Positions 1-64,000 of a stretch of 64,000 bases of DNA are shown piece after piece (positions within the stretch are counted from its first letter, which is position 1; each line of letters starts with the position of its first letter). Both the position numbers and the translations under genes were made by a program. This stretch comes from a virus. The stretch spans positions 1-64,000 of IMG/VR virus record IMGVR_UViG_3300042691_009766. One strand, 5' to 3'. The notes under the pieces were generated by a model. The model was not told the origin of the DNA. It searched no databases and saw nothing but the letters and a program-made list of their open reading frames with translations.

Positions 1-2702
1 GAACTGGTCGCATACAGTATGACTCAACGCTAAACGTATTAAAGTATCGTGACAATTCTGGTTGGAAAACGATTGCTAGTGGTGGAAGCACGTTCTACAT
101 TGGTACTCAATCGGTATCTATCGGAAACAGTTCTGGAGATGTAACCTCTCTTGCGGGAGTTACCTCTGTAAATGGAACTACAATTCCTTCTTCAGCAACT
201 TTGCTGACTTCTACTTCTACTTCTTCATCCCTAACAAGCGTAGGTACTTTAACTGGCTTAACCATGGGTGGAGCAATTGACCTTCAGAGTTCAAACGGCT
301 CTAACGGATACAAAATTACTGGTCTTAAAGACCCTTCAAGCGATTACGATGCCACTAACAAGAAGTATGTAGACAGTGTTGCCGCTGGTCTTAATGCTCA
401 CCCTGCGGTTAACTACGCTACTACAGGTGCCCTAGGTACTGCTGGAAACCTTGTTGGTGGAACTATTACCACTACTTATTCAAATGGTACTAGCGGTGAT
501 GGTGCTACTCTTACTATTGCTACTTCTTCTAACTGGACCGCAATAACTATTGACGGTCAGTCTTTAACCGTAACAGACCGTGTTCTTATTAAGAACCAAG
601 TAGCAGGATTGGAAAACGGTATCTATACCGTAACTTCTGTCGGTGCTGTTGGAAACACAACTTCGTTCGTATTTACCCGTGCCACAGATTCTAACTCAAC
701 TCCAGAAGTTGCAGCAGGTGACACTACTTATGTTTTGGCAGGTACTGTCAATGGTGGAAACGGATTTGTTCAAACAGCAGTAATTACTGCGATTGGTACA
801 ACTGCAATTGCTTGGTCTCAGTTCTCTGGTTCATCAACTGTTCTTGCTGGTAATGGTTTAGCACCAGACGGCACAAACCCAAACCAAATAAATGTTGTTG
901 GAACTGCTGACAGAATTACTGTTGGGGCTAACTCTGTAGACATTGCTTCTACATACGTAGGTCAGACTTCTATTACTACCCTAGGAACTGTTGGTACTGG
1001 AACTTGGAACGCTACCACTATTGGTACAACTAAGGGTGGTACAGGACTTACCTCGTTTACTAGCGGTGGAGCACTTTATGCTACATCTACTTCAGCCCTT
1101 ACAACAGGCACCCTACCTGTAGCCTCTGGCGGTACTGGGGCAACCACGTTTACTTCTGGCTCACTTCTAAAGGGTGCTGGAACTGGTGCGGTTACAGTTG
1201 CTTCAGCCTCTGACATTGTTACCGCTATTGGCTCTACCGCTGTAACAAACGCTACTAACGCTACAAACGCAACCAATGCTACCAACACAGCGATTACTGA
1301 TGACACTACTACTAACGCAACCATGTACCCTACATGGGTTACCACAACTTCAGGTAACTTGCCTCAAAAGGTTTCATCTTCAAAACTAAGTTTCAACCCT
1401 TCAACTGGAACGCTTACTTCGACTGTGTTCAGCGGTTCTGGTGCGAGCCTAACAAGCCTAAACGCTTCAAACCTTGGTAGCGGAACAGTTCCTGGAGACA
1501 GAGGTGTTACCGCAGGTTCAGCGTCAGCATCGTTTGTTGAATACAATGGAACAACTGCAACCACAGGTCAGTTCGATGGTGGCACCACAACCCCTTCTGG
1601 TACAACTAGACTAAACTACGGAGGTTACCTATACGCCACTAGGTTCTATGGAGACGGCTCAAACGTAACCGCATTGAGCGGGTCCAACATTAGTTCTGGA
1701 ACTGTTGGGTTTACTTATCTTCCAAGCCTTTACATCGGTACTACCGCAATACAATCTTCTTCTGCGGCTCAGGCAATAAGCGGTATTACCTCAATTACAG
1801 GTAGTTCTGGAGCCACTCTTGCCATCTCACTACCTTCAGTAGCCACTGGCACTGGTAGGTCTATGACTTTAACTGCTGGTGCTACGTCGTTCTCTGGCGG
1901 TCCAGCAAATGGTGGTAGCGTATCTGTAACAGGTGGTGCAGCAACCGCTGGAGGTTCAGGTCTAGGAACCAGTGGTGGTAGCGTATCTATAGTCGGTGGT
2001 GCAGCGTCTTCCGTAACCGATGGTGTCGGTGGGTCAGTTTCTATTGTGGCTGGTGCGGGAGGTGCAACTGGTGTTAATGGTGACGTAACTATTGGTAGTA
2101 CCAACACAGCAAACGTTATTATTGGTTCTACTGGCGGTGCTTCTATAAAATTACCGAGCGTAGGCACCTCTGGCTTTGTAAAACTGGGCACTGGCGGAGT
2201 TCTTTCTGCCGATACCAGCACTTACTTAACTTCAAGCACAGGCGTTTCTAGCATTGCTGGAACTACAAACCAAATTACTGCTTCTGCTTCAACAGGTTCT
2301 GTAACATTGTCTTTGCCTTCAGCCGTCACTATTACTGGTGCAATGACTGCTGGTTCGTTTGTAAAAACATCTGGAACATCTAGCCAGTTTTTAAAAGCAG
2401 ACGGCTCTGTAGATAGCAGCACCTATCTAACATCGGCAACAGGTGTTACAACTGTAAACGGCTCTTCTGGAGCAATTACAAATATCGCTAGAAAAGCAAC
2501 TCAAGTGGGTGCTGGCTCAGGAACCACCATTTCATGGACTAATACATGGTCAACTAACCTAGTGACTGCTCAAGTTTATGACACTTCTACTTCCACCGCT
2601 ACTCTGGTTGAGTGTGACATTACAGCAACTACCTCTGCTGTAGTTGCTACATTCGCAAATTCTGTAACTTTGAGCAACTACACACTAGTTATCACTGGAT
2701 AG
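1..2702 (+). CDS. Tail fibre-type structural protein (5' end outside window)
   Basis: The frame is open from base 3 with no stop, so the gene begins before this window; an internal TTG at 201 is not the real start. About 900 residues are visible. They are rich in Gly, Ser, Thr and Ala, and short beta-prone motifs recur (GGTGLTS, GGTGATT, SGSNISSGTV). An Asn-Ala-Thr triplet run lies near base 1250. The segment QYDSTLNVLKYRDNSGW near the visible N-terminus and the LPVASGGTG linkers are typical of phage fibre shafts. It heads a block of fibre genes reaching to about 6070, so adsorption to the host is the likely role. No enzymatic domain is visible and the receptor is unknown. Confidence 0.8.
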   Translation, partial: TGRIQYDSTLNVLKYRDNSGWKTIASGGSTFYIGTQSVSIGNSSGDVTSLAGVTSVNGTTIPSSATLLTSTSTSSSLTSVGTLTGLTMGGAIDLQSSNGSNGYKITGLKDPSSDYDATNKKYVDSVAAGLNAHPAVNYATTGALGTAGNLVGGTITTTYSNGTSGDGATLTIATSSNWTAITIDGQSLTVTDRVLIKNQVAGLENGIYTVTSVGAVGNTTSFVFTRATDSNSTPEVAAGDTTYVLAGTVNGGNGFVQTAVITAIGTTAIAWSQFSGSSTVLAGNGLAPDGTNPNQINVVGTADRITVGANSVDIASTYVGQTSITTLGTVGTGTWNATTIGTTKGGTGLTSFTSGGALYATSTSALTTGTLPVASGGTGATTFTSGSLLKGAGTGAVTVASASDIVTAIGSTAVTNATNATNATNATNTAITDDTTTNATMYPTWVTTTSGNLPQKVSSSKLSFNPSTGTLTSTVFSGSGASLTSLNASNLGSGTVPGDRGVTAGSASASFVEYNGTTATTGQFDGGTTTPSGTTRLNYGGYLYATRFYGDGSNVTALSGSNISSGTVGFTYLPSLYIGTTAIQSSSAAQAISGITSITGSSGATLAISLPSVATGTGRSMTLTAGATSFSGGPANGGSVSVTGGAATAGGSGLGTSGGSVSIVGGAASSVTDGVGGSVSIVAGAGGATGVNGDVTIGSTNTANVIIGSTGGASIKLPSVGTSGFVKLGTGGVLSADTSTYLTSSTGVSSIAGTTNQITASASTGSVTLSLPSAVTITGAMTAGSFVKTSGTSSQFLKADGSVDSSTYLTSATGVTTVNGSSGAITNIARKATQVGAGSGTTISWTNTWSTNLVTAQVYDTSTSTATLVECDITATTSAVVATFANSVTLSNYTLVITG

Positions 2703-2711
2703 GATTAGCCT

Positions 2712-3524
2712 ATGCCAAAACAATTATCAACTTTCGACATAAACGGACGACTACTTCTCTCAGGTGCTTCAGGCACTAACGGTCAGGTATTAACTTCTGG
2801 TGGTTCTGGAACTACCCCTACTTGGACTACTGTTGGTGGAACATTTACTGGCGGAACATTAACAAGCGATTTAATTCTTGCAGCAGGTTCTGGAAGCGTA
2901 GAGCCAATTAGATTCCAAGTCAACTCTGTTGCACCAACAGCCACCTCTGGTGCTATGGACTACGATGGCGACATCTTTTATGCCGTTACATCTGGTACTG
3001 CTACTGGAAGATTAATGGTTCCAGCAATTGCCCGTGTATTTTCTAACGCAAACGCAACTGCGGCTACCACTAACTCGTCTCAATCTATTTTCCAGGCAGG
3101 TGCTAGAGCACTTACTTTGGAAGCGGCTAAGACTTACTACTTCCGTTTGAATTTAGGTGTTAACTTTACATTCTCAGCAGTACCTGCCGCCATTCAGTTG
3201 GTTCCTACATTTAGCCAAACTCCTGTAGCAATAAACTATAGTGCGGTTTTTGCTTCAGGTACTTCTGGTGGTGTTCAGTCATTTAGAACTACTTCTACTT
3301 CTGCTGTAAGCGTTAGCCCGTCACTTAGTGCCAGCGTTACTGGAGCCACAATTCTAGTAGAAGGTTTCTTTAGAACTAATGCTACAACTGGTGGAACTGT
3401 GGAGTTTAAATACCAAATTTCTACTGGTGGTGGCTCCTCTGCTACAGCACAAACAGGAACGCTTTTGGAAATTCAAAAGATTGGTACAGGAGCACCTGGA
3501 ATTATCGCTGGAGCGTGGGCTTAA
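2712..3524 (+). CDS. Tail fibre-like structural protein
   Basis: A 270-residue Gly/Ser/Thr/Ala-rich protein, nine bases after the large fibre gene. The N-terminal part (DINGRLLLSGASGTNGQVL, about residues 9-27) carries the G-T-N-G-Q-V-L-x-S motif common in phage fibre repeats. The C-terminal two thirds alternate polar and hydrophobic residues like a beta-sandwich (for example YYFRLNLGVNFTF). There is no Cys and no recognisable catalytic motif. Its stop overlaps the next start (TAATG). It is probably a fibre or fibre-tip subunit; the exact place in the virion cannot be read from sequence. Confidence 0.7.
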   Translation: MPKQLSTFDINGRLLLSGASGTNGQVLTSGGSGTTPTWTTVGGTFTGGTLTSDLILAAGSGSVEPIRFQVNSVAPTATSGAMDYDGDIFYAVTSGTATGRLMVPAIARVFSNANATAATTNSSQSIFQAGARALTLEAAKTYYFRLNLGVNFTFSAVPAAIQLVPTFSQTPVAINYSAVFASGTSGGVQSFRTTSTSAVSVSPSLSASVTGATILVEGFFRTNATTGGTVEFKYQISTGGGSSATAQTGTLLEIQKIGTGAPGIIAGAWA

Positions 3525-3667
3525 TGAACCTCAATGAATTATTAGAACAATTTGGTAAAGACGGTTATGTAAGCCCTGATGACCTAAAACTAGTCGCTGA
3601 GGCAGTAAAACTACTAGCGACTAAGGTGGAAGAACTAGAGGCTCAGGTTCAGGCTTTATCTAACTAA
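3524..3667 (+). CDS. Small predicted coiled-coil protein (47 aa)
   Basis: ATG at 3524 shares a base with the preceding TAA, the TAATG coupling used throughout this genome. The 47-residue product is acidic. Its second half (about residues 22-46) has hydrophobic residues spaced three to four apart (LKLVAEAVKLL, VEELEAQVQAL), as in a coiled coil. It sits between two fibre genes, so a small trimerisation or chaperone role for fibres is possible. It resembles no named family that I can identify. Confidence 0.65.
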   Translation: MNLNELLEQFGKDGYVSPDDLKLVAEAVKLLATKVEELEAQVQALSN

Positions 3668-3705
3668 GTTTAGCCCTACAATAAAATAAGACTTTAGGAG
3701 ATTTC

Positions 3706-5244
3706 ATGCCTGTAAAAACCACTATTCAAGTACGTAGAGATACTGCGGCTAACTGGAACTCTGCCAACCCTGTTCTGGCTGCTGGTGAAATTGGCTACGA
3801 GACAGACACCAAATACTTTAAGATTGGTGATGGCACAACTAAATGGAACGGTGCCAATAACGATGGCGTAAATAAACTTCCATACCAAAACCAGGCTGGA
3901 CCTACTGGTGCTACTGGAGCCACTGGTGCTACTGGAGCGACTGGACCTGCTGGTGCTACTGGAACAGCGGCTACTATTGCTGTCGGTACAGTAACAACAG
4001 GTTCTCCTGGTTCCTCAGCAACCGTTACCAACGCTGGCACTTCATCTGCTGCGGTATTTAATTTCTCTATTCCCAAAGGTGATGCGGGAACTAACGGTAC
4101 TAACGGTACTAACGGCACCAACGGTAGAGGATTTAACGGAGTAACTTCCACAAGTTCTGTTGCCGTTGGCACAGGCTCTAAAGTATTCGCTGTTGCATCT
4201 ACTGGTGCATACGCCATTGGTACAAGAGTTAGAGTTGTGAACACTGGCACTCCAGCCAATTATGTTGAAGGTGTTATTACTTCTCTTACTTTAGACTCAT
4301 CTATAACTGTAGATGTCGATACTGTTGGTGGTTCGGGAACCATAACCGCATGGACTTTTACTGTTGCAGGTAACGTTGGTGCTACTGGTGCCACTGGAGC
4401 GACTGGAGCGACTGGACCTACTGGTGCTACTGGTGCTACTGGACCTACGGGTGCTACGGGACCTACTGGTGCCACTGGTGCGGCTGGTGCTACGGGGGCA
4501 ACTGGAGCGACTGGGGCTGGGTTTGACGGGATTACTTCTACATCTTCTGTGAGCATTGGTACTGGTTCAAAGACAATCACCGTAAATAAAATTGGTGCTT
4601 TGGTTCAGGGAACAAGGATAAGAGTTGCTAGTTCCGCTACTCCAACAAATTACATGGAAGGTGTAATTACCTCCATTTCAACTCTTACTATTATCTTCAC
4701 TTCGGATAATACTTCTGGTACAGGCACTATTTCCTCATGGAACATCACTGTTGCTGGAGACAAAGGAACTCCAGTTCCTGCTGAATATACTGAACTAGCC
4801 ACTGGAGCAATAAGTTATTCGGGAGGTCCTTCGTCAAATATTGCGTTAACAACAAGCCTTGTCTCAACTGGGTACAGAAAACTAGTTGTTGTCTTTTTAG
4901 GAGCAACCTCAGGTACAGGAACATTTTCGTTAAAGATTAATAGCACAACTACTACTGGGTATGCCTATACCTACAGCAATTATGGGTCAACTTCATTAAA
5001 TTCTACTACTTCTGGTGCGTCATACAACATTGGCAATGGCTCAAGCCTTAGTACAGGGGAAATAATTAACATAGAAATAATTGAGCCTGGATATAACCTA
5101 ACCAATAAAAATGTTACTTGGACTAACGGAAGTGGTTTTGGGTTTGGTACTAACCCCAACGTAACCGCCCCTGTAACCGCACTTTACTTTTCTGCCGCTA
5201 CTACAACCCCTGGATTCTCTTGGACTGTTTATGGAGTTAAGTAA
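3706..5244 (+). CDS. Collagen-like tail fibre protein
   Basis: 512 residues, with an AGGAG ribosome site at 3695. The N-terminus ([28 protein letters not shown]) is the short domain found at the start of many phage fibre and tropism proteins. Collagen-like Gly-X-Thr triplets follow at about residues 65-86 and 225-272, with a GTN repeat at about 128-142. A roughly 70-residue beta domain occurs twice, each time after a Gly-rich block: [15 protein letters not shown] at about 145 and [15 protein letters not shown] at about 276. The C-terminal 150 residues are a separate beta-rich tip. The triplets imply a trimeric fibre shaft. Confidence 0.85.
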
Positions 5245-5849
5245 TGCGTGGTGGCGGAGCCGATAACGGTAAATTCAGCATAGATTATGAAGCCAAATCC
5301 ATGTATGAAGGAATTGGCGAAGAACTAGGTGCTACCGTTGGTGTAGATGTTGATTGGTGGAGATGGCAAGAGTACTACTTAAGAGACAACTATACAGACA
5401 TTGTAGATGACATCTATGATGTCTCTTCGTCTGTTCCTGAAAAAGGTAGACGCTGGATGTTGCCTATAAAAATGCCTGTAGTTATGGCTCAGTTTGTTCG
5501 TGGTACAAACGTCATGAATGAACGTGGTTTCTATGTTGTTGACACCCTACGCCTTGTAATTAACGTAGGAGAAGTAAACAGATTTTTACCTACACTTTTA
5601 ACCGATTCTAACAACCACATTAAAGATAGAATTGTGTACAGAGGAGAAGTCTTTGTTCCTACCAGAGTACTACCAAGAGGTTCTTTCGGATACCGCTGGG
5701 CAGTAGTCACCGTGGATTGTAACCAAATGAACCCCGAAGAATTGGTAAACGACCCACAGTTCCAAAACTATGCTTTGCCATCTAAATCAGAATTCAGAAC
5801 CTACGGATACGGAACAAGTACTTACGGCTCTGACCTTTACGGAGAGTAG
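5244..5849 (+). CDS. Structural protein of unknown fold, possible neck or fibre attachment
   Basis: 201 residues; the start overlaps the stop of the collagen-like fibre gene (TAATG). It is not low-complexity like its neighbours. It has a Trp/Tyr-rich N-terminal part (DVDWWRWQEYY), a central region of charged and beta-prone segments (GFYVVDTLRLVINVGEVNRFL) and a Tyr/Gly-rich tail (YGYGTSTYGSDLYGE). The position between fibre and tail genes suggests a virion component. A connector or fibre-attachment role is a guess; I do not recognise the family. Confidence 0.5.
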   Translation: MRGGGADNGKFSIDYEAKSMYEGIGEELGATVGVDVDWWRWQEYYLRDNYTDIVDDIYDVSSSVPEKGRRWMLPIKMPVVMAQFVRGTNVMNERGFYVVDTLRLVINVGEVNRFLPTLLTDSNNHIKDRIVYRGEVFVPTRVLPRGSFGYRWAVVTVDCNQMNPEELVNDPQFQNYALPSKSEFRTYGYGTSTYGSDLYGE

Positions 5850-5854
5850 AAAAT

Positions 5855-6070
5855 ATGCCACTAGTTAAACCCACTGTAGGACAGTCTTCTTGGGGCGGAA
5901 CCCTAAATACTGCCCTAGATTACCTAGACACTAAAGTTGGTCCATGGACCGCAGTACCCGCTACCGCAACTTCTTCAGGTACAGCAGGACAATTAGCCTA
6001 CGCATCTGGTTATCTATATGTATGTGTAGCAACTAACACCTGGAGACGTGTAGCCCTAAGTAGTTGGTAG
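5855..6070 (+). CDS. Small fibre-associated protein (71 aa)
   Basis: A short neutral protein. N-terminal motif VGQSSWGGTLNTALDYLD resembles the segments that begin fibre or tail-spike modules in phages. The C-terminal motif GQLAYASGYLYVCVATNTWRR resembles the final strands of fibre tip domains. It may be a detached fibre tip or a duplicated fragment of one. No catalytic residues are apparent. Confidence 0.55.
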   Translation: MPLVKPTVGQSSWGGTLNTALDYLDTKVGPWTAVPATATSSGTAGQLAYASGYLYVCVATNTWRRVALSSW

Positions 6071-6072
6071 TC

Positions 6073-6204
6073 ATGCCTTTTAAGTCTGAAGCACAACGTA
6101 AATGGATGTATGCTAATGACCCTAAAATGGCGGCTAAATGGGAAGCACACACACCAGAGAAGAAACTTCCTAAAAAAGTAAAGAAGAAAACGAGGAAAAA
6201 ATAA
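6073..6204 (+). CDS. Small basic phage protein, SEAQRKWMYAN family (43 aa)
   Basis: First of the tandem tiny basic genes. ATG at 6073 follows the previous stop by two bases. The motif FKSEAQRKWMYANDPKMA at residues 3-20 is a short conserved motif I recognise from many phage genomes, usually without an assigned function. The last 15 residues are almost all Lys, Pro and Arg. The stop shares a base with the next start. Confidence 0.7.
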   Translation: MPFKSEAQRKWMYANDPKMAAKWEAHTPEKKLPKKVKKKTRKK

Positions 6205-6413
6205 TGGCTCTACCTAGACCAAAAAAGCAGCATAAGACCAATGTGTCAAACACTAAAGACTCTATTGGTAAAGGCGAAAAGACCGTAAAGGCACAGCACA
6301 AAGGTAACATTAAAAAGAACCCTACCGATACTGCTGGAGAAAAGGTTCACAGCCGCTACAGTACTACAGGTAAAGGACCTCGCAAGAAGGTCGGATTTAA
6401 GAGGGACAAATAA
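6204..6413 (+). CDS. Small basic protein (69 aa)
   Basis: Lys-rich throughout, with motifs KPKKQHKTNVSNTKDS and STTGKGPRKKVGFKRDK and no hydrophobic core of any length, so it is likely disordered or folded only on nucleic acid. Both ends use TAATG overlaps. Its 3' end (AAGAGGGACAAA) doubles as the ribosome site for the next gene. Function unknown. Confidence 0.7.
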   Translation: MALPRPKKQHKTNVSNTKDSIGKGEKTVKAQHKGNIKKNPTDTAGEKVHSRYSTTGKGPRKKVGFKRDK

Positions 6414-6700
6414 TGCCTACATCTAAAGACCCTAGACTAGCCCGTGCTGGTGTATCAGGCTACAACAAGCCTAAGCGTACTCCAGACCATCCAACTAAGT
6501 CACACATTGTTGTTGCTAAACAGGGTGACCAAGTTAAGACTATTCGTTTTGGACAGCAAGGTGTTTCTGGTTCTCCTAAAAAAGAAGGAGAGTCTGCGTC
6601 TTATCGTAAGCGTCGTGAATCGTTCAAGGCTCGTCATTCAGCAAACATTTCTAAAGGTAAGATGTCTGCGGCATACTGGGCAGACAAGGTTAAATGGTAA
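6413..6700 (+). CDS. Small basic conserved phage protein (95 aa)
   Basis: Contains SHIVVAKQGDQVKTIRFGQQGV (about residues 30-51, quoted in part) and ends SKGKMSAAYWADKVKW. I recognise this pattern as a small protein conserved across unrelated phages, including marine ones, but it has no established function. The beta-prone VKTIRFGQQGV stretch suggests a small fold rather than pure disorder. It may be the most informative member of this cluster for a structural search. Confidence 0.75.
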   Translation: MPTSKDPRLARAGVSGYNKPKRTPDHPTKSHIVVAKQGDQVKTIRFGQQGVSGSPKKEGESASYRKRRESFKARHSANISKGKMSAAYWADKVKW

Positions 6701-7011
6701 TGGCTAAAAAGTTAAAACCAACAGCCATAGTTAAAAGCACCGCTGAGGCTTATGCTAAAGGCGTAATGACTACAGGTCGTAAGCAAAAGAAAATTGCTAA
6801 AGATACGTCTATGCTTCCTGCTGAACGTCAGTTATATGTTGACCGTGAACATCAAGTTGCTAATGAAATTGCCCCACAGACGGTGCGAAGTGCAATACAG
6901 TTTGCCGCTAAAAAAGGTGTTTCTTTACGTAAAGTCAAAACAGCATACTACACTGGTGCTGTTAAAGGTGTTGTTAAAGGTGCGGTGGAGAACATGAGGA
7001 ATCGTGGCTAA
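6700..7011 (+). CDS. Small basic protein (103 aa)
   Basis: I chose ATG at 6700 rather than 6694 because it shares a base with the upstream TAA, matching the pattern of the other genes here. The protein is basic but mostly helical in character (AAKKGVSLRKVKTAYYTGAVKGVVKGAVENM in the last 40 residues, quoted only by pattern: A-A-K-K-G to E-N-M). It has no Cys. The 3' end overlaps the GTG start of the next gene by eight bases. Function unknown. Confidence 0.7.
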   Translation: MAKKLKPTAIVKSTAEAYAKGVMTTGRKQKKIAKDTSMLPAERQLYVDREHQVANEIAPQTVRSAIQFAAKKGVSLRKVKTAYYTGAVKGVVKGAVENMRNRG

Positions 7012-7213
7012 AGTAAAGACTCAAGACGGTGTACGCCACACAGTTACTAAGAATAAAAAAGGCGAAATAATCGTTGACCACACCGATAAAAAAGGTGGCA
7101 AATACGACAAGATGAACCTTACCAAGGTTGCTGGCTCTAAGACAGTTAAAGATGGCGTAAAGGCGACTCGTAAGTGGCATAAAGAGAACCCACAGAAGAA
7201 AGGTAAAAAATAA
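7004..7213 (+). CDS. Small basic protein (69 aa), GTG start
   Basis: GTG at 7004 lies inside the end of the previous gene, whose 3' end reads GTGGCTAA. Lys-rich; motifs KGEIIVDHTDKKGGKYD and RKWHKENPQKKGKK. The final Lys-Lys-Gly-Lys-Lys is encoded by AAGAAAGGTAAAAAA, which can also serve as the ribosome site for the gene at 7213. No known domain recognised. Confidence 0.7.
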   Translation: MAKVKTQDGVRHTVTKNKKGEIIVDHTDKKGGKYDKMNLTKVAGSKTVKDGVKATRKWHKENPQKKGKK

Positions 7214-7473
7214 TGGCTAGTTCACTAAGTCCTAAGCAGTTTAAAGCACGAGCAGCAGCAGGTGCTCCTTTAGCAAAAGGTGTTAAAGGTCGTCAAGAAG
7301 CATTAATGAACATGGATTCTAATTCGAGAGAAGTGGCTGAAAGTAAAACTAGAGCCCGTTCAACTTCGCCCACTAAAGGAAAACAAAACATTGTAAACCG
7401 ATACAGCGGTGTAGTTACTGGAAGCACCAAGAAAGCAACTAAGTTTACGGTTAGAGAAAAACGAGTTAAGTAA
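7213..7473 (+). CDS. Small basic protein (86 aa)
   Basis: Starts by TAATG overlap. Arg/Lys/Ser-rich with little hydrophobic content; motifs SPKQFKARAAAGAPLAKGVK near the N-terminus and TKFTVREKRVK at the end. It resembles its neighbours in composition but shares no clear sequence with them. Function unknown. Confidence 0.7.
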   Translation: MASSLSPKQFKARAAAGAPLAKGVKGRQEALMNMDSNSREVAESKTRARSTSPTKGKQNIVNRYSGVVTGSTKKATKFTVREKRVK

Positions 7474-7670
7474 TGGCAGCAAAAAAACCAGCAAAAAGTA
7501 AATCTAGGGTCAATGAGGCTGGCAACTATACTAAGCCAGAACTTCGTGAACGTCTATTTAAAAAGATTAAAGCAGGTACTAAGGGCGGAGACCCAGGTGA
7601 GTGGTCTGCCCGTAAAGCACAACTTCTAGCCGCAGAATACAAGAAGGCTGGCGGAGGCTACAAGAACTAA
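7473..7670 (+). CDS. Small basic protein with GGDPGEWSARKAQLL motif (DUF5872-like)
   Basis: 65 residues. The segment KPELRERLFKKIKAG followed by GGDPGEWSARKAQLLAAEY and a final AGGGY is a pattern I associate from memory with the DUF5872 type of small basic proteins in phages and environmental bacteria. A profile search would settle it. No enzymatic function is known. It is paired with the next gene, which has a similar affiliation. Confidence 0.7.
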   Translation: MAAKKPAKSKSRVNEAGNYTKPELRERLFKKIKAGTKGGDPGEWSARKAQLLAAEYKKAGGGYKN

Positions 7671-7912
7671 TGGCTAAAGCAAAACCTCAACAGTCACTAG
7701 ACAAGTGGACTAAAGAAGAGTGGACTACCTCAGATGGAAAACCATCTAAGGGTAAGAAACGCTATCTTCCAAAGAAGGCTTGGGAGGACCTAACTCCTGG
7801 TGAGAAGGCTGCTACTAACCGTGCGAAGAAAAAGGGTGATGGTGGAAAGGCTGGTAAGCAGTTTGTTCCTCAGCCTAAGAAGATTGCTAAGAAGACAGCG
7901 AGACATAGATAA
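7670..7912 (+). CDS. Small basic protein with KWTKEEWTTSDGKP motif (DUF5872-like)
   Basis: 80 residues; motifs SLDKWTKEEWTTSDGKPSKG, RYLPKKAWEDLTPGEKAA and a tail QFVPQPKKIAKKTARHR. The pattern matches, from memory, a widespread basic domain seen alone or fused in phage and environmental bacterial proteins. The C-terminal tail is Lys/Arg-rich and suited to DNA binding. It follows the preceding DUF5872-like gene by a TAATG overlap. Confidence 0.7.
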   Translation: MAKAKPQQSLDKWTKEEWTTSDGKPSKGKKRYLPKKAWEDLTPGEKAATNRAKKKGDGGKAGKQFVPQPKKIAKKTARHR

Positions 7913-8142
7913 TGGCTAAAAAAAGTACAGTTACTATCCATAAGTGGGACCAGCAAAACGGTAATGGCTATGAGGTTGTTTGCGACAGCCCAAATCATGA
8001 TGGTGGGTTTGCCATGGCTGAGACAATGGCTGAGGCTAGAGAGTTAAAGAAATCTCCAGAAAATTGGTGTATGGGTTGTAACAGCGAAAAAAACTCATCA
8101 AATAACCCTAATATGGGGAGGCAGTTCAATGGCGGAGACTAA
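7912..8142 (+). CDS. Small protein with possible zinc site (76 aa)
   Basis: Less basic than its neighbours. It holds three Cys in CDSPNHDGG (about residue 24) and CMGCNSE (about residues 54-57), which with a nearby His could bind one metal ion. The middle (AMAETMAEARELKKSP) is helical. The end overlaps the next gene by 14 bases. Function unknown. Confidence 0.65.
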   Translation: MAKKSTVTIHKWDQQNGNGYEVVCDSPNHDGGFAMAETMAEARELKKSPENWCMGCNSEKNSSNNPNMGRQFNGGD

Positions 8143-8419
8143 GAAGTTTGGACCCTATAAGGGCTCTAAAGCCAATGGTGGCAGACCAATCTATGTCTAC
8201 AAAACTAAGCAAAAAGATGGTACTTGGAAAACCACAAGTAAAAATAAGGCTAGAGCAGACTACGAAAGCAAACATGGTAAACTGAGTAAAGATACTGATG
8301 TTGACCATAAAGATAATGGTGGGCGTAAAGGTCGGGATGGCATGAAAAACCTTCAAGCCATGAGCCACTCTAAGAACGTGGCTAAAGAGAACAAGCGTAG
8401 AGCAGGAAAGAAGAAGTAA
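8129..8419 (+). CDS. HNH-like small basic protein (96 aa)
   Basis: The segment VDHKDNGGRKGRDGMKNLQ followed by AMSHSKNVAKEN matches the layout of HNH_3-type nuclease cores (V-D-H-x-D-G ... N-L-x-x-x-S-x-x-N-N). The first His of the pair, the N-L and the downstream Asn are present. The C-terminus is RRAGKKK. It could be a small HNH endonuclease or a derived DNA-binding protein. No other nuclease domain is attached, and its place in the basic cluster is unusual for a homing nuclease. Confidence 0.55.
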   Translation: MAETKKFGPYKGSKANGGRPIYVYKTKQKDGTWKTTSKNKARADYESKHGKLSKDTDVDHKDNGGRKGRDGMKNLQAMSHSKNVAKENKRRAGKKK

Positions 8420-8743
8420 ATGGCAGTAACTAAAAAGACCTTAGCCAAAGACACCAAGAAATACGCAGGTCAAACAGTCCGATTTCGTGCAACTAAAGAA
8501 GTTGCAAAACAAACAGGCGTAGAAGGTAAGTCCTGGAAAGATGCTAGAGATTTTACTCCTAAGCAAGAAAAGGCTTATAGAGCGTTTAATAAGGCTGATA
8601 GGGAACTTGGTAAAGGTGTAGGAGAAAAAGTTACACCTAGAAGTAAGGGTCAAAACACTAAAATTACTAAGAGAGTCAACCAGTCTATTGTTGCTCGTGG
8701 CGGCAAGCCAGTAAAGACTTACACAAAGAAAGCAGGTAAGTAA
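8420..8743 (+). CDS. Small basic protein (107 aa)
   Basis: Starts directly after the previous stop. Strongly basic, Lys/Arg/Thr-rich; motifs RFRATKEVAKQTGVEGKSWK and TPKQEKAYRAFNKADREL suggest a central helix pair. The tail KTYTKKAGK is encoded by a purine-rich run (GCAGGTAAG) that can act as the ribosome site for the next gene. Function unknown. Confidence 0.7.
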   Translation: MAVTKKTLAKDTKKYAGQTVRFRATKEVAKQTGVEGKSWKDARDFTPKQEKAYRAFNKADRELGKGVGEKVTPRSKGQNTKITKRVNQSIVARGGKPVKTYTKKAGK

Positions 8744-8880
8744 TGGCTGCAAAGAAACCTTGTACTTGTGGAACATGTCCAGCATGTAAGACAAAGAAGA
8801 ACCCTAACATGAAGCGTGACCAGAGTCTTGCAGCCCGCAAGAAGAACTCTCTAGGCAAAGTCCGTGGAGGAAAGAAGTAA
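8743..8880 (+). CDS. Cys-rich basic microprotein (45 aa)
   Basis: TAATG start at 8743. The N-terminus carries CTCGTCPAC (Cys 7, 9, 12 and 15), a compact C-x-C-x2-C-x2-C arrangement suited to one zinc ion or a small metal cluster. The rest is basic (KTKKNPNMKRDQ, GKVRGGKK). The combination of a metal knot with a basic tail suggests nucleic-acid binding, but this is inference. Confidence 0.65.
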   Translation: MAAKKPCTCGTCPACKTKKNPNMKRDQSLAARKKNSLGKVRGGKK

Positions 8881-8882
8881 AA

Positions 8883-8936
8883 ATGGATTGTAACTGCGAC
8901 AACTGCAACTGCAAGAAGGAGCCTACTAATGGCTAA
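8883..8936 (+). CDS. Cys-rich microprotein (17 aa), tentative
   Basis: ATG at 8883 has the GGAGGAAAG run of the previous gene's end just upstream (8869-8877) and the stop overlaps the next start at 8929. The 17-residue product contains CNCDNCNC, that is Cys 3, 5, 8 and 10. The same kind of Cys spacing occurs in the gene just upstream. It could be a real metallothionein-like peptide or simply a leader that couples translation. Confidence 0.45.
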   Translation: MDCNCDNCNCKKEPTNG

Positions 8937-9225
8937 GAAACCGTCATACGAAAAAGGTAAGTACACCGAGTCTAAAGACAAGAAGAAGGATGCAGCGATG
9001 CTCCGTAAGGCTGGTCTAACCGAAAAAGATGAGAAGAAGGCTTTTAAGAAGGCTGACGATGCTCATGGTAAGGCTAAGAAGCCTAAGACTATGGCTGAAG
9101 ACAAGAAGATTGATGCCAAGATTATCAAGGGTATCAAGGCTAAAGAAGCCGCTCACGAGAAGCGTGAGGGTAAAAAAGGCGAGAAAGCCGAAGACAAGCG
9201 TGAAAAGAAAGCAGGAAAGAAATAA
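8929..9225 (+). CDS. Highly charged Lys-rich protein (98 aa)
   Basis: About 37% of residues are Lys or Arg (36 of 98 by hand count), mixed with many Asp and Glu. The sequence is built of short charged helical stretches (KDKKKDAAMLRKAGL, DKKIDAKIIKGIKAKEA) and ends REKKAGKK. There are no aromatic residues apart from two N-terminal Tyr and one Phe. It is probably extended or helical on DNA. Function unknown; an internal-virion DNA-associated role is possible. Confidence 0.7.
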   Translation: MAKKPSYEKGKYTESKDKKKDAAMLRKAGLTEKDEKKAFKKADDAHGKAKKPKTMAEDKKIDAKIIKGIKAKEAAHEKREGKKGEKAEDKREKKAGKK

Positions 9226-9560
9226 TGGCTAAAACACCAAAGCCAGTTCGTAAGGCTGGCAAAGTAACTACCCGTTCTGCCAGAACGCCTGACGGTAAAA
9301 AAGTCACTTATCAGACCAGTAAAGAATACAAATCCCCTGTTACGGGAGATGGTGGAAAACCTCCCCTAGATAAATCTGGAAAGTCGGATAAGCAAACATG
9401 GGGACTAATGGGTGTAAAAACAAACGCTCAAATGAAAAAAGCCATTAAAGGTGGCGAGTTTCCAGCAGGTGTTACTGGGCTAAATGGCAAGGCAAGAGCA
9501 CCAATCTCAAAATACGGTAAAACTAGTCCTTCATTTAAAAAGAAAGCAGGAAAGAAATAA
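9225..9560 (+). CDS. Small basic protein (111 aa)
   Basis: Basic and Gly/Pro-rich: ARTPDGKKVTYQTSKEYKSP in the first third and WGLMGVKTNAQMKKAIKGG in the middle. The middle part is the only stretch with a convincing hydrophobic pattern. It ends SFKKKAGKK, the same tail as the gene before. Both junctions are TAATG. Function unknown. Confidence 0.7.
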   Translation: MAKTPKPVRKAGKVTTRSARTPDGKKVTYQTSKEYKSPVTGDGGKPPLDKSGKSDKQTWGLMGVKTNAQMKKAIKGGEFPAGVTGLNGKARAPISKYGKTSPSFKKKAGKK

Positions 9561-9919
9561 TGCCGCTAAATAATAAAACAAAGCCGAGTAAAGGCAAAGC
9601 AGCAATAAAGGCATCGGGTCGCAATCTAAACGGTACGCCTGTTAGTAAAAATGTTATTGGTGCAGGTAAAAAGGCTAAAGCATCACTCAAAAAAGACGCA
9701 GTTAAAAAATTGGTCCGTGCCAAGGCTGACGAACAACTTGGTATTTCTCGTGGACTAGGACCTGACGAGGGTTATGGTTACAAGAAGGCTTTAAGTGCTT
9801 CTAACAGGGCTGGTAAGGCTGGTCTACCTATGAACGGACCAGTAGTTGCACTGGGTTCAGGGGCTAGAAAAACTGCTTCCAAGCGTATTAGGCAATCCGT
9901 GAACGCTCGTAAAAAGTAA
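9560..9919 (+). CDS. Small basic protein (119 aa), last of the array
   Basis: Lys/Ala/Gly-rich; a helical segment KKAKASLKKDAVKKLVRAKA near residue 40, a short motif LGPDEGYGYKKALSASNRAG near residue 75, and a basic tail ending NARKK. It is followed after 33 bases by an intrinsic terminator, so the fibre-to-basic-protein transcription unit ends here. Function unknown. Confidence 0.7.
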   Translation: MPLNNKTKPSKGKAAIKASGRNLNGTPVSKNVIGAGKKAKASLKKDAVKKLVRAKADEQLGISRGLGPDEGYGYKKALSASNRAGKAGLPMNGPVVALGSGARKTASKRIRQSVNARKK

Positions 9920-9952
9920 TTACAAACCTTAATTTCAACACAAACAAAGTTT

Positions 9953-9979
9953 AGCCAGCATTATGCTGGCTTTTCTTTT
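9953..9979 (+). terminator. Rho-independent terminator
   Basis: An 8-bp perfect stem, AGCCAGCA (9953-9960) with TGCTGGCT (9964-9971), a 3-base loop, and then TTTCTTTT. It separates the basic-protein array from the tail operon. Confidence 0.85.
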
Positions 9980-10053
9980 ACTCTAGATGTGTAGGTATCC
10001 ATGCGGAGCCTATCTACTAACGTAGCCCTGCACCTTTAATAAAGGATTTTGCG

Positions 10054-10242
10054 ATGTCATCTAAGGACTGGAAACCTTGGTGGGAACGTGTTGGCGATAT
10101 ACCCAACCCTCAAGAACGACGAGAGTTCATTAGAGCGGTTGGTGGAGCCATCAAACCTACCTTTGGTCAAGAAGTTTTGCTATCCATAATTGCTGGCTAC
10201 GTTGGCGGTAAAATTGCTCAACGTACAGGCGATGAGAAGTGA
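10054..10242 (+). CDS. Small protein with one hydrophobic segment (62 aa)
   Basis: First gene after the terminator. AAAGGA at 10041 is the ribosome site and lies inside a short palindrome (CCTTTA-A-TAAAGG, 10033-10045). The N-terminal 35 residues are charged and contain WKPWWERVGDIPNPQERREF. Residues 41-56 (EVLLSIIAGYVGGKIA) form a short hydrophobic stretch, perhaps a single membrane helix. It overlaps the next gene by GTGA. No family recognised; its place before the neck genes suggests a virion or assembly role. Confidence 0.6.
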   Translation: MSSKDWKPWWERVGDIPNPQERREFIRAVGGAIKPTFGQEVLLSIIAGYVGGKIAQRTGDEK

Positions 10243-10550
10243 AGAAACTTATAGAGGCTACGCAGAAAGCAAAGCAGGACACCGCAAGGTATATGACCGC
10301 CCAATTGCGTAATCATGCAATACAAAACGGCTGGGATGCAGACGTCGCTGATACCTTGCAGGTTACTCACGAGAATGGCAAATTTGTTGCCAAAGTTCAC
10401 CCTGACTATAGTGACCGTGCTTTTGTTCATGAGTACGGCGATGAGAACGTTAAGCCTACCGCCACAATCCGCAAGTTTATGAACGACCCTAAAGTAGTTA
10501 ACGATGCTTTTATGGTCACGTTAGATAAGCGTTGGAAGGAGATGAAATGA
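10239..10550 (+). CDS. Head-tail/tail-completion-like protein (HK97 gp10-like)
   Basis: 103 residues from a GTG start that overlaps the previous TGA. The layout (N-terminal helix, then AKVHPDYSDRAFVHEYGDE, then PTATIRKFMND) resembles the HK97 gp10/neck type of small tail-completion proteins, in which a conserved E-Y/F-G motif precedes a Pro and an Arg. It is followed by another neck-like gene and then the sheath, which is the expected place. The similarity is weak and should be checked by profile search. Confidence 0.5.
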   Translation: MKKLIEATQKAKQDTARYMTAQLRNHAIQNGWDADVADTLQVTHENGKFVAKVHPDYSDRAFVHEYGDENVKPTATIRKFMNDPKVVNDAFMVTLDKRWKEMK

Positions 10551-11149
10551 CTTTCTTACTTTCAGAAGATGAGGCTTTACGTAAGCAAATTCAGGGCATC
10601 ACCGTAAATGACCAGCGTTCAACTGACGACTCAACTCCACGTCAAGTTGGAGTGTTCTTTGGTCAACCAGACCAAGAACTTCGAGCACAGGTTTATCCGT
10701 ACATAACCATCGACATGATTGATATTCAGCGTGACGTTGCCCGTGAAATGCGTGGACGTATTGCTGGGAGTGTCGAACAGTTTGGTTATCTAGGACCAAC
10801 AGAAACATCTGAATTTGGTTGGGACATTGAACTTCCTATACCAGTAAACATTGACTACCAAATCACCACATACGCTAGACAGCCAAGACACGATAGAGAA
10901 TTGTTGTCGCAACTGCTACACCAGAAACTTCCTTTCCGTTTCGGTCAATTAACTTTAAACGACAATACTGTTCGTCGTTTAGAGGTTCTTGATGTTGCGA
11001 AAAGAGATAGTGTTGAACAAGCAAAACGTTTGTTTATCAATGCAGTAACTGTGCGAGTTACAAGTGAAATTGCACAGACCACATACCGTCAGTACTACAC
11101 GGTTGATGAAATCGATATTGCCGAAATTGAAATACTAAACCGCCACTAA
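10547..11149 (+). CDS. Neck or tail-sheath-terminator-like protein (200 aa)
   Basis: I chose ATG at 10547 (ATGA overlap with the previous stop) over the upstream ATG at 10532. The 200-residue protein has an acidic N-terminus, a proline-containing beta-strand region (VYPYITIDMIDIQRDVAREM) and a region with IPVNIDYQITTYARQPRHD that resembles tail-completion proteins. It lies directly upstream of the sheath gene, where T4 gp15- or gp3-like terminators would be expected. The assignment is positional. Confidence 0.5.
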   Translation: MTFLLSEDEALRKQIQGITVNDQRSTDDSTPRQVGVFFGQPDQELRAQVYPYITIDMIDIQRDVAREMRGRIAGSVEQFGYLGPTETSEFGWDIELPIPVNIDYQITTYARQPRHDRELLSQLLHQKLPFRFGQLTLNDNTVRRLEVLDVAKRDSVEQAKRLFINAVTVRVTSEIAQTTYRQYYTVDEIDIAEIEILNRH

Positions 11150-11183
11150 ATCGAACCCCCCGAAATTAATCTAAGGAGATAAA

Positions 11184-12767
11184 ATGACCTATGGTCGTCC
11201 TGGAGTCTATGTAAACGAGACTCTAATACCTGCTCCAGTTGCATCCGCAGGAGCGGCTAATGCTGCTGGTGCCGCAATTGGTGCATTTCCTCAGGGTCCT
11301 TCAACTGTAACCCTAGTTACATCTTGGTATGACTTTGTTCAGAAATTTGGTGGCTTTAACGCTACTTACCCAGCAACTGTTGGTGTTAACCAGTTCTTTG
11401 CAAACGGTGGTTCAGAACTTTATGTTCGCCGTGTGCTTGGTGCGGGTGCCGCTGTTGCTTCTGTCTCACTACCAAAATCTGGTGGTGGAAACCTTGGTAC
11501 AGCCTCTTCTGTAAACAAGGGTGCTGACAGCAACAACCTACGTGTTCAGGTTTCAGGAACTGCAACCGCAAACTACTACAACCTAACTGTTCTAAAGGAA
11601 GTAGAGACTGCTTACCTAGGCACTAACAACGCAAGCGGAACTAACGACGTTATTGTAGAGCAGTTCACCAATGTGCGTTTCGATGTCGCTACTTCTCCTG
11701 ACTATGCTCAGACTGTTGTAAATGCAACTTCGCAGTACATTACTTTGTCTTTGTCTAGCACAGGTACTCCAACTACTCAGGCAATTTCTGCTGTACTTCC
11801 TTTAACTGGTGGTTCAGATGGTTCTGCTCCAGTAACTGCCGATTACACCGCAGTTGTTCCAGCAGACGGAAGTTCGGACTTTGACTCGATTGCTCGTCCA
11901 CTAGTAATCTTTGCCCCTAACCTATACGAAAAGTTAGTGGTAGATGGTGACGCTTCTGCATCAACTAACCTTGCAACTGTTCACGATGCTTTGATTGCAT
12001 GGGCTAACGCTGGTGCTGGTTTTGCAATTATTGACACCGCTCCGAGCCTAACTGTTGCTCAGGCTATTGCCTACATCACTGCTCGTACAGTATCTTCACA
12101 GGCTGCTGGTTACTACCCTAACTACTATGTACAGGACCCTTTAGCAAGAAGCCCTCAGGCTTTGCGTAAGACTTCTCCTGCTGGTGCAGTTGCTGGTATT
12201 TACTTGGCTACCGACAAGTCTGACGGACCATTTAAGTCCCCAGCAGGTATCAACGCAAGCATCCGTACCGCAGTATCACTAGAGCGTGCATTTACCCCAG
12301 CAGACCTAGATTCGCTGAACAGCGGAACTTACGTTAGCGGTGGAAGCACTGTTTACGGAACTTCTGTTAACGCCATCAGAAACCTTCCTGGTGCTGGTGT
12401 AGTTGTAATGGGTGGACGCACTCTAAAGCAGGATGGTACTGCTAACAAGTATGTAAGCACTAGACGTTCTTTGATTTATGTGAAGAAGCAGTTGCAGAAC
12501 CTAACTGAGTTCGCCGTGTTCCGCAACAACGACGCAAAACTATGGGACCAGTTGAGAACCGTTATTAGCGTGTTCTTGAATGAGTACCGTAACCAAGGTG
12601 GTTTGCGTGGAACCTCACCTGCCCAGGCGTATTACGTCAAGGTAGATTCAAGCATTAATACCCCAGAAAGCATTGCGACTGGTGTAGTAAACATTCAGGT
12701 TGGTGTGGCTCTTGAGTACCCTGCCGAATTCGTAGTTATCAACCTAAGCCAAATTACTGGTAACTAG
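11184..12767 (+). CDS. Contractile tail sheath protein
   Basis: 527 residues, preceded by a strong ribosome site (AAGGAGAT at 11173). The N-terminus MTYGRPGVYVNETLIPAPV is the characteristic opening of sheath proteins (Y-x-x-P-G-V-Y-V-x-E). The motif VGVNQFFANGGSELYVRRV follows at about residue 66, also typical. The C-terminal third contains the conserved trypsin-resistant core pattern (VSTRRSLIYVKKQLQ, AKLWDQLRTVI, GVALEYPAEFVVINLSQ). It polymerises around the tail tube and contracts on infection. The adjacent gene encodes the tube. Confidence 0.95.
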   Translation: MTYGRPGVYVNETLIPAPVASAGAANAAGAAIGAFPQGPSTVTLVTSWYDFVQKFGGFNATYPATVGVNQFFANGGSELYVRRVLGAGAAVASVSLPKSGGGNLGTASSVNKGADSNNLRVQVSGTATANYYNLTVLKEVETAYLGTNNASGTNDVIVEQFTNVRFDVATSPDYAQTVVNATSQYITLSLSSTGTPTTQAISAVLPLTGGSDGSAPVTADYTAVVPADGSSDFDSIARPLVIFAPNLYEKLVVDGDASASTNLATVHDALIAWANAGAGFAIIDTAPSLTVAQAIAYITARTVSSQAAGYYPNYYVQDPLARSPQALRKTSPAGAVAGIYLATDKSDGPFKSPAGINASIRTAVSLERAFTPADLDSLNSGTYVSGGSTVYGTSVNAIRNLPGAGVVVMGGRTLKQDGTANKYVSTRRSLIYVKKQLQNLTEFAVFRNNDAKLWDQLRTVISVFLNEYRNQGGLRGTSPAQAYYVKVDSSINTPESIATGVVNIQVGVALEYPAEFVVINLSQITGN

Positions 12768-12788
12768 TCCTAAGGAGAAAAGAAAACA

Positions 12789-13481
12789 ATGGCTACAATC
12801 CTAAATAACCGCTCCAACATTGCGACTGACCCGATTAGAAACTTTAGGTTTCTTGTCACTTTTAAGCCGCAAAACAGCATTACTAACAGAGAGTTAGTTA
12901 ATGGAAACATTACCGAAACTAATACTCCTCAAAACTATGGTGACTGGGCAACCAAGTTAGCGGCAGTTCCGTTTGGGTTTACCTCTGTGAGTGGTATGGC
13001 TGTGTCTACAGACAGCATCCCTTATCGTGAAGGTGGGTATAACACCACCGTCCACCAGATTCCAGGGCAGACTTCCTTTGCTCCTCTAACGCTTCAGCGT
13101 GGTGTAGTGCTAGGTTCAAGTCAGAACTGGGGTTGGATGAACCAGTTGTTCCAGACTGTTCAGGGAACTGTAACTCGTACAGCGGCAGAAAACTTCCGTG
13201 TTGATATTGACATCGATGTTCTAAGCCACCCTCTAGCGTCAACTGCTACCGCAAACAACAGTGCATACACTGGAGATTACACTGACCACGTTTCTATGCG
13301 TTTCAAGGTATACAACGCATGGATTACCTCTCTTGCATACTCAGACCTAAACGCTGGTGACAACGCTATCCTTGTAGAGCAGATGTCTTTAGTGCACGAA
13401 GGTTTTGATGTCATTTGGGGTAAGGACCTTACTGATGTTGGTTCAGCCGCAATGATTGATTCGGCTTACCTAGTTCCGTAA
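12789..13481 (+). CDS. Tail tube protein (gp19-like)
   Basis: 230 residues with an AAGGAGAA ribosome site. The layout is that of gp19-type tube subunits: an N-terminal NFRFLVTFKP strand, then FGFTSVSGMAVSTDSIPYRE and a GGYNTTVHQIPGQTSFAPL segment, a region LTLQRGVVLGSS, and a C-terminal strand series (RFKVYNAWITSLAYSDLNAG, EQMSLVHEGFDVIW). Its place immediately after the sheath gene agrees. It forms the inner tube through which DNA passes. Confidence 0.93.
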   Translation: MATILNNRSNIATDPIRNFRFLVTFKPQNSITNRELVNGNITETNTPQNYGDWATKLAAVPFGFTSVSGMAVSTDSIPYREGGYNTTVHQIPGQTSFAPLTLQRGVVLGSSQNWGWMNQLFQTVQGTVTRTAAENFRVDIDIDVLSHPLASTATANNSAYTGDYTDHVSMRFKVYNAWITSLAYSDLNAGDNAILVEQMSLVHEGFDVIWGKDLTDVGSAAMIDSAYLVP

Positions 13482-13508
13482 TCTAAACAAAAAAATAAGG
13501 AGAATAAA

Positions 13509-14315
13509 ATGGAAGAACAAGTTTTAAAAGCAGCCCTAGACCCTAATAAGGCTAACAATCTGCTTAATCAAGCACTAACCGAACAACCAGCCGTAGAAGC
13601 CCCAAAAATCGTTTCTCCTACAGACATTCTTGTTGACCTCCCAGGTGGGACCGTTATTAACGGAGAGGTCATCAAGACTGCTGTAGTGAGAGAACTAAAC
13701 GGTAGAGATGAAGAAGCATTAATCCGTGCAGATAATGCAGGAAAGATGTTTTCTATCGTAGTAAACCGTGCCACTGTTTCTTTAGGTGGTACTAAAGCAA
13801 CAGAAGAAATACTAGACAAACTTCTAGTAGGAGACCGAGATGCAATACTTCTCGGTATTTATCGTGCAACATTTGGAGAAACCGCAGAACTTGCTGGGTA
13901 TTGTGAAGGATGCTCAGAATTTAAAGTTGTGGAAATAAACGTAGTTGAAGACATAAAAACTCGACTATTACCTGACCCTACCGCTACTACATTCACCGTT
14001 AAAGGCAAAAACAAAGAGTTTGTTGTTGCATTACCTACTGGAATTGCCCAGAAGAAGATGATGGCAAACAAAGATGCGACTGTCGCAGAAAACTTGACGA
14101 CTTTGCTGGAAGAGACGATTGTAGAAATAGACGGTAAGCCTGTGTTTAGCAAAGCACAAATTCAGGCTTTAGGTATCGTAGATAGACGAACAATTGCAGA
14201 AGAGATTTCAGACCGCAACCCTGGACCACAATTTGACCCTGTAAAAGTTACTTGCCCCGATTGCGAGAGTGAAGTGCAGGTGCCGATTAACCTCGGCGAC
14301 TTGTTTCGCTTCTAG
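13509..14315 (+). CDS. Tail assembly chaperone / baseplate hub assembly protein (T4 gp26-like)
   Basis: 268 residues with strong AAGGAGAA ribosome site. The core resembles the T4 gp26-like family (PF12322): VRELNGRDEEALIRADN, then a helical region, and two Cys pairs, CEGC (about residue 138) and CPDC (about residue 252), that would form one zinc site before a final beta strand. It lies between the tube gene and the tape measure, where assembly chaperones are found. The next gene overlaps it in the +1 frame, so a frameshifted long form is possible. Confidence 0.65.
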   Translation: MEEQVLKAALDPNKANNLLNQALTEQPAVEAPKIVSPTDILVDLPGGTVINGEVIKTAVVRELNGRDEEALIRADNAGKMFSIVVNRATVSLGGTKATEEILDKLLVGDRDAILLGIYRATFGETAELAGYCEGCSEFKVVEINVVEDIKTRLLPDPTATTFTVKGKNKEFVVALPTGIAQKKMMANKDATVAENLTTLLEETIVEIDGKPVFSKAQIQALGIVDRRTIAEEISDRNPGPQFDPVKVTCPDCESEVQVPINLGDLFRF

Positions 14316-14478
14316 TCTGGTAAGTTACGAAGATTTAATTTACACCTGGGCAGCATTGTCTAAGTTGTATAAAAGTTGGACGTTGAGCGAAATACGTGAG
14401 ATGTCCTATCGTGAAAGGTTGAATTGGTTAGAGATAGCCAGAGCAAGCGGTAAGGTGGTGAAAGACAGTGGCGGATAA
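14269..14478 (+). CDS. Second tail assembly chaperone (start or frameshift uncertain)
   Basis: The reading frame is open from 14245 to 14478 and overlaps the end of the previous gene. GTG at 14269 is the first usual start, but the sequence before the upstream stop reads like nonsense (many Cys and Arg). Only the part after base 14313 (VSYEDLIYTWAALSKLYKSW, then TLSEIREMSYRERLNWLEIA) looks like a conserved protein. It may therefore be translated as a +1 frameshift fusion with the previous gene or from a weak internal start. It is followed by the tape measure by an overlap. Confidence 0.6.
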   Translation: MKCRCRLTSATCFASSLVSYEDLIYTWAALSKLYKSWTLSEIREMSYRERLNWLEIARASGKVVKDSGG

Positions 14479-17077
14479 GAACTTAGTTGGCGATATAGAG
14501 TCAGCGAATAATTCTCTTTCCAAAATGGAAAGGCTGCTAGAGAAACTCTCTCAAACTGCTGGTAAATTCACTACCACTTTAAGTCGTGGGCTGGGACCAG
14601 TAGGAAACGGTGGATTCGGTAACCGTGGTTATGGTGTTGGTTCACCGAACGTAATGAACCAGTCATTTGGTTCGTTTGGCTTTATGCCACCTACTGGAAA
14701 TGCTGGGGCAACATTCCAATGGGCTAACCGCATGAACATGGGCATCAGTGCCGCTCAAGGCGGTTTGCGTGCTGCTGGAGGTGCGGTTGTAGGTGGCTTT
14801 ATGGCTATGCCAGATGTAGCCATGACCACAGCCCGTTCTACCGCTTTCTATGGGGCTAACCTTATTCAAGGTATGGGGGCTGGAGGACGAACTAGAATTG
14901 CCAACGCCACTTTCGGGGCTATGAAGGGCGGCATTAGCGAGCCAGGATACGATGCAGCGACTGCGGCTATTCTAAGTAACATGGGCGTCAGCATGACTAC
15001 TACTGGCGTTAATAAAAATCAATTTTCAACTTTGGCACGTTCCACTGCAAATGCCGCCAAATATTTAAACATAGATAACGTTTCTGCGGCTCAAGCATTA
15101 GGTGGGTTAACTCAGGGCAGTACTTCTAGTGCGTTGATGAGAAACTTTGGTATCTACACTACTAATCCAATTACTGGAGAGAGATTATCTCCTACTCAAA
15201 TCTTTGCCCAGTTAAACCAGCGTATGACTGGTGGGCAGAAGTTGACCCGTGAACAGTTGATGACTTCGATGCAAGGTGGTGCTTTAGCACAAAACCTACA
15301 GTTGTCTGGTCTTGATGCGACACAGCAGCAGTTAGCCTATCAATATATGCTTGATGCTGCTTCTGGTAAAAACATGGATTTAAGTGACGACAAATTAATG
15401 GCAAGATTGCAAAAAGAAGCGGGTATTAACCCAATGCAATCTCAATACTCTGCTAACACTTCTCAAGCCGCAACTATGAACGCAGCATCCGATGCTTACA
15501 TTGAGGGTATGAAAGAAGCCACTAAATACATTGGTCAATTCAATAAGGCAATGCAAGGCTTCTTAAAGAGTGAGCCTGGTAAGGCTATGGCTCGACTTAA
15601 CGCTGGTGTTGACCTCGCTCAAAGAGACCCTAGTATTGCTGGTGGTATTGCGGGTGCTTCGATGGCTTTAGGTGGAGCAGGTCAACTTATTGGGGCTGTT
15701 GCTGGTGGTGCTTACTTATCTCGTTTGTTAACTAAGCAGGGAATCATCGGTAAAGGCGGTGGAGCAGGAGTTCAGATTGGTGGTAAAACATATAAGCCTG
15801 GACAGAAACTTCCTAAAGGGTATAAATGGGGCGGTAAAGGTGGCACAAGAGTAGTAGACGCTAAAGGAAGATTTGTTAGTGCAAATGCTTTAGCAAAAGG
15901 TGGGGCTGGTGCTTTATCTAAAGGTCTTGGCAAAGCGGTTCCAATTCTTGGTACTGCTTTAACTGGGTTTAGTTTGTATAACAACATTATGGAAGGGGAC
16001 ATGCGTGGAATTGCAGGAGATGTTGGAGGTATCCTTGGTGGTTTAGGTGCCGCTGCTGGTCTTACTGCTGCTACTGGAGGTGTGGGTATTATTGGTTCGA
16101 CAGCGGCATATGCTGGTGGTTCTTTTGCGGGAAGTATGGCTGGTCAAGGTCTTTATGACTTCTTTACAGGAAGTGGCGGTAATGGTGGACCAAATCTAAT
16201 CGGCACAGGTTCAAACACCGCAACTGGTGGAGCCACTGCAAACTTTAAACTTATTCACCCTGTAGGTAAAGCAAACATTGTTTGTCGTTATGGTCAATAT
16301 GATGAACTTCACCCTAATGGTCACTGGGCAGTTGACTGGGCAGCAACCGAAGGTACCCCTATTATGGCGGCGGCTGATGGTACTGTGACATTTACGGGCG
16401 GTAATGCAAGAAACACTATGGGCACATCAAACAACAGTTATGGTTTGCACATTAAAGTAGACCACGGAAACGGTTATACAACGCTGTATGCTCACGTCAG
16501 TGGATTTGATGCCAGTGTTGGTCAGCAAGTAAAGCAGGGTCAACCAATTGCACGTGTAGGAAATACTGGGTTTTCTCAGGCTCCTCACCTTCACTTTGAA
16601 CTTTGGAAAGGCGGTCAAAGAATTGACCCTTCTCCTTTCCTAGGTGCAAATTATGCGGATAGTTCGGGTGGGGCTGGGTATAGTTCTGCCTCGTCAGGTT
16701 CAGCCAGTAATGGCATGATGGGAAGTGGTGACGCTGGGTTATTAGGGTTCAGTAGCGGTGCTGCTGGAAACGGGTTAAAGGTTCCTTCGTCGTATAAAGG
16801 TGCTGCAATTGGTCAAACTGGCATGGGAGGCGGAATTTCAAATGCTGCTACAGGAAGAAACCAAAAAGTATTAGGTCAAGCCAGTACTAGCACTAATGTG
16901 GGTGGAAGTATTGGAACTACAGGTAGTGGTGATGGACCTGGACCTAGAGGTGGAAATAACGTGGTAATTAATTTAACTATTGGTCAAGCATCAGACTCCG
17001 AAGCAAGACGATTTGCCAAACTTGTTAAAGAGTATATTGACTCAGACACTTTAACTTCTAACATGGGGAGATTCTAA
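14468..17077 (+). CDS. Tail tape measure protein with M23 peptidase domain
   Basis: 869 residues from GTG 14468. The N-terminal third is Ala/Gly/Met-rich and helical. A hydrophobic Gly/Ala-rich region spans about residues 390-570 (for example GIAGDVGGILGGLGAAAG), common in tape measures. A peptidase M23 (LytM-like) domain follows, with HWAVD (His 619, Asp 623), a His in LYAHVS, and HLHFEL (His 707 and 709), the metal and catalytic residues of the family. Such domains cut peptidoglycan peptides during DNA entry. Tape measures set tail length; at 869 residues a tail near 100-130 nm is plausible (inference). Confidence 0.88.
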   Translation: MADKNLVGDIESANNSLSKMERLLEKLSQTAGKFTTTLSRGLGPVGNGGFGNRGYGVGSPNVMNQSFGSFGFMPPTGNAGATFQWANRMNMGISAAQGGLRAAGGAVVGGFMAMPDVAMTTARSTAFYGANLIQGMGAGGRTRIANATFGAMKGGISEPGYDAATAAILSNMGVSMTTTGVNKNQFSTLARSTANAAKYLNIDNVSAAQALGGLTQGSTSSALMRNFGIYTTNPITGERLSPTQIFAQLNQRMTGGQKLTREQLMTSMQGGALAQNLQLSGLDATQQQLAYQYMLDAASGKNMDLSDDKLMARLQKEAGINPMQSQYSANTSQAATMNAASDAYIEGMKEATKYIGQFNKAMQGFLKSEPGKAMARLNAGVDLAQRDPSIAGGIAGASMALGGAGQLIGAVAGGAYLSRLLTKQGIIGKGGGAGVQIGGKTYKPGQKLPKGYKWGGKGGTRVVDAKGRFVSANALAKGGAGALSKGLGKAVPILGTALTGFSLYNNIMEGDMRGIAGDVGGILGGLGAAAGLTAATGGVGIIGSTAAYAGGSFAGSMAGQGLYDFFTGSGGNGGPNLIGTGSNTATGGATANFKLIHPVGKANIVCRYGQYDELHPNGHWAVDWAATEGTPIMAAADGTVTFTGGNARNTMGTSNNSYGLHIKVDHGNGYTTLYAHVSGFDASVGQQVKQGQPIARVGNTGFSQAPHLHFELWKGGQRIDPSPFLGANYADSSGGAGYSSASSGSASNGMMGSGDAGLLGFSSGAAGNGLKVPSSYKGAAIGQTGMGGGISNAATGRNQKVLGQASTSTNVGGSIGTTGSGDGPGPRGGNNVVINLTIGQASDSEARRFAKLVKEYIDSDTLTSNMGRF

Positions 17078-18804
17078 TGGCTACACCAGAACGTTTACCT
17101 CAATATCTTTATGACAATCTAAACATCGCTCGTAAAAATAAACGATTAGCAAAAAAGTGTAGAGATGCCGCTAAAGAAATGGCAGATTCCGCATTTAACC
17201 GAATTAAATACACCAAAATTAAAATTAATTCCTATTCAGTGAATAGCGGAGTTGTTTATTTGCAACTAACTGCTGGAATTAATGCCTTCAGTTCTAAATT
17301 TACTTCTAATCATTGGATTAAAGGAATCGATGCAGTTGGCGTTAGAGGTTTAATTGATAACGATTTTAGTTTTCAATCTGGCTCTACAGTAAACGTTCAA
17401 TATAACACTGGAGCACCTAACATATCGCTAACTGCTGGTTTAAAAAGTGCCTTTGTGTATTCAGTGGACCCAAATAAAGGCTCATTACCAGATGTAATTT
17501 CTACAGATTGGTCTACACTGCTAAAAAAATACGGAGGACCTGAGGATTACCGTGAATTTCCTGACGGGTTTGATGAAAGACATGACAAAAACAATATAGT
17601 CCCTACTAATAAAGGTTTGGGAAAAGTAGATGACGTTACTTGGGCATATGAAACCCACCGCTATCTTCAGTTTTTAGAAAGATGGTTACAAACAAAAACT
17701 AAAGAATTTAATGAGGCAAACAAGGCTCTACAAAACTCCAGAAAAACAACTACAACTGCAACATCTCCAAAAAAACCAACTACCACTGGCACAACTACCC
17801 CAGACAAACCTAACAGCACAGGAAATGGGTATGTTGGTATAGGCGATGATAGAAAGCCTGTTATCTATAACCTACCTGCCGTAAAAGAGCAGTATTTTCA
17901 AAGTACAAATTTAAAAAACTTTAAAGTTTTGGATGGGAACGTCCCTAAGGCTGTGAAGTATGCTTCGCAACTTTGGAATCAGAGTGGTGCTTACAAAGGA
18001 ATGATTCAGAGTTATATTGTTCCAGGAAAACTTTCTAAAGAAGCACAGTTCTTTAAACCTCAAGATATTAAAGGTGTCGATGGTAATAGAAACATTAACC
18101 GTAGACGTTATGGCTTTCAGTTTCAATATAATCCTTCTACTTTAACAATGGGATATGCTGGAGCCCCTCAAGTCGACGTGGGGTTAGTAACTAGCGGTAA
18201 TGACGCCGTAAACTTAATTGGTTCTGGGGTTACAAGTAGCACTATTAATTTCCGTTTATTGTTAAACCGCATGAACGACATGAAATACGCTGATGCTATA
18301 TTAGCGGGAACTAAGCCCGCTGACTCATTTATACCTTCCCCTAAAGTTGGAGGTCTTTATATTCCAGATTCAGAAGTTGTATTGCCTATCAAAGATATTT
18401 ATTCTCATCTAGGTAATCACCCAGCCCAACCTAATGCCGAATATGGTATTACAAGTTATTGGGAAGAAGTTCAAGCAATTAAAGAATTGGGCACAATGTA
18501 CGACCTAGAGTATTTATTACGCTCTTTGCTTGGATACCAGTTGATGAGTTCTATGAGAAACAGACTTTCCTCTGACATAGGGTATTTAGGTGCATATCCT
18601 GTCGAATTGCATTTAGGTAAAAACTTAAGATACCTAGTTATTATTGAAAACTTCTCTGTTAGCCACACCATTTTTACTGAAGATATGATTCCAGTGTTTA
18701 CAAACGTAGATATAACTGTAAGTCGTCTTCCTGACTTTGCTAAACCTCTCTATGAGTTTGACTGGACTAAAAAGACAACAGTAAAGAAGGACCCTAAACC
18801 ATGA
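17077..18804 (+). CDS. Tail tube initiator / baseplate-tube connector (CIS_tube-like)
   Basis: 575 residues, TAATG start at 17077. The N-terminal 200 residues are basic and Asn-rich. A linker of Thr, Pro and Lys (about residues 225-250) follows. The C-terminal part contains RYGFQFQYNPSTLTMGY, a motif like the start of contractile-injection-system tube/LysM-associated proteins, then FRLLLNRMNDM and a final NLRYLVIIENFSVSHTIF strand series. The next gene is a LysM/gpX-like protein, and in phages and injection systems these two are normally neighbours. The role as tube-to-baseplate connector is inferred from this order. Confidence 0.65.
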   Translation: MATPERLPQYLYDNLNIARKNKRLAKKCRDAAKEMADSAFNRIKYTKIKINSYSVNSGVVYLQLTAGINAFSSKFTSNHWIKGIDAVGVRGLIDNDFSFQSGSTVNVQYNTGAPNISLTAGLKSAFVYSVDPNKGSLPDVISTDWSTLLKKYGGPEDYREFPDGFDERHDKNNIVPTNKGLGKVDDVTWAYETHRYLQFLERWLQTKTKEFNEANKALQNSRKTTTTATSPKKPTTTGTTTPDKPNSTGNGYVGIGDDRKPVIYNLPAVKEQYFQSTNLKNFKVLDGNVPKAVKYASQLWNQSGAYKGMIQSYIVPGKLSKEAQFFKPQDIKGVDGNRNINRRRYGFQFQYNPSTLTMGYAGAPQVDVGLVTSGNDAVNLIGSGVTSSTINFRLLLNRMNDMKYADAILAGTKPADSFIPSPKVGGLYIPDSEVVLPIKDIYSHLGNHPAQPNAEYGITSYWEEVQAIKELGTMYDLEYLLRSLLGYQLMSSMRNRLSSDIGYLGAYPVELHLGKNLRYLVIIENFSVSHTIFTEDMIPVFTNVDITVSRLPDFAKPLYEFDWTKKTTVKKDPKP

Positions 18805-19076
18805 TTTATTCTGATAGCCGCTATGCCACTGGAAGAATTTTTAAGGCTGTGGATTCAAGGACCGCTAAAGCCCAGATTACTGTGACTAGGATTTATCCTA
18901 GCCTTCAAGAACAGTATTACACCTATGTCTGGAAAGAAGGAGACCGCATAGATGTTATTGCTCAACGCCTCTACTCTAGTAGCGATAAATGGCATCACAT
19001 TATGGATTACAACCCAGAAATATTAGACCCTAGCGGTATTGCTCCTGGAACTATTTTGAGGATGCCAAGTGACTGA
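18801..19076 (+). CDS. Tail protein X / LysM-like baseplate protein
   Basis: 91 residues, ATGA overlap with the previous stop. The second half (KEGDRIDVIAQRLYSSSDKW, then HHIMDYNPEI, then GTILRMP) fits the LysM/gpX fold: G-D-x-x-x-x-I-A, then a Trp, N-P and a final G-x-x-L-x-x-P. In contractile tails this protein sits at the baseplate hub. It overlaps the gpD-like gene by a GTGA. Confidence 0.8.
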   Translation: MIYSDSRYATGRIFKAVDSRTAKAQITVTRIYPSLQEQYYTYVWKEGDRIDVIAQRLYSSSDKWHHIMDYNPEILDPSGIAPGTILRMPSD

Positions 19077-20349
19077 GTTAATTACTTCTTCAAAATATCG
19101 TAGAGGAACCACCTATAGCGTGGAGTTTCCTACCTTACCTTCTTTGTCATTTTTGCCGAGAAGAGTCGAACTTATACAAGAGCCTTACTGCCATGATGTA
19201 TTAATTATGGAGTTTGGTCAAACCAGCCCAAAATGGTTTGAATTGGTGAAGACTGGTGTGCCAATTAAGTTTGGCTGGAAGCAGGGAAGCCTAAGCAAAA
19301 CATGGGTGGGTTATGTTTCTTTCATTAAAAAGAATGTGGAAGGTAGCCGCTCTCAAATCATGGAAGTGCATTGCATCGGCTCAACTTTTTCTTTAAAAGA
19401 ATCTGCGACCAAAGTGTTCTTAAACAAATCTATTCCTGAAATAGTTAAAGAGATTGTTACTGACTACGGGTTTAAATTTGTTGGTGAAGACAACAATGTT
19501 AAGTTTGAGCAACTCGCTATCGCTGGGCACTCTTATTGGGAATGGATTCAAGAACACGCTAAAAGTATTGGTTATGGGGTTTTGGTGGAGAACATGACGT
19601 TCTACTTTAGACCTCTAGATAAATTAATTGACCAAAATATTACAAATGTTCCAGTTCTAAGCATGAACACTAAGCAATGGGGTATTGGCAATGAGGCTTT
19701 AGATAGAACATTGGATTCTTTTAAAGTTATTAATGGTGAGCATGTGGAGACAAGGGGAAACATGCGAACTAACAAGCAACTTGGTGGAGTTGACCCATTA
19801 ACTAACGAAGTAATTATTTCTATTTCTTCTCCTGACGCTGTTGGAGAAAATCTTAGAGCGATAAGTAATGACGTTTTATTTAATGAAGTTGATTCGTCTA
19901 AAGTATCGAATAGCCAAGAAACTGCTGAAGTATTGTCGGAGGGCTCCGCTCATCTGGGAAGGTTTAACATGCCAGCAAGGGTTACTTGCCAAGGTGACCC
20001 AAGAATTAGACCTTTTGCACCTGTTTTAATTCAGGGAACTGGAAATTTAACGGATGGTTTTTGGATAGCCAAAGAGGTAAAGCACATGTTTGCCATGATA
20101 GGTGATTACCAGATTGAAATGAAAGCCGCTATTGACGGGATTGGCTATGACACAAAGTTTTCTAGAAAAGACGGTATTCAGAGCCCTGCTGGAGTGGTAA
20201 ACTTAACTGAAGCAATCTCTGGTAATAATCAAATTTCAAGCAATGAAAAAGTTGTTTTAAATGGATTAAAACCTACAATGCTAGAGGCAAACCAGGGCTA
20301 TAAACGCACCCCAGTTAAGTGGTCAAACATATTTGTAGGAGATAGATAA
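19069..20349 (+). CDS. Baseplate hub protein (gpD / T4 gp27-like)
   Basis: 426 residues from GTG 19069, overlapping the LysM-like gene. Features of late control gene D/hub proteins are present: an early VEFPTLPSLSFLPRRVELI region, then KFGWKQGSLSKTWVGYVSFI, the G-Y-G motif with a following beta strand (GYGVLVENMTFYFRP, about residue 170) and a final region rich in Gly and charged residues with DPRIRPFAPVLIQGTG. Hub proteins form the trimer that carries the spike. Gene order (LysM, hub, gp25, gpJ, spike) agrees. Confidence 0.8.
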   Translation: MTELITSSKYRRGTTYSVEFPTLPSLSFLPRRVELIQEPYCHDVLIMEFGQTSPKWFELVKTGVPIKFGWKQGSLSKTWVGYVSFIKKNVEGSRSQIMEVHCIGSTFSLKESATKVFLNKSIPEIVKEIVTDYGFKFVGEDNNVKFEQLAIAGHSYWEWIQEHAKSIGYGVLVENMTFYFRPLDKLIDQNITNVPVLSMNTKQWGIGNEALDRTLDSFKVINGEHVETRGNMRTNKQLGGVDPLTNEVIISISSPDAVGENLRAISNDVLFNEVDSSKVSNSQETAEVLSEGSAHLGRFNMPARVTCQGDPRIRPFAPVLIQGTGNLTDGFWIAKEVKHMFAMIGDYQIEMKAAIDGIGYDTKFSRKDGIQSPAGVVNLTEAISGNNQISSNEKVVLNGLKPTMLEANQGYKRTPVKWSNIFVGDR

Positions 20350-20750
20350 TGGCTAATACTGAGTACACTGTTAGTTTGCCTTTTACTCTTGGGTTTACGG
20401 GTTCAGTAGAGACCACAATAGACCAAACTAAAATTTGGTCTGACAAGGTTTTAACCGTAGTGGGAACTGCTTTAGGTGAGCGTACCCAGCGGTACTACTT
20501 TGGAAGCAAAGTTCATTTTGAAGCATTTGAAAATGTTGAACAGGCTAAAGAAGGTATTGAAAAAGCGGTATCAGAAGCATTTTCAGCATATCTTCCACTA
20601 TTAACTTTTAGGGGAATAAGAAGTTCTTACAGCCCTGATACTGGGCAATTAAATGTCACAATCCTATATTCGCTTCCTGATGAGGCATTAAGTGAAGTAA
20701 AAATAGGCAATGTTCAAATTGACGGCAATCAACCACCTAAGGAATTTTAA
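20349..20750 (+). CDS. Baseplate wedge protein (gp25/gpW-like)
   Basis: 133 residues, TAATG overlap on both sides. The central pattern, VEQAKEGIEKAVSEAFSAYL followed by two beta strands with TFRGIRSSYSPDTGQLNVTI, matches gp25-like wedge proteins (helix, then strands ending in L-x-V-x-I-x-Y). The usual E-P-R of gp25 is not obvious. It is flanked by the hub and the gpJ-like gene, as in other contractile tails. Role: initiates sheath polymerisation at the baseplate. Confidence 0.78.
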   Translation: MANTEYTVSLPFTLGFTGSVETTIDQTKIWSDKVLTVVGTALGERTQRYYFGSKVHFEAFENVEQAKEGIEKAVSEAFSAYLPLLTFRGIRSSYSPDTGQLNVTILYSLPDEALSEVKIGNVQIDGNQPPKEF

Positions 20751-22639
20751 TGGCTGAGAAAAAAATAACCACATCTATCGATTACACCAGTAGAGACTTC
20801 TTTTCAATTAGAGAAGACTTAATTACTCGTATAAAGAACCGAGTGGACGCTAATGGTAAAGTATGGAATGGAAGTGACCCTGCTGATTTTGGAGTAGCAA
20901 TCGTTGAAGCCTTTGCTCATGTCGGTGATTTAACTAACTATTACATTGATAGGGCGGCAAATGAGTCTTACATCGGAACTGCTACACAACGCCAGACGCT
21001 TTTAAACTTGGCGTCAATGTATGGCTATCAAGTGTCAGGATGGCGTCAGGCTTATGTGGATGTGACTATAAGCAATAGCGGTGCTACCAGCCTAGTTGTT
21101 CCTGCTAACACACTGTTCTCGGTAACAATCACTGTGACCACTAATGGCTCGTCAACTACCTACCAAGAGTATTACACTCTTCAAGATGATGTGACTGTGG
21201 GCGGGGGTGGCACTGCCGCAGGAGTTTTAATTCATGGCAGAAATGTGAGTGCTATAGACAGTAACGCCGCAGATGTAAGCGACCCATACGATATCCCTGG
21301 TGAACGTTTAGGTTATTCGGACGGGTTTTCTAATCAGTCGTATCGACTAAAGTACAATCAGGTGGCTGAAGGAACTGTTGAAGTATTTGTGCGAAACGGT
21401 AATTCTTTTGATAAATGGTCTGAAGTTACCAATCTAAGTGAATATGGACCACAGGAGTTTGTTTACACAATAACTTATGATGGCGATAATTACGCTTACA
21501 TAAATTTTGGTGATGGAGTTTCTGGTTCTATACCAGTATTTGGCGATGATATTAAAGCACAATACTACGTTGGTGGTGGGCTAATCGGAAACATTGAGGG
21601 CGGAAAGTCGTTCTCTATAGTTAGTGTTCCGCTATCTAGTGGAGTTTTAAAGGCAGATTTAACCCCAATCTCCGTAAGCAATAGCGAGTCGGGTTATGGT
21701 GGAGAGGACCCAGAGTCCAACGATAGTATCAGGCTGAACGCCCCAGCCGCCTTACGGTCTTCACAACGTGCTGTTAGTTTAGATGATTTTAAGAGTTTGG
21801 CTTTAAGTGTCGCAGGGGTGGGTAAGGCTGCCGCATATGCTTCTGCACCTACCTCTATCAATGTATATGTGGGACCGAGTGTATCCGATACATCTAATGA
21901 TTACTTTCCTGGATTTGCGGCAAACGGAACTACTTTAAAAACAAGTTGGACAGATTTACAGTCAATCGTAAGTTCAGAATTTGGTGGAAGAACGCAGATT
22001 GGAACTACTGTCACTATTCTTCCTCCTGCGTATGTTCCTGCGGATGTAGTAGTTGAATATGTTGCGGAAACTGGTTACTCTGATTCGCAAATTATTACTG
22101 CCCTAAACGCAGGGGTAGTGTTTGATTACGGCTATAACTACCTAGACTTTAACCAGAACATAAGACCAGAAAAACTGGAGCAAAGCCTCAGTAGTATTGA
22201 TGGTGTTGATTCGGTTAAGGTAGTCGAACTTTATCGTAATGGGGCTAGTGCGGCTCGAACCACTCTGGTTCCAGCGGCTGGTGAATACTTTGTATTTAAG
22301 GATGTTAATACAAAGATTTATCCAATCTGTAGTTTGAGAAATCTTGTTGTAACTATTGGTAACGGAACTATGCCTACCTTTAATGCCCTAGTTAAAACCT
22401 ATGCTTTTACTAGCACAAGTTCCACGATGACATTTACTCCAACATCAGTAAATACGGCTTCTACTCTTACCTATACTTTTACTAATGGTTCGGGAACAGT
22501 GACTGGTCCGACATCTATCACAAGTGGTGTTGCCTCTTCGTCATTAACTTTGACTACAGGTCTAAACACAATTGCCGTAACTTCTACTTCTTCCGATAGC
22601 CTCAACACAAACACTTATTACATCAAGGTAACTAAGTAA
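20750..22639 (+). CDS. Baseplate J-like protein (gp6/gpJ) with C-terminal beta domain
   Basis: 629 residues. The N-terminus (DYTSRDFFSIREDLITRI, then GSDPADFGVAIVEAFAHVGD and ANESYIGTATQRQTLLNLAS) is the conserved opening of gpJ/gp6 baseplate wedge proteins. The middle has a GYGGEDPESNDSIRLNAPAA motif that is also typical. The last 90 residues are a Ser/Thr-rich beta domain resembling cadherin-like beta-sandwich repeats, probably an exposed decoration. The protein builds the baseplate ring that controls contraction. Confidence 0.88.
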   Translation: MAEKKITTSIDYTSRDFFSIREDLITRIKNRVDANGKVWNGSDPADFGVAIVEAFAHVGDLTNYYIDRAANESYIGTATQRQTLLNLASMYGYQVSGWRQAYVDVTISNSGATSLVVPANTLFSVTITVTTNGSSTTYQEYYTLQDDVTVGGGGTAAGVLIHGRNVSAIDSNAADVSDPYDIPGERLGYSDGFSNQSYRLKYNQVAEGTVEVFVRNGNSFDKWSEVTNLSEYGPQEFVYTITYDGDNYAYINFGDGVSGSIPVFGDDIKAQYYVGGGLIGNIEGGKSFSIVSVPLSSGVLKADLTPISVSNSESGYGGEDPESNDSIRLNAPAALRSSQRAVSLDDFKSLALSVAGVGKAAAYASAPTSINVYVGPSVSDTSNDYFPGFAANGTTLKTSWTDLQSIVSSEFGGRTQIGTTVTILPPAYVPADVVVEYVAETGYSDSQIITALNAGVVFDYGYNYLDFNQNIRPEKLEQSLSSIDGVDSVKVVELYRNGASAARTTLVPAAGEYFVFKDVNTKIYPICSLRNLVVTIGNGTMPTFNALVKTYAFTSTSSTMTFTPTSVNTASTLTYTFTNGSGTVTGPTSITSGVASSSLTLTTGLNTIAVTSTSSDSLNTNTYYIKVTK

Positions 22640-23352
22640 TGTTAAAAGATGCCTCAGGTAATCGGAGATTTTATGGAGTTTATAGAGCGGTTGTTGTAGA
22701 TAATAACGACCCTTTAGAGCAAGACAGGCTGCGATTAAAGGTTCCTCAAGTTCTTTTAGAAGAAGAAACTGGTTGGGCTTGGGGTGTAAAGCAAACTGGT
22801 AAACAGACTATCTTGCCTAGCATTGGTTCTGGTGTGTTTGTAATGTTTGAAGGGGGAGACCCTTCTTTTCCTATCTGGCTTGGAACATTTGTTGATGTGC
22901 CACCGATGGCGGTTAGATGGAGCCCCGATTTTAATGCGACTGGTATGACGTTTACTGGTTCTGGAACTACCTACCCTACCTACAACAGTTACTATGTGAA
23001 GCAAGGACAGTTGGTGACTTTTAACATTAAAATTTTAATGTCTACTGTAACTAATTTTGGTACTGGTCAATACAAGACCGAACTTCCCTTTTTGCCTATA
23101 GCAAGTGCTGCAAACCATTTTTCTACATGGGCGTGGGTTGACCCCAGTCAGCCGCCAGACGAATTGAATGGTCACATACAGTTAGTGGCAGACCATTTAC
23201 CTAACACGAAAGCCTTAGATTTACATTGGCTTAAAGAAACTACGGCATCTCCCAAGCCAGTTATTGAAAGCCAATTAATCCAAGGAACGCCAATGACCTT
23301 TACTACAGCCAGTTTTATCTATATCAACGGAACCTACATTTCGGCGGAATAG
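22639..23352 (+). CDS. Baseplate spike/gpV-like protein with OB fold
   Basis: 237 residues. The N-terminal half (RFYGVYRAVVVDNNDPLEQD, then RLKVPQVL, then LPSIGSGVFVMFEGGDPSFP and IWLGTF) is the OB-fold domain of gp5/gpV spike proteins, with the usual G-V-x-V-x-F-x-x-G-D-P-x-x-P motif at about 73-87. The C-terminal half is beta-rich and lacks the repetitive beta-helix of T4 gp5, so a separate tip might be added by another gene. It lies right after gpJ. Confidence 0.8.
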   Translation: MLKDASGNRRFYGVYRAVVVDNNDPLEQDRLRLKVPQVLLEEETGWAWGVKQTGKQTILPSIGSGVFVMFEGGDPSFPIWLGTFVDVPPMAVRWSPDFNATGMTFTGSGTTYPTYNSYYVKQGQLVTFNIKILMSTVTNFGTGQYKTELPFLPIASAANHFSTWAWVDPSQPPDELNGHIQLVADHLPNTKALDLHWLKETTASPKPVIESQLIQGTPMTFTTASFIYINGTYISAE

Positions 23353-23413
23353 CCGTACACCCTGAAAAACTAGCCTTAATCAGGCAAACTAGAAGAAAGA
23401 CTTAGGAGTTTAA

Positions 23414-23818
23414 ATGGCAGCGACCTACCCTTCCAGCGTAAAAACCTTCATAAATAAAGTAGACAATACTGATGCAGTTATTGCCTCGGACGTTAACTTG
23501 GCTTATGAGGAAATCACCGCTATAGAAACAACCATAGGAGTTACTCCCGCAGTATCCAGTACTTGGTCAGGAAGTTTTAGCACAACCTCAACAAATAACT
23601 TCAACACAATAGGTGCGAGATTAAACAATATTGAATACGGTTTGTACACGGCGTATAACAACCGTGTGAGTACTGGTGGTGGGTCAACAATTGCTTCTAC
23701 AAGCACCACAGTGGGGCTAACTTTGTCTACATCTGGTTCGGGTAATCTATTGTCTGCTGGAAACACTGTAATTAATTCAAGTGGGAACATTGTGACACTT
23801 GATGGCGGAACTGCTTAG
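23414..23818 (+). CDS. Small tail-fibre or tail-tip protein (134 aa)
   Basis: 134 residues, ribosome site AGGAG at 23405. The N-terminal half (SVKTFINKVDNTDAVIASDV, then NLAYEEITAIETTIG) is a pattern commonly seen at the base of phage fibre proteins. The C-terminal half is Ser/Thr/Gly-rich, like the fibres at the start of this window. It probably forms part of the tail-tip attachment. Confidence 0.6.
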   Translation: MAATYPSSVKTFINKVDNTDAVIASDVNLAYEEITAIETTIGVTPAVSSTWSGSFSTTSTNNFNTIGARLNNIEYGLYTAYNNRVSTGGGSTIASTSTTVGLTLSTSGSGNLLSAGNTVINSSGNIVTLDGGTA

Positions 23819-23829
23819 GAGAGCCCAGA

Positions 23830-25929
23830 TTGGGTGTTTACAATACATTTGATTGGGGCGACGGCACGCTTTACGGAGATGTGTCTAAAGTTGCGTATTC
23901 TGCGTCTCCTTTAACTGCTGTCGCTATTGGCTCGACCACATACCAAGAACAAGTTGTTGTAGGAATGTCGGGCGGCAGCCCCGTCATGGGAGAGAAAAGC
24001 ATAACTCGTCCACGAGTAGATTTAACTTGGGCTACCCCGACTGGAAGCGTTTATGGATTTAGAGTGGTCAGAAACCAAGATGGGTTTTCTGAGACTGAGG
24101 AGGATGGTCACGTTATATTTGAGACCTATTCCCCAGCCATTCCTGAAGAGAACTACTTTACCGATGAAATGTATGAAATACCTCTCAGCGAAAACATGTA
24201 CGCCTATTACACTATTTGGCTTTTAGTTTTAAACTCTGATGGTACTTATAGTTGGGTAATTGGGGCTTACACCTATTGCCTAATTCCTAAAGAACACTCC
24301 ATTAAAACTCCTGAAGGAAATCTGTATAAGACTTCGGAGCGTAAATTCATTGAACTTTTCCCAAAAGTCTATACAACTGAAATGCAAAGTTACTTAGATG
24401 AGGTTAGCGAAACTTCAGATTTGCGTATTTTCTTGGGCGGTTTTGGCTACACTCTGGATGAGATTTTAACTTATGCCGATTTACTTATCCCAGACTATTC
24501 AGGTAAGTCAACCAATCCAAACATGGTTGATTTACAAGCACAGCAATTAGGTCTGCCTAAAGAACCTACATTGAGTATTCAAAGAAAAAAGGCGTTAATT
24601 AGAAACGCTTTTACTATCAATAAACTTAGGGGAAGTGTTGACTCAGTTTCTTTACTTGCTAAAAGTTTAAGTGGGTATGCTGTTCAAACATCTGTTTCAC
24701 CTAACTTATTGTTGAATATTCAAGACAGTTCTTTCTACAAAGGAACTGGTCATTGGGAACTGAGTAGCGGTACTTTAACTTCTAACTTAACGACTGGTGC
24801 TACTGACCTGCCATTTCAAACAGAGGTCTTCTCGGTTGATAGAAGTTACACGGGGAAGGCAATAACTTCGGGTTCTGATGCAATCTTATCTTTAGGTTTA
24901 TCAAGCCCTAAATTAAAAGGCATACCTGTAATTGCTGGTGTTGAATACGAGTTTTCATACTACATAAAAGATGGCTCAAATAATGCGACTCCATACATCA
25001 AGTGGTATGACAGGTTCGGAGTAGTAATTGGCTCTGCTATTGCTGGTACTGCTGTTAATTACGCTGGTTCTTGGGGGCAAACCACGCTTGTTGCAACAGC
25101 ACCAAATGATGCCTACTTTGCTTCTGTAGAAATTAAGTTGTCTACTGCTGGAACTTACTATGTAGACATGGTGCAGTTTGCCACTACCTCTGATGCACGC
25201 TATGTGGATTACTATGAAGCCCGTGGGGTGGGGATTCATTTAGAGCCTACCAAAGTTAATTACGCTAAAAATCCATCCATGAACAGTTCCACCAGTTGGA
25301 CGCTTAGTGGTGCTACAGCCGTCTATACCAATAACAGTACTGTTCCAGGAATTAGCCTGGACGGTACAAAGATGACTACTATGACTACCAGTGCTTCAAC
25401 CAGTTTTTCTTTAGCCACCACTACGGACAGCATAATTAAGTCTGGAAAGTATTATACTTTCTCTATTTACGCCAAGACTACTTCTGGTACTCAAGCAGCG
25501 GATTTTAAATTAGAGGTTCTTGACTCTGGAAGTACAGTTATAGCCTCCAAGACTCTAAGTAGCCAAACCATAAACACAACTTGGAATAGGTTTGTTGTTT
25601 CCGTATTTGTGCCTTTTGTTTTGGATAGCATTTCGTTAAAAGCCACTGTTTTGGGAACAGGTAACGGCTCTGTAATAGACCTTGATGCGGCTCTTATTGA
25701 AGAAGGCTATGGTGCAAGCGACTACTTTGACGGTGGTTACACCAGTCGTGGAGCATATTGGTCAGGAACAGCGTCTAACTCTGCCTCCGTAATTTACAGA
25801 AACAAATCCCCTAAAGTTAACCGCATAATGTCTGAAGTCCCTAATTATTTGCCTTTGAATACTGCGTTTGTAGTCACGTCAGGTTTTAACGGGACAGTGG
25901 TGTTGGAAAATTCTGGTATGTCGTCATAA
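23830..25929 (+). CDS. Baseplate / tail protein I-like with carbohydrate-binding-type modules
   Basis: 699 residues from a TTG start at 23830, supported by GGAGAG at 23818. Residues 160-300 contain a pattern of tail protein I/wedge proteins (FPKVYTTEMQSYLDEVSETS, then GYTLDEILTYADLLIPDYSG, then IQRKKALIRNAFTINKLRGS). The C-terminal half carries two similar beta modules that open with NLLLNIQDSSFYKGTGHWEL and NYAKNPSMNSSTSWTLSG, resembling carbohydrate-binding modules of fibres. It is the last gene of the tail block and a candidate receptor-binding tip. Confidence 0.65.
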   Translation: MGVYNTFDWGDGTLYGDVSKVAYSASPLTAVAIGSTTYQEQVVVGMSGGSPVMGEKSITRPRVDLTWATPTGSVYGFRVVRNQDGFSETEEDGHVIFETYSPAIPEENYFTDEMYEIPLSENMYAYYTIWLLVLNSDGTYSWVIGAYTYCLIPKEHSIKTPEGNLYKTSERKFIELFPKVYTTEMQSYLDEVSETSDLRIFLGGFGYTLDEILTYADLLIPDYSGKSTNPNMVDLQAQQLGLPKEPTLSIQRKKALIRNAFTINKLRGSVDSVSLLAKSLSGYAVQTSVSPNLLLNIQDSSFYKGTGHWELSSGTLTSNLTTGATDLPFQTEVFSVDRSYTGKAITSGSDAILSLGLSSPKLKGIPVIAGVEYEFSYYIKDGSNNATPYIKWYDRFGVVIGSAIAGTAVNYAGSWGQTTLVATAPNDAYFASVEIKLSTAGTYYVDMVQFATTSDARYVDYYEARGVGIHLEPTKVNYAKNPSMNSSTSWTLSGATAVYTNNSTVPGISLDGTKMTTMTTSASTSFSLATTTDSIIKSGKYYTFSIYAKTTSGTQAADFKLEVLDSGSTVIASKTLSSQTINTTWNRFVVSVFVPFVLDSISLKATVLGTGNGSVIDLDAALIEEGYGASDYFDGGYTSRGAYWSGTASNSASVIYRNKSPKVNRIMSEVPNYLPLNTAFVVTSGFNGTVVLENSGMSS

Positions 25930-25938
25930 GATGTCCTC

Positions 25939-26205
25939 ATGGACATTTTTATTACAATAGTTATTGCAGGTTTTGCTGCTGGTTATATCGTTGAGTTTTT
26001 CGGCTCTTTGTTAGGGCGTTGGCTTTCAATTAAGTTAATTAAACAACTCTTTACTCTTCCCTTTAGTTTTGTGGCTTTATGGGTGCTCGGTATTCACGAC
26101 CCCGTTATTTTTGTGTATACTGCTGCTTCTGGGTTTATCTCGTTGGCTATTATGGCGTTCGTGTCTAAGCCTGTTGAGGTCACTCAGGTAGTTAATAGGA
26201 GGTAG
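25939..26205 (+). CDS. Small membrane protein, holin candidate (88 aa)
   Basis: Two or three hydrophobic segments: residues 3-25 (ITIVIAGFAAGYIVEFFGSL), about 38-53 (LFTLPFSFVALWVLG) and about 58-78 (IFVYTAASGFISLAIMAFV). The C-terminus is short and ends NRR. Size and topology fit a holin, but no lysin gene was seen beside it; the only peptidoglycan-cutting domain noticed is in the tape measure. It lies between the tail and replication genes. The holin call is inference. Confidence 0.55.
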   Translation: MDIFITIVIAGFAAGYIVEFFGSLLGRWLSIKLIKQLFTLPFSFVALWVLGIHDPVIFVYTAASGFISLAIMAFVSKPVEVTQVVNRR

Positions 26206-26206
26206 G

Positions 26207-27130
26207 GTGTCTGATTTAGAATTGCTGGAATTGCCACCAGCCCAATTGAAGGTCTTTTTAGCGATGCGTCATCTGGAGACTCGTTGGGGCGAAGTTAGGG
26301 CTTCTATGGACCTTCTAGGGGGTCTTACGGGGTATTCTAGGTCCTCTGTACACCGTGCAGTTGAGGCACTTGTAGAGGGGGGTTGGGTGCAGGTGAAGCG
26401 TACAAAGCGTAATTACGGGCTTTGGGATGAAAACCGCTACACGTTATTACGATGTGGCATCCGTGAAACATCGAAGCGTAAAATTGAGGTTTCTGAGACC
26501 CCTGAAGGACGTGTCATCCACGACACAACAACAGGTGTCTTATTAACTACTAAGTCTACTAATAGAGATATAACTACTAATAAGTTAAATAATACACTTC
26601 AGGAGGATTCTGTGGTTAATCGTTGGCAAGACGATGAGGATTTGGGTGCGTTTGGATTGCTTGAGGGTGAAACACCTAGCGGTGCTTCTCCTGCGGAGAA
26701 GAAGAAACTTCATCGTTCTGAGAAGCCTCATGAGAAATGGACGGCTCAGGACGTTGCTTCAGAGTTCTCGTCTAGGGTTTACGCAAAAGTGCGTGGCATA
26801 CCTGGGCTAGTGAACACCAAGCGTTTGGCTATTGCGTTGGCACAGAACCGCAAGAAGTTCGGCGTGACCTCAATTCAAGAGATTGGTGCTTTAGAGAAGT
26901 TCTTTAGCGATGAAAGAAACTTAGCGACTATTCGTAAGTTCCCTAAAAATTCTCACGGCATCTTCTTAAATGCCATAACTAAGTTCTTGGCAGAGAATGT
27001 TTCTGTAGAGACTGCTGTTGCAGTTGACGAAACTTCCATGTACATTTATGCTTCTGATGGCAAGCAGTTCGATAACTCAATGCCAGGTCGTGCATCACTG
27101 GCACGATACGAACAAAAACTGAAGGGCTAA
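26207..27130 (+). CDS. Winged-helix replication initiator-like protein
   Basis: 307 residues from GTG 26207, with AGGAGG overlapping the previous stop. The N-terminal 80 residues form a winged helix (AQLKVFLAMRHLETRWGEVR, then LTGYSRSSVHRAVEALVEGG, then WVQVKR). A Thr/Asn/Lys-rich linker follows, then a second helical domain (FSSRVYAKVRGIPGLVNTKR, then EKFFSDERNLATIRKFPKNS). It is immediately followed by the DnaC-like loader, so it probably brings the helicase loader to the origin. The family is not certain. Confidence 0.6.
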   Translation: MSDLELLELPPAQLKVFLAMRHLETRWGEVRASMDLLGGLTGYSRSSVHRAVEALVEGGWVQVKRTKRNYGLWDENRYTLLRCGIRETSKRKIEVSETPEGRVIHDTTTGVLLTTKSTNRDITTNKLNNTLQEDSVVNRWQDDEDLGAFGLLEGETPSGASPAEKKKLHRSEKPHEKWTAQDVASEFSSRVYAKVRGIPGLVNTKRLAIALAQNRKKFGVTSIQEIGALEKFFSDERNLATIRKFPKNSHGIFLNAITKFLAENVSVETAVAVDETSMYIYASDGKQFDNSMPGRASLARYEQKLKG

Positions 27131-27131
27131 C

Positions 27132-27848
27132 ATGACATACAACCTTGGTGAACTTGATTCGCTAAAACGCAATTGGATTTTCAATCGCTCAAACATACCT
27201 AGAAGATTTATGGGTTTAGAACCATCAGACATCGAGGCTAGAACAGGTAAGTTCCCAGACATTATTGAAGAGTGGCTGGAGTTGGCGTTTGAAGGCAAAG
27301 TCATTAAAAACGTTGGTGGATTAGGCACAACTGGTGTCGGACTATTGTTTGATGGTGGTCCAGGGCTAGGTAAGACAACTCACGCAGTAACTACTTTGAT
27401 GGAGTTTATTCGTCGTATGCCAGAAGACAACATAGAACGAATTTTAGGCATCCCTTCAGGACTATCGCCTGTCGATATGAGACCGATTTACTACATGACC
27501 TTTCCTGAATTTTTGTCACGCAAGAAAGCCTTGATTGATGCAGACGCAGATTCAAGACCAGACCTTTACCGTGAGATGGAAGGCTTTCATGGCAGAGCCA
27601 AAGAAGACTGGTTAAATGTTAGGGTTTTAGTACTAGACGATTTAGGAAAAGAATACGGTTCAAAGTATGACGATACTTCATTTGATGAAATTTTACGTTC
27701 ACGCTACGACAAAGCGTTGCCTACAATTGTCACTACAAATGTTAAACGTGAAAACTGGGCGGCTCAGTACGGAGAGGCAATGGGTTCATTTGCTCACGAG
27801 GCTTTCCACAGAGTTGCGATTATCGGTAAGGACCTACGCCAAGGATGA
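27132..27848 (+). CDS. DnaC-like helicase loader (AAA+ ATPase)
   Basis: 238 residues. Walker A is GGPGLGKT at residues 75-82, Walker B is VLVLDDLG near residue 166, and sensor-1 TIVTTNV follows. An Arg (near SRYDKALP) could act as finger. The N-terminal 60 residues resemble DnaC/DnaI-type loaders. DnaB helicase is encoded three genes later. Its stop lies just inside the next reading frame. Role: loading DnaB onto single-stranded DNA. Confidence 0.85.
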   Translation: MTYNLGELDSLKRNWIFNRSNIPRRFMGLEPSDIEARTGKFPDIIEEWLELAFEGKVIKNVGGLGTTGVGLLFDGGPGLGKTTHAVTTLMEFIRRMPEDNIERILGIPSGLSPVDMRPIYYMTFPEFLSRKKALIDADADSRPDLYREMEGFHGRAKEDWLNVRVLVLDDLGKEYGSKYDDTSFDEILRSRYDKALPTIVTTNVKRENWAAQYGEAMGSFAHEAFHRVAIIGKDLRQG

Positions 27849-27856
27849 GAGATAAA

Positions 27857-28156
27857 ATGGTTGAAATCGAATGGAGAACAATTCAGTTCTTTATTGATGA
27901 AGGAGACTTCAAGGTTTATGAAGTCTGCGTAGACTCCGCAAACCCAAAAAAGAAAAGGTGCGATTGCGATAAGTTCGCCAGAGCCGCTAGATGTAAGCAC
28001 GTTAAATTCGTTACCGACAAACTAGAGAACAGCAACGGAGTGTTTAATTTAGCCATCCCATCAAAAGTCGCTGATGAAGAGGCTATGGACGCCTTGTATG
28101 ACCCTGAGATTTTTCGGCAACTTGTTTTAAAGTACGGAAAGATTGAGGTCATATGA
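27857..28156 (+). CDS. SWIM zinc-finger protein (99 aa)
   Basis: I chose ATG 27857, because the GGATGAGAG run is too close to the earlier ATG 27845. The core is RCDCDKFARAARCKHV with Cys 35, Cys 37, Cys 46 and His 48, matching the SWIM pattern C-x-C-x(n)-C-x-H. SWIM domains bind DNA or proteins. It lies between the helicase loader and helicase, so a replication-accessory role is likely. The rest is a short helical C-terminus. Confidence 0.75.
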   Translation: MVEIEWRTIQFFIDEGDFKVYEVCVDSANPKKKRCDCDKFARAARCKHVKFVTDKLENSNGVFNLAIPSKVADEEAMDALYDPEIFRQLVLKYGKIEVI

Positions 28157-28572
28157 AAAACGGTGACATCTCAAACGAAACATCTCCAAAAATAGTAGTT
28201 GTAATTGACATAGTTGGGACATTAGGTGAAGAAGAAACACGCAAAAACATCCTGCAAAAGGAAAGACGTAAAGTAATAAAGACGTTAAATCTAGCGTCAG
28301 TTTCACAACTGTGGACTCTAGCAAACAAATACGGGCTGTCTATTGAACTAGCCGCCTTTGAATCAGATGGCTGGACACAGGACGCTGTAGATAAAGTTAT
28401 GATGACTTTAGAACGCAGAGTAGCAAACCCATTTAATTATGCCGAGGTCTATGCGGACATTGACGAGTTAATTTCAATGCTTCCGTATCGACCAAATTTA
28501 AAGGGCGTAATAGATTTACCAGAACGTATTGCAAGATACGGTTCGTATGGTGTAGAACTAAATAATCTGTAG
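28153..28572 (+). CDS. Unknown replication-cluster protein, degenerate HAD-like start
   Basis: 139 residues, ATGA overlap with the SWIM gene. The stretch KIVVVIDIVGTLG near residue 13 looks like the D-x-D-G-T phosphatase motif of HAD enzymes, but the second Asp is replaced by Val. Later motifs of that family are not clear. The C-terminal half is helical. It sits directly before the DnaB gene, with 17 bases between. No function assigned. Confidence 0.5.
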   Translation: MKNGDISNETSPKIVVVIDIVGTLGEEETRKNILQKERRKVIKTLNLASVSQLWTLANKYGLSIELAAFESDGWTQDAVDKVMMTLERRVANPFNYAEVYADIDELISMLPYRPNLKGVIDLPERIARYGSYGVELNNL

Positions 28573-28589
28573 TAAAAGAAGAGGGCTAA

Positions 28590-29837
28590 ATGGCATTAGA
28601 CAACGAGCAAAGACTTGTCAGCAAAGTAATTCGTGACAGAGTAATCATTCCTGTCATTGAACAAGGCATAAAAGATGAGTGGTTTGTTGATGACGATTTA
28701 CGAAGAGTGTGGAAGTTTATTCGAGAGCACTACACCAATTACCGTGTAGTTCCTACAGCCGAAACTGTAAAAGATAATTTCCCTAACTTCACTATCTATA
28801 ACATCGAGGAATCGCTAGATTACCTAATTGACACGATGGTGTCGTTCCGTAGAAACGTTCTTACTCGCAACGGTCTGCAAGACGTAATGCAAAAAATGTC
28901 TCAAAATGACCATGAGGCTGCTCTATCTGAGATGAGTAAAACTGTTTCGACAGTAAATGCTCAGGGTGTAATTGGCACTACTCACGTTAACCTGACAGAA
29001 AACACCGATAAGCGTTTTGAGGAATACGAAAACCTACAAAATAAAAAACTGCTTGGTATACCAACTGGGTTCGCAAAAATTGATGAGGCAACGTCTGGCT
29101 TACAAGGCGGTCAGTTAATCACGGTTATTGCTCCACCTAAAACAGGTAAATCACAGATTGCATTGCAGATGGCAATTAATGTGCATGAAGCAGGGCTAAC
29201 CCCTATGTTCCAATCTTTTGAGATGAACAATCACGAGCAATCTCAACGTCACGATGCTATCCGTGCTCACCTTTCCGCCACCCGTTTCCGCAACGGAAAA
29301 CTACAACGGCTGGAAGAAGACCGCTACAAGGCACTACTTCAAGACATGAAAACCGAAAAGCCCTTCCATCTGATTGATGCTATGGGCGGTCTAACTGTGG
29401 ATTCGTTGGTTGCCAAGATAGAGCAATTAACGCCAGATATAGTTTTTGTAGACGGTGTGTATTTGATGTTTGACCAAGTTACTGGAGAAGCGAACACGCC
29501 TCAAGCATTGACCAACATTACTCGTTCGCTTAAGCGGGTTGCACAGAAGATGAACATTCCTGTGGTAATCACCACTCAAACCCTGCTATGGAAAATGAAG
29601 GGTGGAAAAGTATCCGCTGATTCAATTGGCTATTCGTCATCTTTCTTCCAAGACTCCGATGTTATCCTTGGGCTAGAACCAATTGAAGATGAAGATAAGC
29701 AAAGACTTCTAAAGATTGTTCAGTCTCGTAACTGCCCACCTAGTGCAGAAGAAATAACTTGGGATTGGGAGACTGGATGTTTCCACGACAAGATTAAAAC
29801 TAAGACGTGTAAATACTGTACTCCTTGGAGTATTTAA
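28590..29837 (+). CDS. dnaB: Replicative DNA helicase, DnaB-like
   Basis: 415 residues. The N-terminal domain (to about 140) is helical. GIPTGFAKIDEATSGLQGGQ at about 157-176 is a typical DnaB motif, and Walker A is APPKTGKS at 181-188. Then come FQSFEMNNHEQSQR (motif H1a), DIVFVDGVYLMFD (Walker B, about 285) and VVITTQTLLWK (motif H3/4). It unwinds DNA ahead of the polymerase in cooperation with the loader and primase beside it. Confidence 0.92.
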   Translation: MALDNEQRLVSKVIRDRVIIPVIEQGIKDEWFVDDDLRRVWKFIREHYTNYRVVPTAETVKDNFPNFTIYNIEESLDYLIDTMVSFRRNVLTRNGLQDVMQKMSQNDHEAALSEMSKTVSTVNAQGVIGTTHVNLTENTDKRFEEYENLQNKKLLGIPTGFAKIDEATSGLQGGQLITVIAPPKTGKSQIALQMAINVHEAGLTPMFQSFEMNNHEQSQRHDAIRAHLSATRFRNGKLQRLEEDRYKALLQDMKTEKPFHLIDAMGGLTVDSLVAKIEQLTPDIVFVDGVYLMFDQVTGEANTPQALTNITRSLKRVAQKMNIPVVITTQTLLWKMKGGKVSADSIGYSSSFFQDSDVILGLEPIEDEDKQRLLKIVQSRNCPPSAEEITWDWETGCFHDKIKTKTCKYCTPWSI

Positions 29838-30850
29838 TGTTTGATGTAGTTAAAGCCTTAGAAGCACTAGGCGTTGATTACTTAGAGAGAAACACCGAGG
29901 CTAATGCCTTATGTCCTCAACACAAACAACGCACAGGTAGAGACGATAACTCCCCATCGTGGTGGATAAATCTTGAGTCAGGTATGCACACTTGTTTTTC
30001 TTGTGGGTATAAAGGAAACCTCCTACAACTTGTTTGCGACATTAAAGAGTTATACATAACTTCTTGGGGCGATGTTAAATCGTATGATTATGACGCCGCT
30101 AAAGCATGGCTAAAAAATATCGCAGAAGTCTCAATAGAAGATTTGATGTCCATGTTAAACAACATGCCACATTACATAAAAGATATTCCAAAACCTTTAG
30201 AGATGTCTGAAGCGAGATTGGCAGTGTTTGTTGAGCCGCCAGAGGAGCAACTTCTCTCACGTTCAATCACCGCAGAGTCAGCCGCAAAATACGGTGTGCT
30301 ATGGGACAAAGACAAAAAGGCATGGGTACTACCTCTACGAGACCCTCACTTTAACCAACTGCTGGGTTGGCAAGAAAAAGGAACAGAAGATAGAACCTTT
30401 ATGAACCGTCCAGCAGGTTTAACAAGGTCAAAAACATTGTTTGGAGTTGATGTACAAAATGAAGAAGTCGCAATTGTGGTTGAGTCTCCTCTTGATTGCC
30501 TTAGGATTGACTCTGCTGGGATATCTGGTGCAGTCGCTGTTTGTGGGTCGTCTATAAGTGAAGACCAAATAAAATTACTGCGGTATTCAAAAAAGATAAT
30601 TGCTGCATTTGATAACCCTAATATCGACCCCGCTGGTCGTAAGGCATCTAAAGAGATGCTTACTTGGGCTAGAAAATACGGGTTGAACCTGTTTTTCTTC
30701 AATTATGGTGGTACAAATAAGAAGGACCCAGGAGATATGGTGAACGAGGAGATTCTCTGGGGCGTAGAAAACGCTGTGTCATCACTTTTTGGAGAATCCG
30801 CATATGTTCACTGGGACGCTCAAACCATATCAGGTGGAAGCCGTCAATAA
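29837..30850 (+). CDS. DNA primase, DnaG-type (CHC2 zinc finger and Toprim)
   Basis: I chose ATG 29837, which shares a base with the previous TAA, rather than TTG 29825; 337 residues. The zinc finger is Cys 26, His 29, Cys 53 and Cys 56 (C-P-Q-H ... C-F-S-C-G). The Toprim part has AIVVESPLDCLRI (catalytic Glu) and IAAFDNPN (Asp) further on. It synthesises RNA primers for the phage polymerase, which is encoded four kb later. A mini-primase compared with bacterial DnaG (about 600 residues). Confidence 0.88.
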   Translation: MFDVVKALEALGVDYLERNTEANALCPQHKQRTGRDDNSPSWWINLESGMHTCFSCGYKGNLLQLVCDIKELYITSWGDVKSYDYDAAKAWLKNIAEVSIEDLMSMLNNMPHYIKDIPKPLEMSEARLAVFVEPPEEQLLSRSITAESAAKYGVLWDKDKKAWVLPLRDPHFNQLLGWQEKGTEDRTFMNRPAGLTRSKTLFGVDVQNEEVAIVVESPLDCLRIDSAGISGAVAVCGSSISEDQIKLLRYSKKIIAAFDNPNIDPAGRKASKEMLTWARKYGLNLFFFNYGGTNKKDPGDMVNEEILWGVENAVSSLFGESAYVHWDAQTISGGSRQ

Positions 30851-32351
30851 GATGGTTGAGCAAAAGCGTATCCTTGTTGCCTATGAAATGGGGTTAGGCA
30901 AAACCCCGATGACGATAGCCGCCATTGAAGAACTCAAACCAAAAAAGACTTTAGTCCTATGTTTAGCAAGCCTAAAGTATCAATGGGAAAAAGAGATAAA
31001 GAAATTTTCCGACAGTTCTCCTTTAGTTATTGAAGGAACAGCCCAAAAACGCAAAGAACTGTACGAACAAATGTTCGATTACGATTATGTAATTATGAAT
31101 TACGAGCAGGTAGTAAATGACTGGGACATTATTAAGACTTTTAATTTTGATGCTATGGTCTGCGATGAGGCAACCGCTATCAAGGGATTTAGGGCTAAAA
31201 GAGCCAAGCGAGTTAAAGAGTTGGCTAAAAGGGTCGAAATAAAGTTTGCCCTAACTGGGACACCGATAGAAAACGGTAAGCCAGAAGAAATCTTTTCAAT
31301 CATGCAGTTTGTTGACTCTACTGTTCTAGGACGCTTCGATATTTTTGATAAAACATTTATTATCAGAAATTATTTTGGTGGGGTTGAAAGATACCGAAAC
31401 CTCCCAACGCTACATCAAGTTTTAACTAAACACGCTGTTCGTAAATCTCAAAAAGACGAAGATGTTAAACCCTATCTTCCTGATGCCGTGTATCGAGAGC
31501 CTATTCTAGTTCCTTTAGACAGGGCTGGAGTAAGCCTTTACAAACACATTGCTACTGACTTAATAAACCTGCTAACAGAAGCCAGTGAATTGTTTGGAAA
31601 GAACTTTAATTTAGCGGTTCATTATGGTCAAAGTTTCGACCCTGGCGACCCAGCAAACCAAATGCGTGGAGAAATCATGTCTCGCATAAGTGCATTGCGT
31701 ATGCTGTGTTCAAGCCCTCAGGTGCTACAGGAAAGCCATGATAATTTTGAAAAGCATAATGGCAAAGGAAGTGCCTACGTTAACTCCCTTGGTGATTTAG
31801 TTCAATCTATATCTAAGACCCCAAAGTTAGATGTGGCTATAACCTACTTGACAGACCATTTAGACATAGACAATACTTACAAGGCTGTAGTGTTTACTTC
31901 CTATCTGCGTTCAGTAGATGAGATTGTAACTCGCTTAAAAGCAAAAGGTATAGATGCAGTAGCCTACACAGGCGAGATGTCTGCGGTGCAAAAAGAATCC
32001 GCTAAAGTGAAGTTCCAAACGGAATGTCAGACCCGTGTGCTAGTATCTAGTGATGCAGGAGGTTATGGGGTAGATTTGCCTCAAGCAAACTTACTGCTAA
32101 ACTACGACCAACCATGGTCTGCTGGACTTGCTGTTCAGCGTAATGGTAGGATAAACCGAGCGTCATCTGAATGGAGTACCATTACCATTCAGGACATACT
32201 GATTAAAGATTCGATAGAACAACGTCAATATGATATGCTCCAACAGAAGAAAACTGTTGCCAACGCTGTCCTAGATGGCGAAGGAATAAATTCTTCTGGG
32301 GGGGTTGACTTAACTGTAGGAAGTCTCATAAACTTTCTATCTAACAAATAA
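30804..32351 (+). CDS. SNF2-family helicase / ATPase
   Basis: I chose ATG 30804, preceded by GGAG nine bases earlier, rather than TTG 30789; 515 residues. Motifs: LKPYQVEAV (Q-like), YEMGLGKT (Walker A, 27-34), CLASLKYQWEKEI (Ia), DEAT (II, 121-124), LTGTPIEN (III), YLRSVDEIVTRL (IV), VLVSSDAGGYGVDLPQANLL (V) and AVQRNGRINRASSEW (VI). Such proteins act in recombination, fork restart or transcription-linked remodelling; T4 UvsW is an analogue in role. Located between primase and ssDNA-binding genes. Confidence 0.9.
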   Translation: MFTGTLKPYQVEAVNKMVEQKRILVAYEMGLGKTPMTIAAIEELKPKKTLVLCLASLKYQWEKEIKKFSDSSPLVIEGTAQKRKELYEQMFDYDYVIMNYEQVVNDWDIIKTFNFDAMVCDEATAIKGFRAKRAKRVKELAKRVEIKFALTGTPIENGKPEEIFSIMQFVDSTVLGRFDIFDKTFIIRNYFGGVERYRNLPTLHQVLTKHAVRKSQKDEDVKPYLPDAVYREPILVPLDRAGVSLYKHIATDLINLLTEASELFGKNFNLAVHYGQSFDPGDPANQMRGEIMSRISALRMLCSSPQVLQESHDNFEKHNGKGSAYVNSLGDLVQSISKTPKLDVAITYLTDHLDIDNTYKAVVFTSYLRSVDEIVTRLKAKGIDAVAYTGEMSAVQKESAKVKFQTECQTRVLVSSDAGGYGVDLPQANLLLNYDQPWSAGLAVQRNGRINRASSEWSTITIQDILIKDSIEQRQYDMLQQKKTVANAVLDGEGINSSGGVDLTVGSLINFLSNK

Positions 32352-32364
32352 GGAGGGCTACACC

Positions 32365-32580
32365 GTGGCTAAAAGATACAAAAAACTGACCGCAGGTCCG
32401 TTAGTAATTACCCATGCGTTTCATATAAAGGGCAAGAAGATTGTTCCTAATGTACGCATTTATGATGAGGCAAATGACGAAGACTTTTTCCTAGACGAAA
32501 AAGCAATCAAGCAATTAATTGCGGCATTACCTATCGCATTAGAAAGAGCAAAGAAGGAGTTAATCGACGATGGCAAATAG
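32365..32580 (+). CDS. Small unknown protein (71 aa)
   Basis: GTG start at 32365, supported by AGGAGG at 32351. Basic N-terminus (MAKRYKKLTAGPLVIT), then a beta-type core and an amphipathic C-terminal helix (AIKQLIAALPIALERAKKEL). The end overlaps the next gene by 11 bases. Unknown, probably part of the replication module. Confidence 0.6.
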   Translation: MAKRYKKLTAGPLVITHAFHIKGKKIVPNVRIYDEANDEDFFLDEKAIKQLIAALPIALERAKKELIDDGK

Positions 32581-33013
32581 AATTGAAGAAGAAGGAACTC
32601 GATTCAGCAACCCTGATGACTTGCAGTCACAAGTTCAAGAGTATGTAAAACTCAAGGAAAGCATTTCTTTCATGGAGACTCGCCAAAAGGAACTTCGTGA
32701 AAAGATTTTTGGGAAACTTGATTCAGAAGGTTCTGAAGATACCGCTGGAAGCCTAAGCATTTATCTGGACACACCGATTGGTGATTACCAGAGAGTGCAG
32801 AAGACTCGCCGTGCAAAGCGTGCTCTAAACGAAGAGACCGCTGACCGCATCATTGAGGCAACTGGAATTGGTGAAGAAGTTTATGAAATGAAACGAGTCA
32901 TCAATGAGGGTGCTTTAATGGCTGCTTATTACGAAGAGAAGATTACCGAGGAACAACTTGACGAGATGTTTCCTACCAAAGTAATCTGGGCGTTGGATAT
33001 CCTAAAGAAGTAA
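32570..33013 (+). CDS. Unknown helical protein (147 aa)
   Basis: The N-terminal third has a coiled-coil stretch (VQEYVKLKESISFMETRQKE). The middle holds basic KTRRAKRALNE and the C-terminal half is helical with many acidic residues. No Cys or catalytic motif. It lies directly upstream of a MerR-like regulator gene and an ssDNA-binding protein. No family recognised. Confidence 0.6.
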   Translation: MANRIEEEGTRFSNPDDLQSQVQEYVKLKESISFMETRQKELREKIFGKLDSEGSEDTAGSLSIYLDTPIGDYQRVQKTRRAKRALNEETADRIIEATGIGEEVYEMKRVINEGALMAAYYEEKITEEQLDEMFPTKVIWALDILKK

Positions 33014-33017
33014 ACCA

Positions 33018-33500
33018 ATGGCAGGGCTACGTTCAGAAAAAGAAATCCTTCAAGCATTTGAAGGTCTAGACCGTGCACCTGGCTCAAAACAAAAACGCAG
33101 AGAGCCAACTGAAAAGGCTGTTAAGCGTAAAAAACAAGTCTTAGGCGAGAGTAATGGTTGGGACGAAAACCCAATCATTAAGACCGTCAAAGGAGTGGAG
33201 ACGGAACTGTTTACTATCGGTGCTTTAGCACAAGCGTTAGAAAAACAGATTGTCACCATTCGTTTATGGGAAAAGAAGGGTTACATCCCTTCGGCTCCCT
33301 ACCGTTTGCGTTCTAAAGAACTTAATGGTAAAAAGGTATTAGGTAATCGTGTTTACACACGAGAACTAATCCAGATAGCCATTGAAGAGTTTTCTAGACG
33401 TGGACTTCTGGGCACTGCTCGTGTAGAGTGGAAAAAGCACCAGACCCTAACTGACGACATTGTACGTCGTTGGAAAATAGCAATAAATCAAACCGATTAA
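33018..33500 (+). CDS. MerR-like helix-turn-helix protein (160 aa)
   Basis: The central region (LFTIGALAQALEKQIVTIRL, then WEKKGYIPSAPYR, then GNRVYTRELIQIAIEEFSRR) is the MerR-type DNA-binding domain: helix-turn-helix, then W-E-K-x-G-x-I-P and a wing R-x-Y. The N-terminal 50 residues are basic (KQKRREPTEKAVKRKKQ). No effector-binding domain follows. Its 3' end forms part of a triple ACCGATTA repeat (33492-33518), a possible site of autoregulation or control of the next gene. Confidence 0.75.
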   Translation: MAGLRSEKEILQAFEGLDRAPGSKQKRREPTEKAVKRKKQVLGESNGWDENPIIKTVKGVETELFTIGALAQALEKQIVTIRLWEKKGYIPSAPYRLRSKELNGKKVLGNRVYTRELIQIAIEEFSRRGLLGTARVEWKKHQTLTDDIVRRWKIAINQTD

Positions 33501-33518
33501 AACCGATTAGACCGATAA
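33492..33518 (+). repeat. Triple direct repeat ACCGATTA
   Basis: ACCGATTA at 33492-33499 and 33502-33509, and ACCGATAA at 33511-33518, spaced 10 and 9 bases, that is about one DNA turn. It spans the stop of the MerR-like gene and the leader of the ssDNA-binding protein gene. Could be an operator; could also be chance repetition. Confidence 0.4.
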
Positions 33519-33531
33519 GGAAAATACCATT

Positions 33532-34185
33532 ATGGTAAACGACCCATCTGTTAACGCCAACAACTATTTTGTTGACGAAAACGAAAACATCCCTGCAAAG
33601 CACGGCACGACTGTACAGTCTGGCTGGGACATTGCAGACAAGTTCCTCAAGCCAAAGAAAGAAGCAGGGGCTTACCCTACAGACTTCAAGATTGCGGAAC
33701 AGCCAAGGCTAGTACGTTTCTTGGACGATGCACCGTTCATGATTTACGAACAGCACTGGATTAACCGTACTGAAGGTAAGCGTTCATTCGTTTGCCTCGG
33801 TGAGGACTGCCCACTGTGTACTATTGCAGGAGACCAGCCTCGCCCACGTTTCGTGTTCAACGTCCTTGTCATTACTGACGAAGAGCCAAACGTTCAAATC
33901 CTTTCAGCAACTCCAACTTTGGCTAAGATTCTTCGTGCGAAGAACGACGACCCAAAGTTCGGTCCTTTGTCCAAATTCTATTGGGCAATTTCTCGTCAAG
34001 GTACAGCCACTACTACTCAATACATCGTTGAGCGTGTAAAGGCTATGGACCTTGCTGAGGAGTGGGAACTTGATGTTGAGGAAATCGAATCTGCAATCGC
34101 TAGTGCAGTAAAGTATGACGACTCAGCAGTCTACGTTAGCCCCCGTGAAGAACTGCTAAAACTGGCTCGTCAACTCGTTTCCTAA
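33532..34185 (+). CDS. Single-stranded DNA-binding protein-like, zinc-containing
   Basis: 217 residues, ribosome site AAGGAAAA. The N-terminus is charged. A core with VRFLDDAPFMIYEQHWI, then C-L-G-E-D-C-P-L-C (Cys 88, 93 and 96, with His 75 as likely fourth ligand), then FVFNVLVITDE, resembles T4 gp32-like proteins in which a zinc site sits in an OB fold. The C-terminus is acidic but not as strongly as usual. Placement before the polymerase and near SNF2 and RecA agrees. It probably coats ssDNA in replication. Confidence 0.72.
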   Translation: MVNDPSVNANNYFVDENENIPAKHGTTVQSGWDIADKFLKPKKEAGAYPTDFKIAEQPRLVRFLDDAPFMIYEQHWINRTEGKRSFVCLGEDCPLCTIAGDQPRPRFVFNVLVITDEEPNVQILSATPTLAKILRAKNDDPKFGPLSKFYWAISRQGTATTTQYIVERVKAMDLAEEWELDVEEIESAIASAVKYDDSAVYVSPREELLKLARQLVS

Positions 34186-34197
34186 ACAATCCACTCG

Positions 34198-34237
34198 TGT
34201 GGGGGGCAGGGTCTATCCTTTCTACCTGCCTCCCACA
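34198..34237 (+). promoter_or_regulatory. Long leader hairpin before the DNA polymerase gene
   Basis: TGTGGGGGGCAGG (34198-34210) pairs with CCTGCCTCCCACA (34225-34237): 13 pairs with one G-U, 14-base loop. There is no T run after it, so it is not a classical terminator. It ends 20 bases before the polymerase start at 34257 and could affect translation or bind a regulator. Confidence 0.55.
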
Positions 34238-34256
34238 ACCAAACTTTCGGGGCATC

Positions 34257-36275
34257 ATGAACATCATTACAACTGTTGAACAGTTACAAGAATTTGTAGA
34301 TTACTACTCTAAAGTCGATGCGTTTGCATTTGACGTTGAAACAATTGGCGAAAATCGCCTCTATCCAGTCATCAACGATGTCTGCTGGATTTCTTTTGCA
34401 ACTGAAGGTCGCACAGACGTTATCCCTATGGGTCACCCTAATGGTGAACTGGATGGCTATGACAAACCACTTCTTATTGATGGCAAGCGTCGCCTTGCTG
34501 AGGGCAAAGAAATTACTGATGCTCATTACAGCAAAGACCAGCGTAAATGGGTTCCTCGCTTTAGCGAAGCACCAGCACAACTAACTCCACGTCAAGTCTT
34601 TGATGCGATTGAGCCATTGATGTTTTCGGACAAACTAAAAATTGCTCACAATGCAAAATTTGATTTAAAATCTATCGCTAAATACTACAAGGGCAAAGTA
34701 CCACCGAAACCATACTTTGATACTTTAACCGCATCGTTTATCATCAACAACTTAGCCGCAAAAATGGGATTAGGTCTAAAAGACTGTGTTAAACGAGAAC
34801 TTGGCGTAGAAATGGAAAAGGGTATCGGAGAAAACGTTGCCCTACACAGTTTTTCCGATGTTGCAAATTACTCTGGAATTGACTCAGAGTTAACGTGGAA
34901 ACTTTACCAAGTTCTGGAAGAAAAGATTACGGGCAATCTAAAGAATGTTTGGCGTCTAGAGATGGACGTTCTATCAGTACTCTGTGACATGGAACTCACA
35001 GGTGCTTATATCGACACCGATATGCTTGAGGTTTTGGCGGAGCAAATCGGTGCCGATAAAGAAGCCGCTAAAGCCAAGGCTTTTAAAGTGGCTGGTGAAG
35101 CATTTGCAATTAACTCTGTTCAAGAGAAGCAGAGATTGCTCTTCACCATGATTAACGGAAAATCAGCACGGCTATCTCCATCTATCTACATTAATGGAAA
35201 CATAAATAAGTCAGTACTTACCGATAAAGGTGTCGAGGCTGTAAAAGCCAAACAACACCTGCTTCCAAGCCATTTCTCCACAGGTGCGGAGGCATTGGAG
35301 TATTATCGTGGAAAAGACGATTTAGTAGATGCTCTTCTAGAGTATTCCGACTTAAACAAACTAATGACCACTTATGTAACCCCCTATAAAGGAGGTTTAG
35401 TGGAGCGTGAAACTAACGGAAAGAAAACCGTAGTAGAAAAGAAGTCGTTACTAATAAATGGTCGTGTTCACACCAATTTTAAATCCCATGGTGCTGAGAC
35501 GGGTAGATTCTCTTCAAGCGAACCTAATCTTCAAAACATCCCATCATCGGGAGATTATGGAAAACTGGTCCGTAATTTATTTGTAGCCCCACCTGACCAC
35601 AAGTTAATTGTTGCAGATTACTCCCAAATTGAGCCGAGAATTATTGCGTCCTTCTCTGGCGACCCTAGACTAATAAGTAATTATCTTGAAGGCGGAGACA
35701 TCTACACCACGATTGGCGACACCATGGGTGTTGACCGCAAAGCAGGTAAAGTATTGGTGCTGGCTATTTCATACGGCGTTGGTCCCGATAAAATCGCTGC
35801 TCAAATCGGGTGTACTTCTCAAGAGGCAAAGGACCTTCTTAAAAGGTTCGAGTCAGAATTTGCGTCTATCACAAAGTACAAAGAACGAGTTGTTAGAGCC
35901 GCCAAAAACAGTGGTAGCCTACCTTATGTAGAGACCATCTTTGGACGTCGCAGGTACATCCCTGGGCTAAAAAGCACAGACCGAATTGAATTGTCTCGTG
36001 CAGAACGGCAAGCATTTAACACCATGATTCAAGGCTCTGCCGCTGATGTAATGAAACTGGCTTTAGTCCGTGCCCACTCTTGCTTTTTGGATGAAAATGA
36101 CATTAATGTTATTCTTACAGTTCACGATGAGTTGGTAACTATAACGCCGCAAGATAGAGCCGAAGAAACCGCAGAGGCTATTAGAAGTTCCATGGAAGGT
36201 ATTAAAATTAGAGAGATTACAGTTCCACTTATTGCGGATGTACAAATCGTTGACAAATGGGGAGAAGCCAAGTGA
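34257..36275 (+). CDS. polA: DNA polymerase, family A (Pol I-like with 3'-5' exonuclease)
   Basis: ATG 34257 gives 672 residues; upstream codons would run through the hairpin. The exonuclease domain opens with FAFDVETIG (Asp 26, Glu 28), then AHNAKFDLKSIAKYY (Exo II). The polymerase domain has RFSSSEPNLQNIPS, motif A ADYSQIEPR (Asp 454), motif B-like AERQAFNTMIQGSAAD and motif C TVHDELV (Asp 624). There is no 5' nuclease domain. This is the replicative polymerase of the phage. The stop region overlaps the next gene. Confidence 0.95.
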   Translation: MNIITTVEQLQEFVDYYSKVDAFAFDVETIGENRLYPVINDVCWISFATEGRTDVIPMGHPNGELDGYDKPLLIDGKRRLAEGKEITDAHYSKDQRKWVPRFSEAPAQLTPRQVFDAIEPLMFSDKLKIAHNAKFDLKSIAKYYKGKVPPKPYFDTLTASFIINNLAAKMGLGLKDCVKRELGVEMEKGIGENVALHSFSDVANYSGIDSELTWKLYQVLEEKITGNLKNVWRLEMDVLSVLCDMELTGAYIDTDMLEVLAEQIGADKEAAKAKAFKVAGEAFAINSVQEKQRLLFTMINGKSARLSPSIYINGNINKSVLTDKGVEAVKAKQHLLPSHFSTGAEALEYYRGKDDLVDALLEYSDLNKLMTTYVTPYKGGLVERETNGKKTVVEKKSLLINGRVHTNFKSHGAETGRFSSSEPNLQNIPSSGDYGKLVRNLFVAPPDHKLIVADYSQIEPRIIASFSGDPRLISNYLEGGDIYTTIGDTMGVDRKAGKVLVLAISYGVGPDKIAAQIGCTSQEAKDLLKRFESEFASITKYKERVVRAAKNSGSLPYVETIFGRRRYIPGLKSTDRIELSRAERQAFNTMIQGSAADVMKLALVRAHSCFLDENDINVILTVHDELVTITPQDRAEETAEAIRSSMEGIKIREITVPLIADVQIVDKWGEAK

Positions 36276-36703
36276 AATTCTTCAAACGCAAAAAGCCTAA
36301 ATACGCCAAGATTACTTCCGTCAAACAGATAAAGGCTCATCTTCGAGAGTTCATCCTAGACTCTCAGATACCTGATGGCGATGCAATTAGCGTAGAACTA
36401 GGTTGTTCTCCCGTTAGCGAAGAAGTGTTGGAAAGAGAGCATGAAGAAAGCGATGCTCGTGTAGAAAAGATAGGGTTCTTAGTTCCTTTGCTATATGGCT
36501 ATGCCGCTTTATTTTCTGAGGCGTTTGTTTCCGTATCACCATCGGCTCATGACCACGAAAACCCAGAAATGGAAAAATTTTACGACCACATTGCCGAGAT
36601 AACTAAGCATGCACTGAAAGAGCCAATGGCTCATTTATTAGTGGGTTCAATTTCACAGATGGTAGATTTAGGTCTACTAGAAATACCGAAAGGGAAACGA
36701 TGA
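36272..36703 (+). CDS. Unknown protein after polymerase (143 aa)
   Basis: I prefer GTG 36272 (GTGA overlap, GGGGAG 12 bases upstream) over ATG 36257. The N-terminus is basic (KFFKRKKPKYAKITS), the rest acidic and helical, with a hydrophobic stretch FLVPLLYGYAALFSEAF and a C-terminal MAHLLVGSISQMVDLGLLEI helix. No catalytic motif. Unknown; possibly a polymerase-associated factor given the strict coupling. Confidence 0.6.
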   Translation: MKFFKRKKPKYAKITSVKQIKAHLREFILDSQIPDGDAISVELGCSPVSEEVLEREHEESDARVEKIGFLVPLLYGYAALFSEAFVSVSPSAHDHENPEMEKFYDHIAEITKHALKEPMAHLLVGSISQMVDLGLLEIPKGKR

Positions 36704-37083
36704 ATAACGCAGATTGGTGGGCTAAAAAATTAGGCACCCAACCACAAACTCAAGTTGGTCGACCTGACCCTACACCTCCTATGCCTCCGAGCCAGCAACC
36801 ATTGCCTCAGATGCCTTCCTTTCAGCCCGTCAAAGACCCAGCAGAACGTGCTCAAAGTGCAAAGCAAACGCAGACGTGCCCTGACTGCGGTTCTGCCAAT
36901 TACATGGCGGTTCAAAATGCTGCGGCACGCTGTTATGATTGCGGGTATCCCATTCAGCAATCAGGCTCACGGTATGGCACTCTTGCGGGGGCTCATATCG
37001 AGGGTGGCGTCAGTCAAGCGGCAGGAAACAACTCGCAAAGTAATTACAACCCACAACAAATCATTGGAAGGATTGGAGAATAA
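36700..37083 (+). CDS. Zinc-ribbon protein (127 aa)
   Basis: ATGA overlap. The first 50 residues are Pro/Gln-rich and likely disordered (PDPTPPMPPSQQPLPQMPS). A zinc ribbon follows: CPDCG at about 61 and CYDCGYPI at about 79. The C-terminal tail is Gly/Asn/Ser-rich. Looks like a scaffold-type protein for the replisome or transcription; role unknown. Confidence 0.65.
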   Translation: MNNADWWAKKLGTQPQTQVGRPDPTPPMPPSQQPLPQMPSFQPVKDPAERAQSAKQTQTCPDCGSANYMAVQNAAARCYDCGYPIQQSGSRYGTLAGAHIEGGVSQAAGNNSQSNYNPQQIIGRIGE

Positions 37084-37271
37084 TGGCAACAACAGAACAA
37101 CTAGATAGACTTCAGGAACTAACTTGGATTATGGCTAGAGCCCGTATGGTGACTATCCTTGTCCAAAACGGTCTGGTCGAAGTATCCCCAGAGGGCAACG
37201 CAGGTTTTTACCGAGGCGATGAGTGGGTTTCCATTTACGACTTGTTTGGAGAATTAAATGAAAACAATTGA
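37083..37271 (+). CDS. Small acidic protein (62 aa)
   Basis: TAATG start. Single mixed alpha/beta domain: helix LDRLQELTWIMARARMVTIL followed by YRGDEWVSIYDLFGEL. The end overlaps the next small gene by 14 bases. Unknown. Confidence 0.6.
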   Translation: MATTEQLDRLQELTWIMARARMVTILVQNGLVEVSPEGNAGFYRGDEWVSIYDLFGELNENN

Positions 37272-37395
37272 GTGGATAACTTTTGCAATTTTTATTACTA
37301 CCATAATAACCTCATTGATTTGGGCTTTGGCATGGTCTCTTTCTACCAGTGCCCGACTCACAAGCGAACTTAGAAAAAAGGAAAAGAATGGTTAA
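37258..37395 (+). CDS. Single-span membrane microprotein (45 aa)
   Basis: ATG at 37258 inside the end of the previous gene; 45 residues. Residues 6-28 (hydrophobic, ITFAIFITTIITSLIWALAW as core) form one membrane helix, followed by a basic tail SELRKKEKNG. The end overlaps the RecA start, and its AAAAAGGAAAAG is the RecA ribosome site. A membrane anchor or spanin-like role is conceivable but not shown. Confidence 0.55.
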   Translation: MKTIEWITFAIFITTIITSLIWALAWSLSTSARLTSELRKKEKNG

Positions 37396-38431
37396 TGCAG
37401 ATGCCATGAAAATCATGGCTCAATTAAATAAGCGATTCGGTGATAATACAGTCGTAATGGCTGGAAACATACGTTCCGAGTTGATTAAACGCATGACCAC
37501 AGGCAGCACAACCTTCGACTACATTCTTGGCGGAGGGTTTCCTAGCAATCAGTGGAACGAATTAATCGGTGAGCCATCTCATGGCAAAACTGCAATCGCT
37601 TTGAAAACCATTGCCGCCAACCAACAGAACGACCCAGAGTTCATAACTGTATGGGTAGCCGCAGAACAATGGGTTCCAGAGTATGCGGAAATGTGTGGCG
37701 TAGATATAAGTCGTGTAATAGTAGTTGAGACCAACATCATGGAAGAAGCGTACGATGCAGTCATAGCATTTGCCGAATCAAAATCAGTAGATGCCATAGT
37801 AATCGACTCTTTGCCAGCCCTAGTCCCTGGTCCAGAAGATGAAAAGACTATGGATGAGTTTACAGTTGGTCGTGGAGCATTACTTACAAACAAGTTTTTC
37901 CGCAAGGCTGGTGCCGCAATGAAGCGTAGCCTGACCGAAAATGAACGCCCAATTCTAGGCATCATTATTAACCAGTGGCGTATGAAGATTGGCGTGATGC
38001 ACGGTGACCCTCGCACAACCCCAGGCGGTGTAGGTAAAGACTATGCGTTCTTCACTCGCTCAGAGGTAAAGCGTGATGAGTGGATTGAAGCAGGAACAGG
38101 CGTAAATAAAATGCGTGTAGGTCAGCGAATTAAAATCCGCACACTAAAGAATAAGACGGCTCCGCCTAGTCGTACCGCATACCTAGACTTCTATTTCTCT
38201 GACCATAGCATTTATTCTGCGGGAGATTACGATGTCGCTAAAGAAGTTGCGGCTATGGCAATAGTGAAGCAGATAGTTGACCGTAAAGGTGGCTGGATTT
38301 ACTATGCAGACCGTAAATGGCAGGGTCAAGAGGCTCTTGTTAATTCTTTGCGTGAAGAGGTAGACTTCTTTGATGAGTTACGAGATAAAGTACTTACAAC
38401 ACCAGATAGTTTTGTAGGAGAGGAAGAGTAA
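37388..38431 (+). CDS. recA: RecA / UvsX-like recombinase
   Basis: ATG 37388 gives 347 residues; earlier codons belong to the overlapping small gene. Walker A is GEPSHGKT at 61-68, after a TGSTTFDYILGGGFPSNQWN stretch typical of RecA. Walker B-like DAIVIDSLPAL follows at about 138, then the MKRSLTENERPILGIIINQW region that corresponds to loop L2/core. It catalyses strand exchange with the ssDNA-binding protein and SNF2 helicase. The N-terminal oligomerisation helix seems shorter than in bacterial RecA. Confidence 0.9.
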   Translation: MVNADAMKIMAQLNKRFGDNTVVMAGNIRSELIKRMTTGSTTFDYILGGGFPSNQWNELIGEPSHGKTAIALKTIAANQQNDPEFITVWVAAEQWVPEYAEMCGVDISRVIVVETNIMEEAYDAVIAFAESKSVDAIVIDSLPALVPGPEDEKTMDEFTVGRGALLTNKFFRKAGAAMKRSLTENERPILGIIINQWRMKIGVMHGDPRTTPGGVGKDYAFFTRSEVKRDEWIEAGTGVNKMRVGQRIKIRTLKNKTAPPSRTAYLDFYFSDHSIYSAGDYDVAKEVAAMAIVKQIVDRKGGWIYYADRKWQGQEALVNSLREEVDFFDELRDKVLTTPDSFVGEEE

Positions 38432-38658
38432 TGGAATTTGACCAAAAATGGGCGGAAGACCTCGAAAGAAGTTATGAAGAGTATCTTTGGGACTGTGAAG
38501 CCTCGATAGATGGAGAAGAGTCGGAGGACTTTGCAACTTTATCGGGTGAACCGTTTGATGGGTGCAGTACTTGTTACACCCGTGAACAGTTATTCTTTTT
38601 AATCCCAAGAATTATCAAAGCCTATAAAGAGGGTAAGATTACTGTTAATGAAGAGTGA
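38431..38658 (+). CDS. Small acidic protein (75 aa)
   Basis: TAATG coupled to recA. Acidic, helical N-terminus (WAEDLERSYEEYLWDCEAS), then CSTCY and a helix LFFLIPRIIKAYKEGKI. Its end overlaps the nuclease gene. Unknown. Confidence 0.6.
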   Translation: MEFDQKWAEDLERSYEEYLWDCEASIDGEESEDFATLSGEPFDGCSTCYTREQLFFLIPRIIKAYKEGKITVNEE

Positions 38659-38968
38659 AGGTCAAAAGAACTCGCAAAAACACGAGAAACGTCTAGCCAA
38701 AGCAATTAATGGTAAAACTAATGCTGGCTCTGGGGCGTTCTGGTCCCGTAAAGGAGACGTCAGAAGCGATAGTATTTTGATTGAACACAAGTGGACTGGT
38801 AAACTATCCAAGACCATACACTCCAAAGATTTAAAGAAGATAACTAATGAAGCGATTATGGATGGAAGACTGCCAGTGTTTGGCATCCATCTTGATGGCG
38901 AAGACTATGTTATTCTTTTGGAAACTGACTTTTTAGAATTGTGGAATAAAGTTGAAACTACCTTATGA
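38648..38968 (+). CDS. PD-(D/E)XK nuclease, Holliday-junction-resolvase-like
   Basis: 106 residues. N-terminal basic helix QKNSQKHEKRLAKAI, then AGSGAFWSRKGDVRSDSILI followed by EHKW: the pattern G-S-G ... G-D-V-x-x-D ... E-x-K is the catalytic core of Hjc/VRR-type PD-(D/E)XK enzymes. The small size suits a resolvase or mismatch-type nuclease. It lies between recA and the first whiB gene. It likely processes recombination intermediates. Confidence 0.72.
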   Translation: MKSEGQKNSQKHEKRLAKAINGKTNAGSGAFWSRKGDVRSDSILIEHKWTGKLSKTIHSKDLKKITNEAIMDGRLPVFGIHLDGEDYVILLETDFLELWNKVETTL

Positions 38969-39302
38969 TGACGACTACTCTTGGTTTGATGAGGCGGCTT
39001 GTGCCGCTAAAGGAGTAGACCCAGAGATTTTTTATCCACCAAGAGATAAAGATTTATACAGGCAACAGGCAGATGAAGCAAAGGGGTATTGTTATGGAAC
39101 AGTTGGAAGACCGCCATGCCCAGTCAGGACTAGGTGTCTGTGGCAAGCAGTTAGAACAGATGAACAACATGGAATTTGGGGCGGAATGTCCCACAGAGAA
39201 CGTAACGCTTACATCCGTAAGTGGCAACGACAGTATAAAAACAAAATGACATTAAAGGAATATGTCTTTTTAGGAAAGGAATACAACAATGGCAGTAACT
39301 GA
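38952..39302 (+). CDS. WhiB-like protein with atypical Cys spacing
   Basis: TTG start at 38952; an in-frame stop lies at 38934-38936 and the only near ATG is out of frame. 116 residues. Cys 17, 47, 56 and 62 would bind the [4Fe-4S] cluster; the spacing is C-x8-C-x5-C instead of the usual C-x2-C-x5-C, because GTVGRPP is inserted. The turn HGIWGG (about 73-78) is the Wbl signature. The C-terminus is basic (NAYIRKWQRQYKNK). Wbl proteins modulate sigma factor activity in actinobacteria; a phage copy could redirect or block host transcription. Confidence 0.88.
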   Translation: MKLPYDDDYSWFDEAACAAKGVDPEIFYPPRDKDLYRQQADEAKGYCYGTVGRPPCPVRTRCLWQAVRTDEQHGIWGGMSHRERNAYIRKWQRQYKNKMTLKEYVFLGKEYNNGSN

Positions 39303-40140
39303 TGCAGAACTAAAGAGGTTCTTGGACGCAAAGAAAACTAAATCACGTCTACTAGGCGACATTGAACGCTACTTACAGAAGCGTCCAGCAGGGGATAGAA
39401 GCACTACTGTTCTCCACCCTTCAGAGATTATCAAAAAGGATTTCTGTATCCGTGGGTCTTATTTCCTCATGCGTGGTCACACAAAGGTGGCTGCAAACCC
39501 TGGGCTAAAACTTCAGAGCATATTTGATACAGGGCATCAAATTCACGCCAAATGGCAATCATGGTTTCAAGACATGGGCGTTCTACACGGCAACTTTAAG
39601 TGTCTTGTATGTAATAAATTGACTTGGGGAACTTCACCTCAAGCGTGTGAGCACTGTGGTCGACCAGACCGCCTAGAGTACGCCGAAGTAACTCTAAAAG
39701 ACGACAACTTGCGTATCGCTGGGCACACCGATGGCTGGATTAAAGGAATTGGTAACGACACTTTAATTGAAATTAAGTCAATCGGTGCAGGAACAATTCG
39801 TTATGGTCAGCCATCACTTTTGGCGGATGCTGATGGAGATTTGTTCAAAGCATGGGGCAGAATCACTCGACCATTTTCTGACCACATTTTGCAGGGTCAG
39901 GTTTATCTTGAACTGATGAACCGCATGGGTCATGACATTAATGAGATTGTATTTTTGTACGAACTTAAGGCTGACCAATCGTTCAAGGAGTTCTCAGTGA
40001 AGCGTGACTTTGAACTTGTAAGACACATTTTTGACAAAGCCCAAAAAGTAATCGATGCGGTAGACGCTTCTACTGAACCCGCTTGCACCAACAACCCAGG
40101 CAGTACTTGCCCACAATGCTCACCGTATAGCGAGGATTAA
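39289..40140 (+). CDS. RecB/Cas4-like PD-(D/E)XK exonuclease
   Basis: 283 residues. HPSEIIKKDFCIRGSYFLM opens the domain, a four-Cys zinc site (CLVC and CEHC, about residues 106 and 121) is inserted, then IAGHTDGWI and LIEIKSIG provide the catalytic Asp and Glu-x-Lys. The C-terminus has ACTNNPGSTCPQCS, which with the early Cys of KDFCIRG could bind an Fe-S cluster as in Cas4/AddB. It lies with recA and resolvase genes. Likely generates ssDNA ends for recombination. Confidence 0.85.
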   Translation: MAVTDAELKRFLDAKKTKSRLLGDIERYLQKRPAGDRSTTVLHPSEIIKKDFCIRGSYFLMRGHTKVAANPGLKLQSIFDTGHQIHAKWQSWFQDMGVLHGNFKCLVCNKLTWGTSPQACEHCGRPDRLEYAEVTLKDDNLRIAGHTDGWIKGIGNDTLIEIKSIGAGTIRYGQPSLLADADGDLFKAWGRITRPFSDHILQGQVYLELMNRMGHDINEIVFLYELKADQSFKEFSVKRDFELVRHIFDKAQKVIDAVDASTEPACTNNPGSTCPQCSPYSED

Positions 40141-40601
40141 TGAGTGCCCTAGAGAAGTTTAAGGATTGGGGTCTTCATTTTCACAAGCCTTCTGGCGAAC
40201 AAGTAATCTTGCCGAATGATATAACTTCGGTTGACTCAGAAGAACTTGGCGGGTTATTCACAAGACTAACCGCTTGGACAGATTACATTGCTTCGCAGTT
40301 AACTATGGCGTTGTTGGAAGAACGAGCCGCTTTGAAGAAAAAAGAATTTACCGAGAACACTATGTTAATAAGGCGTATGGGTGCTCAAGTAAAAGGTGAG
40401 AGAGTAACTAAAGTCAAAGCGGAAATATCCATTTCTCCAGAACTAGTTGAACTAGATAATGATTATGAAGAAAAGTATGCTTATCGCAAATTAGTAGAGA
40501 TGCTGTTGTCTAATCATGAAAGAGACTTACAGTTAGTTAGCCGTGAGATAACACGGAGACAGAGCGAGTCTAGGCTATCTAGAAAAGACTTGGGTATCTA
40601 A
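40140..40601 (+). CDS. Unknown helical protein (153 aa)
   Basis: TAATG coupled to the exonuclease gene. N-terminal beta-type region (WGLHFHKPSGEQVILPND), then a long helical region with LTMALLEERAALKKKEFTEN and a charged C-terminal helix (NHERDLQLVSREITRRQSES). May partner the exonuclease, since the genes are strictly coupled. No family recognised. Confidence 0.6.
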   Translation: MSALEKFKDWGLHFHKPSGEQVILPNDITSVDSEELGGLFTRLTAWTDYIASQLTMALLEERAALKKKEFTENTMLIRRMGAQVKGERVTKVKAEISISPELVELDNDYEEKYAYRKLVEMLLSNHERDLQLVSREITRRQSESRLSRKDLGI

Positions 40602-40705
40602 TGAGCATACTTTTTCAAGGGCTAATCGCACTAGGGCTTATTTTAGCAATTGTCGCATTTGCAACATGGATTGAGAAAAAATTTGACCATTGGGATGAAG
40701 AATGA
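40601..40705 (+). CDS. Single-span membrane microprotein (34 aa)
   Basis: ATG at 40601 directly after the previous stop and ATGA overlap with the next gene. 34 residues: hydrophobic 3-23 (ILFQGLIALGLILAIVAFAT), then acidic tail WDEE. Short but well placed. Function unknown. Confidence 0.55.
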   Translation: MSILFQGLIALGLILAIVAFATWIEKKFDHWDEE

Positions 40706-41268
40706 TTATTGGTTTAAGTGGCTATGCTCGTAGTGGCAAAGATACAGTGGCAGAGTTTTTGGTTGAGAAATACGGATTCACTAGGTTAGCCTTTGCAGAC
40801 CCTATGCGGGAAGCGTTACTTAGGCTAAACCCTAAAGTCACCGTCAGCGGTGTTCAAGGTGTTTATCTGGCATCTGTGGTCAATAAACTGGGCTGGGACG
40901 CAATTAAGGATTTAAGTCCAGAAGTTCGTGAACTGCTTCAGCGTATGGGTACTGAAGTTGGTCGTGAAATGTTTGGCGAGCATTTTTGGATTGACTATCT
41001 TATGAATAAAGCAATTGACGCCAAGACCGATGTGGTCATTTCTGACGTCAGATACCTAAATGAAATAGAAGCAATCAGGCTTTGGAACGGTCAAGTATGG
41101 CGAGTAAACAGACCTAATGTTGGTCCTGCCAATTCCCATTCTTCCGAACAAGAGGTTGACCTTTACCAAAACTATGATGTCATCATAAATAACGACTCTA
41201 CTAAAGAAGAACTATTTTTTGAGTTAGCACCTCTTTTGGACAGACTTAAGGCTCATAATGGCAATTAA
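40702..41268 (+). CDS. Deoxynucleoside monophosphate kinase-like
   Basis: 188 residues. P-loop GYARSGKD at 7-14 and RLAFADPMREALL at 28-40 are typical of the T4 gp1 type dNMP kinases. VVISDVRYLNEIEAI provides a D-V-R motif (about 115), and the C-terminal YDVIINNDSTKEEL is also conserved in this family. It supplies dNTP precursors and links with the ribonucleotide reductase later in the window. Confidence 0.85.
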   Translation: MIIGLSGYARSGKDTVAEFLVEKYGFTRLAFADPMREALLRLNPKVTVSGVQGVYLASVVNKLGWDAIKDLSPEVRELLQRMGTEVGREMFGEHFWIDYLMNKAIDAKTDVVISDVRYLNEIEAIRLWNGQVWRVNRPNVGPANSHSSEQEVDLYQNYDVIINNDSTKEELFFELAPLLDRLKAHNGN

Positions 41269-41836
41269 GGAGTTCAACGGACACCTGAAAAGCGACCAAG
41301 AAATAACACTAGGTATTGACCAATCATTAACAGGGTTTGCACTATCAGCAGTCTCCGTTGCAACTCCATCAGAGCATATGACTTGGGTGTATAAATCTCC
41401 GTATAAAGGCGTGCAACGCCTAGCAGATATCATGGAGTGGCTAGACGTCAAGATAGAAGACCTACTTTTTGAGCGTCTAACTATAAAAGATATTGCTATG
41501 GAAGGCACAGTTTTAGCCTCACAATCAGCCCTAGTTTTAGGCGAGTTATCCGCCACAGTCAAACTAACTTTATGGAATTTCTTTGACGACCACCTAAAAA
41601 CCCCCCTTCAAATTCCTCCAATGACCCTAAAGAAATACGCTACTGGCAAAGGAACAGCAAAAAAACAAGAGATGCTCCTACAAATCTACAAAAGATGGGG
41701 CATAGAATTTAACGATGATAATGCCGCTGACGCCTATTCTTTGGCTAGATTGGCTGGAGGTCACGCTATTTCAGCCATAGAAACTCAAATTGTTGAACAA
41801 ATAAAAGACCCGAAGTATAGGGACACAATAGGCTAA
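41258..41836 (+). CDS. RuvC-like Holliday junction resolvase
   Basis: 192 residues, overlapping the kinase gene by 11 bases. GIDQSLTGFA provides the first catalytic Asp (21); IAMEGTVLASQSAL gives a Glu in the second position; DDNAADAYSLAR (Asp 153-158) supplies the C-terminal acidic pair. A KGTAKKQEM stretch before it matches RuvC's Lys-rich loop. It would resolve recombination junctions before packaging. Confidence 0.83.
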   Translation: MAIKEFNGHLKSDQEITLGIDQSLTGFALSAVSVATPSEHMTWVYKSPYKGVQRLADIMEWLDVKIEDLLFERLTIKDIAMEGTVLASQSALVLGELSATVKLTLWNFFDDHLKTPLQIPPMTLKKYATGKGTAKKQEMLLQIYKRWGIEFNDDNAADAYSLARLAGGHAISAIETQIVEQIKDPKYRDTIG

Positions 41837-41848
41837 ATACTGGGTATT

Positions 41849-41885
41849 CTTAGTTGTAGGGATGGCATACAATTCGACAACTAAG
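41849..41885 (+). promoter_or_regulatory. Putative promoter with 9-bp inverted-repeat operator
   Basis: CTTAGTTGT (41849-41857) and ACAACTAAG (41877-41885) form a perfect inverted repeat flanking a -10-like TACAAT (41868-41873, 5 of 6 to TATAAT). No good -35 box. The right arm contains the AAGGA ribosome site region of the next gene. It suggests a repressor or activator site at the start of a separate transcript. Confidence 0.45.
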
Positions 41886-41893
41886 GACTACAA

Positions 41894-42187
41894 ATGTCAG
41901 AAGAAATCAATGCACCCTCCACAGAAGAGCCCTTTCTTCGTGTAAGTGCCAGTTCTAACGCACAATCTCTAGCATCCGCAATCGCACACGCTATCTACGA
42001 CAGTCGACAGGTAAAACTTCGTGCCGTAGGTGCAGGGGCAGTAAACCAGGCAGTAAAGGCTATCGCCATTGCTCGTGGTTATGTTGCTCCAAGAGGTCTA
42101 GACCTCGTTGATAAGCCTGGGTTCACCACTATTGATTCCCGTGATGGCGAAATCAGTGCAATAGTATTTACCGTTACAGCAAGTTAA
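41894..42187 (+). CDS. spoVS: SpoVS-like protein (Alba superfamily)
   Basis: 97 residues. The sequence follows bacterial SpoVS closely: LRVSASSNAQSLASAIA at about 15-31, the core GAGAVNQAVKAIAIARG near residue 47, then GLDLVDKPGFTTI and a final beta strand ISAIVFTVTAS. Bacterial SpoVS is about 86 residues; the extra residues are an acidic N-terminus. SpoVS belongs to the Alba-type nucleic-acid-binding fold and controls sporulation-stage events. In a phage it could bind DNA or RNA or alter host regulation; the role is not known. Confidence 0.88.
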   Translation: MSEEINAPSTEEPFLRVSASSNAQSLASAIAHAIYDSRQVKLRAVGAGAVNQAVKAIAIARGYVAPRGLDLVDKPGFTTIDSRDGEISAIVFTVTAS

Positions 42188-42223
42188 AAAAGGTTTACTC
42201 TTATAGAGAGATAAAGGAGCCAC

Positions 42224-42634
42224 ATGGCAACTCGTTTTAGTGTTGGACACGCAATGCGTCGTCGCAACGGAACCCCTTCAAGTTCAATGAAAGCAGCAGG
42301 AAACATGAAAAACCGCACTCACCTAACTCACCACGAAGCAATTGATGCAGCATCTCAGGTTGGTAGCCCACGTCTACCAATTAGTGCTGCTCCAGCACTT
42401 CAGGGAACTCTAGTTCCAAAGAAGAGCGTACAGGCAGGTGACCCAACCAACCCTGGAAGTAAGGCTAACCGCCAGAACATCGAGCGTATTGGTGCTACCT
42501 ATCGTGTCACTGTTCCTTTCACCCCAACCATCGACCCAGCCGCTGGACCAACTATGGCTAACGCCAAGATGATTCCATCAGTATCAGGTCGTACCAATAA
42601 CTTCGGTCAAGAAGCGTCTATTTCCGTACAGTAA
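42224..42634 (+). CDS. Unknown basic protein (136 aa)
   Basis: Strong AAGGAG ribosome site at 42211. Basic, Met/Asn/Pro-rich, without clear secondary structure blocks at the N-terminus (GHAMRRRNGTPSSSMKAAGN) and with a likely beta domain at the C-terminus (ERIGATYRVTVPFTPTIDP). High expression is suggested by the ribosome site. A virion or DNA-associated role is possible but unproven. Confidence 0.6.
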   Translation: MATRFSVGHAMRRRNGTPSSSMKAAGNMKNRTHLTHHEAIDAASQVGSPRLPISAAPALQGTLVPKKSVQAGDPTNPGSKANRQNIERIGATYRVTVPFTPTIDPAAGPTMANAKMIPSVSGRTNNFGQEASISVQ

Positions 42635-42636
42635 TC

Positions 42637-42894
42637 ATGTCGTTATCTAGAAGAGTAACCGAGAGCCCTGACTCCCCGAATAGTAGTGTCGAACAAGACC
42701 ACTATGAAGGTCCTCATGGCGGCGGAACATCTTACCAAAAAGAATACCGTACATCTTTTCAGTCATCGGGTGGGTCATTTACTACCAAAGGTTTAACTGG
42801 TGGTCGTGTTATTGGTTTAAGCGGTCAAAGTCGTTCAAGCCTAGTCAACTGGGATGCTGGGGCAAGTAGTACGCCAGGATTTACAAAGAACTAA
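42637..42894 (+). CDS. Unknown Ser/Gly-rich protein (85 aa)
   Basis: Ser, Gly and Thr rich with little hydrophobic content; likely disordered. Segments SRRVTESPDSPNSS and SFQSSGGSFTTKGL. Two bases after the preceding gene and followed by a bidirectional terminator. Unknown. Confidence 0.6.
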   Translation: MSLSRRVTESPDSPNSSVEQDHYEGPHGGGTSYQKEYRTSFQSSGGSFTTKGLTGGRVIGLSGQSRSSLVNWDAGASSTPGFTKN

Positions 42895-42897
42895 TGA

Positions 42898-42930
42898 AAT
42901 ACCCCCGATTATTCGGGGGTATTTTCTTCA
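42898..42930. terminator. Bidirectional terminator
   Basis: ACCCCCGA (42901-42908) and TCGGGGGT (42913-42920), 4-base loop, extended by AAT/ATT pairs and flanked by T-rich DNA in both directions (ATTTTCTT rightward; TATTTCATT leftward). It serves the rightward gene ending at 42894 and the leftward gene ending at 42909. Confidence 0.85.
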
Positions 42931-43088
42931 TGCAAAGCAATGTGCTCTGTTTGAAGTTGTTTTAACTCTTTAGGGTCAATAGTCGGATTTCCAAAAGATT
43001 CTCCGCATTTATAGCAGAAGACCGTCCATCTAGTCACGTCATCCTCTAGTACTTTATGCCCACTAATTACTGCAATCTGTCCGTTCAT
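42909..43088 (-). CDS. Leftward zinc-finger protein (59 aa) inside the rightward region
   Basis: I chose the start at 43088 because AAGGAA lies about six bases upstream on this strand; earlier ATGs lack a site. The protein has FCYKCGESFGNP and QTEHIALHEEN, a C-x2-C ... H-x3-H arrangement for one zinc ion. Its 3' end enters the terminator stem. It is the only leftward gene before base 54000, framed by its own promoter region and terminator, which suggests an inserted single-gene unit. Confidence 0.65.
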   Translation of the reverse strand: MNGQIAVISGHKVLEDDVTRWTVFCYKCGESFGNPTIDPKELKQLQTEHIALHEENTPE

Positions 43089-43127
43089 TTTATTCCTTTT
43101 TATCCTGTATCCCTGAATGTTATCAGT

Positions 43128-43142
43128 CATACTTAGTTTATG
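43128..43142 (+). promoter_or_regulatory. Possible promoter for a leaderless transcript
   Basis: CATACT (43128-43133) resembles a -10 box and lies six bases before ATG 43140, which has no ribosome site. Leaderless mRNAs are common in actinobacteria. The divergent zinc-finger gene starts 51 bases away. Weak evidence. Confidence 0.3.
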
Positions 43143-43706
43143 ACAAGTTTTGATAAAAACCAAGTTACAGTAACCCCAACTCAGGGTAACTACGTAATTC
43201 GCCGCCTAGCGACTAGCCCTGGTGCCCAAAAGTTTATTGATTCCACCGAAACAAATGGTGGGGCAACCATGGATTTGCGTACCATGAAACTTTATGGTGA
43301 AAATGGTCCAGAAGAAGCGGAATCCGTAGGTGCAGAGCCCTCATCCCTGACAGGCAAACCAATCGCTACCCATATTTATGAAAGCGTGCCTAACATCAGC
43401 CATCAGCAATTTGCCCACGAGTTCCTTAGAATCCAAAATCAAAGTCATCCTGGAGCATCTATTGGTTCTTGGAAGAATGATGGCAATATTGAAATAGACG
43501 CATCTAGAGTCTTTTCAGACCCAATGGAAGCCAGCCACGCAGTAGTGGACCGAGACCAAGACGCCTCATTTGATTTCCGAAAGTTTGATGACACTACCTA
43601 CGAAGAACACGCAAAGCGTATCGGAAGCACTAAACCACAGAACAAAAAAGCAAAAACAGAGGTTAGAATACCTCCTGAAGGAACACCAAAGATTACAGGT
43701 GAATAA
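43140..43706 (+). CDS. Unknown protein, possible polyvalent-protein domain (188 aa)
   Basis: First rightward gene after the inserted leftward unit. It has an N-terminal domain with NYVIRRLATSPGAQKFIDST, and a second with HPGASIGSWKNDGNIEIDAS then RVFSDPMEASHAVVDRDQDA. From memory, the second pattern (S-W-x-N-D-G ... I-D-A-S ... D-x-x-E-A) occurs in phage 'polyvalent' proteins, of unknown function. C-terminus is Lys-rich. No enzymatic motif found. Confidence 0.55.
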   Translation: MTSFDKNQVTVTPTQGNYVIRRLATSPGAQKFIDSTETNGGATMDLRTMKLYGENGPEEAESVGAEPSSLTGKPIATHIYESVPNISHQQFAHEFLRIQNQSHPGASIGSWKNDGNIEIDASRVFSDPMEASHAVVDRDQDASFDFRKFDDTTYEEHAKRIGSTKPQNKKAKTEVRIPPEGTPKITGE

Positions 43707-44233
43707 TGGCTGGTGTAGTTAATAACTTTAGCCCTCAACAAAACTGGCAGTCATTAGGTGGCAACGGTTTTATAGGCTATAACAATCAAGGCGGTCAGGG
43801 CGTTCCTATTGCCCGTAGCGACCTTGACGCTATCCGTATTGGTACAGGACGAGTTCCTTACGCAGAATACCCTGACGGCTATTTAGGCACAATTCGTTCG
43901 AGACGTGATGACCGTTTACTCGATTCAATTAAAAGTCGTGTAGGACAAAAAGCCTATCAGCGTGGTGTTCACAAAGGTGAACGTATTGAGCCTTCAATGT
44001 ATTTCTGGTCACCAGAGTTTAACGACCAGATGGGTTTACAGCGTCAAGCAAAAGCCAAATACGATGCTAAAGCAGGTGTATGGCGTACACCAAAAGCAGG
44101 TCCACAGTTCCAACTAACTCCTGCACCGCACCTCGTCAATGACGGTAAGGCAAACATTACCTCAGATGCCCCAAGTGCCATGAATACAATTCGTGCCCAA
44201 CAGATGGCTTATCTAAAGCCAGTTTGGAGATAA
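43706..44233 (+). CDS. Unknown protein (175 aa)
   Basis: TAATG start. Tyr/Gly/Arg-rich, with GFIGYNNQGGQGVPIARSDL, RRDDRLLDSIKSRVGQKAY and a C-terminal AMNTIRAQQMAYLKPVW. Compositionally like a virion-associated protein, but no family recognised. Confidence 0.55.
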   Translation: MAGVVNNFSPQQNWQSLGGNGFIGYNNQGGQGVPIARSDLDAIRIGTGRVPYAEYPDGYLGTIRSRRDDRLLDSIKSRVGQKAYQRGVHKGERIEPSMYFWSPEFNDQMGLQRQAKAKYDAKAGVWRTPKAGPQFQLTPAPHLVNDGKANITSDAPSAMNTIRAQQMAYLKPVWR

Positions 44234-44234
44234 C

Positions 44235-44606
44235 ATGGGGTCGTATTCTTTTGATGGTCGCTATGACTACACAAAGCCTTGGGTAGGAACTCCTAGAGAA
44301 AATGTAGAAGCACTACCCCCAAGATGGAGTTACAACGGTCCTTGGGCATCAAACATGGAACGCTTAACCCAGCAAGCGTTGATGGCAGCCACCATGCCTG
44401 GGGCAGTTTTGCAGGAGCAAGTTAGACCACCAATTCCACAAATCAGAGTTTTTCCAGACAGATTTGGGTTTGGTGTGAGACTACAGCCAGACATAAATGA
44501 CGTAGTTTCATTAGACAGAGTTTACACGGAACCCAGAGTTTCGTGGTACAGCGGAAGCCCAGCAGGGTATTCTGGTAGCAGTAGAAATAGTTTGGAGAGT
44601 CTATAA
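44235..44606 (+). CDS. Unknown protein (123 aa)
   Basis: Two bases after the previous gene. Aromatic and Pro-rich; DGRYDYTKPWVGTPRENVEA at the start and FPDRFGFGVRLQPDINDVVS in the middle. Ends with Ser/Gly-rich SGSPAGYSGSSRNS. Unknown. Confidence 0.55.
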   Translation: MGSYSFDGRYDYTKPWVGTPRENVEALPPRWSYNGPWASNMERLTQQALMAATMPGAVLQEQVRPPIPQIRVFPDRFGFGVRLQPDINDVVSLDRVYTEPRVSWYSGSPAGYSGSSRNSLESL

Positions 44607-45433
44607 TGGCAGGAAACGAACGTTCGGGCAGGTTTACCACTAATCGCCCTGAACTTATAGGTAATGAAGGAAATCAAACTCCCCTAGAATTTCGTGGTGT
44701 TGATAAAAGTAAAGCACAAGGCATGATTGATGACCTTAACGCCGAAGCAACCTACAATGATTGGTCAAACCATAAAGCCTCTGGTCATCTAAATGAACTT
44801 CACCAATCGCTAGAGTATTTGCACCAAAACTCAGAAAGCCGTAGTGCGTTGGTACTAAAGAGTCGTGTAGGAGAATTAGCGGATGCAAGAAATAAACTTG
44901 GGTTTACTTTGCACGAAGACATCATGAATGGCGTGAAAGACATTGCAGAACGTCTAAGCACAATGGATGTAGAGTCACTTCCAGAACATGCTAAACCTCA
45001 CCACGCCACAGCACTAGAAGCCGCTAACAACTTTATTCGTACAGCAGAACCTGCGTATAGTACCGAAAGCACCTCTAACTATTACACTCGTCAGAAGCAG
45101 CATAAAGATGCCACTAAGACATCCATTATGCTTGAGCCAGAATATCGTGCAAATATCTATGATTACCCACATTCTAGAGCAGAAGAAGCCCCAGTCAAAA
45201 AAACTGAACCATTGAGCACTACCGCCACTATGACCGCATCTGGCAATGTAGTTGAAGGAGTTCGTAAACGTCAAAGTTGGTTAGACATGATGAAGGCTAC
45301 CACTCACGGCAGATACGCCCTCAGAGCCCAAGGTAAAATGCCTAACTATGAAGCGTCAAGAACGCCAGAGCAGATTGCCGCTAAAGCCGCTGCTCGCAAG
45401 GCTAGAAATGCCGCAAAGAAGGCAGGTCAATAA
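44606..45433 (+). CDS. Unknown helical protein (275 aa)
   Basis: TAATG start. Helical throughout, with LNELHQSLEYLHQNSESRSA and EDIMNGVKDIAERLSTMDVE. The last 25 residues (AAKAAARKARNAAKKAG) are a strongly basic Ala/Lys/Arg tail that could bind nucleic acid. No family recognised. Confidence 0.55.
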   Translation: MAGNERSGRFTTNRPELIGNEGNQTPLEFRGVDKSKAQGMIDDLNAEATYNDWSNHKASGHLNELHQSLEYLHQNSESRSALVLKSRVGELADARNKLGFTLHEDIMNGVKDIAERLSTMDVESLPEHAKPHHATALEAANNFIRTAEPAYSTESTSNYYTRQKQHKDATKTSIMLEPEYRANIYDYPHSRAEEAPVKKTEPLSTTATMTASGNVVEGVRKRQSWLDMMKATTHGRYALRAQGKMPNYEASRTPEQIAAKAAARKARNAAKKAGQ

Positions 45434-46539
45434 TGGCTGAAGAAATTGAAAACGTAAACCCAGAACGTCGTGCAAAATATAAAGCCGAAATGGAGGCTCG
45501 CCGTGCAAAAGTCGCAGCAGATACTGAGAGAGACCCAGAAAAACTAAAGCAATGGTATGAACTTATCGGTGAAAAAGCAGAAGACCCTGATGCCGCACTT
45601 AGTGAATCTGCTCGTATTATTAAGAGTGAAGAAAAACTTAAAGCACCTAAACCAAAAGGATTTAGGGGAGGAGCCATCGATGAAGCCATTGATTTAGAAG
45701 AAGGAAAAACTGAAGGCGGAAGGACTAATGTATCTTCCAACAGAAATTTAGTCCCTCTAACCCCCTTAGGTCTAGCCGCTCACCGTCAAATCTATGCGGT
45801 TGCTGAAGCAAATCATCAAGCAAAAATGGCTGGTAGAGAATCTGCAACTCCAGAAGAGGTTGAGCAGTATGGTAAAGAATGGGACAGTCTGCCAAAAGCA
45901 GAGCAATGGCAATGGCAACAAACCCCTCACGGTAAAAAAGCAACTAAAGAAGCGATTGCTGCGGCTCCTGCAAGAGTATCGACTGAACGTGCTATCTCAA
46001 CTGTTAGAACACAGCGAACTAGAGATAAAGTCTCCACATTAGCATTAGGGTCTCAAGAGGCTGTAGATAGGTTTAAATCTACAGGTGAACTATTAGATGA
46101 AAACCAGGAACAAGAAAGGGACTGGCGTAAACCATTCGCCTTAGCCAATGCAACTTCACAACTTGCATCAACTAAAACTGGTTTTCAAAGAGAAGGCATA
46201 GCATTACACACAGACCCTCAGCATCACCAAGCCCTTAGCGACCATATCGATGAATTAATGAGACGCCCAAGTGCAAGTGCCTCATCAAATCTTCAAGGCG
46301 GTCAGTTTAATGTTAAAGAAGGTTTGGCTAATGCGGCTAAAGAATCTTTGGCACGTTCAGCAATGGCACACGCACTAGGTATGAAAGACCTTGCAATCAG
46401 CCATTTCAGACAAGCAGTCACACATGCAGGAAATTTGGCGGAAGCCGTTCATGACCGTAATAGTCAACCAATAGATGATTGGGATAAGCAAGACGGTATT
46501 CAATCTAAATACATTAAGTCTGTAAGTGGCGGTAAATAA
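45433..46539 (+). CDS. Unknown helical protein (368 aa)
   Basis: TAATG start. Highly charged N-terminus with ERRAKYKAEMEARRAKVAAD, a Lys/Gly-rich segment near residue 75, and helical C-terminal half with NAAKESLARSAMAHALGMKD (about 295-315). Gln/Trp motif EQWQWQQTPHGKKA at about 157. No family recognised; looks like a paired partner of the previous gene in size and composition. Confidence 0.55.
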   Translation: MAEEIENVNPERRAKYKAEMEARRAKVAADTERDPEKLKQWYELIGEKAEDPDAALSESARIIKSEEKLKAPKPKGFRGGAIDEAIDLEEGKTEGGRTNVSSNRNLVPLTPLGLAAHRQIYAVAEANHQAKMAGRESATPEEVEQYGKEWDSLPKAEQWQWQQTPHGKKATKEAIAAAPARVSTERAISTVRTQRTRDKVSTLALGSQEAVDRFKSTGELLDENQEQERDWRKPFALANATSQLASTKTGFQREGIALHTDPQHHQALSDHIDELMRRPSASASSNLQGGQFNVKEGLANAAKESLARSAMAHALGMKDLAISHFRQAVTHAGNLAEAVHDRNSQPIDDWDKQDGIQSKYIKSVSGGK

Positions 46540-46736
46540 TGGGTAAAGTCCCTAACAGAGCCAGCCAACGTGTAGGTCAGATTGATGTTAATGCCGCCAG
46601 ACTAAAAGCGGAGAGAGCAGCATTGAATGATTCAAGCGGCAAGTTTAAGACGGGGGCTCAAAAGAACCCTGGAACTAAACGTGCCAGAACCCGTAGTGCG
46701 GCTAAAACTAGGGCAATCAGAGAGGACATGAATTAA
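46539..46736 (+). CDS. Small basic protein (65 aa)
   Basis: TAATG start. Begins MGKVPNRASQRVGQ and ends in an Arg/Lys/Ala tail (TKRARTRSAAKTRAI). The opening V-P-N-R-A-S also begins the gene at 47199, a sign of shared origin or a shared N-terminal signal. Unknown. Confidence 0.6.
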   Translation: MGKVPNRASQRVGQIDVNAARLKAERAALNDSSGKFKTGAQKNPGTKRARTRSAAKTRAIREDMN

Positions 46737-46936
46737 TGTTTGATGGCGATGGTCAGGAAACTTTAGAGTTACAGGCGTACAAGATAGCCCAAAATGCTAC
46801 ACTATATAAAGGGTCAGCACCATGCCCAACCTGTGGCGTGATTGTTAATCCTGTAGAGTTTATGTACAACAAGGGGTTGTGTTCTCCTTGTAAAGAAACT
46901 CGCAACAACAACCGCATTAAAGGAAAAATGGTATGA
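46736..46936 (+). CDS. Zinc-binding protein (66 aa)
   Basis: Four Cys in CPTCGVIV (about 30) and LCSPCKETR (about 50) make a zinc ribbon-like site. N-terminus acidic, C-terminus basic (NNNRIKGKM). Overlaps the next gene by ATGA. Unknown. Confidence 0.62.
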   Translation: MFDGDGQETLELQAYKIAQNATLYKGSAPCPTCGVIVNPVEFMYNKGLCSPCKETRNNNRIKGKMV

Positions 46937-47199
46937 CACAGTTTAATGACCGCAGACCAGGAACTGGTCCAAAAGATTTAACCAGTTTGGCTCAGGCTGC
47001 ACAATCTTACCGAAAGTTGCGTGAAGCACAGGATGCAAAGGCGGCGGGTAATCCCCGTGCCCAGGGTGCAATTGATGACGCATTTGAAGAGTTATCGTTG
47101 ATGCACGTTGACGAGAACACTGGTCAAGTAGATAGTGCTAGTCTTCAAAACACCCTTAAGTATTTTGATAGTCACTACAAAAAAGGCAAGAGCGTCTAA
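46933..47199 (+). CDS. Unknown protein (88 aa)
   Basis: Mostly helical; AQAAQSYRKLREAQDAKAAG near residue 17 and SLQNTLKYFDSHYKKGKS at the end. Acidic middle. No family recognised. Confidence 0.55.
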   Translation: MTQFNDRRPGTGPKDLTSLAQAAQSYRKLREAQDAKAAGNPRAQGAIDDAFEELSLMHVDENTGQVDSASLQNTLKYFDSHYKKGKSV

Positions 47200-47522
47200 T
47201 GGAACCAGTACCTAATAGGGCGTCAAAACTTAACTCAAGTGGTTCATTAGAGGATTTGATTTCTAGTTATCAAGCAGCGAAAGATGCTGGACGAGCAAAA
47301 TATCAGGCAAGAAAAAACGATACTCGCAAGCCAGGACAAAAGCGTCACAAGCACGAGTTTGATGATGCTGGCGGAAGTATAAGCGGTCCTTGCGTGTTTG
47401 ATGGTTGCAACGCCTATATCGAGCACAGCGTAGACGTTGACCCTAGTGGAAGAATTAACCGTTATGCGGAAGTGAAGCAAGCAAAATATAACCCTGGCAG
47501 TCGCCCAGACTTAGGGTATTAA
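47199..47522 (+). CDS. Unknown protein with Cys/His pattern (107 aa)
   Basis: Begins MEPVPNRASKLNSSG, sharing V-P-N-R-A-S with the gene at 46539. A helix LEDLISSYQAAKDAGRAKYQ follows, then KRHKHEFDDAGGSISGPCVF with a DGCNAYIEH segment: two Cys and two His could bind zinc. C-terminus basic. Unknown. Confidence 0.55.
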   Translation: MEPVPNRASKLNSSGSLEDLISSYQAAKDAGRAKYQARKNDTRKPGQKRHKHEFDDAGGSISGPCVFDGCNAYIEHSVDVDPSGRINRYAEVKQAKYNPGSRPDLGY

Positions 47523-47533
47523 GGAAAGTAATC

Positions 47534-47746
47534 ATGGCAGTTAACACATCACGTTCAATGAACAAGAGCCTAAATGAAGGTTCAACAGACGGTAAGTACC
47601 GTAAAGTACGCCCAGACACCGAAGTAGTAGATGTTATGGGTAACGAGAAGACTCTAGACAATCGTCAGAGCCTACACCCATTCTTTGGCTATGGTTTCGT
47701 AACTAGCGAGTATCCAGCCGAATCTAAGGTTAACCCAGGAAAGTAA
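47534..47746 (+). CDS. Unknown small protein (70 aa)
   Basis: Ribosome site AAGGAAAG. Basic N-terminal half, then VVDVMGNEKTLDNRQSLHPF and FFGYGFVTSEYPAESKV. Unknown; neighbours start directly after. Confidence 0.55.
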   Translation: MAVNTSRSMNKSLNEGSTDGKYRKVRPDTEVVDVMGNEKTLDNRQSLHPFFGYGFVTSEYPAESKVNPGK

Positions 47747-47748
47747 TC

Positions 47749-47961
47749 ATGCCAGAATCAGCATACGAAAGAGCACGCAGACACTCAGGCTCAAATGAGT
47801 GGGGTTATGGAGAGCAGTATAACGCTGTAGGTAAACTAAACCCACGAATGTCCTCTTGCCTTGATTGTGGGCGATATCATGAGCAAGAAGAATTAACTTT
47901 TAACGATAAAGCCGAAGATTATCTTTGCCCCACCTGCAATAGCAGAAGAGAATCAGAGTAG
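47749..47961 (+). CDS. Small zinc-binding protein (70 aa)
   Basis: Four Cys in CLDCGRYHEQEEL (about 38) and YLCPTCNSRRE (about 61) form a zinc-ribbon pattern. N-terminus Arg/Ser-rich (SAYERARRHSGSNEWGYG). Two bases after the previous gene. Unknown role. Confidence 0.6.
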   Translation: MPESAYERARRHSGSNEWGYGEQYNAVGKLNPRMSSCLDCGRYHEQEELTFNDKAEDYLCPTCNSRRESE

Positions 47962-47994
47962 CATTAATTTACCAACACTAATAAGGAGCATAAA

Positions 47995-48564
47995 TTGGCA
48001 GAAGAATTCAAACCCGTAATCGGGTCTAAACCTATTGAGGGTCCAATCATCAGACTATTAGTCTGTTTGGTCTGTGAAACTATTGAAGAGTTACCAGACT
48101 ACGAAGGTCCAGTCCAGTATGACTATCTCCTAGAAATCTCCGTAGAGAAACATAAGTTTCCTTCAGGTGAAGAGCACAAGGGTCGCCTATTCAAGGTTCC
48201 AGTTAAGTCATGGGCTAATGCCAAAGACAAGAAGGAAATCCTCGACCAGTTAAAGACTGGTGGTTCTGGAGGTCTAAATGAACTAGACCCAGACAGAAAG
48301 TTTTACGAAACCAAAATGACCTTTGCACAAGATGCAATGGATTGCTGGGAGCGACACAATCGTGTAACCCTAGATAAAGGGTGTGAAGATTACGAATCTC
48401 CATCTAAACGCCTACTACCAGACACCGCTAAAGAGCGTGGCGAACTAGGACTACCTAAGCCAGAACATTTGGAAGGTCCAAAGGTTTACACCTGCCATTT
48501 CTGCCCATATCACGGTCAAGTAGTTCAGCGTAGACGATTAATTGCTGGACTATATAATAAGTAG
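47995..48564 (+). CDS. Unknown Cys/His-containing protein (189 aa), TTG start
   Basis: TTG at 47995 with AAGGAG at 47983. N-terminal LLVCLVCETIEELPDYEGP, a central basic and acidic region with FKVPVKSWANAKDKKEILDQ, and a C-terminal HFCPYHGQVVQRRR. The first CLVC pair and the last C-H-F-C-P-Y-H could share one zinc ion. No family recognised. Confidence 0.58.
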   Translation: MAEEFKPVIGSKPIEGPIIRLLVCLVCETIEELPDYEGPVQYDYLLEISVEKHKFPSGEEHKGRLFKVPVKSWANAKDKKEILDQLKTGGSGGLNELDPDRKFYETKMTFAQDAMDCWERHNRVTLDKGCEDYESPSKRLLPDTAKERGELGLPKPEHLEGPKVYTCHFCPYHGQVVQRRRLIAGLYNK

Positions 48565-48572
48565 AGGATAAA

Positions 48573-48683
48573 ATGGCTAAAGCAAAAGGTGCACGCAACG
48601 ATAAACGCAACAATGGTAAAGCGTCAAAGAAGCGTCCAAAAGTGTTCGATAAAGTTAAAAGAAAACTAGTTACTAAGGAGTAA
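48573..48683 (+). CDS. Very basic microprotein (36 aa)
   Basis: Too short for most gene finders; ATG 48573 with AGAGGATAAA upstream. 36 residues, more than a third Lys/Arg; motif GARNDKRNNGKASKKRPKVF. The end TTACTAAGGAG is the ribosome site for the next gene. Likely nucleic-acid-binding; resembles the 6-9.9 kb array in composition. Confidence 0.6.
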   Translation: MAKAKGARNDKRNNGKASKKRPKVFDKVKRKLVTKE

Positions 48684-48685
48684 TA

Positions 48686-48979
48686 ATGGCAGTAGAAACC
48701 TATTTCCTAATCACCGTTAACGAGGATGGCACACTAACCTCCTACACTGAAATTCCAGAGGAATTGCCAGAGTCCAAGCGTGTCGCATCTAACTGGGATG
48801 TGTATAACACCGCAAAGCAGATTGTAGAAGAGTTTGACCGTCAGATTTTGGTTGACAGAGTTCTACAGGGCGTAGCAGCGTTGTTAACGCCTGTTGAGGC
48901 ACCAAAGCCTTCAGGCAAAGTAAAGGACGCCCTAAAAGAGCGTGGCATTGACCCTGAAAGTACAGCCGTAGCCGAATAA
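48686..48979 (+). CDS. Unknown protein (97 aa)
   Basis: ATG two bases after the previous stop, AAGGAG upstream. An N-terminal beta hairpin (TYFLITVNEDGTLTSYTEIP), then a helical middle (VYNTAKQIVEEFDRQILVDR) and a charged C-terminal tail. Unknown; well expressed by its ribosome site. Confidence 0.58.
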   Translation: MAVETYFLITVNEDGTLTSYTEIPEELPESKRVASNWDVYNTAKQIVEEFDRQILVDRVLQGVAALLTPVEAPKPSGKVKDALKERGIDPESTAVAE

Positions 48980-48988
48980 ACTAGTACC

Positions 48989-49894
48989 ATGAGTATTTCT
49001 GGTGCTGGTAATCCTACCTCGTATTTTAGTGAACCTAATACAGAGTTAGACCCTACCTTATTTCAAGGTAGGCAACTTCGTGAGTGGGTGCGTACAGGCA
49101 TTGTTAGCCTGTTGCAAGACTATTTGCACCAAAAGTATCGTCACGCTGAATTATGGGCACACCCATGGTTAGCAGGTAGTGGTGTTTCGTTTCAATGGTC
49201 AGCCGCAAGACAGCCAGGAGACTTGGATTGTTTAGTTGGCGTAAACTTTAACCAGTTCCGTCAAGCCAACCCTGAGTACAGAGCACTAACCGATAGACAG
49301 ATTTCAGCAACTCTAAACGAAGGTTTTAGAGCAGACCTCCAGCCTAAAACGGAGAACTGGAATGGTTATGAGTTAACATTTTACGTCAACACCACAGGCA
49401 CGGACATTAAAAACATAAAGCCGTATGCGGCGTATGATTTAAAATATAACGAGTGGACTGTAACTCCTGACCCAACACAAACACCGCCAAACAAGCCTGA
49501 GTGGGAATCGGTAGTTTCAAGTGATTTTAATTTGACGAATCAAATTCATACAAGGTTCAACGCAGCCCTACAAGACCTACAGGACACCCGTAATGGGGCA
49601 TCTCAGCGTAATGCTGAAGCCAGATTGAACGCAGCCGCACAGCAAGGAGTAGCCCTTTTTGACGAGATACACGAAAACCGTAGCCAAGCATTTTCGCCTA
49701 CAGGTGAGGGGTATTTGGATTTCAATAACTATCGCTGGCAAGCAGGTAAGCGTATGGGGACGATAGATAAACTGCGTGCCATACGGAAGTATTACGGAGA
49801 TATGAATAAGACCAGACAGGCGGCAACCTACGGAGTAGAGTTACCTGATGTGGACACACTTATTCGCAGAGCAACCCTATACAGGAACCAGTAA
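48989..49894 (+). CDS. Nucleotidyltransferase-like protein (301 aa)
   Basis: The stretch GVSFQWSAARQPGDLDCLVG at about 67-86 resembles a nucleotidyltransferase core, with D-L-D in place of the usual D-x-D following a G-S-like turn. A second acidic residue might be in ELTFYVNTTGTDI. The C-terminal half is helical (RFNAALQDLQDTRNGASQ). Distant; the fold assignment is inference. It precedes the TGT-like pair. Confidence 0.5.
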   Translation: MSISGAGNPTSYFSEPNTELDPTLFQGRQLREWVRTGIVSLLQDYLHQKYRHAELWAHPWLAGSGVSFQWSAARQPGDLDCLVGVNFNQFRQANPEYRALTDRQISATLNEGFRADLQPKTENWNGYELTFYVNTTGTDIKNIKPYAAYDLKYNEWTVTPDPTQTPPNKPEWESVVSSDFNLTNQIHTRFNAALQDLQDTRNGASQRNAEARLNAAAQQGVALFDEIHENRSQAFSPTGEGYLDFNNYRWQAGKRMGTIDKLRAIRKYYGDMNKTRQAATYGVELPDVDTLIRRATLYRNQ

Positions 49895-49992
49895 TGTCGT
49901 TAACAGATACCTGTCGCATGTGTGGTCATGACCTCTACCAAGAAATGTGTGTAGTAGATGATTGTAAGTGTGATTGTCTAGCGGAGGATTAA
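49894..49992 (+). CDS. Cys-rich microprotein (32 aa)
   Basis: TAATG start at 49894. Six Cys in 32 residues: CRMCGHD at 7-13 and, near the end, C at 19 and CKCDC at 24-28. Acidic at the end. Probably metal-binding. Function unknown. Confidence 0.55.
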   Translation: MSLTDTCRMCGHDLYQEMCVVDDCKCDCLAED

Positions 49993-49997
49993 AGTAG

Positions 49998-50483
49998 ATG
50001 CAAATACTCGTAGAACTAGAAGGCGTACTAAGAGGACAAAAAGATGAGCCAATTGCCACGGGCATCATTCTCACAGCCCAATTAGCAGCCCATAATCAAA
50101 TCATTTTTATGACGGAGTTATCCCAAGCCGAAGCAGAGCAGTGGATTAACGTCAATAAAGTCGTTGATTACGACATGTTAGTAGACGCCAACCTATCTCT
50201 GGTAGATGAGCCATTAAAGCATCGTCAGTTAAAGTACGCTCGTGCTAGAGGCAGTGTTGATTTAGTAATCACCAATGACCCATCATTTTGGGCGTATGCG
50301 TTTGACCAAGGCATTACCTGCATGATGTTTGGTGTCCCATCCTATACCCGCCCAGAGTTTCGCCCAGATGCCCCTAAAAAAGTCAGGGCATGGAGTGAGA
50401 TTGAGTTAGCCGTTGCTAAACAAAACGAGTTGCGTACAACAGATAAGCGTTTAACACGCACTGAAGGCACAAGGTTTGAATGA
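49998..50483 (+). CDS. Degenerate HAD-like protein (161 aa)
   Basis: The start ILVELEGVLRG has Glu where HAD phosphatases have the nucleophile Asp-x-Asp, so it is probably inactive as a phosphatase. IIFMTELSQAEAEQW (about 36-50) fits motif II, and LVITNDPSFWAYAFDQGITC (about 90-109) with VPSYTRPEFRPDA fits motifs III-IV. Such degenerate HAD proteins occur beside TGT-like genes in actinophages, from memory. The end overlaps the next gene by four bases. Confidence 0.55.
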   Translation: MQILVELEGVLRGQKDEPIATGIILTAQLAAHNQIIFMTELSQAEAEQWINVNKVVDYDMLVDANLSLVDEPLKHRQLKYARARGSVDLVITNDPSFWAYAFDQGITCMMFGVPSYTRPEFRPDAPKKVRAWSEIELAVAKQNELRTTDKRLTRTEGTRFE

Positions 50484-51970
50484 TAATTTTTGGCGGAGTT
50501 GAGATACCTTCCAACAGAACACTATTGGAACGGTCAGGCGTAACAAATGTAATGTTGAATTACTGGGGGTTACGTAAGCGTGGATTGCCCAAGACTAAAC
50601 CCTATTTGATAGGCGAGCATTTCCTTCCTGAGACTAAAGTATGGGTGGATTCAGGTGCAACTCAGGCAGACAAATCAAACCTGTCTAAAGTCGAATTAGA
50701 GGAATATGCCGCTGATTATGAGGAGTTTATTTCCCTAAATTATGACCGCATTGAAGGCTGGACAGAGTTTGATAGTCAGGTCATGGGGTTTGACTGGATT
50801 TTGAAACAGCGGGATGCGTTTGAAAATGACCCGAAATTATGGGTAGTTTGGCACAGCAAGTATAAGACCAACCTGTTGCAGTATTGGTCTGCCCAGTATC
50901 AAAACATAGCCATACCCCACGAATCTATAGAGGCAACCGTTAATTTAGCCACTATTACCAGAAATTTACGGAGGTCTAATGGAGTTCAATTCCATGCGTT
51001 AGCAACAGCAAAACCAGACAATCTCCGACAAATCCCTTTTGCTACCGCAAGCACGCTGGCATGGTTAAGCCCAATGAGAAGAGGCGAGACAATCATTTGG
51101 GATGGCAGTAAACTGGTTAGGTATCCTAAAAAGATGAAAGACCAAGCACGGCTACGATACAAGGCAACTGTTGAACGTGCAGGATTAAATTTTCAGAAGT
51201 TCGTTTCAGACGACACCTTGGAAGCAACTAGGGTTGCAATATGGTCGTATTTACAGTTAGAGGCAAATGTGGACAAAGATAAGCCAGACCTAAGAGTTAT
51301 TCAAGGCGGTCAAAAAGACCCGTTAATAGCAGATAACAATGACGACACCCTATATACGGGTTTGATGGAATTAGGGGGGGTAGGTTCTGATAACAGTGCA
51401 TTAGAAATGCGGAAAGAAGTTGTGCAGAGAGACCCTCAAGAAATGACCGCAATGCCCGTTTTTGGGTATGAAATGAAGACCATAGTGGAGAACCAAGATG
51501 GTCGAGATGTGTTAAAACAAGTTTCAGTTGTACAGACCAATACAAGTAGTTTGAGACAATGCGACACCTGTTTTGTTGCATCAAATTGTCCTGCATTTAA
51601 GCCTCAAAATACATGTGCGTTTAACCTTCCAGTAGAGGTAAAAACTCCAGAACAATTGAAGGCGTTGAACACCGCAATGTTAGAGATGCAAGCCCAACGA
51701 GTAGCATTTATGCGGTTTGCAGAGGAAGCCAATGGTGGTTATGCTGACCCTAACCTGTCTCAAGAGATGGACAGATACTTCAAGATGTTGGAGAAGTTAA
51801 AGGCGTTAGACGAGAACAAAGAGTTTATTCAAATTACCGCTCAACGAGCAGCGTCACAGGGTGTATTAAGTGCTATCTTTGGTGACCGAGTGGCAGCCGC
51901 AAAGGAGATTCAACCTGTAATCTCCGAAGAGCAAACCACTATGATTATCAAGAACCAGATAGAAGACTAA
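50480..51970 (+). CDS. TGT-like TIM-barrel protein with Cys-containing C-terminal domain
   Basis: 496 residues. Motifs: KVWVDSGATQADKSNLSKVE at about 54, YDRIEGWTEFDSQVMG, VQFHALATAKPDNLRQIPFA at about 172, LAWLSPMRRGETIIWDG. This is the layout of TIM-barrel tRNA-guanine/DNA-deazaguanine transglycosylase relatives (D-S-G-A; H-x-L; S-x-x-W). The C-terminal domain has CDTCFVASNCPAFKPQNTCA (Cys 355-372), probably a zinc site, and a conserved helical part. It may modify tRNA or DNA, or be a non-catalytic relative. No preQ0 synthesis genes are present in this window. Confidence 0.5.
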   Translation: MIIFGGVEIPSNRTLLERSGVTNVMLNYWGLRKRGLPKTKPYLIGEHFLPETKVWVDSGATQADKSNLSKVELEEYAADYEEFISLNYDRIEGWTEFDSQVMGFDWILKQRDAFENDPKLWVVWHSKYKTNLLQYWSAQYQNIAIPHESIEATVNLATITRNLRRSNGVQFHALATAKPDNLRQIPFATASTLAWLSPMRRGETIIWDGSKLVRYPKKMKDQARLRYKATVERAGLNFQKFVSDDTLEATRVAIWSYLQLEANVDKDKPDLRVIQGGQKDPLIADNNDDTLYTGLMELGGVGSDNSALEMRKEVVQRDPQEMTAMPVFGYEMKTIVENQDGRDVLKQVSVVQTNTSSLRQCDTCFVASNCPAFKPQNTCAFNLPVEVKTPEQLKALNTAMLEMQAQRVAFMRFAEEANGGYADPNLSQEMDRYFKMLEKLKALDENKEFIQITAQRAASQGVLSAIFGDRVAAAKEIQPVISEEQTTMIIKNQIED

Positions 51971-52030
51971 TAGCAGATAACATCTGGTAAGAATAGTTGG
52001 AACGCTATTCCCCCTAAAATTTATCAAAAT

Positions 52031-52059
52031 TTGCAAAGTTAGTAGAAGGTCATTAGACT
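52031..52059 (+). promoter_or_regulatory. Putative sigma-type promoter for ribonucleotide reductase
   Basis: TTGCAA (52031-52036), 17-base spacer, TAGACT (52054-52059). Each hexamer matches 4 of 6 consensus bases. It would start a leader of about 60 bases that contains a CCCTC-AATC-GAGGG hairpin. No B12-riboswitch box is seen in the 154-base gap. Confidence 0.4.
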
Positions 52060-52124
52060 ATTCTGCGAGACAATAGAACTCCCTCAATCGAGGGGTATTT
52101 ACTAAAAACAGAAAATGGTGGCTT

Positions 52125-54164
52125 ATGGTTAACTTCTCCTTCAAACTTGCGGAAGACTTTATCGCAGGATACAAGAACAAGAAAGCCCCATTCGGTTACG
52201 CAGATGTTGCAGGAAACTCCGTTGGTGAGATTACATTCCTCCGCACATACTCTCGCCTCAAAGAAGACGGCACTAAGGAAACTTGGGCTGAAGTATGTGA
52301 GCGTGTAATCAATGGGATGTATTCTTTACAAAAAGATTGGGCTAAGGTTTCACGCTTACCTTGGTCAGATGCAAAAGCAGCGGCTTCGGCTAAAGAAGCG
52401 TATGACCGCTTATTCAACCTAAAGTGGACCCCGCCTGGGCGTGGGCTTTGGGTAATGGGAACTGAGATTGTAAATGTCCAAAAGAACTCAGCGGCTTTAC
52501 AGAACTGTGCCTTTGTTTCTACTTTAGAAATGACTAAAAACAATCCCGCTAAACCTTTCGGCTTTCTTATGGAGGCTTCCATGCTAGGCGTAGGAGTTGG
52601 CTTTGACGACAAGGGTGCTGATAAAGGCTTTGAAATCTATGAGCCGCAAGGAACTCAAGCCTATGTTATTCCAGATACTCGTGAAGGCTGGCAGGAAAGC
52701 ACCTCTGCTTTGATTAACTCTTACTTGAAGCCAGAACAATCTGCTTTGGTTTTTGACTATTCTGCTATTCGTCCTTATGGAGCCCCTATCGCTACTTTTG
52801 GCGGTACTGCTTCTGGACCAGAACCTCTTGTAAGGCTTCATAAACAACTCTTCAAGATGTTCTCTGGTCGTAAAGGCGAGACGCTCACTCGTAAAGACAT
52901 TGCAGACATTGGAAACCTGATTGGCGTGTGTGTTGTCTCTGGGAATGTGAGACGCTCTGCCGAACTTCTTATTGGTCGAATTGACGATGAAGACTTCTTG
53001 AACTTGAAGAACGCTGAACGCTTCCCTGAAAGAAACTCTTATGACCCTGAAGCCCCAGGATGGGCTTGGATGTCTAACAACTCTGTTGAAGTTGCTGTTG
53101 GAACTGACTTCTCTCCTATCGTAGATGGAATTGTCCGTAACGGAGAGCCTGGGGTTATCTGGATGGACACCTCTAGGGCTTATGGACGGCTTGTAGATGC
53201 TCCAAACAACAAAGACCACCGCATTATGGGCTACAACCCTTGTGCCGAACAATCTTTGGAGTCTTTTGAAATGTGTACGCTTGTAGAAACCTACTTGAAT
53301 AGGCACGACTCTTTGGAAGACTTCAAGAGGACTTTGAAGTTTGCTTATCTTTACGCCAAAACAGTTACTCTTCTTCCTACTCACTGGGAAGAAACTAACT
53401 CCATCATGCAAAGAAACCGCAGAATAGGTACTTCTATTTCTGGCGTTGCCAACTTTGCGGATAACAAGGGGCATCATGTGCTTCGTCAATGGATGGATGA
53501 AGGCTACAAAGTTGTTCAAGGCTACGACAAGACCTACTCTGAGTGGCTTGGTATTCGTGAAAGCATCAAGACCACTACTGTAAAGCCTTCTGGAACTGTA
53601 TCTATCTTGGCTGGTGAAAGCCCAGGAGTTCACTGGACTTCTGGCGGAAAGTTCTTCTTGCGAGCCATCCGCTTTGGAAACAATGACCCTATGCTTCCTC
53701 TTTTCAAAATGGCTAACTATCGCATTGAACCTGCTTCTGAAAGCCCAGACACTACTTCGGTTGTCTTCTTTCCTATCAAGACTGACGCAAAGCGTTCTGA
53801 AAAAGATGTCTCCATCTTTGAAAAAATGGCTTTGGCTTCTACTGCTCAACGCTACTGGAGTGATAACTCGGTCTCCTGTACAATCACCTTCAACACAAAC
53901 ACTGAGGCTAAAGATGTCGGAACTGTCCTTCACCTCTACGATGGGCAGTTGAAGACGGCTTCGTTCTTGCCGATGGGGAATGATACTTACCCTCAAATGC
54001 CGTACACGCAAATCAGCGAAGAGGACTACGAGGCTTATGGTCATAAACTATTTCCGATTGACTTTACGGGAGTGTATGCGGGGATGGCTTCTGATGCCAT
54101 TGGGGAAGCGTATTGCACGACTGATGCTTGTGAAATCAAACTAATCACAGACAATAGCAAGTAA
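52125..54164 (+). CDS. nrdJ: Ribonucleoside-triphosphate reductase, adenosylcobalamin-dependent (class II)
   Basis: 679 residues, single-subunit RTPR type as in Lactobacillus. Active-site Cys are Cys 128 (LQNCAFVST), Cys 373 and Glu 375 (NPCAEQS), Cys 384 (FEMCTLVE) and the C-terminal pair Cys 664 and 669 (YCTTDACEI). No NrdB or thioredoxin-like gene is nearby. It makes deoxynucleoside triphosphates with vitamin B12 instead of an iron-tyrosyl subunit, so host cobalamin is needed. The upstream 154 bases contain a possible promoter. Confidence 0.95.
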   Translation: MVNFSFKLAEDFIAGYKNKKAPFGYADVAGNSVGEITFLRTYSRLKEDGTKETWAEVCERVINGMYSLQKDWAKVSRLPWSDAKAAASAKEAYDRLFNLKWTPPGRGLWVMGTEIVNVQKNSAALQNCAFVSTLEMTKNNPAKPFGFLMEASMLGVGVGFDDKGADKGFEIYEPQGTQAYVIPDTREGWQESTSALINSYLKPEQSALVFDYSAIRPYGAPIATFGGTASGPEPLVRLHKQLFKMFSGRKGETLTRKDIADIGNLIGVCVVSGNVRRSAELLIGRIDDEDFLNLKNAERFPERNSYDPEAPGWAWMSNNSVEVAVGTDFSPIVDGIVRNGEPGVIWMDTSRAYGRLVDAPNNKDHRIMGYNPCAEQSLESFEMCTLVETYLNRHDSLEDFKRTLKFAYLYAKTVTLLPTHWEETNSIMQRNRRIGTSISGVANFADNKGHHVLRQWMDEGYKVVQGYDKTYSEWLGIRESIKTTTVKPSGTVSILAGESPGVHWTSGGKFFLRAIRFGNNDPMLPLFKMANYRIEPASESPDTTSVVFFPIKTDAKRSEKDVSIFEKMALASTAQRYWSDNSVSCTITFNTNTEAKDVGTVLHLYDGQLKTASFLPMGNDTYPQMPYTQISEEDYEAYGHKLFPIDFTGVYAGMASDAIGEAYCTTDACEIKLITDNSK

Positions 54165-54180
54165 AGACAGGTAAAAGAAA

Positions 54181-54206
54181 ACCCCCAGTTTCGGCTGGGG
54201 GTTCTC
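54181..54206. terminator. Bidirectional terminator
   Basis: ACCCCCAG (54181-54188) with CTGGGGGT (54195-54202), loop TTTCGG. On the leftward strand it is followed by TTTTCTTTT; rightward by TTCTCCTTT. It lies between convergent genes (nrdJ and the second whiB). Confidence 0.88.
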
Positions 54207-54211
54207 CTTTA

Positions 54212-54544
54212 CTAATCCTTTAGGATGGTGTTCTCATCTGTAAGTTGTACGAGAGTTTTTTGACCGCCACTCTCAACAAGAGCCTTGAGAAACTCTGCTT
54301 TTCTGCTTGGGTGCTTACGGAGGTAGATGCGTTCTTTCATCGTAGTTCCGCCCCAGATACCCCACTCATCATTTCTGATGGCATAGTTCAGGCAGGTCTC
54401 TAACAAAGGACATCTGGAACAGATGGTTTTGGCTTGTCTTGTAATCTTCATCCAGTCTTTACCCTCAGGCATAAAGATGTCTGGGTCTTCACCGAAACAG
54501 ATTGCTTTCTCGGTATCAAATAATGGCTCTTTTTCTTTTGCCAT
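54212..54544 (-). CDS. WhiB-like protein, canonical spacing
   Basis: I chose ATG 54544, with AGAGGAAG upstream, over the start at 54610, which would overlap the next gene. 110 residues. Cys 16, 42, 45 and 51 (ICSRCPLLETC) have the standard C-x2-C-x5-C pattern, and WGIWGG follows. The C-terminal half is basic (ERIYLRKHPSRKAEFLK). It is the last gene of the leftward region, beside an XRE regulator. It may control host or phage sigma-dependent transcription. Confidence 0.9.
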   Translation of the reverse strand: MAKEKEPLFDTEKAICFGEDPDIFMPEGKDWMKITRQAKTICSRCPLLETCLNYAIRNDEWGIWGGTTMKERIYLRKHPSRKAEFLKALVESGGQKTLVQLTDENTILKD

Positions 54545-54546
54545 GG

Positions 54547-54696
54547 CTATCTTCCTCTCTTGTATTCTTTGATTGCTTGCCTGATACGAGGCTTGATAAA
54601 CCCGTACCAACGATTTTGCATGACCATCTTGTATTCACCTAATGGATAGCGGAGTAAATGCCACTCCGCCCTATGCCTAGCGGTCTTCCTGCTCAT
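54547..54696 (-). CDS. Small basic protein between whiB and XRE regulator (49 aa)
   Basis: ATG at 54696 overlaps the end of the XRE gene; stop at 54547, three bases before the whiB start. 49 residues, strongly basic: SRKTARHRAEWHLLRYPLG, then WYGFIKPRIRQAIKEYKRGR. The AGAGGAAG at its end is the whiB ribosome site. It fills the gap well and is likely real. Unknown function; possible DNA- or RNA-binding. Confidence 0.62.
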   Translation of the reverse strand: MSRKTARHRAEWHLLRYPLGEYKMVMQNRWYGFIKPRIRQAIKEYKRGR

Positions 54697-54925
54697 AGTT
54701 CTCTTTCATGTAGTCATAGATTTCGCCCATAAACTCAATGGTGCTTAGTTCAAATGCTTTAGCGATTGCTTCTAGCGTATCGGTGCTGGGCTTCTTCTTC
54801 CCCATCTCCACCCCTGAGAGATGACCTAAAGATACATACGACCTTTCGGAGACATCTCGGAGGTTTAGTTGCTTCTCTGTTCTAATGGCTCTAATAGCCT
54901 CACCGATTGCTTCATTTAGTTTCAT
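54677..54925 (-). CDS. XRE-family helix-turn-helix regulator (82 aa)
   Basis: Whole protein is one HTH_3 domain: IGEAIRAIRTEKQLNLRDVS, then YVSLGHLSGVEMGKKKPST and LEAIAKAFELSTIEF. The C-terminal EIYDYMKENYEQEDR is acidic. It may repress the leftward genes or switch early and late expression. Only dedicated repressor-like protein seen in this leftward region. Confidence 0.85.
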   Translation of the reverse strand: MKLNEAIGEAIRAIRTEKQLNLRDVSERSYVSLGHLSGVEMGKKKPSTDTLEAIAKAFELSTIEFMGEIYDYMKENYEQEDR

Positions 54926-55109
54926 TCAGTCCTCCCTTGATGCGACCAATACCTGCCGATAAAACATCCGTTGGATGCCCCATTGCTTTAGCGAAGTCTC
55001 GCAGTTCTTCTAGTAGTTTGACTATGCGTTCTTGCTCGTCTTGCTTGCCAAGGTTATACGACATCAAGTCGCTTACGCCCATAGCATTTAGTTCTTTCAT
55101 CTTTCCCAT
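54912..55109 (-). CDS. Small helical protein (65 aa)
   Basis: Helical, with GKQDEQERIVKLLEELRDFA and a basic C-terminus (AGIGRIKGGLNETK). Overlaps the XRE gene by 14 bases. Unknown. Confidence 0.6.
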   Translation of the reverse strand: MGKMKELNAMGVSDLMSYNLGKQDEQERIVKLLEELRDFAKAMGHPTDVLSAGIGRIKGGLNETK

Positions 55110-55414
55110 TAGTTCTCCTTTACGAACATAGGTAGCAACTCAACTACACCATCCACACAAGTTTCGTGGATAGGTTGCCCATACACAATCTTTGCAGGTT
55201 CACCATCATACACCTTATGGCAGACAATGCAAGTTTTGGGCGGGGGTGTGTTCAGCAGAACACCTTTAGAGACTTCTTCAAATAAAGTCATCAACCCAGC
55301 GTCAGTCCAATCATGAACTGAACGAAGGTGATACTCAACTGCATCTTTCATCCGCAAGTGTTCCGCCTTCATACCAGCCGTATAAATGCTGGCTAAAGCA
55401 GATAACTTACTCAC
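55109..55414 (-). CDS. Zinc-binding protein (101 aa), GTG start
   Basis: GTG overlaps the upstream TAA region. The C-terminal half holds CIVCHKVYDG (Cys 62, 65) and QPIHETCVDG (His 83, Cys 86), a possible zinc site. Helical N-terminal half. Ends FVKEN, encoded by the ribosome site of the next gene (AAAGGAGAAC). Unknown. Confidence 0.6.
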   Translation of the reverse strand: MSKLSALASIYTAGMKAEHLRMKDAVEYHLRSVHDWTDAGLMTLFEEVSKGVLLNTPPPKTCIVCHKVYDGEPAKIVYGQPIHETCVDGVVELLPMFVKEN

Positions 55415-55691
55415 CGCCCACCTCTTTTGGAAAGGTGTAGTAGTGCAGTTTGAAGTTCTCCATTAGAACTCCGACAGATGCCGTAGTGCCATCTTTATAC
55501 AAAACATCTTCAGGCAAATCTACATGTTGTTCCATGTCTCCGCCAGCGTTCACAATCTCAATGGCTTCTTTCAGCACAGGTATCATGCTTTGCGGGATAC
55601 TACGATTGAACAAGGCTAGATGCCACGATAGTTTATCTTCTATGCTCATTGGTGCTTTTGCTATTTCTTCTGCTATTTCTGTTGATTTCAT
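55407..55691 (-). CDS. Small acidic helical protein (94 aa)
   Basis: TGA/ATG overlap with the gene before it on this strand. N-terminal helix STEIAEEIAKAPMSIEDKL, central PVLKEAIEIVNAGGDMEQHV, and a beta-type end NFKLHYYTFPKEV. Unknown. Confidence 0.58.
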   Translation of the reverse strand: MKSTEIAEEIAKAPMSIEDKLSWHLALFNRSIPQSMIPVLKEAIEIVNAGGDMEQHVDLPEDVLYKDGTTASVGVLMENFKLHYYTFPKEVGGE

Positions 55692-55834
55692 TTATTCTCC
55701 TTTATTAGTTGGTCATAGATGGGCTGTAAAACTGCATGCTTTACATCGTCCCCGTAGTCATTGCTATCAGCAATCACTTCCGCCAGTATGCCTTGCAATA
55801 CTTCGGCTTGAAAATCTGTAATGTGTATCTCCAT
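55688..55834 (-). CDS. Small acidic protein (48 aa)
   Basis: ATG at 55834, TGA overlaps the following ATG. 48 residues: IHITDFQAEVLQGILAEVIA then an acidic turn and AVLQPIYDQLIKENK. The end AAAGGAGAATAA gives the next ribosome site. Unknown. Confidence 0.58.
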   Translation of the reverse strand: MEIHITDFQAEVLQGILAEVIADSNDYGDDVKHAVLQPIYDQLIKENK

Positions 55835-55989
55835 TAGTCTTCCTCATCTGGTTCTAGGTTATACTTCTCAACGCACTTCATACAGACAGGGTAATCAAAT
55901 CTGTAATCAAAGCCGTTGGGGTCTTGCTCGTCATAGTTGGTAGCACATAGGTCGCAGTATGGGTCATCATTCAACATCTCATTACTCAT
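55834..55989 (-). CDS. Small zinc-binding acidic protein (51 aa)
   Basis: TAATG junctions. Cys at CDLCATNYD (12, 15) and VCMKCVEKYN (36, 39), four in all: a compact zinc ribbon. Rest very acidic. Unknown. Confidence 0.6.
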   Translation of the reverse strand: MSNEMLNDDPYCDLCATNYDEQDPNGFDYRFDYPVCMKCVEKYNLEPDEED

Positions 55990-56146
55990 CCTTTAGTCCT
56001 CCTACTTCATAGTTGTCGCATACTTCTTTGATGGCTTCTTCCAAAGTGTCGTAGAACATGGATAGGTTGTTGCTATCCAAGTGAACCACTTGGAGTTCTC
56101 GTAAGGAGAACTCCCATACGATTTCGCCTAGTCTATGCTGTTCCAT
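55982..56146 (-). CDS. Small acidic protein (54 aa)
   Basis: ATG 56146; the stop overlaps the zinc-ribbon gene's start. IVWEFSLRELQVVHLDSNNL then FYDTLEEAIKEVCDNYE: a beta hairpin and a helix, similar in layout to the neighbours with an 'S/T-x-E-E-A' motif. Unknown. Confidence 0.58.
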   Translation of the reverse strand: MEQHRLGEIVWEFSLRELQVVHLDSNNLSMFYDTLEEAIKEVCDNYEVGGLKDE

Positions 56147-56280
56147 TAGTCCTCCTTGGTCTTGGTTCGTATAACTATCTCGTTGTCGGGATACTTTAGG
56201 TACGCTATCTTGGCGTACTCTATGAGTTCCTCCAAAGTATCAAACTCCATAGTCCCACTTCTAACCAGAATGTATTTCAT
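56146..56280 (-). CDS. Small protein with DTLEELIEYA motif (44 aa)
   Basis: ATG 56280, with AAAGGAGGA upstream; the longer start at 56346 has no such site. 44 residues: MKYILVRSGTMEF then DTLEELIEYAKIAYLKYPD and basic tail. Same strand-helix layout as the gene at 55982. Unknown. Confidence 0.58.
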   Translation of the reverse strand: MKYILVRSGTMEFDTLEELIEYAKIAYLKYPDNEIVIRTKTKED

Positions 56281-56624
56281 TAGTCCTCCTTTTTGATAGA
56301 GGGTAAAGCGTTGAACACATCCCAGAGCCTGTCGGAGATTTGCCACTCGTAGTCCTTTAGAAATCCGTCAAGTCCATACCAGCAATCATCCTCGTTGAAA
56401 TAGCCTGAGCCTAGTTGCAACTTGGCACTCTCTTCAGATGTGAACTCATACTGAACTCCCACCTGCTCTTTGGATACAGAACCCCAAACAGCATTGAATG
56501 GGTCTCCATCAGTCCTCACTAGGTAGATGTCCATGAACCAAGGGTCAGCGTAGACCCACTTGCCATCAACTACTACTTCTTGCCTGTAAATGTTCAGGTC
56601 ATAATCTAATAACTCGTCCAACAC
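56280..56624 (-). CDS. Acidic protein (114 aa)
   Basis: Trp/Tyr/Asp-rich: WVYADPWFMDIYLVRTDGDP and WYGLDGFLKDYEWQISDRLW. Acidic and probably beta-rich at the start. Ends IKKED, with the GGAGGAC ribosome site inside the stop region. Unknown. Confidence 0.58.
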   Translation of the reverse strand: MLDELLDYDLNIYRQEVVVDGKWVYADPWFMDIYLVRTDGDPFNAVWGSVSKEQVGVQYEFTSEESAKLQLGSGYFNEDDCWYGLDGFLKDYEWQISDRLWDVFNALPSIKKED

Positions 56625-56630
56625 AAACTC

Positions 56631-56927
56631 CTATTCTGTCTCGCACAAATCGCAACCACAAGTTCCCTCAACCCAATCAGGGTCTGAGGGGCTTTCAGGG
56701 TAGCCTCTATGCTGGTCTATTGGCAAACATTCAGGATGATAAAAGCCACCCTCTTCATCACGAACATCACAATCCAGATAAATCTGCTTATCACATTCAT
56801 CACAAGCAAAACCTGAACACTCGGCACAGCCCCAGCCGTCCTCAACTGGCAAGCGGTTCACGAACCTACCGAAACCAAAAGCGGTGCTATTACCGCAATA
56901 GTAGCAAGGGTCAATTACCTCACTCAT
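56631..56927 (-). CDS. Multi-zinc-site protein (98 aa)
   Basis: At least ten Cys: CYYCGNS (8, 11), GCAECSGFACDECDKQIYLDC (about 34-53, quoted by position), HPECLP and CGCDLCETE at the end. Likely two or three zinc sites in treble-clef or ribbon form. Acidic. Such proteins often mediate protein contacts in host takeover. No named family recognised. Confidence 0.62.
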   Translation of the reverse strand: MSEVIDPCYYCGNSTAFGFGRFVNRLPVEDGWGCAECSGFACDECDKQIYLDCDVRDEEGGFYHPECLPIDQHRGYPESPSDPDWVEGTCGCDLCETE

Positions 56928-57126
56928 CTTCGTCCTCCCAATAACTCAGGTCTTTATCATTGAGAATGGCAAATACATACTCTATCCTTTCACTATCCCG
57001 TAGGTTAGCGAGCAAACCCCACTGCTTATCAGTCAAGCGGTCTGGGTGAAACACAGCCAATGCCCCAGACCCATACGAGCCATCAGCATCTACATAAGCC
57101 ATGTTGTGAAAAACTTTATCTTCCAT
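56920..57126 (-). CDS. Small acidic protein (68 aa)
   Basis: VFHNMAYVDADGSYGSGALA then DRLTDKQWGLLANLRDSERI. Ends with Asp/Glu-rich YWEDEDE, overlapping the zinc-protein start. Unknown. Confidence 0.57.
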   Translation of the reverse strand: MEDKVFHNMAYVDADGSYGSGALAVFHPDRLTDKQWGLLANLRDSERIEYVFAILNDKDLSYWEDEDE

Positions 57127-57290
57127 TAGTTCTCCTCTGTTGGTTCGTAAGTTGTTGAGCCGTCTAGATACTCTGCATTTTCAGGCTCGTGTCCATTTAC
57201 ACGAGCCATACGGAATACATATTGAGCATCTTCCAAACTGTTTGCTTCTACAAGCCACCTGTTAGTTTCGGTGATAATAAACTTTTCCAT
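57126..57290 (-). CDS. Small VEAxS-type acidic protein (54 aa)
   Basis: I chose ATG 57290, with AAAGGAGAAC upstream, over 57323. 54 residues: IITETNRWLVEANSLEDAQY matches the V-E-A-x-S-x-E-x-A motif also found at 57290, 57478 and 62389. Resembles the short DpnD/PcfM-type domain from memory. Unknown role. Confidence 0.6.
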   Translation of the reverse strand: MEKFIITETNRWLVEANSLEDAQYVFRMARVNGHEPENAEYLDGSTTYEPTEEN

Positions 57291-57478
57291 TAGTTCTCCT
57301 TTACTTCTGTTGGGGTATCCCAATCGGTCTCGCCACTCTTCCAGAACTTTTCTGAGTTAGGTAGGTCATCTACATCTAACATTTCATCCATGAGTTCTTT
57401 GGCATGTTCAAGGCTATCTGCCTCAAAGGTAATGATGTTCTTGGTGTATTCGTGTTCTACGAACTGATACTTTGGCAT
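57290..57478 (-). CDS. Small VEAxS-type acidic protein (62 aa)
   Basis: NIITFEADSLEHAKELMDEM is the shared core (E-A-D-S-x-E-x-A). Acidic C-terminus with Asp/Glu and Trp. Ends EVKEN, coded by the ribosome site of the next gene. Probably a paralogue of the preceding and following genes. Confidence 0.6.
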   Translation of the reverse strand: MPKYQFVEHEYTKNIITFEADSLEHAKELMDEMLDVDDLPNSEKFWKSGETDWDTPTEVKEN

Positions 57479-57648
57479 TAGTTCTCCTCTACCTCTCCTA
57501 TTTCAATCTCACCATCTATGAAGTCGTTGTCTTTACGAACATCATAGAACACTCCTGAGATTGCTTTATTGACCATTTCCCATGCTTCATCAGCACTATC
57601 CGCTTCAACCTCGTAGTATGCCGAGATGTCTACATTGTATGTTGCCAT
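57478..57648 (-). CDS. Small VEAxS-type acidic protein (56 aa)
   Basis: ATG 57648, AGGAGGC upstream. DISAYYEVEADSADEAWEMV is the conserved strand-helix core. Ends GEVEEN, again over the ribosome site. Short enough to be missed by gene finders. Confidence 0.6.
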   Translation of the reverse strand: MATYNVDISAYYEVEADSADEAWEMVNKAISGVFYDVRKDNDFIDGEIEIGEVEEN

Positions 57649-57658
57649 GTGTTGCCTC

Positions 57659-58327
57659 CTATTTACTCTCTGTTATCTTGTTCAGCAAACGCTGGAACTC
57701 TCTAATCCCTAGGGATACACTCCCTGATTGACTAATGATGTAATCCTGCTCGGTAGCACCATCATCGTAAGTTTGCCATTGACCATCAACCCTGACGCTA
57801 ACAAGGGCGGTTTCCGCAATCGCATTACCCAGTAGCACTACCAAGTTCTTTTTGATTGTTTCAGCAGTGTTATCCGCTTGCTCTCTTGCAACGCCCAACT
57901 TGTTTTCCTGAATAAGTCTTCTGCGATTTGCTTCAGCATCACGCTTCTCCTGCTCAATACGATTAGCCTCAGCCTCAGCATCCAAACGAGCCTGTTCAAC
58001 TACCCAAACACTCTCGTAATCATCAGCCTTGGCTATGAAGTCTCTTGCCCTGATTACCCGATAGTGATTAGTTTCACCACCTGTGGGGTTGGGGCGTTTT
58101 TCAAGAACCAAATACCCTACATCTTTAGTTCCGCCAAATACCCTCTGAAATCTACTAATGTCTGCACCAACCCCATAGCCAGTGTGGTAGAGATGAGTGT
58201 CGTATAGATGGACAAAGATAACTCGGCTTGGGCTAATGTCTTCCAAACGCTTCTCGGTGCTTCTCTTGCCCTGAGGCACAACAGCCCACCTAACATCTGG
58301 AGTTTTTAGAATGTCTTTACTTTGCAT
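57659..58327 (-). CDS. Coiled-coil protein (222 aa)
   Basis: N-terminal domain (residues 1-100) with VRWAVVPQGKRSTEKRLEDI and a beta-rich middle (VIFVHLYDTHLYHTGYGVGA). About residues 105-150 form an alpha-helical charged region (EQARLDAEAEANRIEQEKRD, then AEANRRRLIQENK). C-terminal domain ALVSVRVDGQWQTYDDGATE. It lies under the first copy of the 42-bp element and is separated from the VWA gene. Unknown function. Confidence 0.6.
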   Translation of the reverse strand: MQSKDILKTPDVRWAVVPQGKRSTEKRLEDISPSRVIFVHLYDTHLYHTGYGVGADISRFQRVFGGTKDVGYLVLEKRPNPTGGETNHYRVIRARDFIAKADDYESVWVVEQARLDAEAEANRIEQEKRDAEANRRRLIQENKLGVAREQADNTAETIKKNLVVLLGNAIAETALVSVRVDGQWQTYDDGATEQDYIISQSGSVSLGIREFQRLLNKITESK

Positions 58328-58351
58328 GAATGTTCCTTTCGGTTAGTTGCT

Positions 58352-58393
58352 TCACTATTGGGTCAGCAGGTTATCTTATTGTTAGTTCCCAAA
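58352..58393 (-). promoter_or_regulatory. 42-bp conserved start-associated element, copy 1
   Basis: Core runs TCACTATTGGGTCAGC to GTTAGTTCCCAAA on the + strand, with 3 differences from copies 2-4. Lies 25 bases upstream of the 58327 start on the leftward strand; AATAGT is its -10-like hexamer. See findings. Confidence 0.75.
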
Positions 58394-58456
58394 GTTTCTA
58401 GGTGTATGAGGGAGGGTAGGTGCTGAGGAGGCATACCACTACCACCCTCACCACCC

Positions 58457-60403
58457 CTAGTAGGTTAGATGACGAGCAATCGCCATCTCCACTAGAGAAC
58501 GACCTAGATGAACTAAGTCGCTGGCATTACGAACATGGCATACCACTTCTGCACCATGCAAGTTCTGTTCTTTTAGGTCAATCTTGTAAGGTGTAAGCCA
58601 TGCTAACGAGGTAAGAACGCCACCATCTCGCATGTTGCGGATACTCTCCTCACTCTTTTCTAGGGCATCAGGGTTCCACTCACCATCAGTTATGACGATT
58701 AGCAGTTTCACTGCACGATTGCTATTGGCAAATAAGCCTTGAGCATACTGCAACGCTTTAGTTGGGTTCGTGCCACCATGAGTTCCTATGTAAGTCATAG
58801 TGTCTTTAGCCCGTTCATCAGGGCTGTAAAGGGTCATTGCATTATCGCTGTATGCCACCACACTTGTTGTGGCGTTGATTACATCCAACGCTTTTTTGAT
58901 TGCCCACATACTCTCGGAGGCATCTCTAATCATGCCACCCATAGAGCCAGATACATCCAGTAGGACAACCGCTTCAATGTCTGTGGCATCAGCCCTACCA
59001 TTCTCGTAGCGGTCAAATGCTTCTTCAAAGTCGCAACCCTGTTCCCAGCGAGACGGGTTGATACGCCCAGTCTCTACTCGGTAGTTCCAAGCAGGGTCAT
59101 ACTGAGAACGCAACCTACGAAGTTCAGTTGCAAACGCCTCTGCACCATCAACCGCTGTTGGAGATACCTCAACTTCTGAGGCATACTTGTATTTAGGCGG
59201 GTCAGGCAATCTCTCACCCTCAAGCAACACATCACCATTGTAGATGTCTATGTCTCTGGCGAGTTTATCGTCAAGGCGGTCAAGCACCTCGTCTAGTGCC
59301 TCTAGCAAAGTGTCTTCCAGTTCTTTCTGCAACTGCTCTAGTTCTTCGGTGTTCTTACCCGAACCGCTACTGCCTTCAGGAGTATCTTGCCCTGAGTTTG
59401 AGCCATCATTACCCTCGTCATCTGAACCTGAACCAGAACCATCTTTGTCCTCGTCATCTGAACCAGAACCAGAACCATCCCCGTCCTCGTCCTCGTCATC
59501 TGAACCAGAACCAGAACCATAACCATCACAGCCATCATTGGTCTCGTCATCCGAGCCAGAGCCATCCTCGTCCTCGCCATCCCAGTCATCATCAGTATCT
59601 ACATCATCATACGGGCTATCGTCTTCTTCAACATCTTCGGAAGCCTTGGTCTGCTTACCTCTAGGCAAGCAACCGCTGTTGATGTCTGTGCCATGCTCAT
59701 CCTCAGGTCTGCTGTCGTGTCCATGAGGGTTTTCCATCTCCAAATCTTGGGTAAGCCCATGGTAGCGAAGCACCAAATCTTTAGCGGTGTCGTAGTTATC
59801 AGGGTTGCCCATGTCTAAGGCTCGGAACTGGTCAATGATGACTTCAAGTTCAGCCACTCGGTCAGGATAAACAAACATGTCTCTAGCAAGTTTGCGAACT
59901 TGCTTGTCCAGATACTTACGACCATGAACTAACGGGAACGCTGACTCGTAGTGGTGAGACGAGGCTAGAAGATACTGGTTCATGGTTGCAATAAACCAGT
60001 CTCTAATGCTCGGATACAGGGCTATCAACTGGCTCTCTATACGCTGGTCTTCCAAAGCGTTCCATGCCCTAGACAACTTGTTCTCAATCACCCAATCTCT
60101 AAACTCGTTGCCAACACGAGGGCTTAGGAGGATGTGGCTAATCTCATGCAGGGTCAAGCCCTTTAGCGAAGCCACACCAGCCTTGGTTGTGAGGTCAGCG
60201 ACTAGGTTCTCCTGAAACCAAATGCGGTTGCTATCCGAGAACGCTGGTGCTGAACCTACCCTGCTCAGTTTTACGCTGATAGGTCGCAGGGTGAAACTGG
60301 ACGAGAACGATTGGATTACTTGCACCATACGAAGCAAGCGTTCTCTGTTGCGGTTTGCTAATAACTGCCTGTTATTTTGGATGTCTAGGTATTCATGTTG
60401 CAT
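58457..60403 (-). CDS. VWA-domain protein with HEISH metal motif (CobT/MoxR-partner-like)
   Basis: 648 residues. An HEISH motif (86-90) with a downstream Glu region (NALEDQRIES, about 115-124) is a zincin-like metal site. A very acidic Ser/Gly/Asp repeat (about residues 255-345) holds copies of GSGSDDEDEDG. A C-terminal von Willebrand A domain has DVSGSMGG (from 483) for MIDAS metal binding and VITDGEW later. It is encoded beside a MoxR-type AAA ATPase. Such pairs act as chaperone-type machines, for example in metal insertion or complex remodelling; the phage target is unknown. Confidence 0.85.
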   Translation of the reverse strand: MQHEYLDIQNNRQLLANRNRERLLRMVQVIQSFSSSFTLRPISVKLSRVGSAPAFSDSNRIWFQENLVADLTTKAGVASLKGLTLHEISHILLSPRVGNEFRDWVIENKLSRAWNALEDQRIESQLIALYPSIRDWFIATMNQYLLASSHHYESAFPLVHGRKYLDKQVRKLARDMFVYPDRVAELEVIIDQFRALDMGNPDNYDTAKDLVLRYHGLTQDLEMENPHGHDSRPEDEHGTDINSGCLPRGKQTKASEDVEEDDSPYDDVDTDDDWDGEDEDGSGSDDETNDGCDGYGSGSGSDDEDEDGDGSGSGSDDEDKDGSGSGSDDEGNDGSNSGQDTPEGSSGSGKNTEELEQLQKELEDTLLEALDEVLDRLDDKLARDIDIYNGDVLLEGERLPDPPKYKYASEVEVSPTAVDGAEAFATELRRLRSQYDPAWNYRVETGRINPSRWEQGCDFEEAFDRYENGRADATDIEAVVLLDVSGSMGGMIRDASESMWAIKKALDVINATTSVVAYSDNAMTLYSPDERAKDTMTYIGTHGGTNPTKALQYAQGLFANSNRAVKLLIVITDGEWNPDALEKSEESIRNMRDGGVLTSLAWLTPYKIDLKEQNLHGAEVVCHVRNASDLVHLGRSLVEMAIARHLTY

Positions 60404-61776
60404 TAGTTGTTCTCCTCTAGGTTGATGTTTAGGTCTCGTGCAATGTTTTCCCGCTGAGTATCAAGGTGCATAGACACAGCCTCTCTCTCCTCTGGTGAGA
60501 AGTTAGCGAGAAAGCGGTTGATTGCAAACTGGAAGTTGTATGTCTTCGCTTGCTTGACGAAGTTCAGCAACATACGAAGACCAACTCTGGTCTTGTGCCT
60601 TGCTGGTTCACTCTTGGATAAGTAGCGGAGGGCGGTTGCAATCTCCAGCAACGCTGGACTTGGTATCAACTGCTTCTCAATCTCAGGGTCATCATCAAAC
60701 TCAATCTTCACATTGAAGCGGTCAATCAAGGCTGGGTCTTGCTGACGAGTGCCAACATACCTTGACCCGACATTCTGGTCAGCAATGAAGATAGTGTTTG
60801 GGTGAACAGGGATGACCTCGTTCAGCGTTTCAATCTGCAACTGCTTCTCCTCTAAGATACCTAGGAAGAGAGTTGAGTTAGCAGGAAGCATACGGCTAAA
60901 CTCGTTGAGCAAGACGATGCCGCCATGCTTGATGATTGTGGCAAATCGTGAATAGTGCCAGTCCCAACCACCAGTGCCATTTGGCAATAAGCGACCCTCA
61001 GTTTCCGCCTTGGACAGCGAGCCATCCATTTCCAAACGAACATAAGGAAGCCCCAAGTGTGAAGCAAGGTTGATTGTTGCCTGAGTTTTACCTACACCAG
61101 CCTCACCAGAGAGCAGGAAGTTATCTCCAGCCTGAATACCACGAGTGAACATGTCTATCTCGTCAATCCCGTCAATCTTACGCTGGATGTGGAAAGGCTT
61201 TTCAGGAACGCTGAGTTTTGCCCAATAGCGAGGTGCTTGACCAGTAGTAATCATCTCAGCCACAGGTTCGGAAGTTGTCCCAACACAAACCTCTTCGGCT
61301 ACTGGCGGTGCAGATACAGGGGTCTCCTGAGTAATCGCCACCGATACTGGTGAAACATAGGTGTTTGACTTAGCGTATCTCGCCAGATGTTCTGGCTTGT
61401 GGTCAATGGTGTTGAATAGTTCTTGTGCCATGGTGTCCCACCTCACATCAGTAGTGCTGGTCTGGTCTTGAACTGCACGAGCCAACTTCTGCAATAGCGT
61501 AGTTGGTCTGCCAATCATGATGTCCCGTTCATCACTAGCAGTGATGAATAATGATACGGGCTTGCCGAGCATGACTTCATCTTCGGCTTTGAGCCAAAGT
61601 TCAGCACGACCCGTTCTGGATACTGGCATCCAAGCCCCAGCCACACCACGCAACTTGGTATCATTACCAAGACTACGGGTGTAAATCAAAGGCTCTCTCC
61701 CATGAACATCAGGGATGAAAGCGGTTTGGCGAATACCATTTACCGCATGATTAGATTGCAAGATTGTTGCATACAT
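60403..61776 (-). CDS. MoxR-type AAA+ ATPase
   Basis: 457 residues. The first 200 residues form a non-ATPase domain. Walker A is GEAGVGKT (224-231). Walker B is IVLLNEFSR (287-295), with Asn where most AAA+ proteins have Asp; the catalytic Glu is kept. Then NSTLFLGILEEKQLQ, IADQN (sensor 1) and ALIDRFNVKIEF (Arg finger). This layout is close to MoxR/CobS/GvpN proteins. It partners the VWA gene downstream and lies under copy 2 of the 42-bp element. Confidence 0.88.
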   Translation of the reverse strand: MYATILQSNHAVNGIRQTAFIPDVHGREPLIYTRSLGNDTKLRGVAGAWMPVSRTGRAELWLKAEDEVMLGKPVSLFITASDERDIMIGRPTTLLQKLARAVQDQTSTTDVRWDTMAQELFNTIDHKPEHLARYAKSNTYVSPVSVAITQETPVSAPPVAEEVCVGTTSEPVAEMITTGQAPRYWAKLSVPEKPFHIQRKIDGIDEIDMFTRGIQAGDNFLLSGEAGVGKTQATINLASHLGLPYVRLEMDGSLSKAETEGRLLPNGTGGWDWHYSRFATIIKHGGIVLLNEFSRMLPANSTLFLGILEEKQLQIETLNEVIPVHPNTIFIADQNVGSRYVGTRQQDPALIDRFNVKIEFDDDPEIEKQLIPSPALLEIATALRYLSKSEPARHKTRVGLRMLLNFVKQAKTYNFQFAINRFLANFSPEEREAVSMHLDTQRENIARDLNINLEENN

Positions 61777-61805
61777 GTTTTACCTCCTCAGGTTTTGTTG
61801 TTGCT

Positions 61806-61847
61806 TCACTATTGGGTCAGCAAGTTATTTGATTGTTAGTTCCCAAA
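61806..61847 (-). promoter_or_regulatory. 42-bp conserved start-associated element, copy 2
   Basis: Full match to the core, ends one base before the stop codon of the 61848 gene. Lies 30 bases upstream of the MoxR start at 61776 on this strand, leader with GAGGAGGT. Confidence 0.8.
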
Positions 61848-62339
61848 CTATTCTGTCCAGATGTATTCATAACTGACGGGTGCTTCCCCTGTATCCTCCA
61901 CCCAACCGAACTGCGAATACCATGCGTAGTTCTTACATAGCAACGCTAGTCGGTGTGATGAAATAATGCTCTCCAACAAATCTCCGTCATACATCCATGA
62001 CGGGAGAGTTATTGGTTGCTCATCTCTTACGAGATTGAGTTTGAGTGCTTGCTCGTAAGTGCGTTCAGCCTTGTCGTAGATAGTTGATTTATACCCACGA
62101 GCCTTCCACTCAAATACCATAGCCCCAATGTAATCCAGCAAGGCGTTCTCATGTCCTCGCCACATCTTTACGGCAGGGTGATTACGCCAGCCCTTAGGCT
62201 CTCGCTTGTTGCCCTCAGGGTCAAGAGCAAGGTTGGTCATCATGATTTGCCAACCCTCTAACGCTTGCTTGTTGAGGCGTTGATTATCCAGCACTGAGGC
62301 AACCTCAGTGAAATCTGCGTATGGCAGGAATGTTTGCAT
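61848..62339 (-). CDS. MSMEG_6728-like / pyrimidine-dimer DNA glycosylase-like protein
   Basis: 163 residues. MQTFLPYADFTEVASVLDNQ, RLNKQALEGWQIMM, then GWRNHPAVKMWRGHENALLD and RGYKSTIYDKAE match the MSMEG_6728/Pyr_excise family (related to T4 endonuclease V). The N-terminal catalytic Thr of DenV is not present after Met, but the family motif W-R-N-H-P-A is. Could be a DNA-repair or DNA-binding enzyme. Under copy 3 of the 42-bp element. Confidence 0.82.
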   Translation of the reverse strand: MQTFLPYADFTEVASVLDNQRLNKQALEGWQIMMTNLALDPEGNKREPKGWRNHPAVKMWRGHENALLDYIGAMVFEWKARGYKSTIYDKAERTYEQALKLNLVRDEQPITLPSWMYDGDLLESIISSHRLALLCKNYAWYSQFGWVEDTGEAPVSYEYIWTE

Positions 62340-62358
62340 TAGTCCTCCTCAGGTCTAT

Positions 62359-62400
62359 TCACTATTGGGTCAGCAAGTTATTTGATTGTTAGTTCCCAAA
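62359..62400 (-). promoter_or_regulatory. 42-bp conserved start-associated element, copy 3
   Basis: Full match to the core. Overlaps the last codons of the 62389 gene (stop at 62389-62391) and lies 20 bases upstream of the 62339 start. Confidence 0.8.
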
Positions 62401-62631
62401 GTCTTCGGGTTCGTCCCATGTTTCTTCAGGGTATAACGACACGCCCTCAGCATTGGTGTTGCCCGTTTCTTCTGTCCAGAACTCAGGCAAGAAATCGGTA
62501 GTGTTATCCAACATCTCCCAATAATCACCTATGCCCTCGGCTACCATACGGATAGCCTCCACAGCACTCTCGGCTTCTACCTCTGTTTGATACCAGATGG
62601 TCGCTTTCTGTTGCACCTTGTATGTTCCCAT
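62389..62631 (-). CDS. Small VEAxS-type acidic protein (80 aa)
   Basis: KATIWYQTEVEAESAVEAIR is the shared V-E-A-x-S core with strand-helix layout, then Asp/Trp-rich acidic tail. The last residues (F-G-N and stop) are encoded inside copy 3 of the 42-bp element, so the element constrains this protein's end. Paralogue of the genes at 57126-57648. Confidence 0.6.
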   Translation of the reverse strand: MGTYKVQQKATIWYQTEVEAESAVEAIRMVAEGIGDYWEMLDNTTDFLPEFWTEETGNTNAEGVSLYPEETWDEPEDFGN

Positions 62632-62879
62632 TAGTTCTCCTTTACGAACTTGGCAAAGCCAATCAGCATGTCGTAGTTGCTCTCAATCTGCTCACACAAG
62701 AAGTCTGCCCAATAGTTTTCCATGGCTTCCCAGACAATTATGTCCTCATCATCAACTTCCGTTCCAATGTCCTCCAAGCGTTCAATGACTTCTTCGTAAG
62801 TAAGTTCGCCCCACTCACTCAACACCAAGCCCATAGCCTTTTGCTTACACTCTTCAATGATTTCAGGTGATAGTTCCAT
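62631..62879 (-). CDS. Small acidic helical protein (82 aa)
   Basis: Helical and acidic: SPEIIEECKQKAMGLVLSEW, ELTYEEVIERLEDIGTEVDD. C-terminal VWEAMENYWADFLCEQIESN, ending FVKEN over the ribosome site. Unknown. Confidence 0.58.
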   Translation of the reverse strand: MELSPEIIEECKQKAMGLVLSEWGELTYEEVIERLEDIGTEVDDEDIIVWEAMENYWADFLCEQIESNYDMLIGFAKFVKEN

Positions 62880-62983
62880 TAGTATCCTGCTTTCTCTAAC
62901 ATTGCTAGTAGTTTCTTCAATGTTTCCTCGTCAAGTGAAGCGATTGCTTCCTCGTTGATTGCTTCTTTACCGAACTCTTCCAT
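62879..62983 (-). CDS. Small acidic helical microprotein (34 aa)
   Basis: ATG 62983 with AAGGAGG upstream; 34 residues, acidic helix EEAIASLDEETLKKLLAMLE. First gene after copy 4 of the 42-bp element. Probably real because of the ribosome site and element. Unknown. Confidence 0.55.
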   Translation of the reverse strand: MEEFGKEAINEEAIASLDEETLKKLLAMLEKAGY

Positions 62984-63004
62984 GTTGCCTCCTTGTTGTT
63001 GTTC

Positions 63005-63046
63005 TCACTATTGGGTCAGCAAGTTATTTGATTGTTAGTTCCCAAA
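63005..63046 (-). promoter_or_regulatory. 42-bp conserved start-associated element, copy 4
   Basis: Full match to the core. Lies 22 bases upstream of the 62983 start; leader reads AACAACAACAAGGAGGC. Ends two bases before the stop codon of the 63049 gene. Confidence 0.8.
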
Positions 63047-63048
63047 GT

Positions 63049-63237
63049 TTATGTATCCCGTAGATACACTTGGGCAAATGCCTCTGCTTCTTCATGGCTA
63101 TTACACTCCTGCCAGAAGTCATGGAGGTATTCCCAATCAGGTCTAGCGAGATTGGTGTAGCAAACCCAACCCATAGCCCCGTTCCACACGAGTTTCAAGT
63201 GCGGTTTATCTTCTCGTGTGAAGACAACCCACTCCAT
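63049..63237 (-). CDS. Small Trp-rich protein (62 aa)
   Basis: Beta-rich N-terminus MEWVVFTREDKPHLKLVWNG then GWVCYTNLARPDWEYLHDFW and a helix SHEEAEAFAQVYL. Seven Trp/Tyr in the middle. Unknown. Confidence 0.57.
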   Translation of the reverse strand: MEWVVFTREDKPHLKLVWNGAMGWVCYTNLARPDWEYLHDFWQECNSHEEAEAFAQVYLRDT

Positions 63238-63668
63238 TAGTTTTCCTCTCGGTCTATTTTGCTACCCCAGAAGTCAAAGACTTCACCCAAGGCTGTTGCT
63301 TGGTCAAAGATTTTGTTGATGTTGATAGAGATTGTTTCGCCCTTGCTGTTGTAAGCCACTGCGAAGCCAGCAAAGTAGCGTAGTTTCTCACTACCTATCT
63401 CTTGGATAATCACTACGGAGTTCTCTTGGAGATGTCTGCTGAAGATACCAGCCCAATCTATTTCATCACCACCAAATACAGCGTCATCACTGAAGTAATC
63501 GTTCCAAGGGAACGCCCCGTCATCACTTTGAACGAACAAGGCAACGAACTCAGGGTTATCGTCCTTGCTTACAACCTCTAGGTTGTATTTCTCTACCTCT
63601 TCTGTGAAAGCCTTTACATCTTTCACCTGAAAGTAGTTGGTTCTAGCACTAGCGTAATAGTTAGCCAT
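63237..63668 (-). CDS. Acidic protein (143 aa)
   Basis: KDVKAFTEEVEKYNLEVVSK, then a beta-rich acidic middle (FVQSDDGAFPWNDYFSDDAV) and a C-terminal SININKIFDQATALGEVFDF. Overlaps the upstream gene by eight bases. Resembles phage proteins of about this size with a V-S-K-D motif, but no named family recognised. Confidence 0.57.
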   Translation of the reverse strand: MANYYASARTNYFQVKDVKAFTEEVEKYNLEVVSKDDNPEFVALFVQSDDGAFPWNDYFSDDAVFGGDEIDWAGIFSRHLQENSVVIIQEIGSEKLRYFAGFAVAYNSKGETISININKIFDQATALGEVFDFWGSKIDREEN

Positions 63669-63909
63669 TGTTGTCCTCCTTGTTTAGTATTGCGATTGCG
63701 TTTTGTAGTTTCTCTTGGGCTAATTCATAAGACGAAGCATGTTCGTAAATGTCTTCCCAAGTGCTTTCATCAACGAGCCAGATGTCTTCCCCGTTCCAAG
63801 AAACACTAGCCCGTTCATCATCAACCCAAGCACCAGCGACTTTCTCTGTCCCGTCATCTGCTACTTCTACCTCAACACACAGGGCGAAATAAACCTGTTT
63901 AGTTGCCAT
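63661..63909 (-). CDS. Acidic protein (82 aa)
   Basis: Begins TKQVYFALCVEVEVADDGTE, then WVDDERASVSWNGEDIWLVD, and a helical end SYELAQEKLQNAIAILNKED. Acidic. ATTAG junction with the partial gene before it. Unknown. Confidence 0.57.
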   Translation of the reverse strand: MATKQVYFALCVEVEVADDGTEKVAGAWVDDERASVSWNGEDIWLVDESTWEDIYEHASSYELAQEKLQNAIAILNKEDNNG

Positions 63910-64000
63910 TAGTTATCCTCTTCCTCTTCGGTAAGTGTGTAGTCGTTGAACTTATCTACAACAAGTTCGCTGATTTCATCAGCAATCTCGCCATAGTATT
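63909..64000 (-). CDS. Partial acidic protein, start beyond the window
   Basis: Only the last 29 codons and stop are visible: YYGEIADEISELVVDKFNDY then an acidic tail TEEEEDN. It ends by overlapping the ATG of the next gene (TAATG). The start lies after base 64000. Unknown. Confidence 0.5.
   Translation of the reverse strand, partial: YYGEIADEISELVVDKFNDYTLTEEEEDN

Follow-up and report, generated by a model that had tools for sequence, protein, structure and literature searches.

A 42-bp element repeated at the operon heads of an uncultured phage is probably a factor-dependent promoter with a changeable middle

Results

Organization of the locus

The window, a 64,000-nt stretch of a 70,390-bp phage record, carries a series of leftward genes interspersed with copies of a 42-bp element (Table 1). 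Here the gene for an AAA (MoxR-like) ATPase overlaps the VWA gene, and the GC-rich hairpin that lies between the VWA gene and the next element has a predicted energy of -25.9 kcal/mol (4 of 200 mononucleotide shuffles were as low), with a counterpart of -29.7 in the same gap of L013 (1/200 shuffles).

Table 1. Coordinates of the element copies, their parts and the neighbouring genes
Feature	Position	Strand	Remarks
Element copy 1	58352..58393	-	Upstream of 222-aa gene and gene run ending with XRE and WhiB genes; kept before L109 ortholog
Element copy 2	61806..61847	-	Upstream of AAA (MoxR-like) ATPase gene; kept in L109
Element copy 3	62359..62400	-	Upstream of pyrimidine dimer glycosylase-like gene
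Element copy 4	63005..63046	-	Upstream of 34-aa acidic gene and two overlapping genes
Box A of copy 1	58379..58393	-	Invariant columns in 38 phage copies
Box A of copy 2	61833..61847	-	Invariant columns in 38 phage copies
Box A of copy 3	62386..62400	-	Invariant columns in 38 phage copies
Box A of copy 4	63032..63046	-	Invariant columns in 38 phage copies
Proposed -10 of copy 1 (AATAGT)	58354..58359	-	Aligned hexamers in related phages
Proposed -10 of copy 2	61808..61813	-	Aligned hexamers in related phages
Proposed -10 of copy 3	62361..62366	-	Aligned hexamers in related phages
Proposed -10 of copy 4	63007..63012	-	Aligned hexamers in related phages
WhiB gene, 110 aa	54212..54544	-	PF02467; second candidate regulator
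XRE gene, ClgR-like, 82 aa	54677..54925	-	HTH_3; candidate regulator
222-aa gene, first behind copy 1	57659..58327	-	No Pfam or PHROGs family
GC-rich hairpin between VWA gene and copy 1	58400..58456	-	Possible terminator, no T run
VWA-domain gene, 648 aa	58457..60403	-	PF13519
AAA ATPase gene, 457 aa	60403..61776	-	PF07728; phrog_249
Pyrimidine dimer glycosylase-like gene, 163 aa	61848..62339	-	PF03013
34-aa acidic gene behind copy 4	62879..62983	-	

The element marks operon heads

A first-pass annotation had described four copies of the element, placing them correctly; copies 2-4 indeed share one sequence, from which copy 1 departs at three bases. The elements end 24, 29, 19 and 21 nt before the leftward starts at 58327, 61776, 62339 and 62983, and all four starts have ribosome sites. 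The TAA at position 10 of copy 3 is the stop of the upstream 80-aa gene. The set of four was, however, too small. Allowing up to three mismatches, the full record holds 16 copies, all on the minus strand, and a backwards control pattern found none, so that the repeat number is far beyond chance. When the overlapping contig L001 is included, which extends the set beyond 16, the total rises to 17 full copies, of which the annotation had covered 4/17, together with seven solo copies of the first 15 bases (box A), one strand being used throughout. The promoter reading set out below has no role for these solo copies, which were counted against it.

Where leftward genes are separated by 35 nt or more, the element is present in 17 of 18 gaps, as opposed to 0 of 15 tight junctions (Fisher 1.5e-8), and it therefore marks operon heads. 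In the related phage L109, up to the 222-aa gene, the corresponding figures are 13/14 wide gaps and 0/13 tight junctions, and both phages have one element per operon head. Full copies sit at gene junctions in both, and not at random inside genes, the distribution that the annotation had named as telling against it. The element-free gaps (a single one of 246 nt in this phage; one in the array and one of 114 nt further on in L109) count against a promoter reading.

Anatomy of the element

The 42 bp begin with box A, followed by a changeable middle, TGACC and a -10-like hexamer. Selection, which had been proposed to act on the whole, is apparent for parts of the element, because eight of the nine variable columns fall in eight spacer columns, and not for one uniform unit. 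Box A (positions 1-15, TTGGGAACTAAYAA, at about -45 to -32 from the proposed start site) is nearly constant, with columns 2-12, 14 and 15 invariant across 38 phage copies. The middle (positions 16-28) is in this phage a direct repeat, AAnTAAC.

The AATAGT hexamer noted earlier was confirmed at positions 35-40, with A second and T sixth in 17/17 copies, and in each of the two phage groups the best match to TATAAT is the one at position 35 (4.06 and 4.00 of 6). Downstream, an A at position 47 (15/17 copies) and a C at position 48 (16/17) would fit a start site. Counting against a -10 are the first letter of AATAGT, which is A and not T, and offset 19, which in this phage nearly equals position 35 in its match to TATAAT (4.00), though without the second A and sixth T. 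As had been claimed, a standard -35 is absent: there is no TTGACA-like hexamer at 11-17 of the alignment, and of the host sigma-70 (SigA) pattern, TANNNT with a -35 16-18 bp upstream, only the -10-like hexamer is found. A sigma-70 scan of the L001 array returned 7 sites, compared with 13.0 in shuffles.

Related phages keep the element and change its middle in concert

Related phages, whose AAA ATPase is 77% identical, carry diverged element sets of their own. For 11 first genes an ortholog could be detected in L109, L111 or L114, and at 9 of them a full element lies no more than 140 bp away; the L109 glycosylase gene retains box A alone, fused to its ATG. Single hits of a relaxed pattern in L112 and L115 (one copy each, no -10-like hexamer) were judged to be chance and excluded from the counts.

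The two phage types have box A in common, as well as most of TGACC and the spacing, including a constant distance to the -10-like hexamer; 20 columns are invariant and four (18, 20, 23 and 35) have no letter in common. The middle is wholly different: this phage has a direct repeat, the relatives an inverted one (comparing positions 4-14 with 18-28, mean 8.5/11 in the relatives and 4.4/11 here). It is of a single type across all copies of any one phage, as expected if the middle tracks the specificity of a trans-acting regulator. The relatives' hexamers aligned to AATAGT begin with T in 21/21 distinct copies and have A second and T sixth in 14/21, TATAGT, TATGAT and TATGGT among them; the 7/21 that lack the second A or sixth T (such as TAAGAC, TTAGAT and TGTAAT) count against a -10.

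Copies in bacterial genomes

Two genomes of Rhodoluna-like bacteria hold three single copies between them, and each copy precedes the same gene pair, which encodes a small zinc-ribbon-like protein and a TPR protein. All three lie 100-150 nt upstream of the start codon and both spacer types are represented; the hexamer of one reads AAAGGT, which counts against a -10. The pair forms a rare chromosomal locus, which adjoins a divergent RHH/ParE module. The phage probably infects freshwater actinobacteria, bacteria of this kind being its probable hosts, and one regulator may be common to phage and host genes.

Candidate regulators and other searches

Among regulators, the XRE protein is a candidate for the factor, with WhiB as a second candidate. 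The XRE proteins of two phages score 54.9 (this phage) and 65.5 bits against NCBIfam ClgR, their best family by score, below its cut-off of 170; with ClgR structures also top of the ranking for the protein of this phage, it is ClgR-like only, the equivalog cut-off not being reached. Both genes lie in the run behind copy 1, so feedback is possible; since the phage genome is incomplete, the regulator may be encoded elsewhere.

The reverse strand of the element reads TCACTATTGGG, which we take to resemble a T7-like RNA polymerase promoter. A search for single-subunit RNA polymerase (PF00940) gave no match in the record, nor in the controls. Phage sigma factor (PF04542, region 2 only) was absent from 14 of 14 records, with 10/14 control genomes positive, and no tRNA genes were found in the window, L001 or L010. 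As to an antisense terminator, two copies were flagged on the L001 minus strand, with weak stems. We do not claim that box A is related to the dispersed CCCGGAAAATATAAT-like repeats of the more distant relatives L058, L061 and L036, because a profile built solely from the L058 set gives box A about the score of shuffles; the first CCCGGAAAATATAAT match came from a regular expression inspired by box A.

For relatives found through RNR, we counted shared words at operon heads, leaving out four loci with too few gaps. Among the 16 arms with at least five leftward gaps, the best shared word occurred in 3 gaps (of 15 in one arm and of 5-6 in three small arms) against 15/18 here; on the other strand the best words reached 5/18 gaps (a T run) and, twice, 4/23.

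Discussion

From these regularities we infer a dispersed phage promoter, a reading that we consider likely: a -10 at positions 35-40, a factor-bound box A replacing the -35, and an operator-like middle that changes in concert. Sequence comparison thus supports the leftward promoter that had been suggested at AATAGT, without a standard -35, as well as the proposed operon heads (the AAA/VWA operon, the glycosylase gene, the 222-aa gene and the small acidic gene). Transcription would start downstream of the -10 (AATAGT here), probably near position 47. Box A, in place of the sigma-70 -35, would presumably be bound by a factor through which host RNA polymerase is recruited or gated, and the middle may form a second, changeable half-site. 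A single factor would in this way govern about 48 leftward genes in 17 transcription units.

Could the element instead act as RNA? Positions 24-29 and 38-43 could form a hairpin whose loop holds CCCAA (32-36); pairing of this loop with UUGGG (2-6) would give an intergenic pseudoknot controlling translation or RNA processing. The arms, already pointed out in the first-pass annotation, are present and invariant in 17/17 copies of this phage; a hairpin of -3 kcal/mol or better forms in 12/17 of these and in 3/3 bacterial copies, and the five loop pairs are kept in 1/3 of the latter. The variable tetramers favour the hairpin (permutation 0.016; the eight tetramers against random, 0.0002 with the commoner flank and 0.05 with the other), a bias that the promoter reading leaves unexplained and that was counted against it. 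Promising within this phage, the structure was dropped since related phages do not keep its pairs: the five loop pairs survive in 0/21 of their copies, so that the arms are probably not functional, and the hairpin reaches -3 kcal/mol in 7/21. In this phage, moreover, there is no pair with both bases changed, pairing in the hairpin amounts to 76%, RNAalifold returns the five invariant pairs alone, and the element has no Rfam match. We regard a structured RNA leader as improbable.

The two remaining alternatives concern DNA. A repressor site, blocking transcription from true promoters elsewhere, would account for many oriented asymmetric copies, for solo box A copies, for the ClgR-like XRE protein in the run behind copy 1 and for the inverted repeat that box A and the middle form in the relatives (mean 8.5/11). 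We nevertheless think it quite unlikely, given one element per operon head, the constant distance to the -10-like hexamer in both phage types and the shortfall of sigma-70 sites in the L001 array; a repressor site inside the promoter would be compatible with the main reading. Very unlikely, in our estimate, is that the repeats serve mainly as seams for the exchange of small genes, with any promoter role secondary. The element does have stop codons in all three frames and holds the upstream stop at 10/17 full copies (one belonging to a doubtful 37-aa frame), box A alone persists in seven places, and its junction with the L109 glycosylase ATG is what a deletion would leave. By itself, however, a seam predicts neither the operon-head rule nor the fixed spacing nor the -10, and orthologous genes keep the element in 9/11 cases; seams may simply have arisen as a side effect of the promoter being repeated.

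Several known systems offer parallels. In T4 the early promoters contain both boxes, -35 and -10, that host sigma-70 recognizes, and T4-type phages carry promoter/stem-loop cassettes (PeSL). The element resembles these in being one of many near-identical promoter-like units among small early genes, possibly spread by gene exchange, but unlike PeSL it has no conserved stem-loop. In its proposed working it is closer to T4 middle promoters, which depend on an activator and combine a MotA box, substituting for the -35, with a downstream -10, although the box itself is different. Stoperators of cluster A mycobacteriophages are 13-bp repressor sites, asymmetric, oriented and present many times per genome. 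The element is likewise a short asymmetric oriented repeat in many copies, but is 42 bp long with a -10-like hexamer at a fixed distance.

Among known kinds, ESAS of cluster K mycobacteriophages come closest; two of their features are absent here. In the excerpts consulted of PMC3203893 (where stoperators are also named), PMC12699233 and PMC11373665, ESAS are of about 46-47 bp with an imperfect inverted repeat and a subcluster-specific consensus, and are putative promoters in Adephagia; SAS/ESAS are recognized there by an imperfect inverted repeat of 15-17 bp lying upstream of the start. Both elements occur as many intergenic copies of one orientation before gene starts in the non-structural half of the genome, whereas ours differs in sequence, in standing at operon heads only, in its direct repeat and in its bacterial copies. 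The 13-bp SAS described there (GGGATAGGAGCCC, 3-9 bp before the start codon) was not seen by eye in the leaders behind the 17 elements, and in place of the SigA-like -35/-10 17-18 bp apart there is only the -10-like hexamer at 35-40. The 42-mer is not named in the excerpts of literature retrieved by topic search, these three papers included.

A promoter type repeated at nearly every operon head would make a whole regulon readable from sequence in uncultured phages, and the wholesale change of its middle would be a natural experiment in which a regulator and a dozen or more sites shift specificity together. The bacterial copies would tie phage infection to a host gene pair in freshwater actinobacteria, a link that is directly testable. 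Phage and host might belong to one circuit, in which a phage activator switches on the host pair during infection, or phages took and multiplied the promoter of the host locus; we hold this possible, at somewhat less than even chances. In the first case the host pair would be phage-sensing, perhaps defensive or parasitic; in both, promoter specificity would be part of the contest between phage and host, visible as concerted spacer change.

The 42-bp element heads leftward gene runs

Four copies of a 42-bp sequence ahead of leftward genes had been described in the first-pass annotation. These were confirmed at their positions (see table), and the set was then enlarged, with 16 copies at up to three mismatches found in the 70,390-bp record, on the minus strand only, and none matching a backwards control pattern. 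L001, an IMG/VR contig identical to the record across a 9,107-base overlap, reaches further, and the joined region contains 17 full elements together with seven solo copies of box A (the first 15 bases of the element without the rest), all leftward in window terms. The commonest form, read leftward, is TTTGGGAACTAACAATCAAATAACTTGCTGACCCAATAGTGA. Across the 17 copies, positions 2–15, 20–24, 29–38 and 40–42 are constant, and the variable columns within 2–42 are 16–19, 25–28 and 39. Since eight of these nine fall in the eight spacer columns (hypergeometric chance 9e-8), the sameness of the element is not merely a matter of recent copying. The flanks upstream of the elements are unrelated to each other; downstream there is a weaker conservation bump (position 47 is A in 15/17 copies and position 48 is C in 16/17), at the place where a start site would be expected.

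To describe placement, leftward genes were called on the joined region and gaps were counted from the first element-led gene, whose upstream neighbour is a doubtful 43-aa frame, to the 222-aa gene, omitting one doubtful 38-aa TTG frame. Of the 18 gaps that measure 35 nt or more, 17 contain a full element, the sole exception being a 246-nt gap; of the 15 tight junctions of at most 13 nt none does, though one has a solo box A (Fisher 1.5e-8). The next start codon lies 19–47 nt beyond the element end at all 17 copies (for three, the start was taken from gene calling of the joined region), and at 10 of the 17 the stop of the upstream gene falls within the element, one of these stops belonging to a doubtful 37-aa frame. 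About 48 called genes, several of them short and uncertain, lie behind the 17 elements. The run behind copy 1 is tightly packed and leads to a ClgR-like XRE gene and a WhiB gene. Copy 1 is separated from the VWA gene by a GC-rich hairpin, which has a counterpart at the equivalent place in the relative L013 and fits a new transcription start there.

Other features were seen nearby. In the VWA protein, the VWA domain is preceded by a long acidic stretch of Asp/Glu/Ser/Gly repeats. Non-coding gaps of the array hold strong GC-rich hairpins, two of them directly after a solo box A. A second repeat, CACCTGAGCAAGTGNCTAAACTGCTC in this phage, lies between small leftward genes, in or next to gaps that lack the 42-bp element.

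Related phages carry a second spacer type

Strict and moderately relaxed element patterns run across IMG/VR matched only L001. Relatives were also collected by ribonucleotide reductase (best 80 of 148 loci, 77–100% identical); none of 28 records from these loci, many of them fragments, had the element at up to three mismatches, and one of the 28, L014, is this phage itself, ending before the array. The VWA protein, used as a query, yielded L109, a related phage with its own element set, whose proteins are 77% (AAA ATPase), 79–81% (VWA), 88% (glycosylase), 71% (WhiB), 52% (XRE) and 46% (222-aa protein) identical to those of this phage. A combined pattern built from both sets, TTGGGAACTAAYAAN{12,14}TGACC, recovered two more phage contigs, L111 and L114, plus a lone match, L112; several L111 elements are letter-for-letter identical to those of L109's contig.

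Further repeats were noted in other relatives. L017 has a 24-base repeat, AAGAAAGAAAAGGTGATACCCATG, in three exact copies before leftward starts, spanning the ribosome site and start codon and thus start-associated. L036 and L061 (similarly L021) have rightward-sense intergenic repeats, TAACGGAAAGGGCGCCCGGAAAAT or TTAACGGAGTGGACGCCCGGAAAAT. Up to 20 scattered copies of a CCCGGAANNNANAAY motif, many spaced 46–51 bases, occur in the leftward-sense arm of L058 and L061. The stretch that holds them is long, sparsely coding and also rich in six-base palindromes; kinship of this motif with box A was not supported.

The typical element of the related phages is TTTGGGAACTAACAACCTGTTAGTGTCCTGACCTTATAGTGA. 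When the 17 copies of this phage were compared with 21 distinct copies from related phages, spacing was equal and columns 2–12, 14, 15, 21, 22, 29, 31–33 and 41 were invariant over both sets, while columns 18, 20, 23 and 35 had no letter in common. Together with box A, the middle makes up an inverted repeat in the relatives (mean 8.5/11 positions versus 4.4 in this phage), whereas in this phage it gives a direct repeat, AAnTAAC, at a distance of eleven bases (5.7/7 versus 2.2 in relatives). As all copies within one phage share one type, the middle has changed in concert.

In L109, counting as far as the 222-aa gene, a full element is present in 13 of 14 wide gaps versus 0 of 13 tight junctions; beyond that gene lies a 114-nt gap without one. 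Orthologs in L109, L111 or L114 were found for 11 of the 17 element-led first genes, 9 of which are preceded by a full element at no more than 140 bp. One exception lacks any element; the other is the L109 glycosylase gene, where box A abuts the ATG directly, two bases past the upstream gene's stop. The arrangement resembles the outcome of losing the element by deletion, with the gene becoming coupled, and solo box A copies could originate in this manner.

Promoter and RNA readings of the element

The element had been read as a leftward promoter with a -10-like AATAGT and inverted TTGGG/CCCAA arms. Comparison with the related phages supports the hexamer: in both groups the best TATAAT match is at positions 35–40 (4.06 of 6 in this phage, 4.00 in relatives). 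In this phage offset 19 scores nearly as well (4.00), but no copy there combines A at the second position with T at the sixth. The relatives' hexamers have T first in 21/21 copies and A second with T sixth in 14/21, the remaining seven being TAAGAC, TTAGAT or TGTAAT.

The inverted arms were not supported. In this phage the element could form a hairpin, with pairing between its loop and box A, and its variable tetramer favours the hairpin (permutation 0.016; the eight tetramers compared with random ones, 0.0002 using the commoner flank and 0.05 using the other). Alignment of this phage's copies (hairpin 76% paired) shows no pair altered on both sides, and in related phages the five loop pairs are kept in 0/21 copies and a hairpin of -3 kcal/mol or lower is present in 7/21; three bacterial copies keep the loop pairs in 1/3 and the hairpin in 3/3. 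With pairs not kept by related phages and no two-sided changes, we rejected conserved RNA structure, although the tetramer signal is still unexplained.

The best reading, supported by the comparison between phages, is a promoter, in which positions 35–40 would serve as the -10, box A would take the place of a -35, and the middle, changing in concert, would provide an operator-like second half-site. A scan of the array gave a lower number of sigma-70 sites than shuffled sequence did, and none of 14 records was found to encode sigma region 2; together these point to an activator that acts on the host RNA polymerase, or jointly with it, as most likely. Visible candidates are WhiB and the XRE protein, which is less conserved between the two phage types than most neighbours.

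The closest known elements are the ESAS of cluster K mycobacteriophages. In two reports (PMC3203893, PMC11373665), ESAS are oriented intergenic sequences of 46–47 bp that have an inverted repeat and putative SigA promoters; their consensus varies between subclusters, and their role is still called unclear. Unlike ESAS, the element has neither SAS nor -35, and we class it as related in kind to ESAS but distinct from them. A literature search, which covered few subscription journals, found nothing on its sequence.

Element copies in Rhodoluna-like bacteria

The strict pattern had no match in one genome per bacterial species. The combined pattern matched three contigs, of which L115 (Thermoflexus), a lone match without a -10, was treated as chance. 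The others, L116 (an uncultured Micrococcales MAG, with ribosomal protein L11 by Pfam on the contig) and L117 (a Rhodoluna sp. MAG), belong to one genus and each carry one full copy ahead of similar small genes (101 and 94 aa), behind which lie TPR genes (490 and 487 aa). At a second such locus in the L117 genome, L120, the copy precedes an 88-aa gene and another TPR-like gene; it equals window copies 2–4 at 38/42 positions and has the spacer type of this phage, while the other copy in that genome has that of the related phages. On the divergent side Pfam identified two RHH proteins in L116 and a ParE toxin in L120, the remainder of these modules being identified by eye.

At up to two mismatches, the pattern occurs in 2 of 67 genus genomes examined, at three places (control 0), and in 1 of 398 drawn family genomes. 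Among 299 drawn family genomes, four gave a match to the small protein, two of these matches being weak; in G280, a further genome of the genus, its gene is present, and the region upstream has diverged and lacks the element. No family of NCBIfam or PADLOC fits the protein, its Pfam matches are weak and below threshold, and at E ≤ 1 it is encoded by none of the phage loci examined; one weak match is to a Curtobacterium phage.

Coordinates of the element copies and associated features
Feature	Sequence	Positions	Remark
42-bp element, copies 1–4	window	58352-58393, 61806-61847, 62359-62400, 63005-63046 (-)	
Acidic stretch of VWA protein	window	59388-59588 (-)	
GC-rich hairpins	L001	~7480-7600, 5756-5830, 8360-8425	
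Second repeat	L001	7364-7389, 9163-9188, 9340-9365	
Second repeat, diverged form	L109	1774-1800, 1874-1900	
CCCGGAANNNANAAY motif stretch	L058, L061	~36300-39800	
Small zinc-ribbon-like protein genes	L116; L117; L120	4658-4963; 417-701; 1385-1651	with TPR gene and divergent RHH/ParE module, Rhodoluna-like genomes

G+C is 0.46 in these bacterial contigs and 0.44 in the window. We infer that Rhodoluna-like bacteria are plausible hosts of this phage, and what is of most interest is that the phage element stands, in both spacer types, ahead of a rare gene pair of these bacteria.
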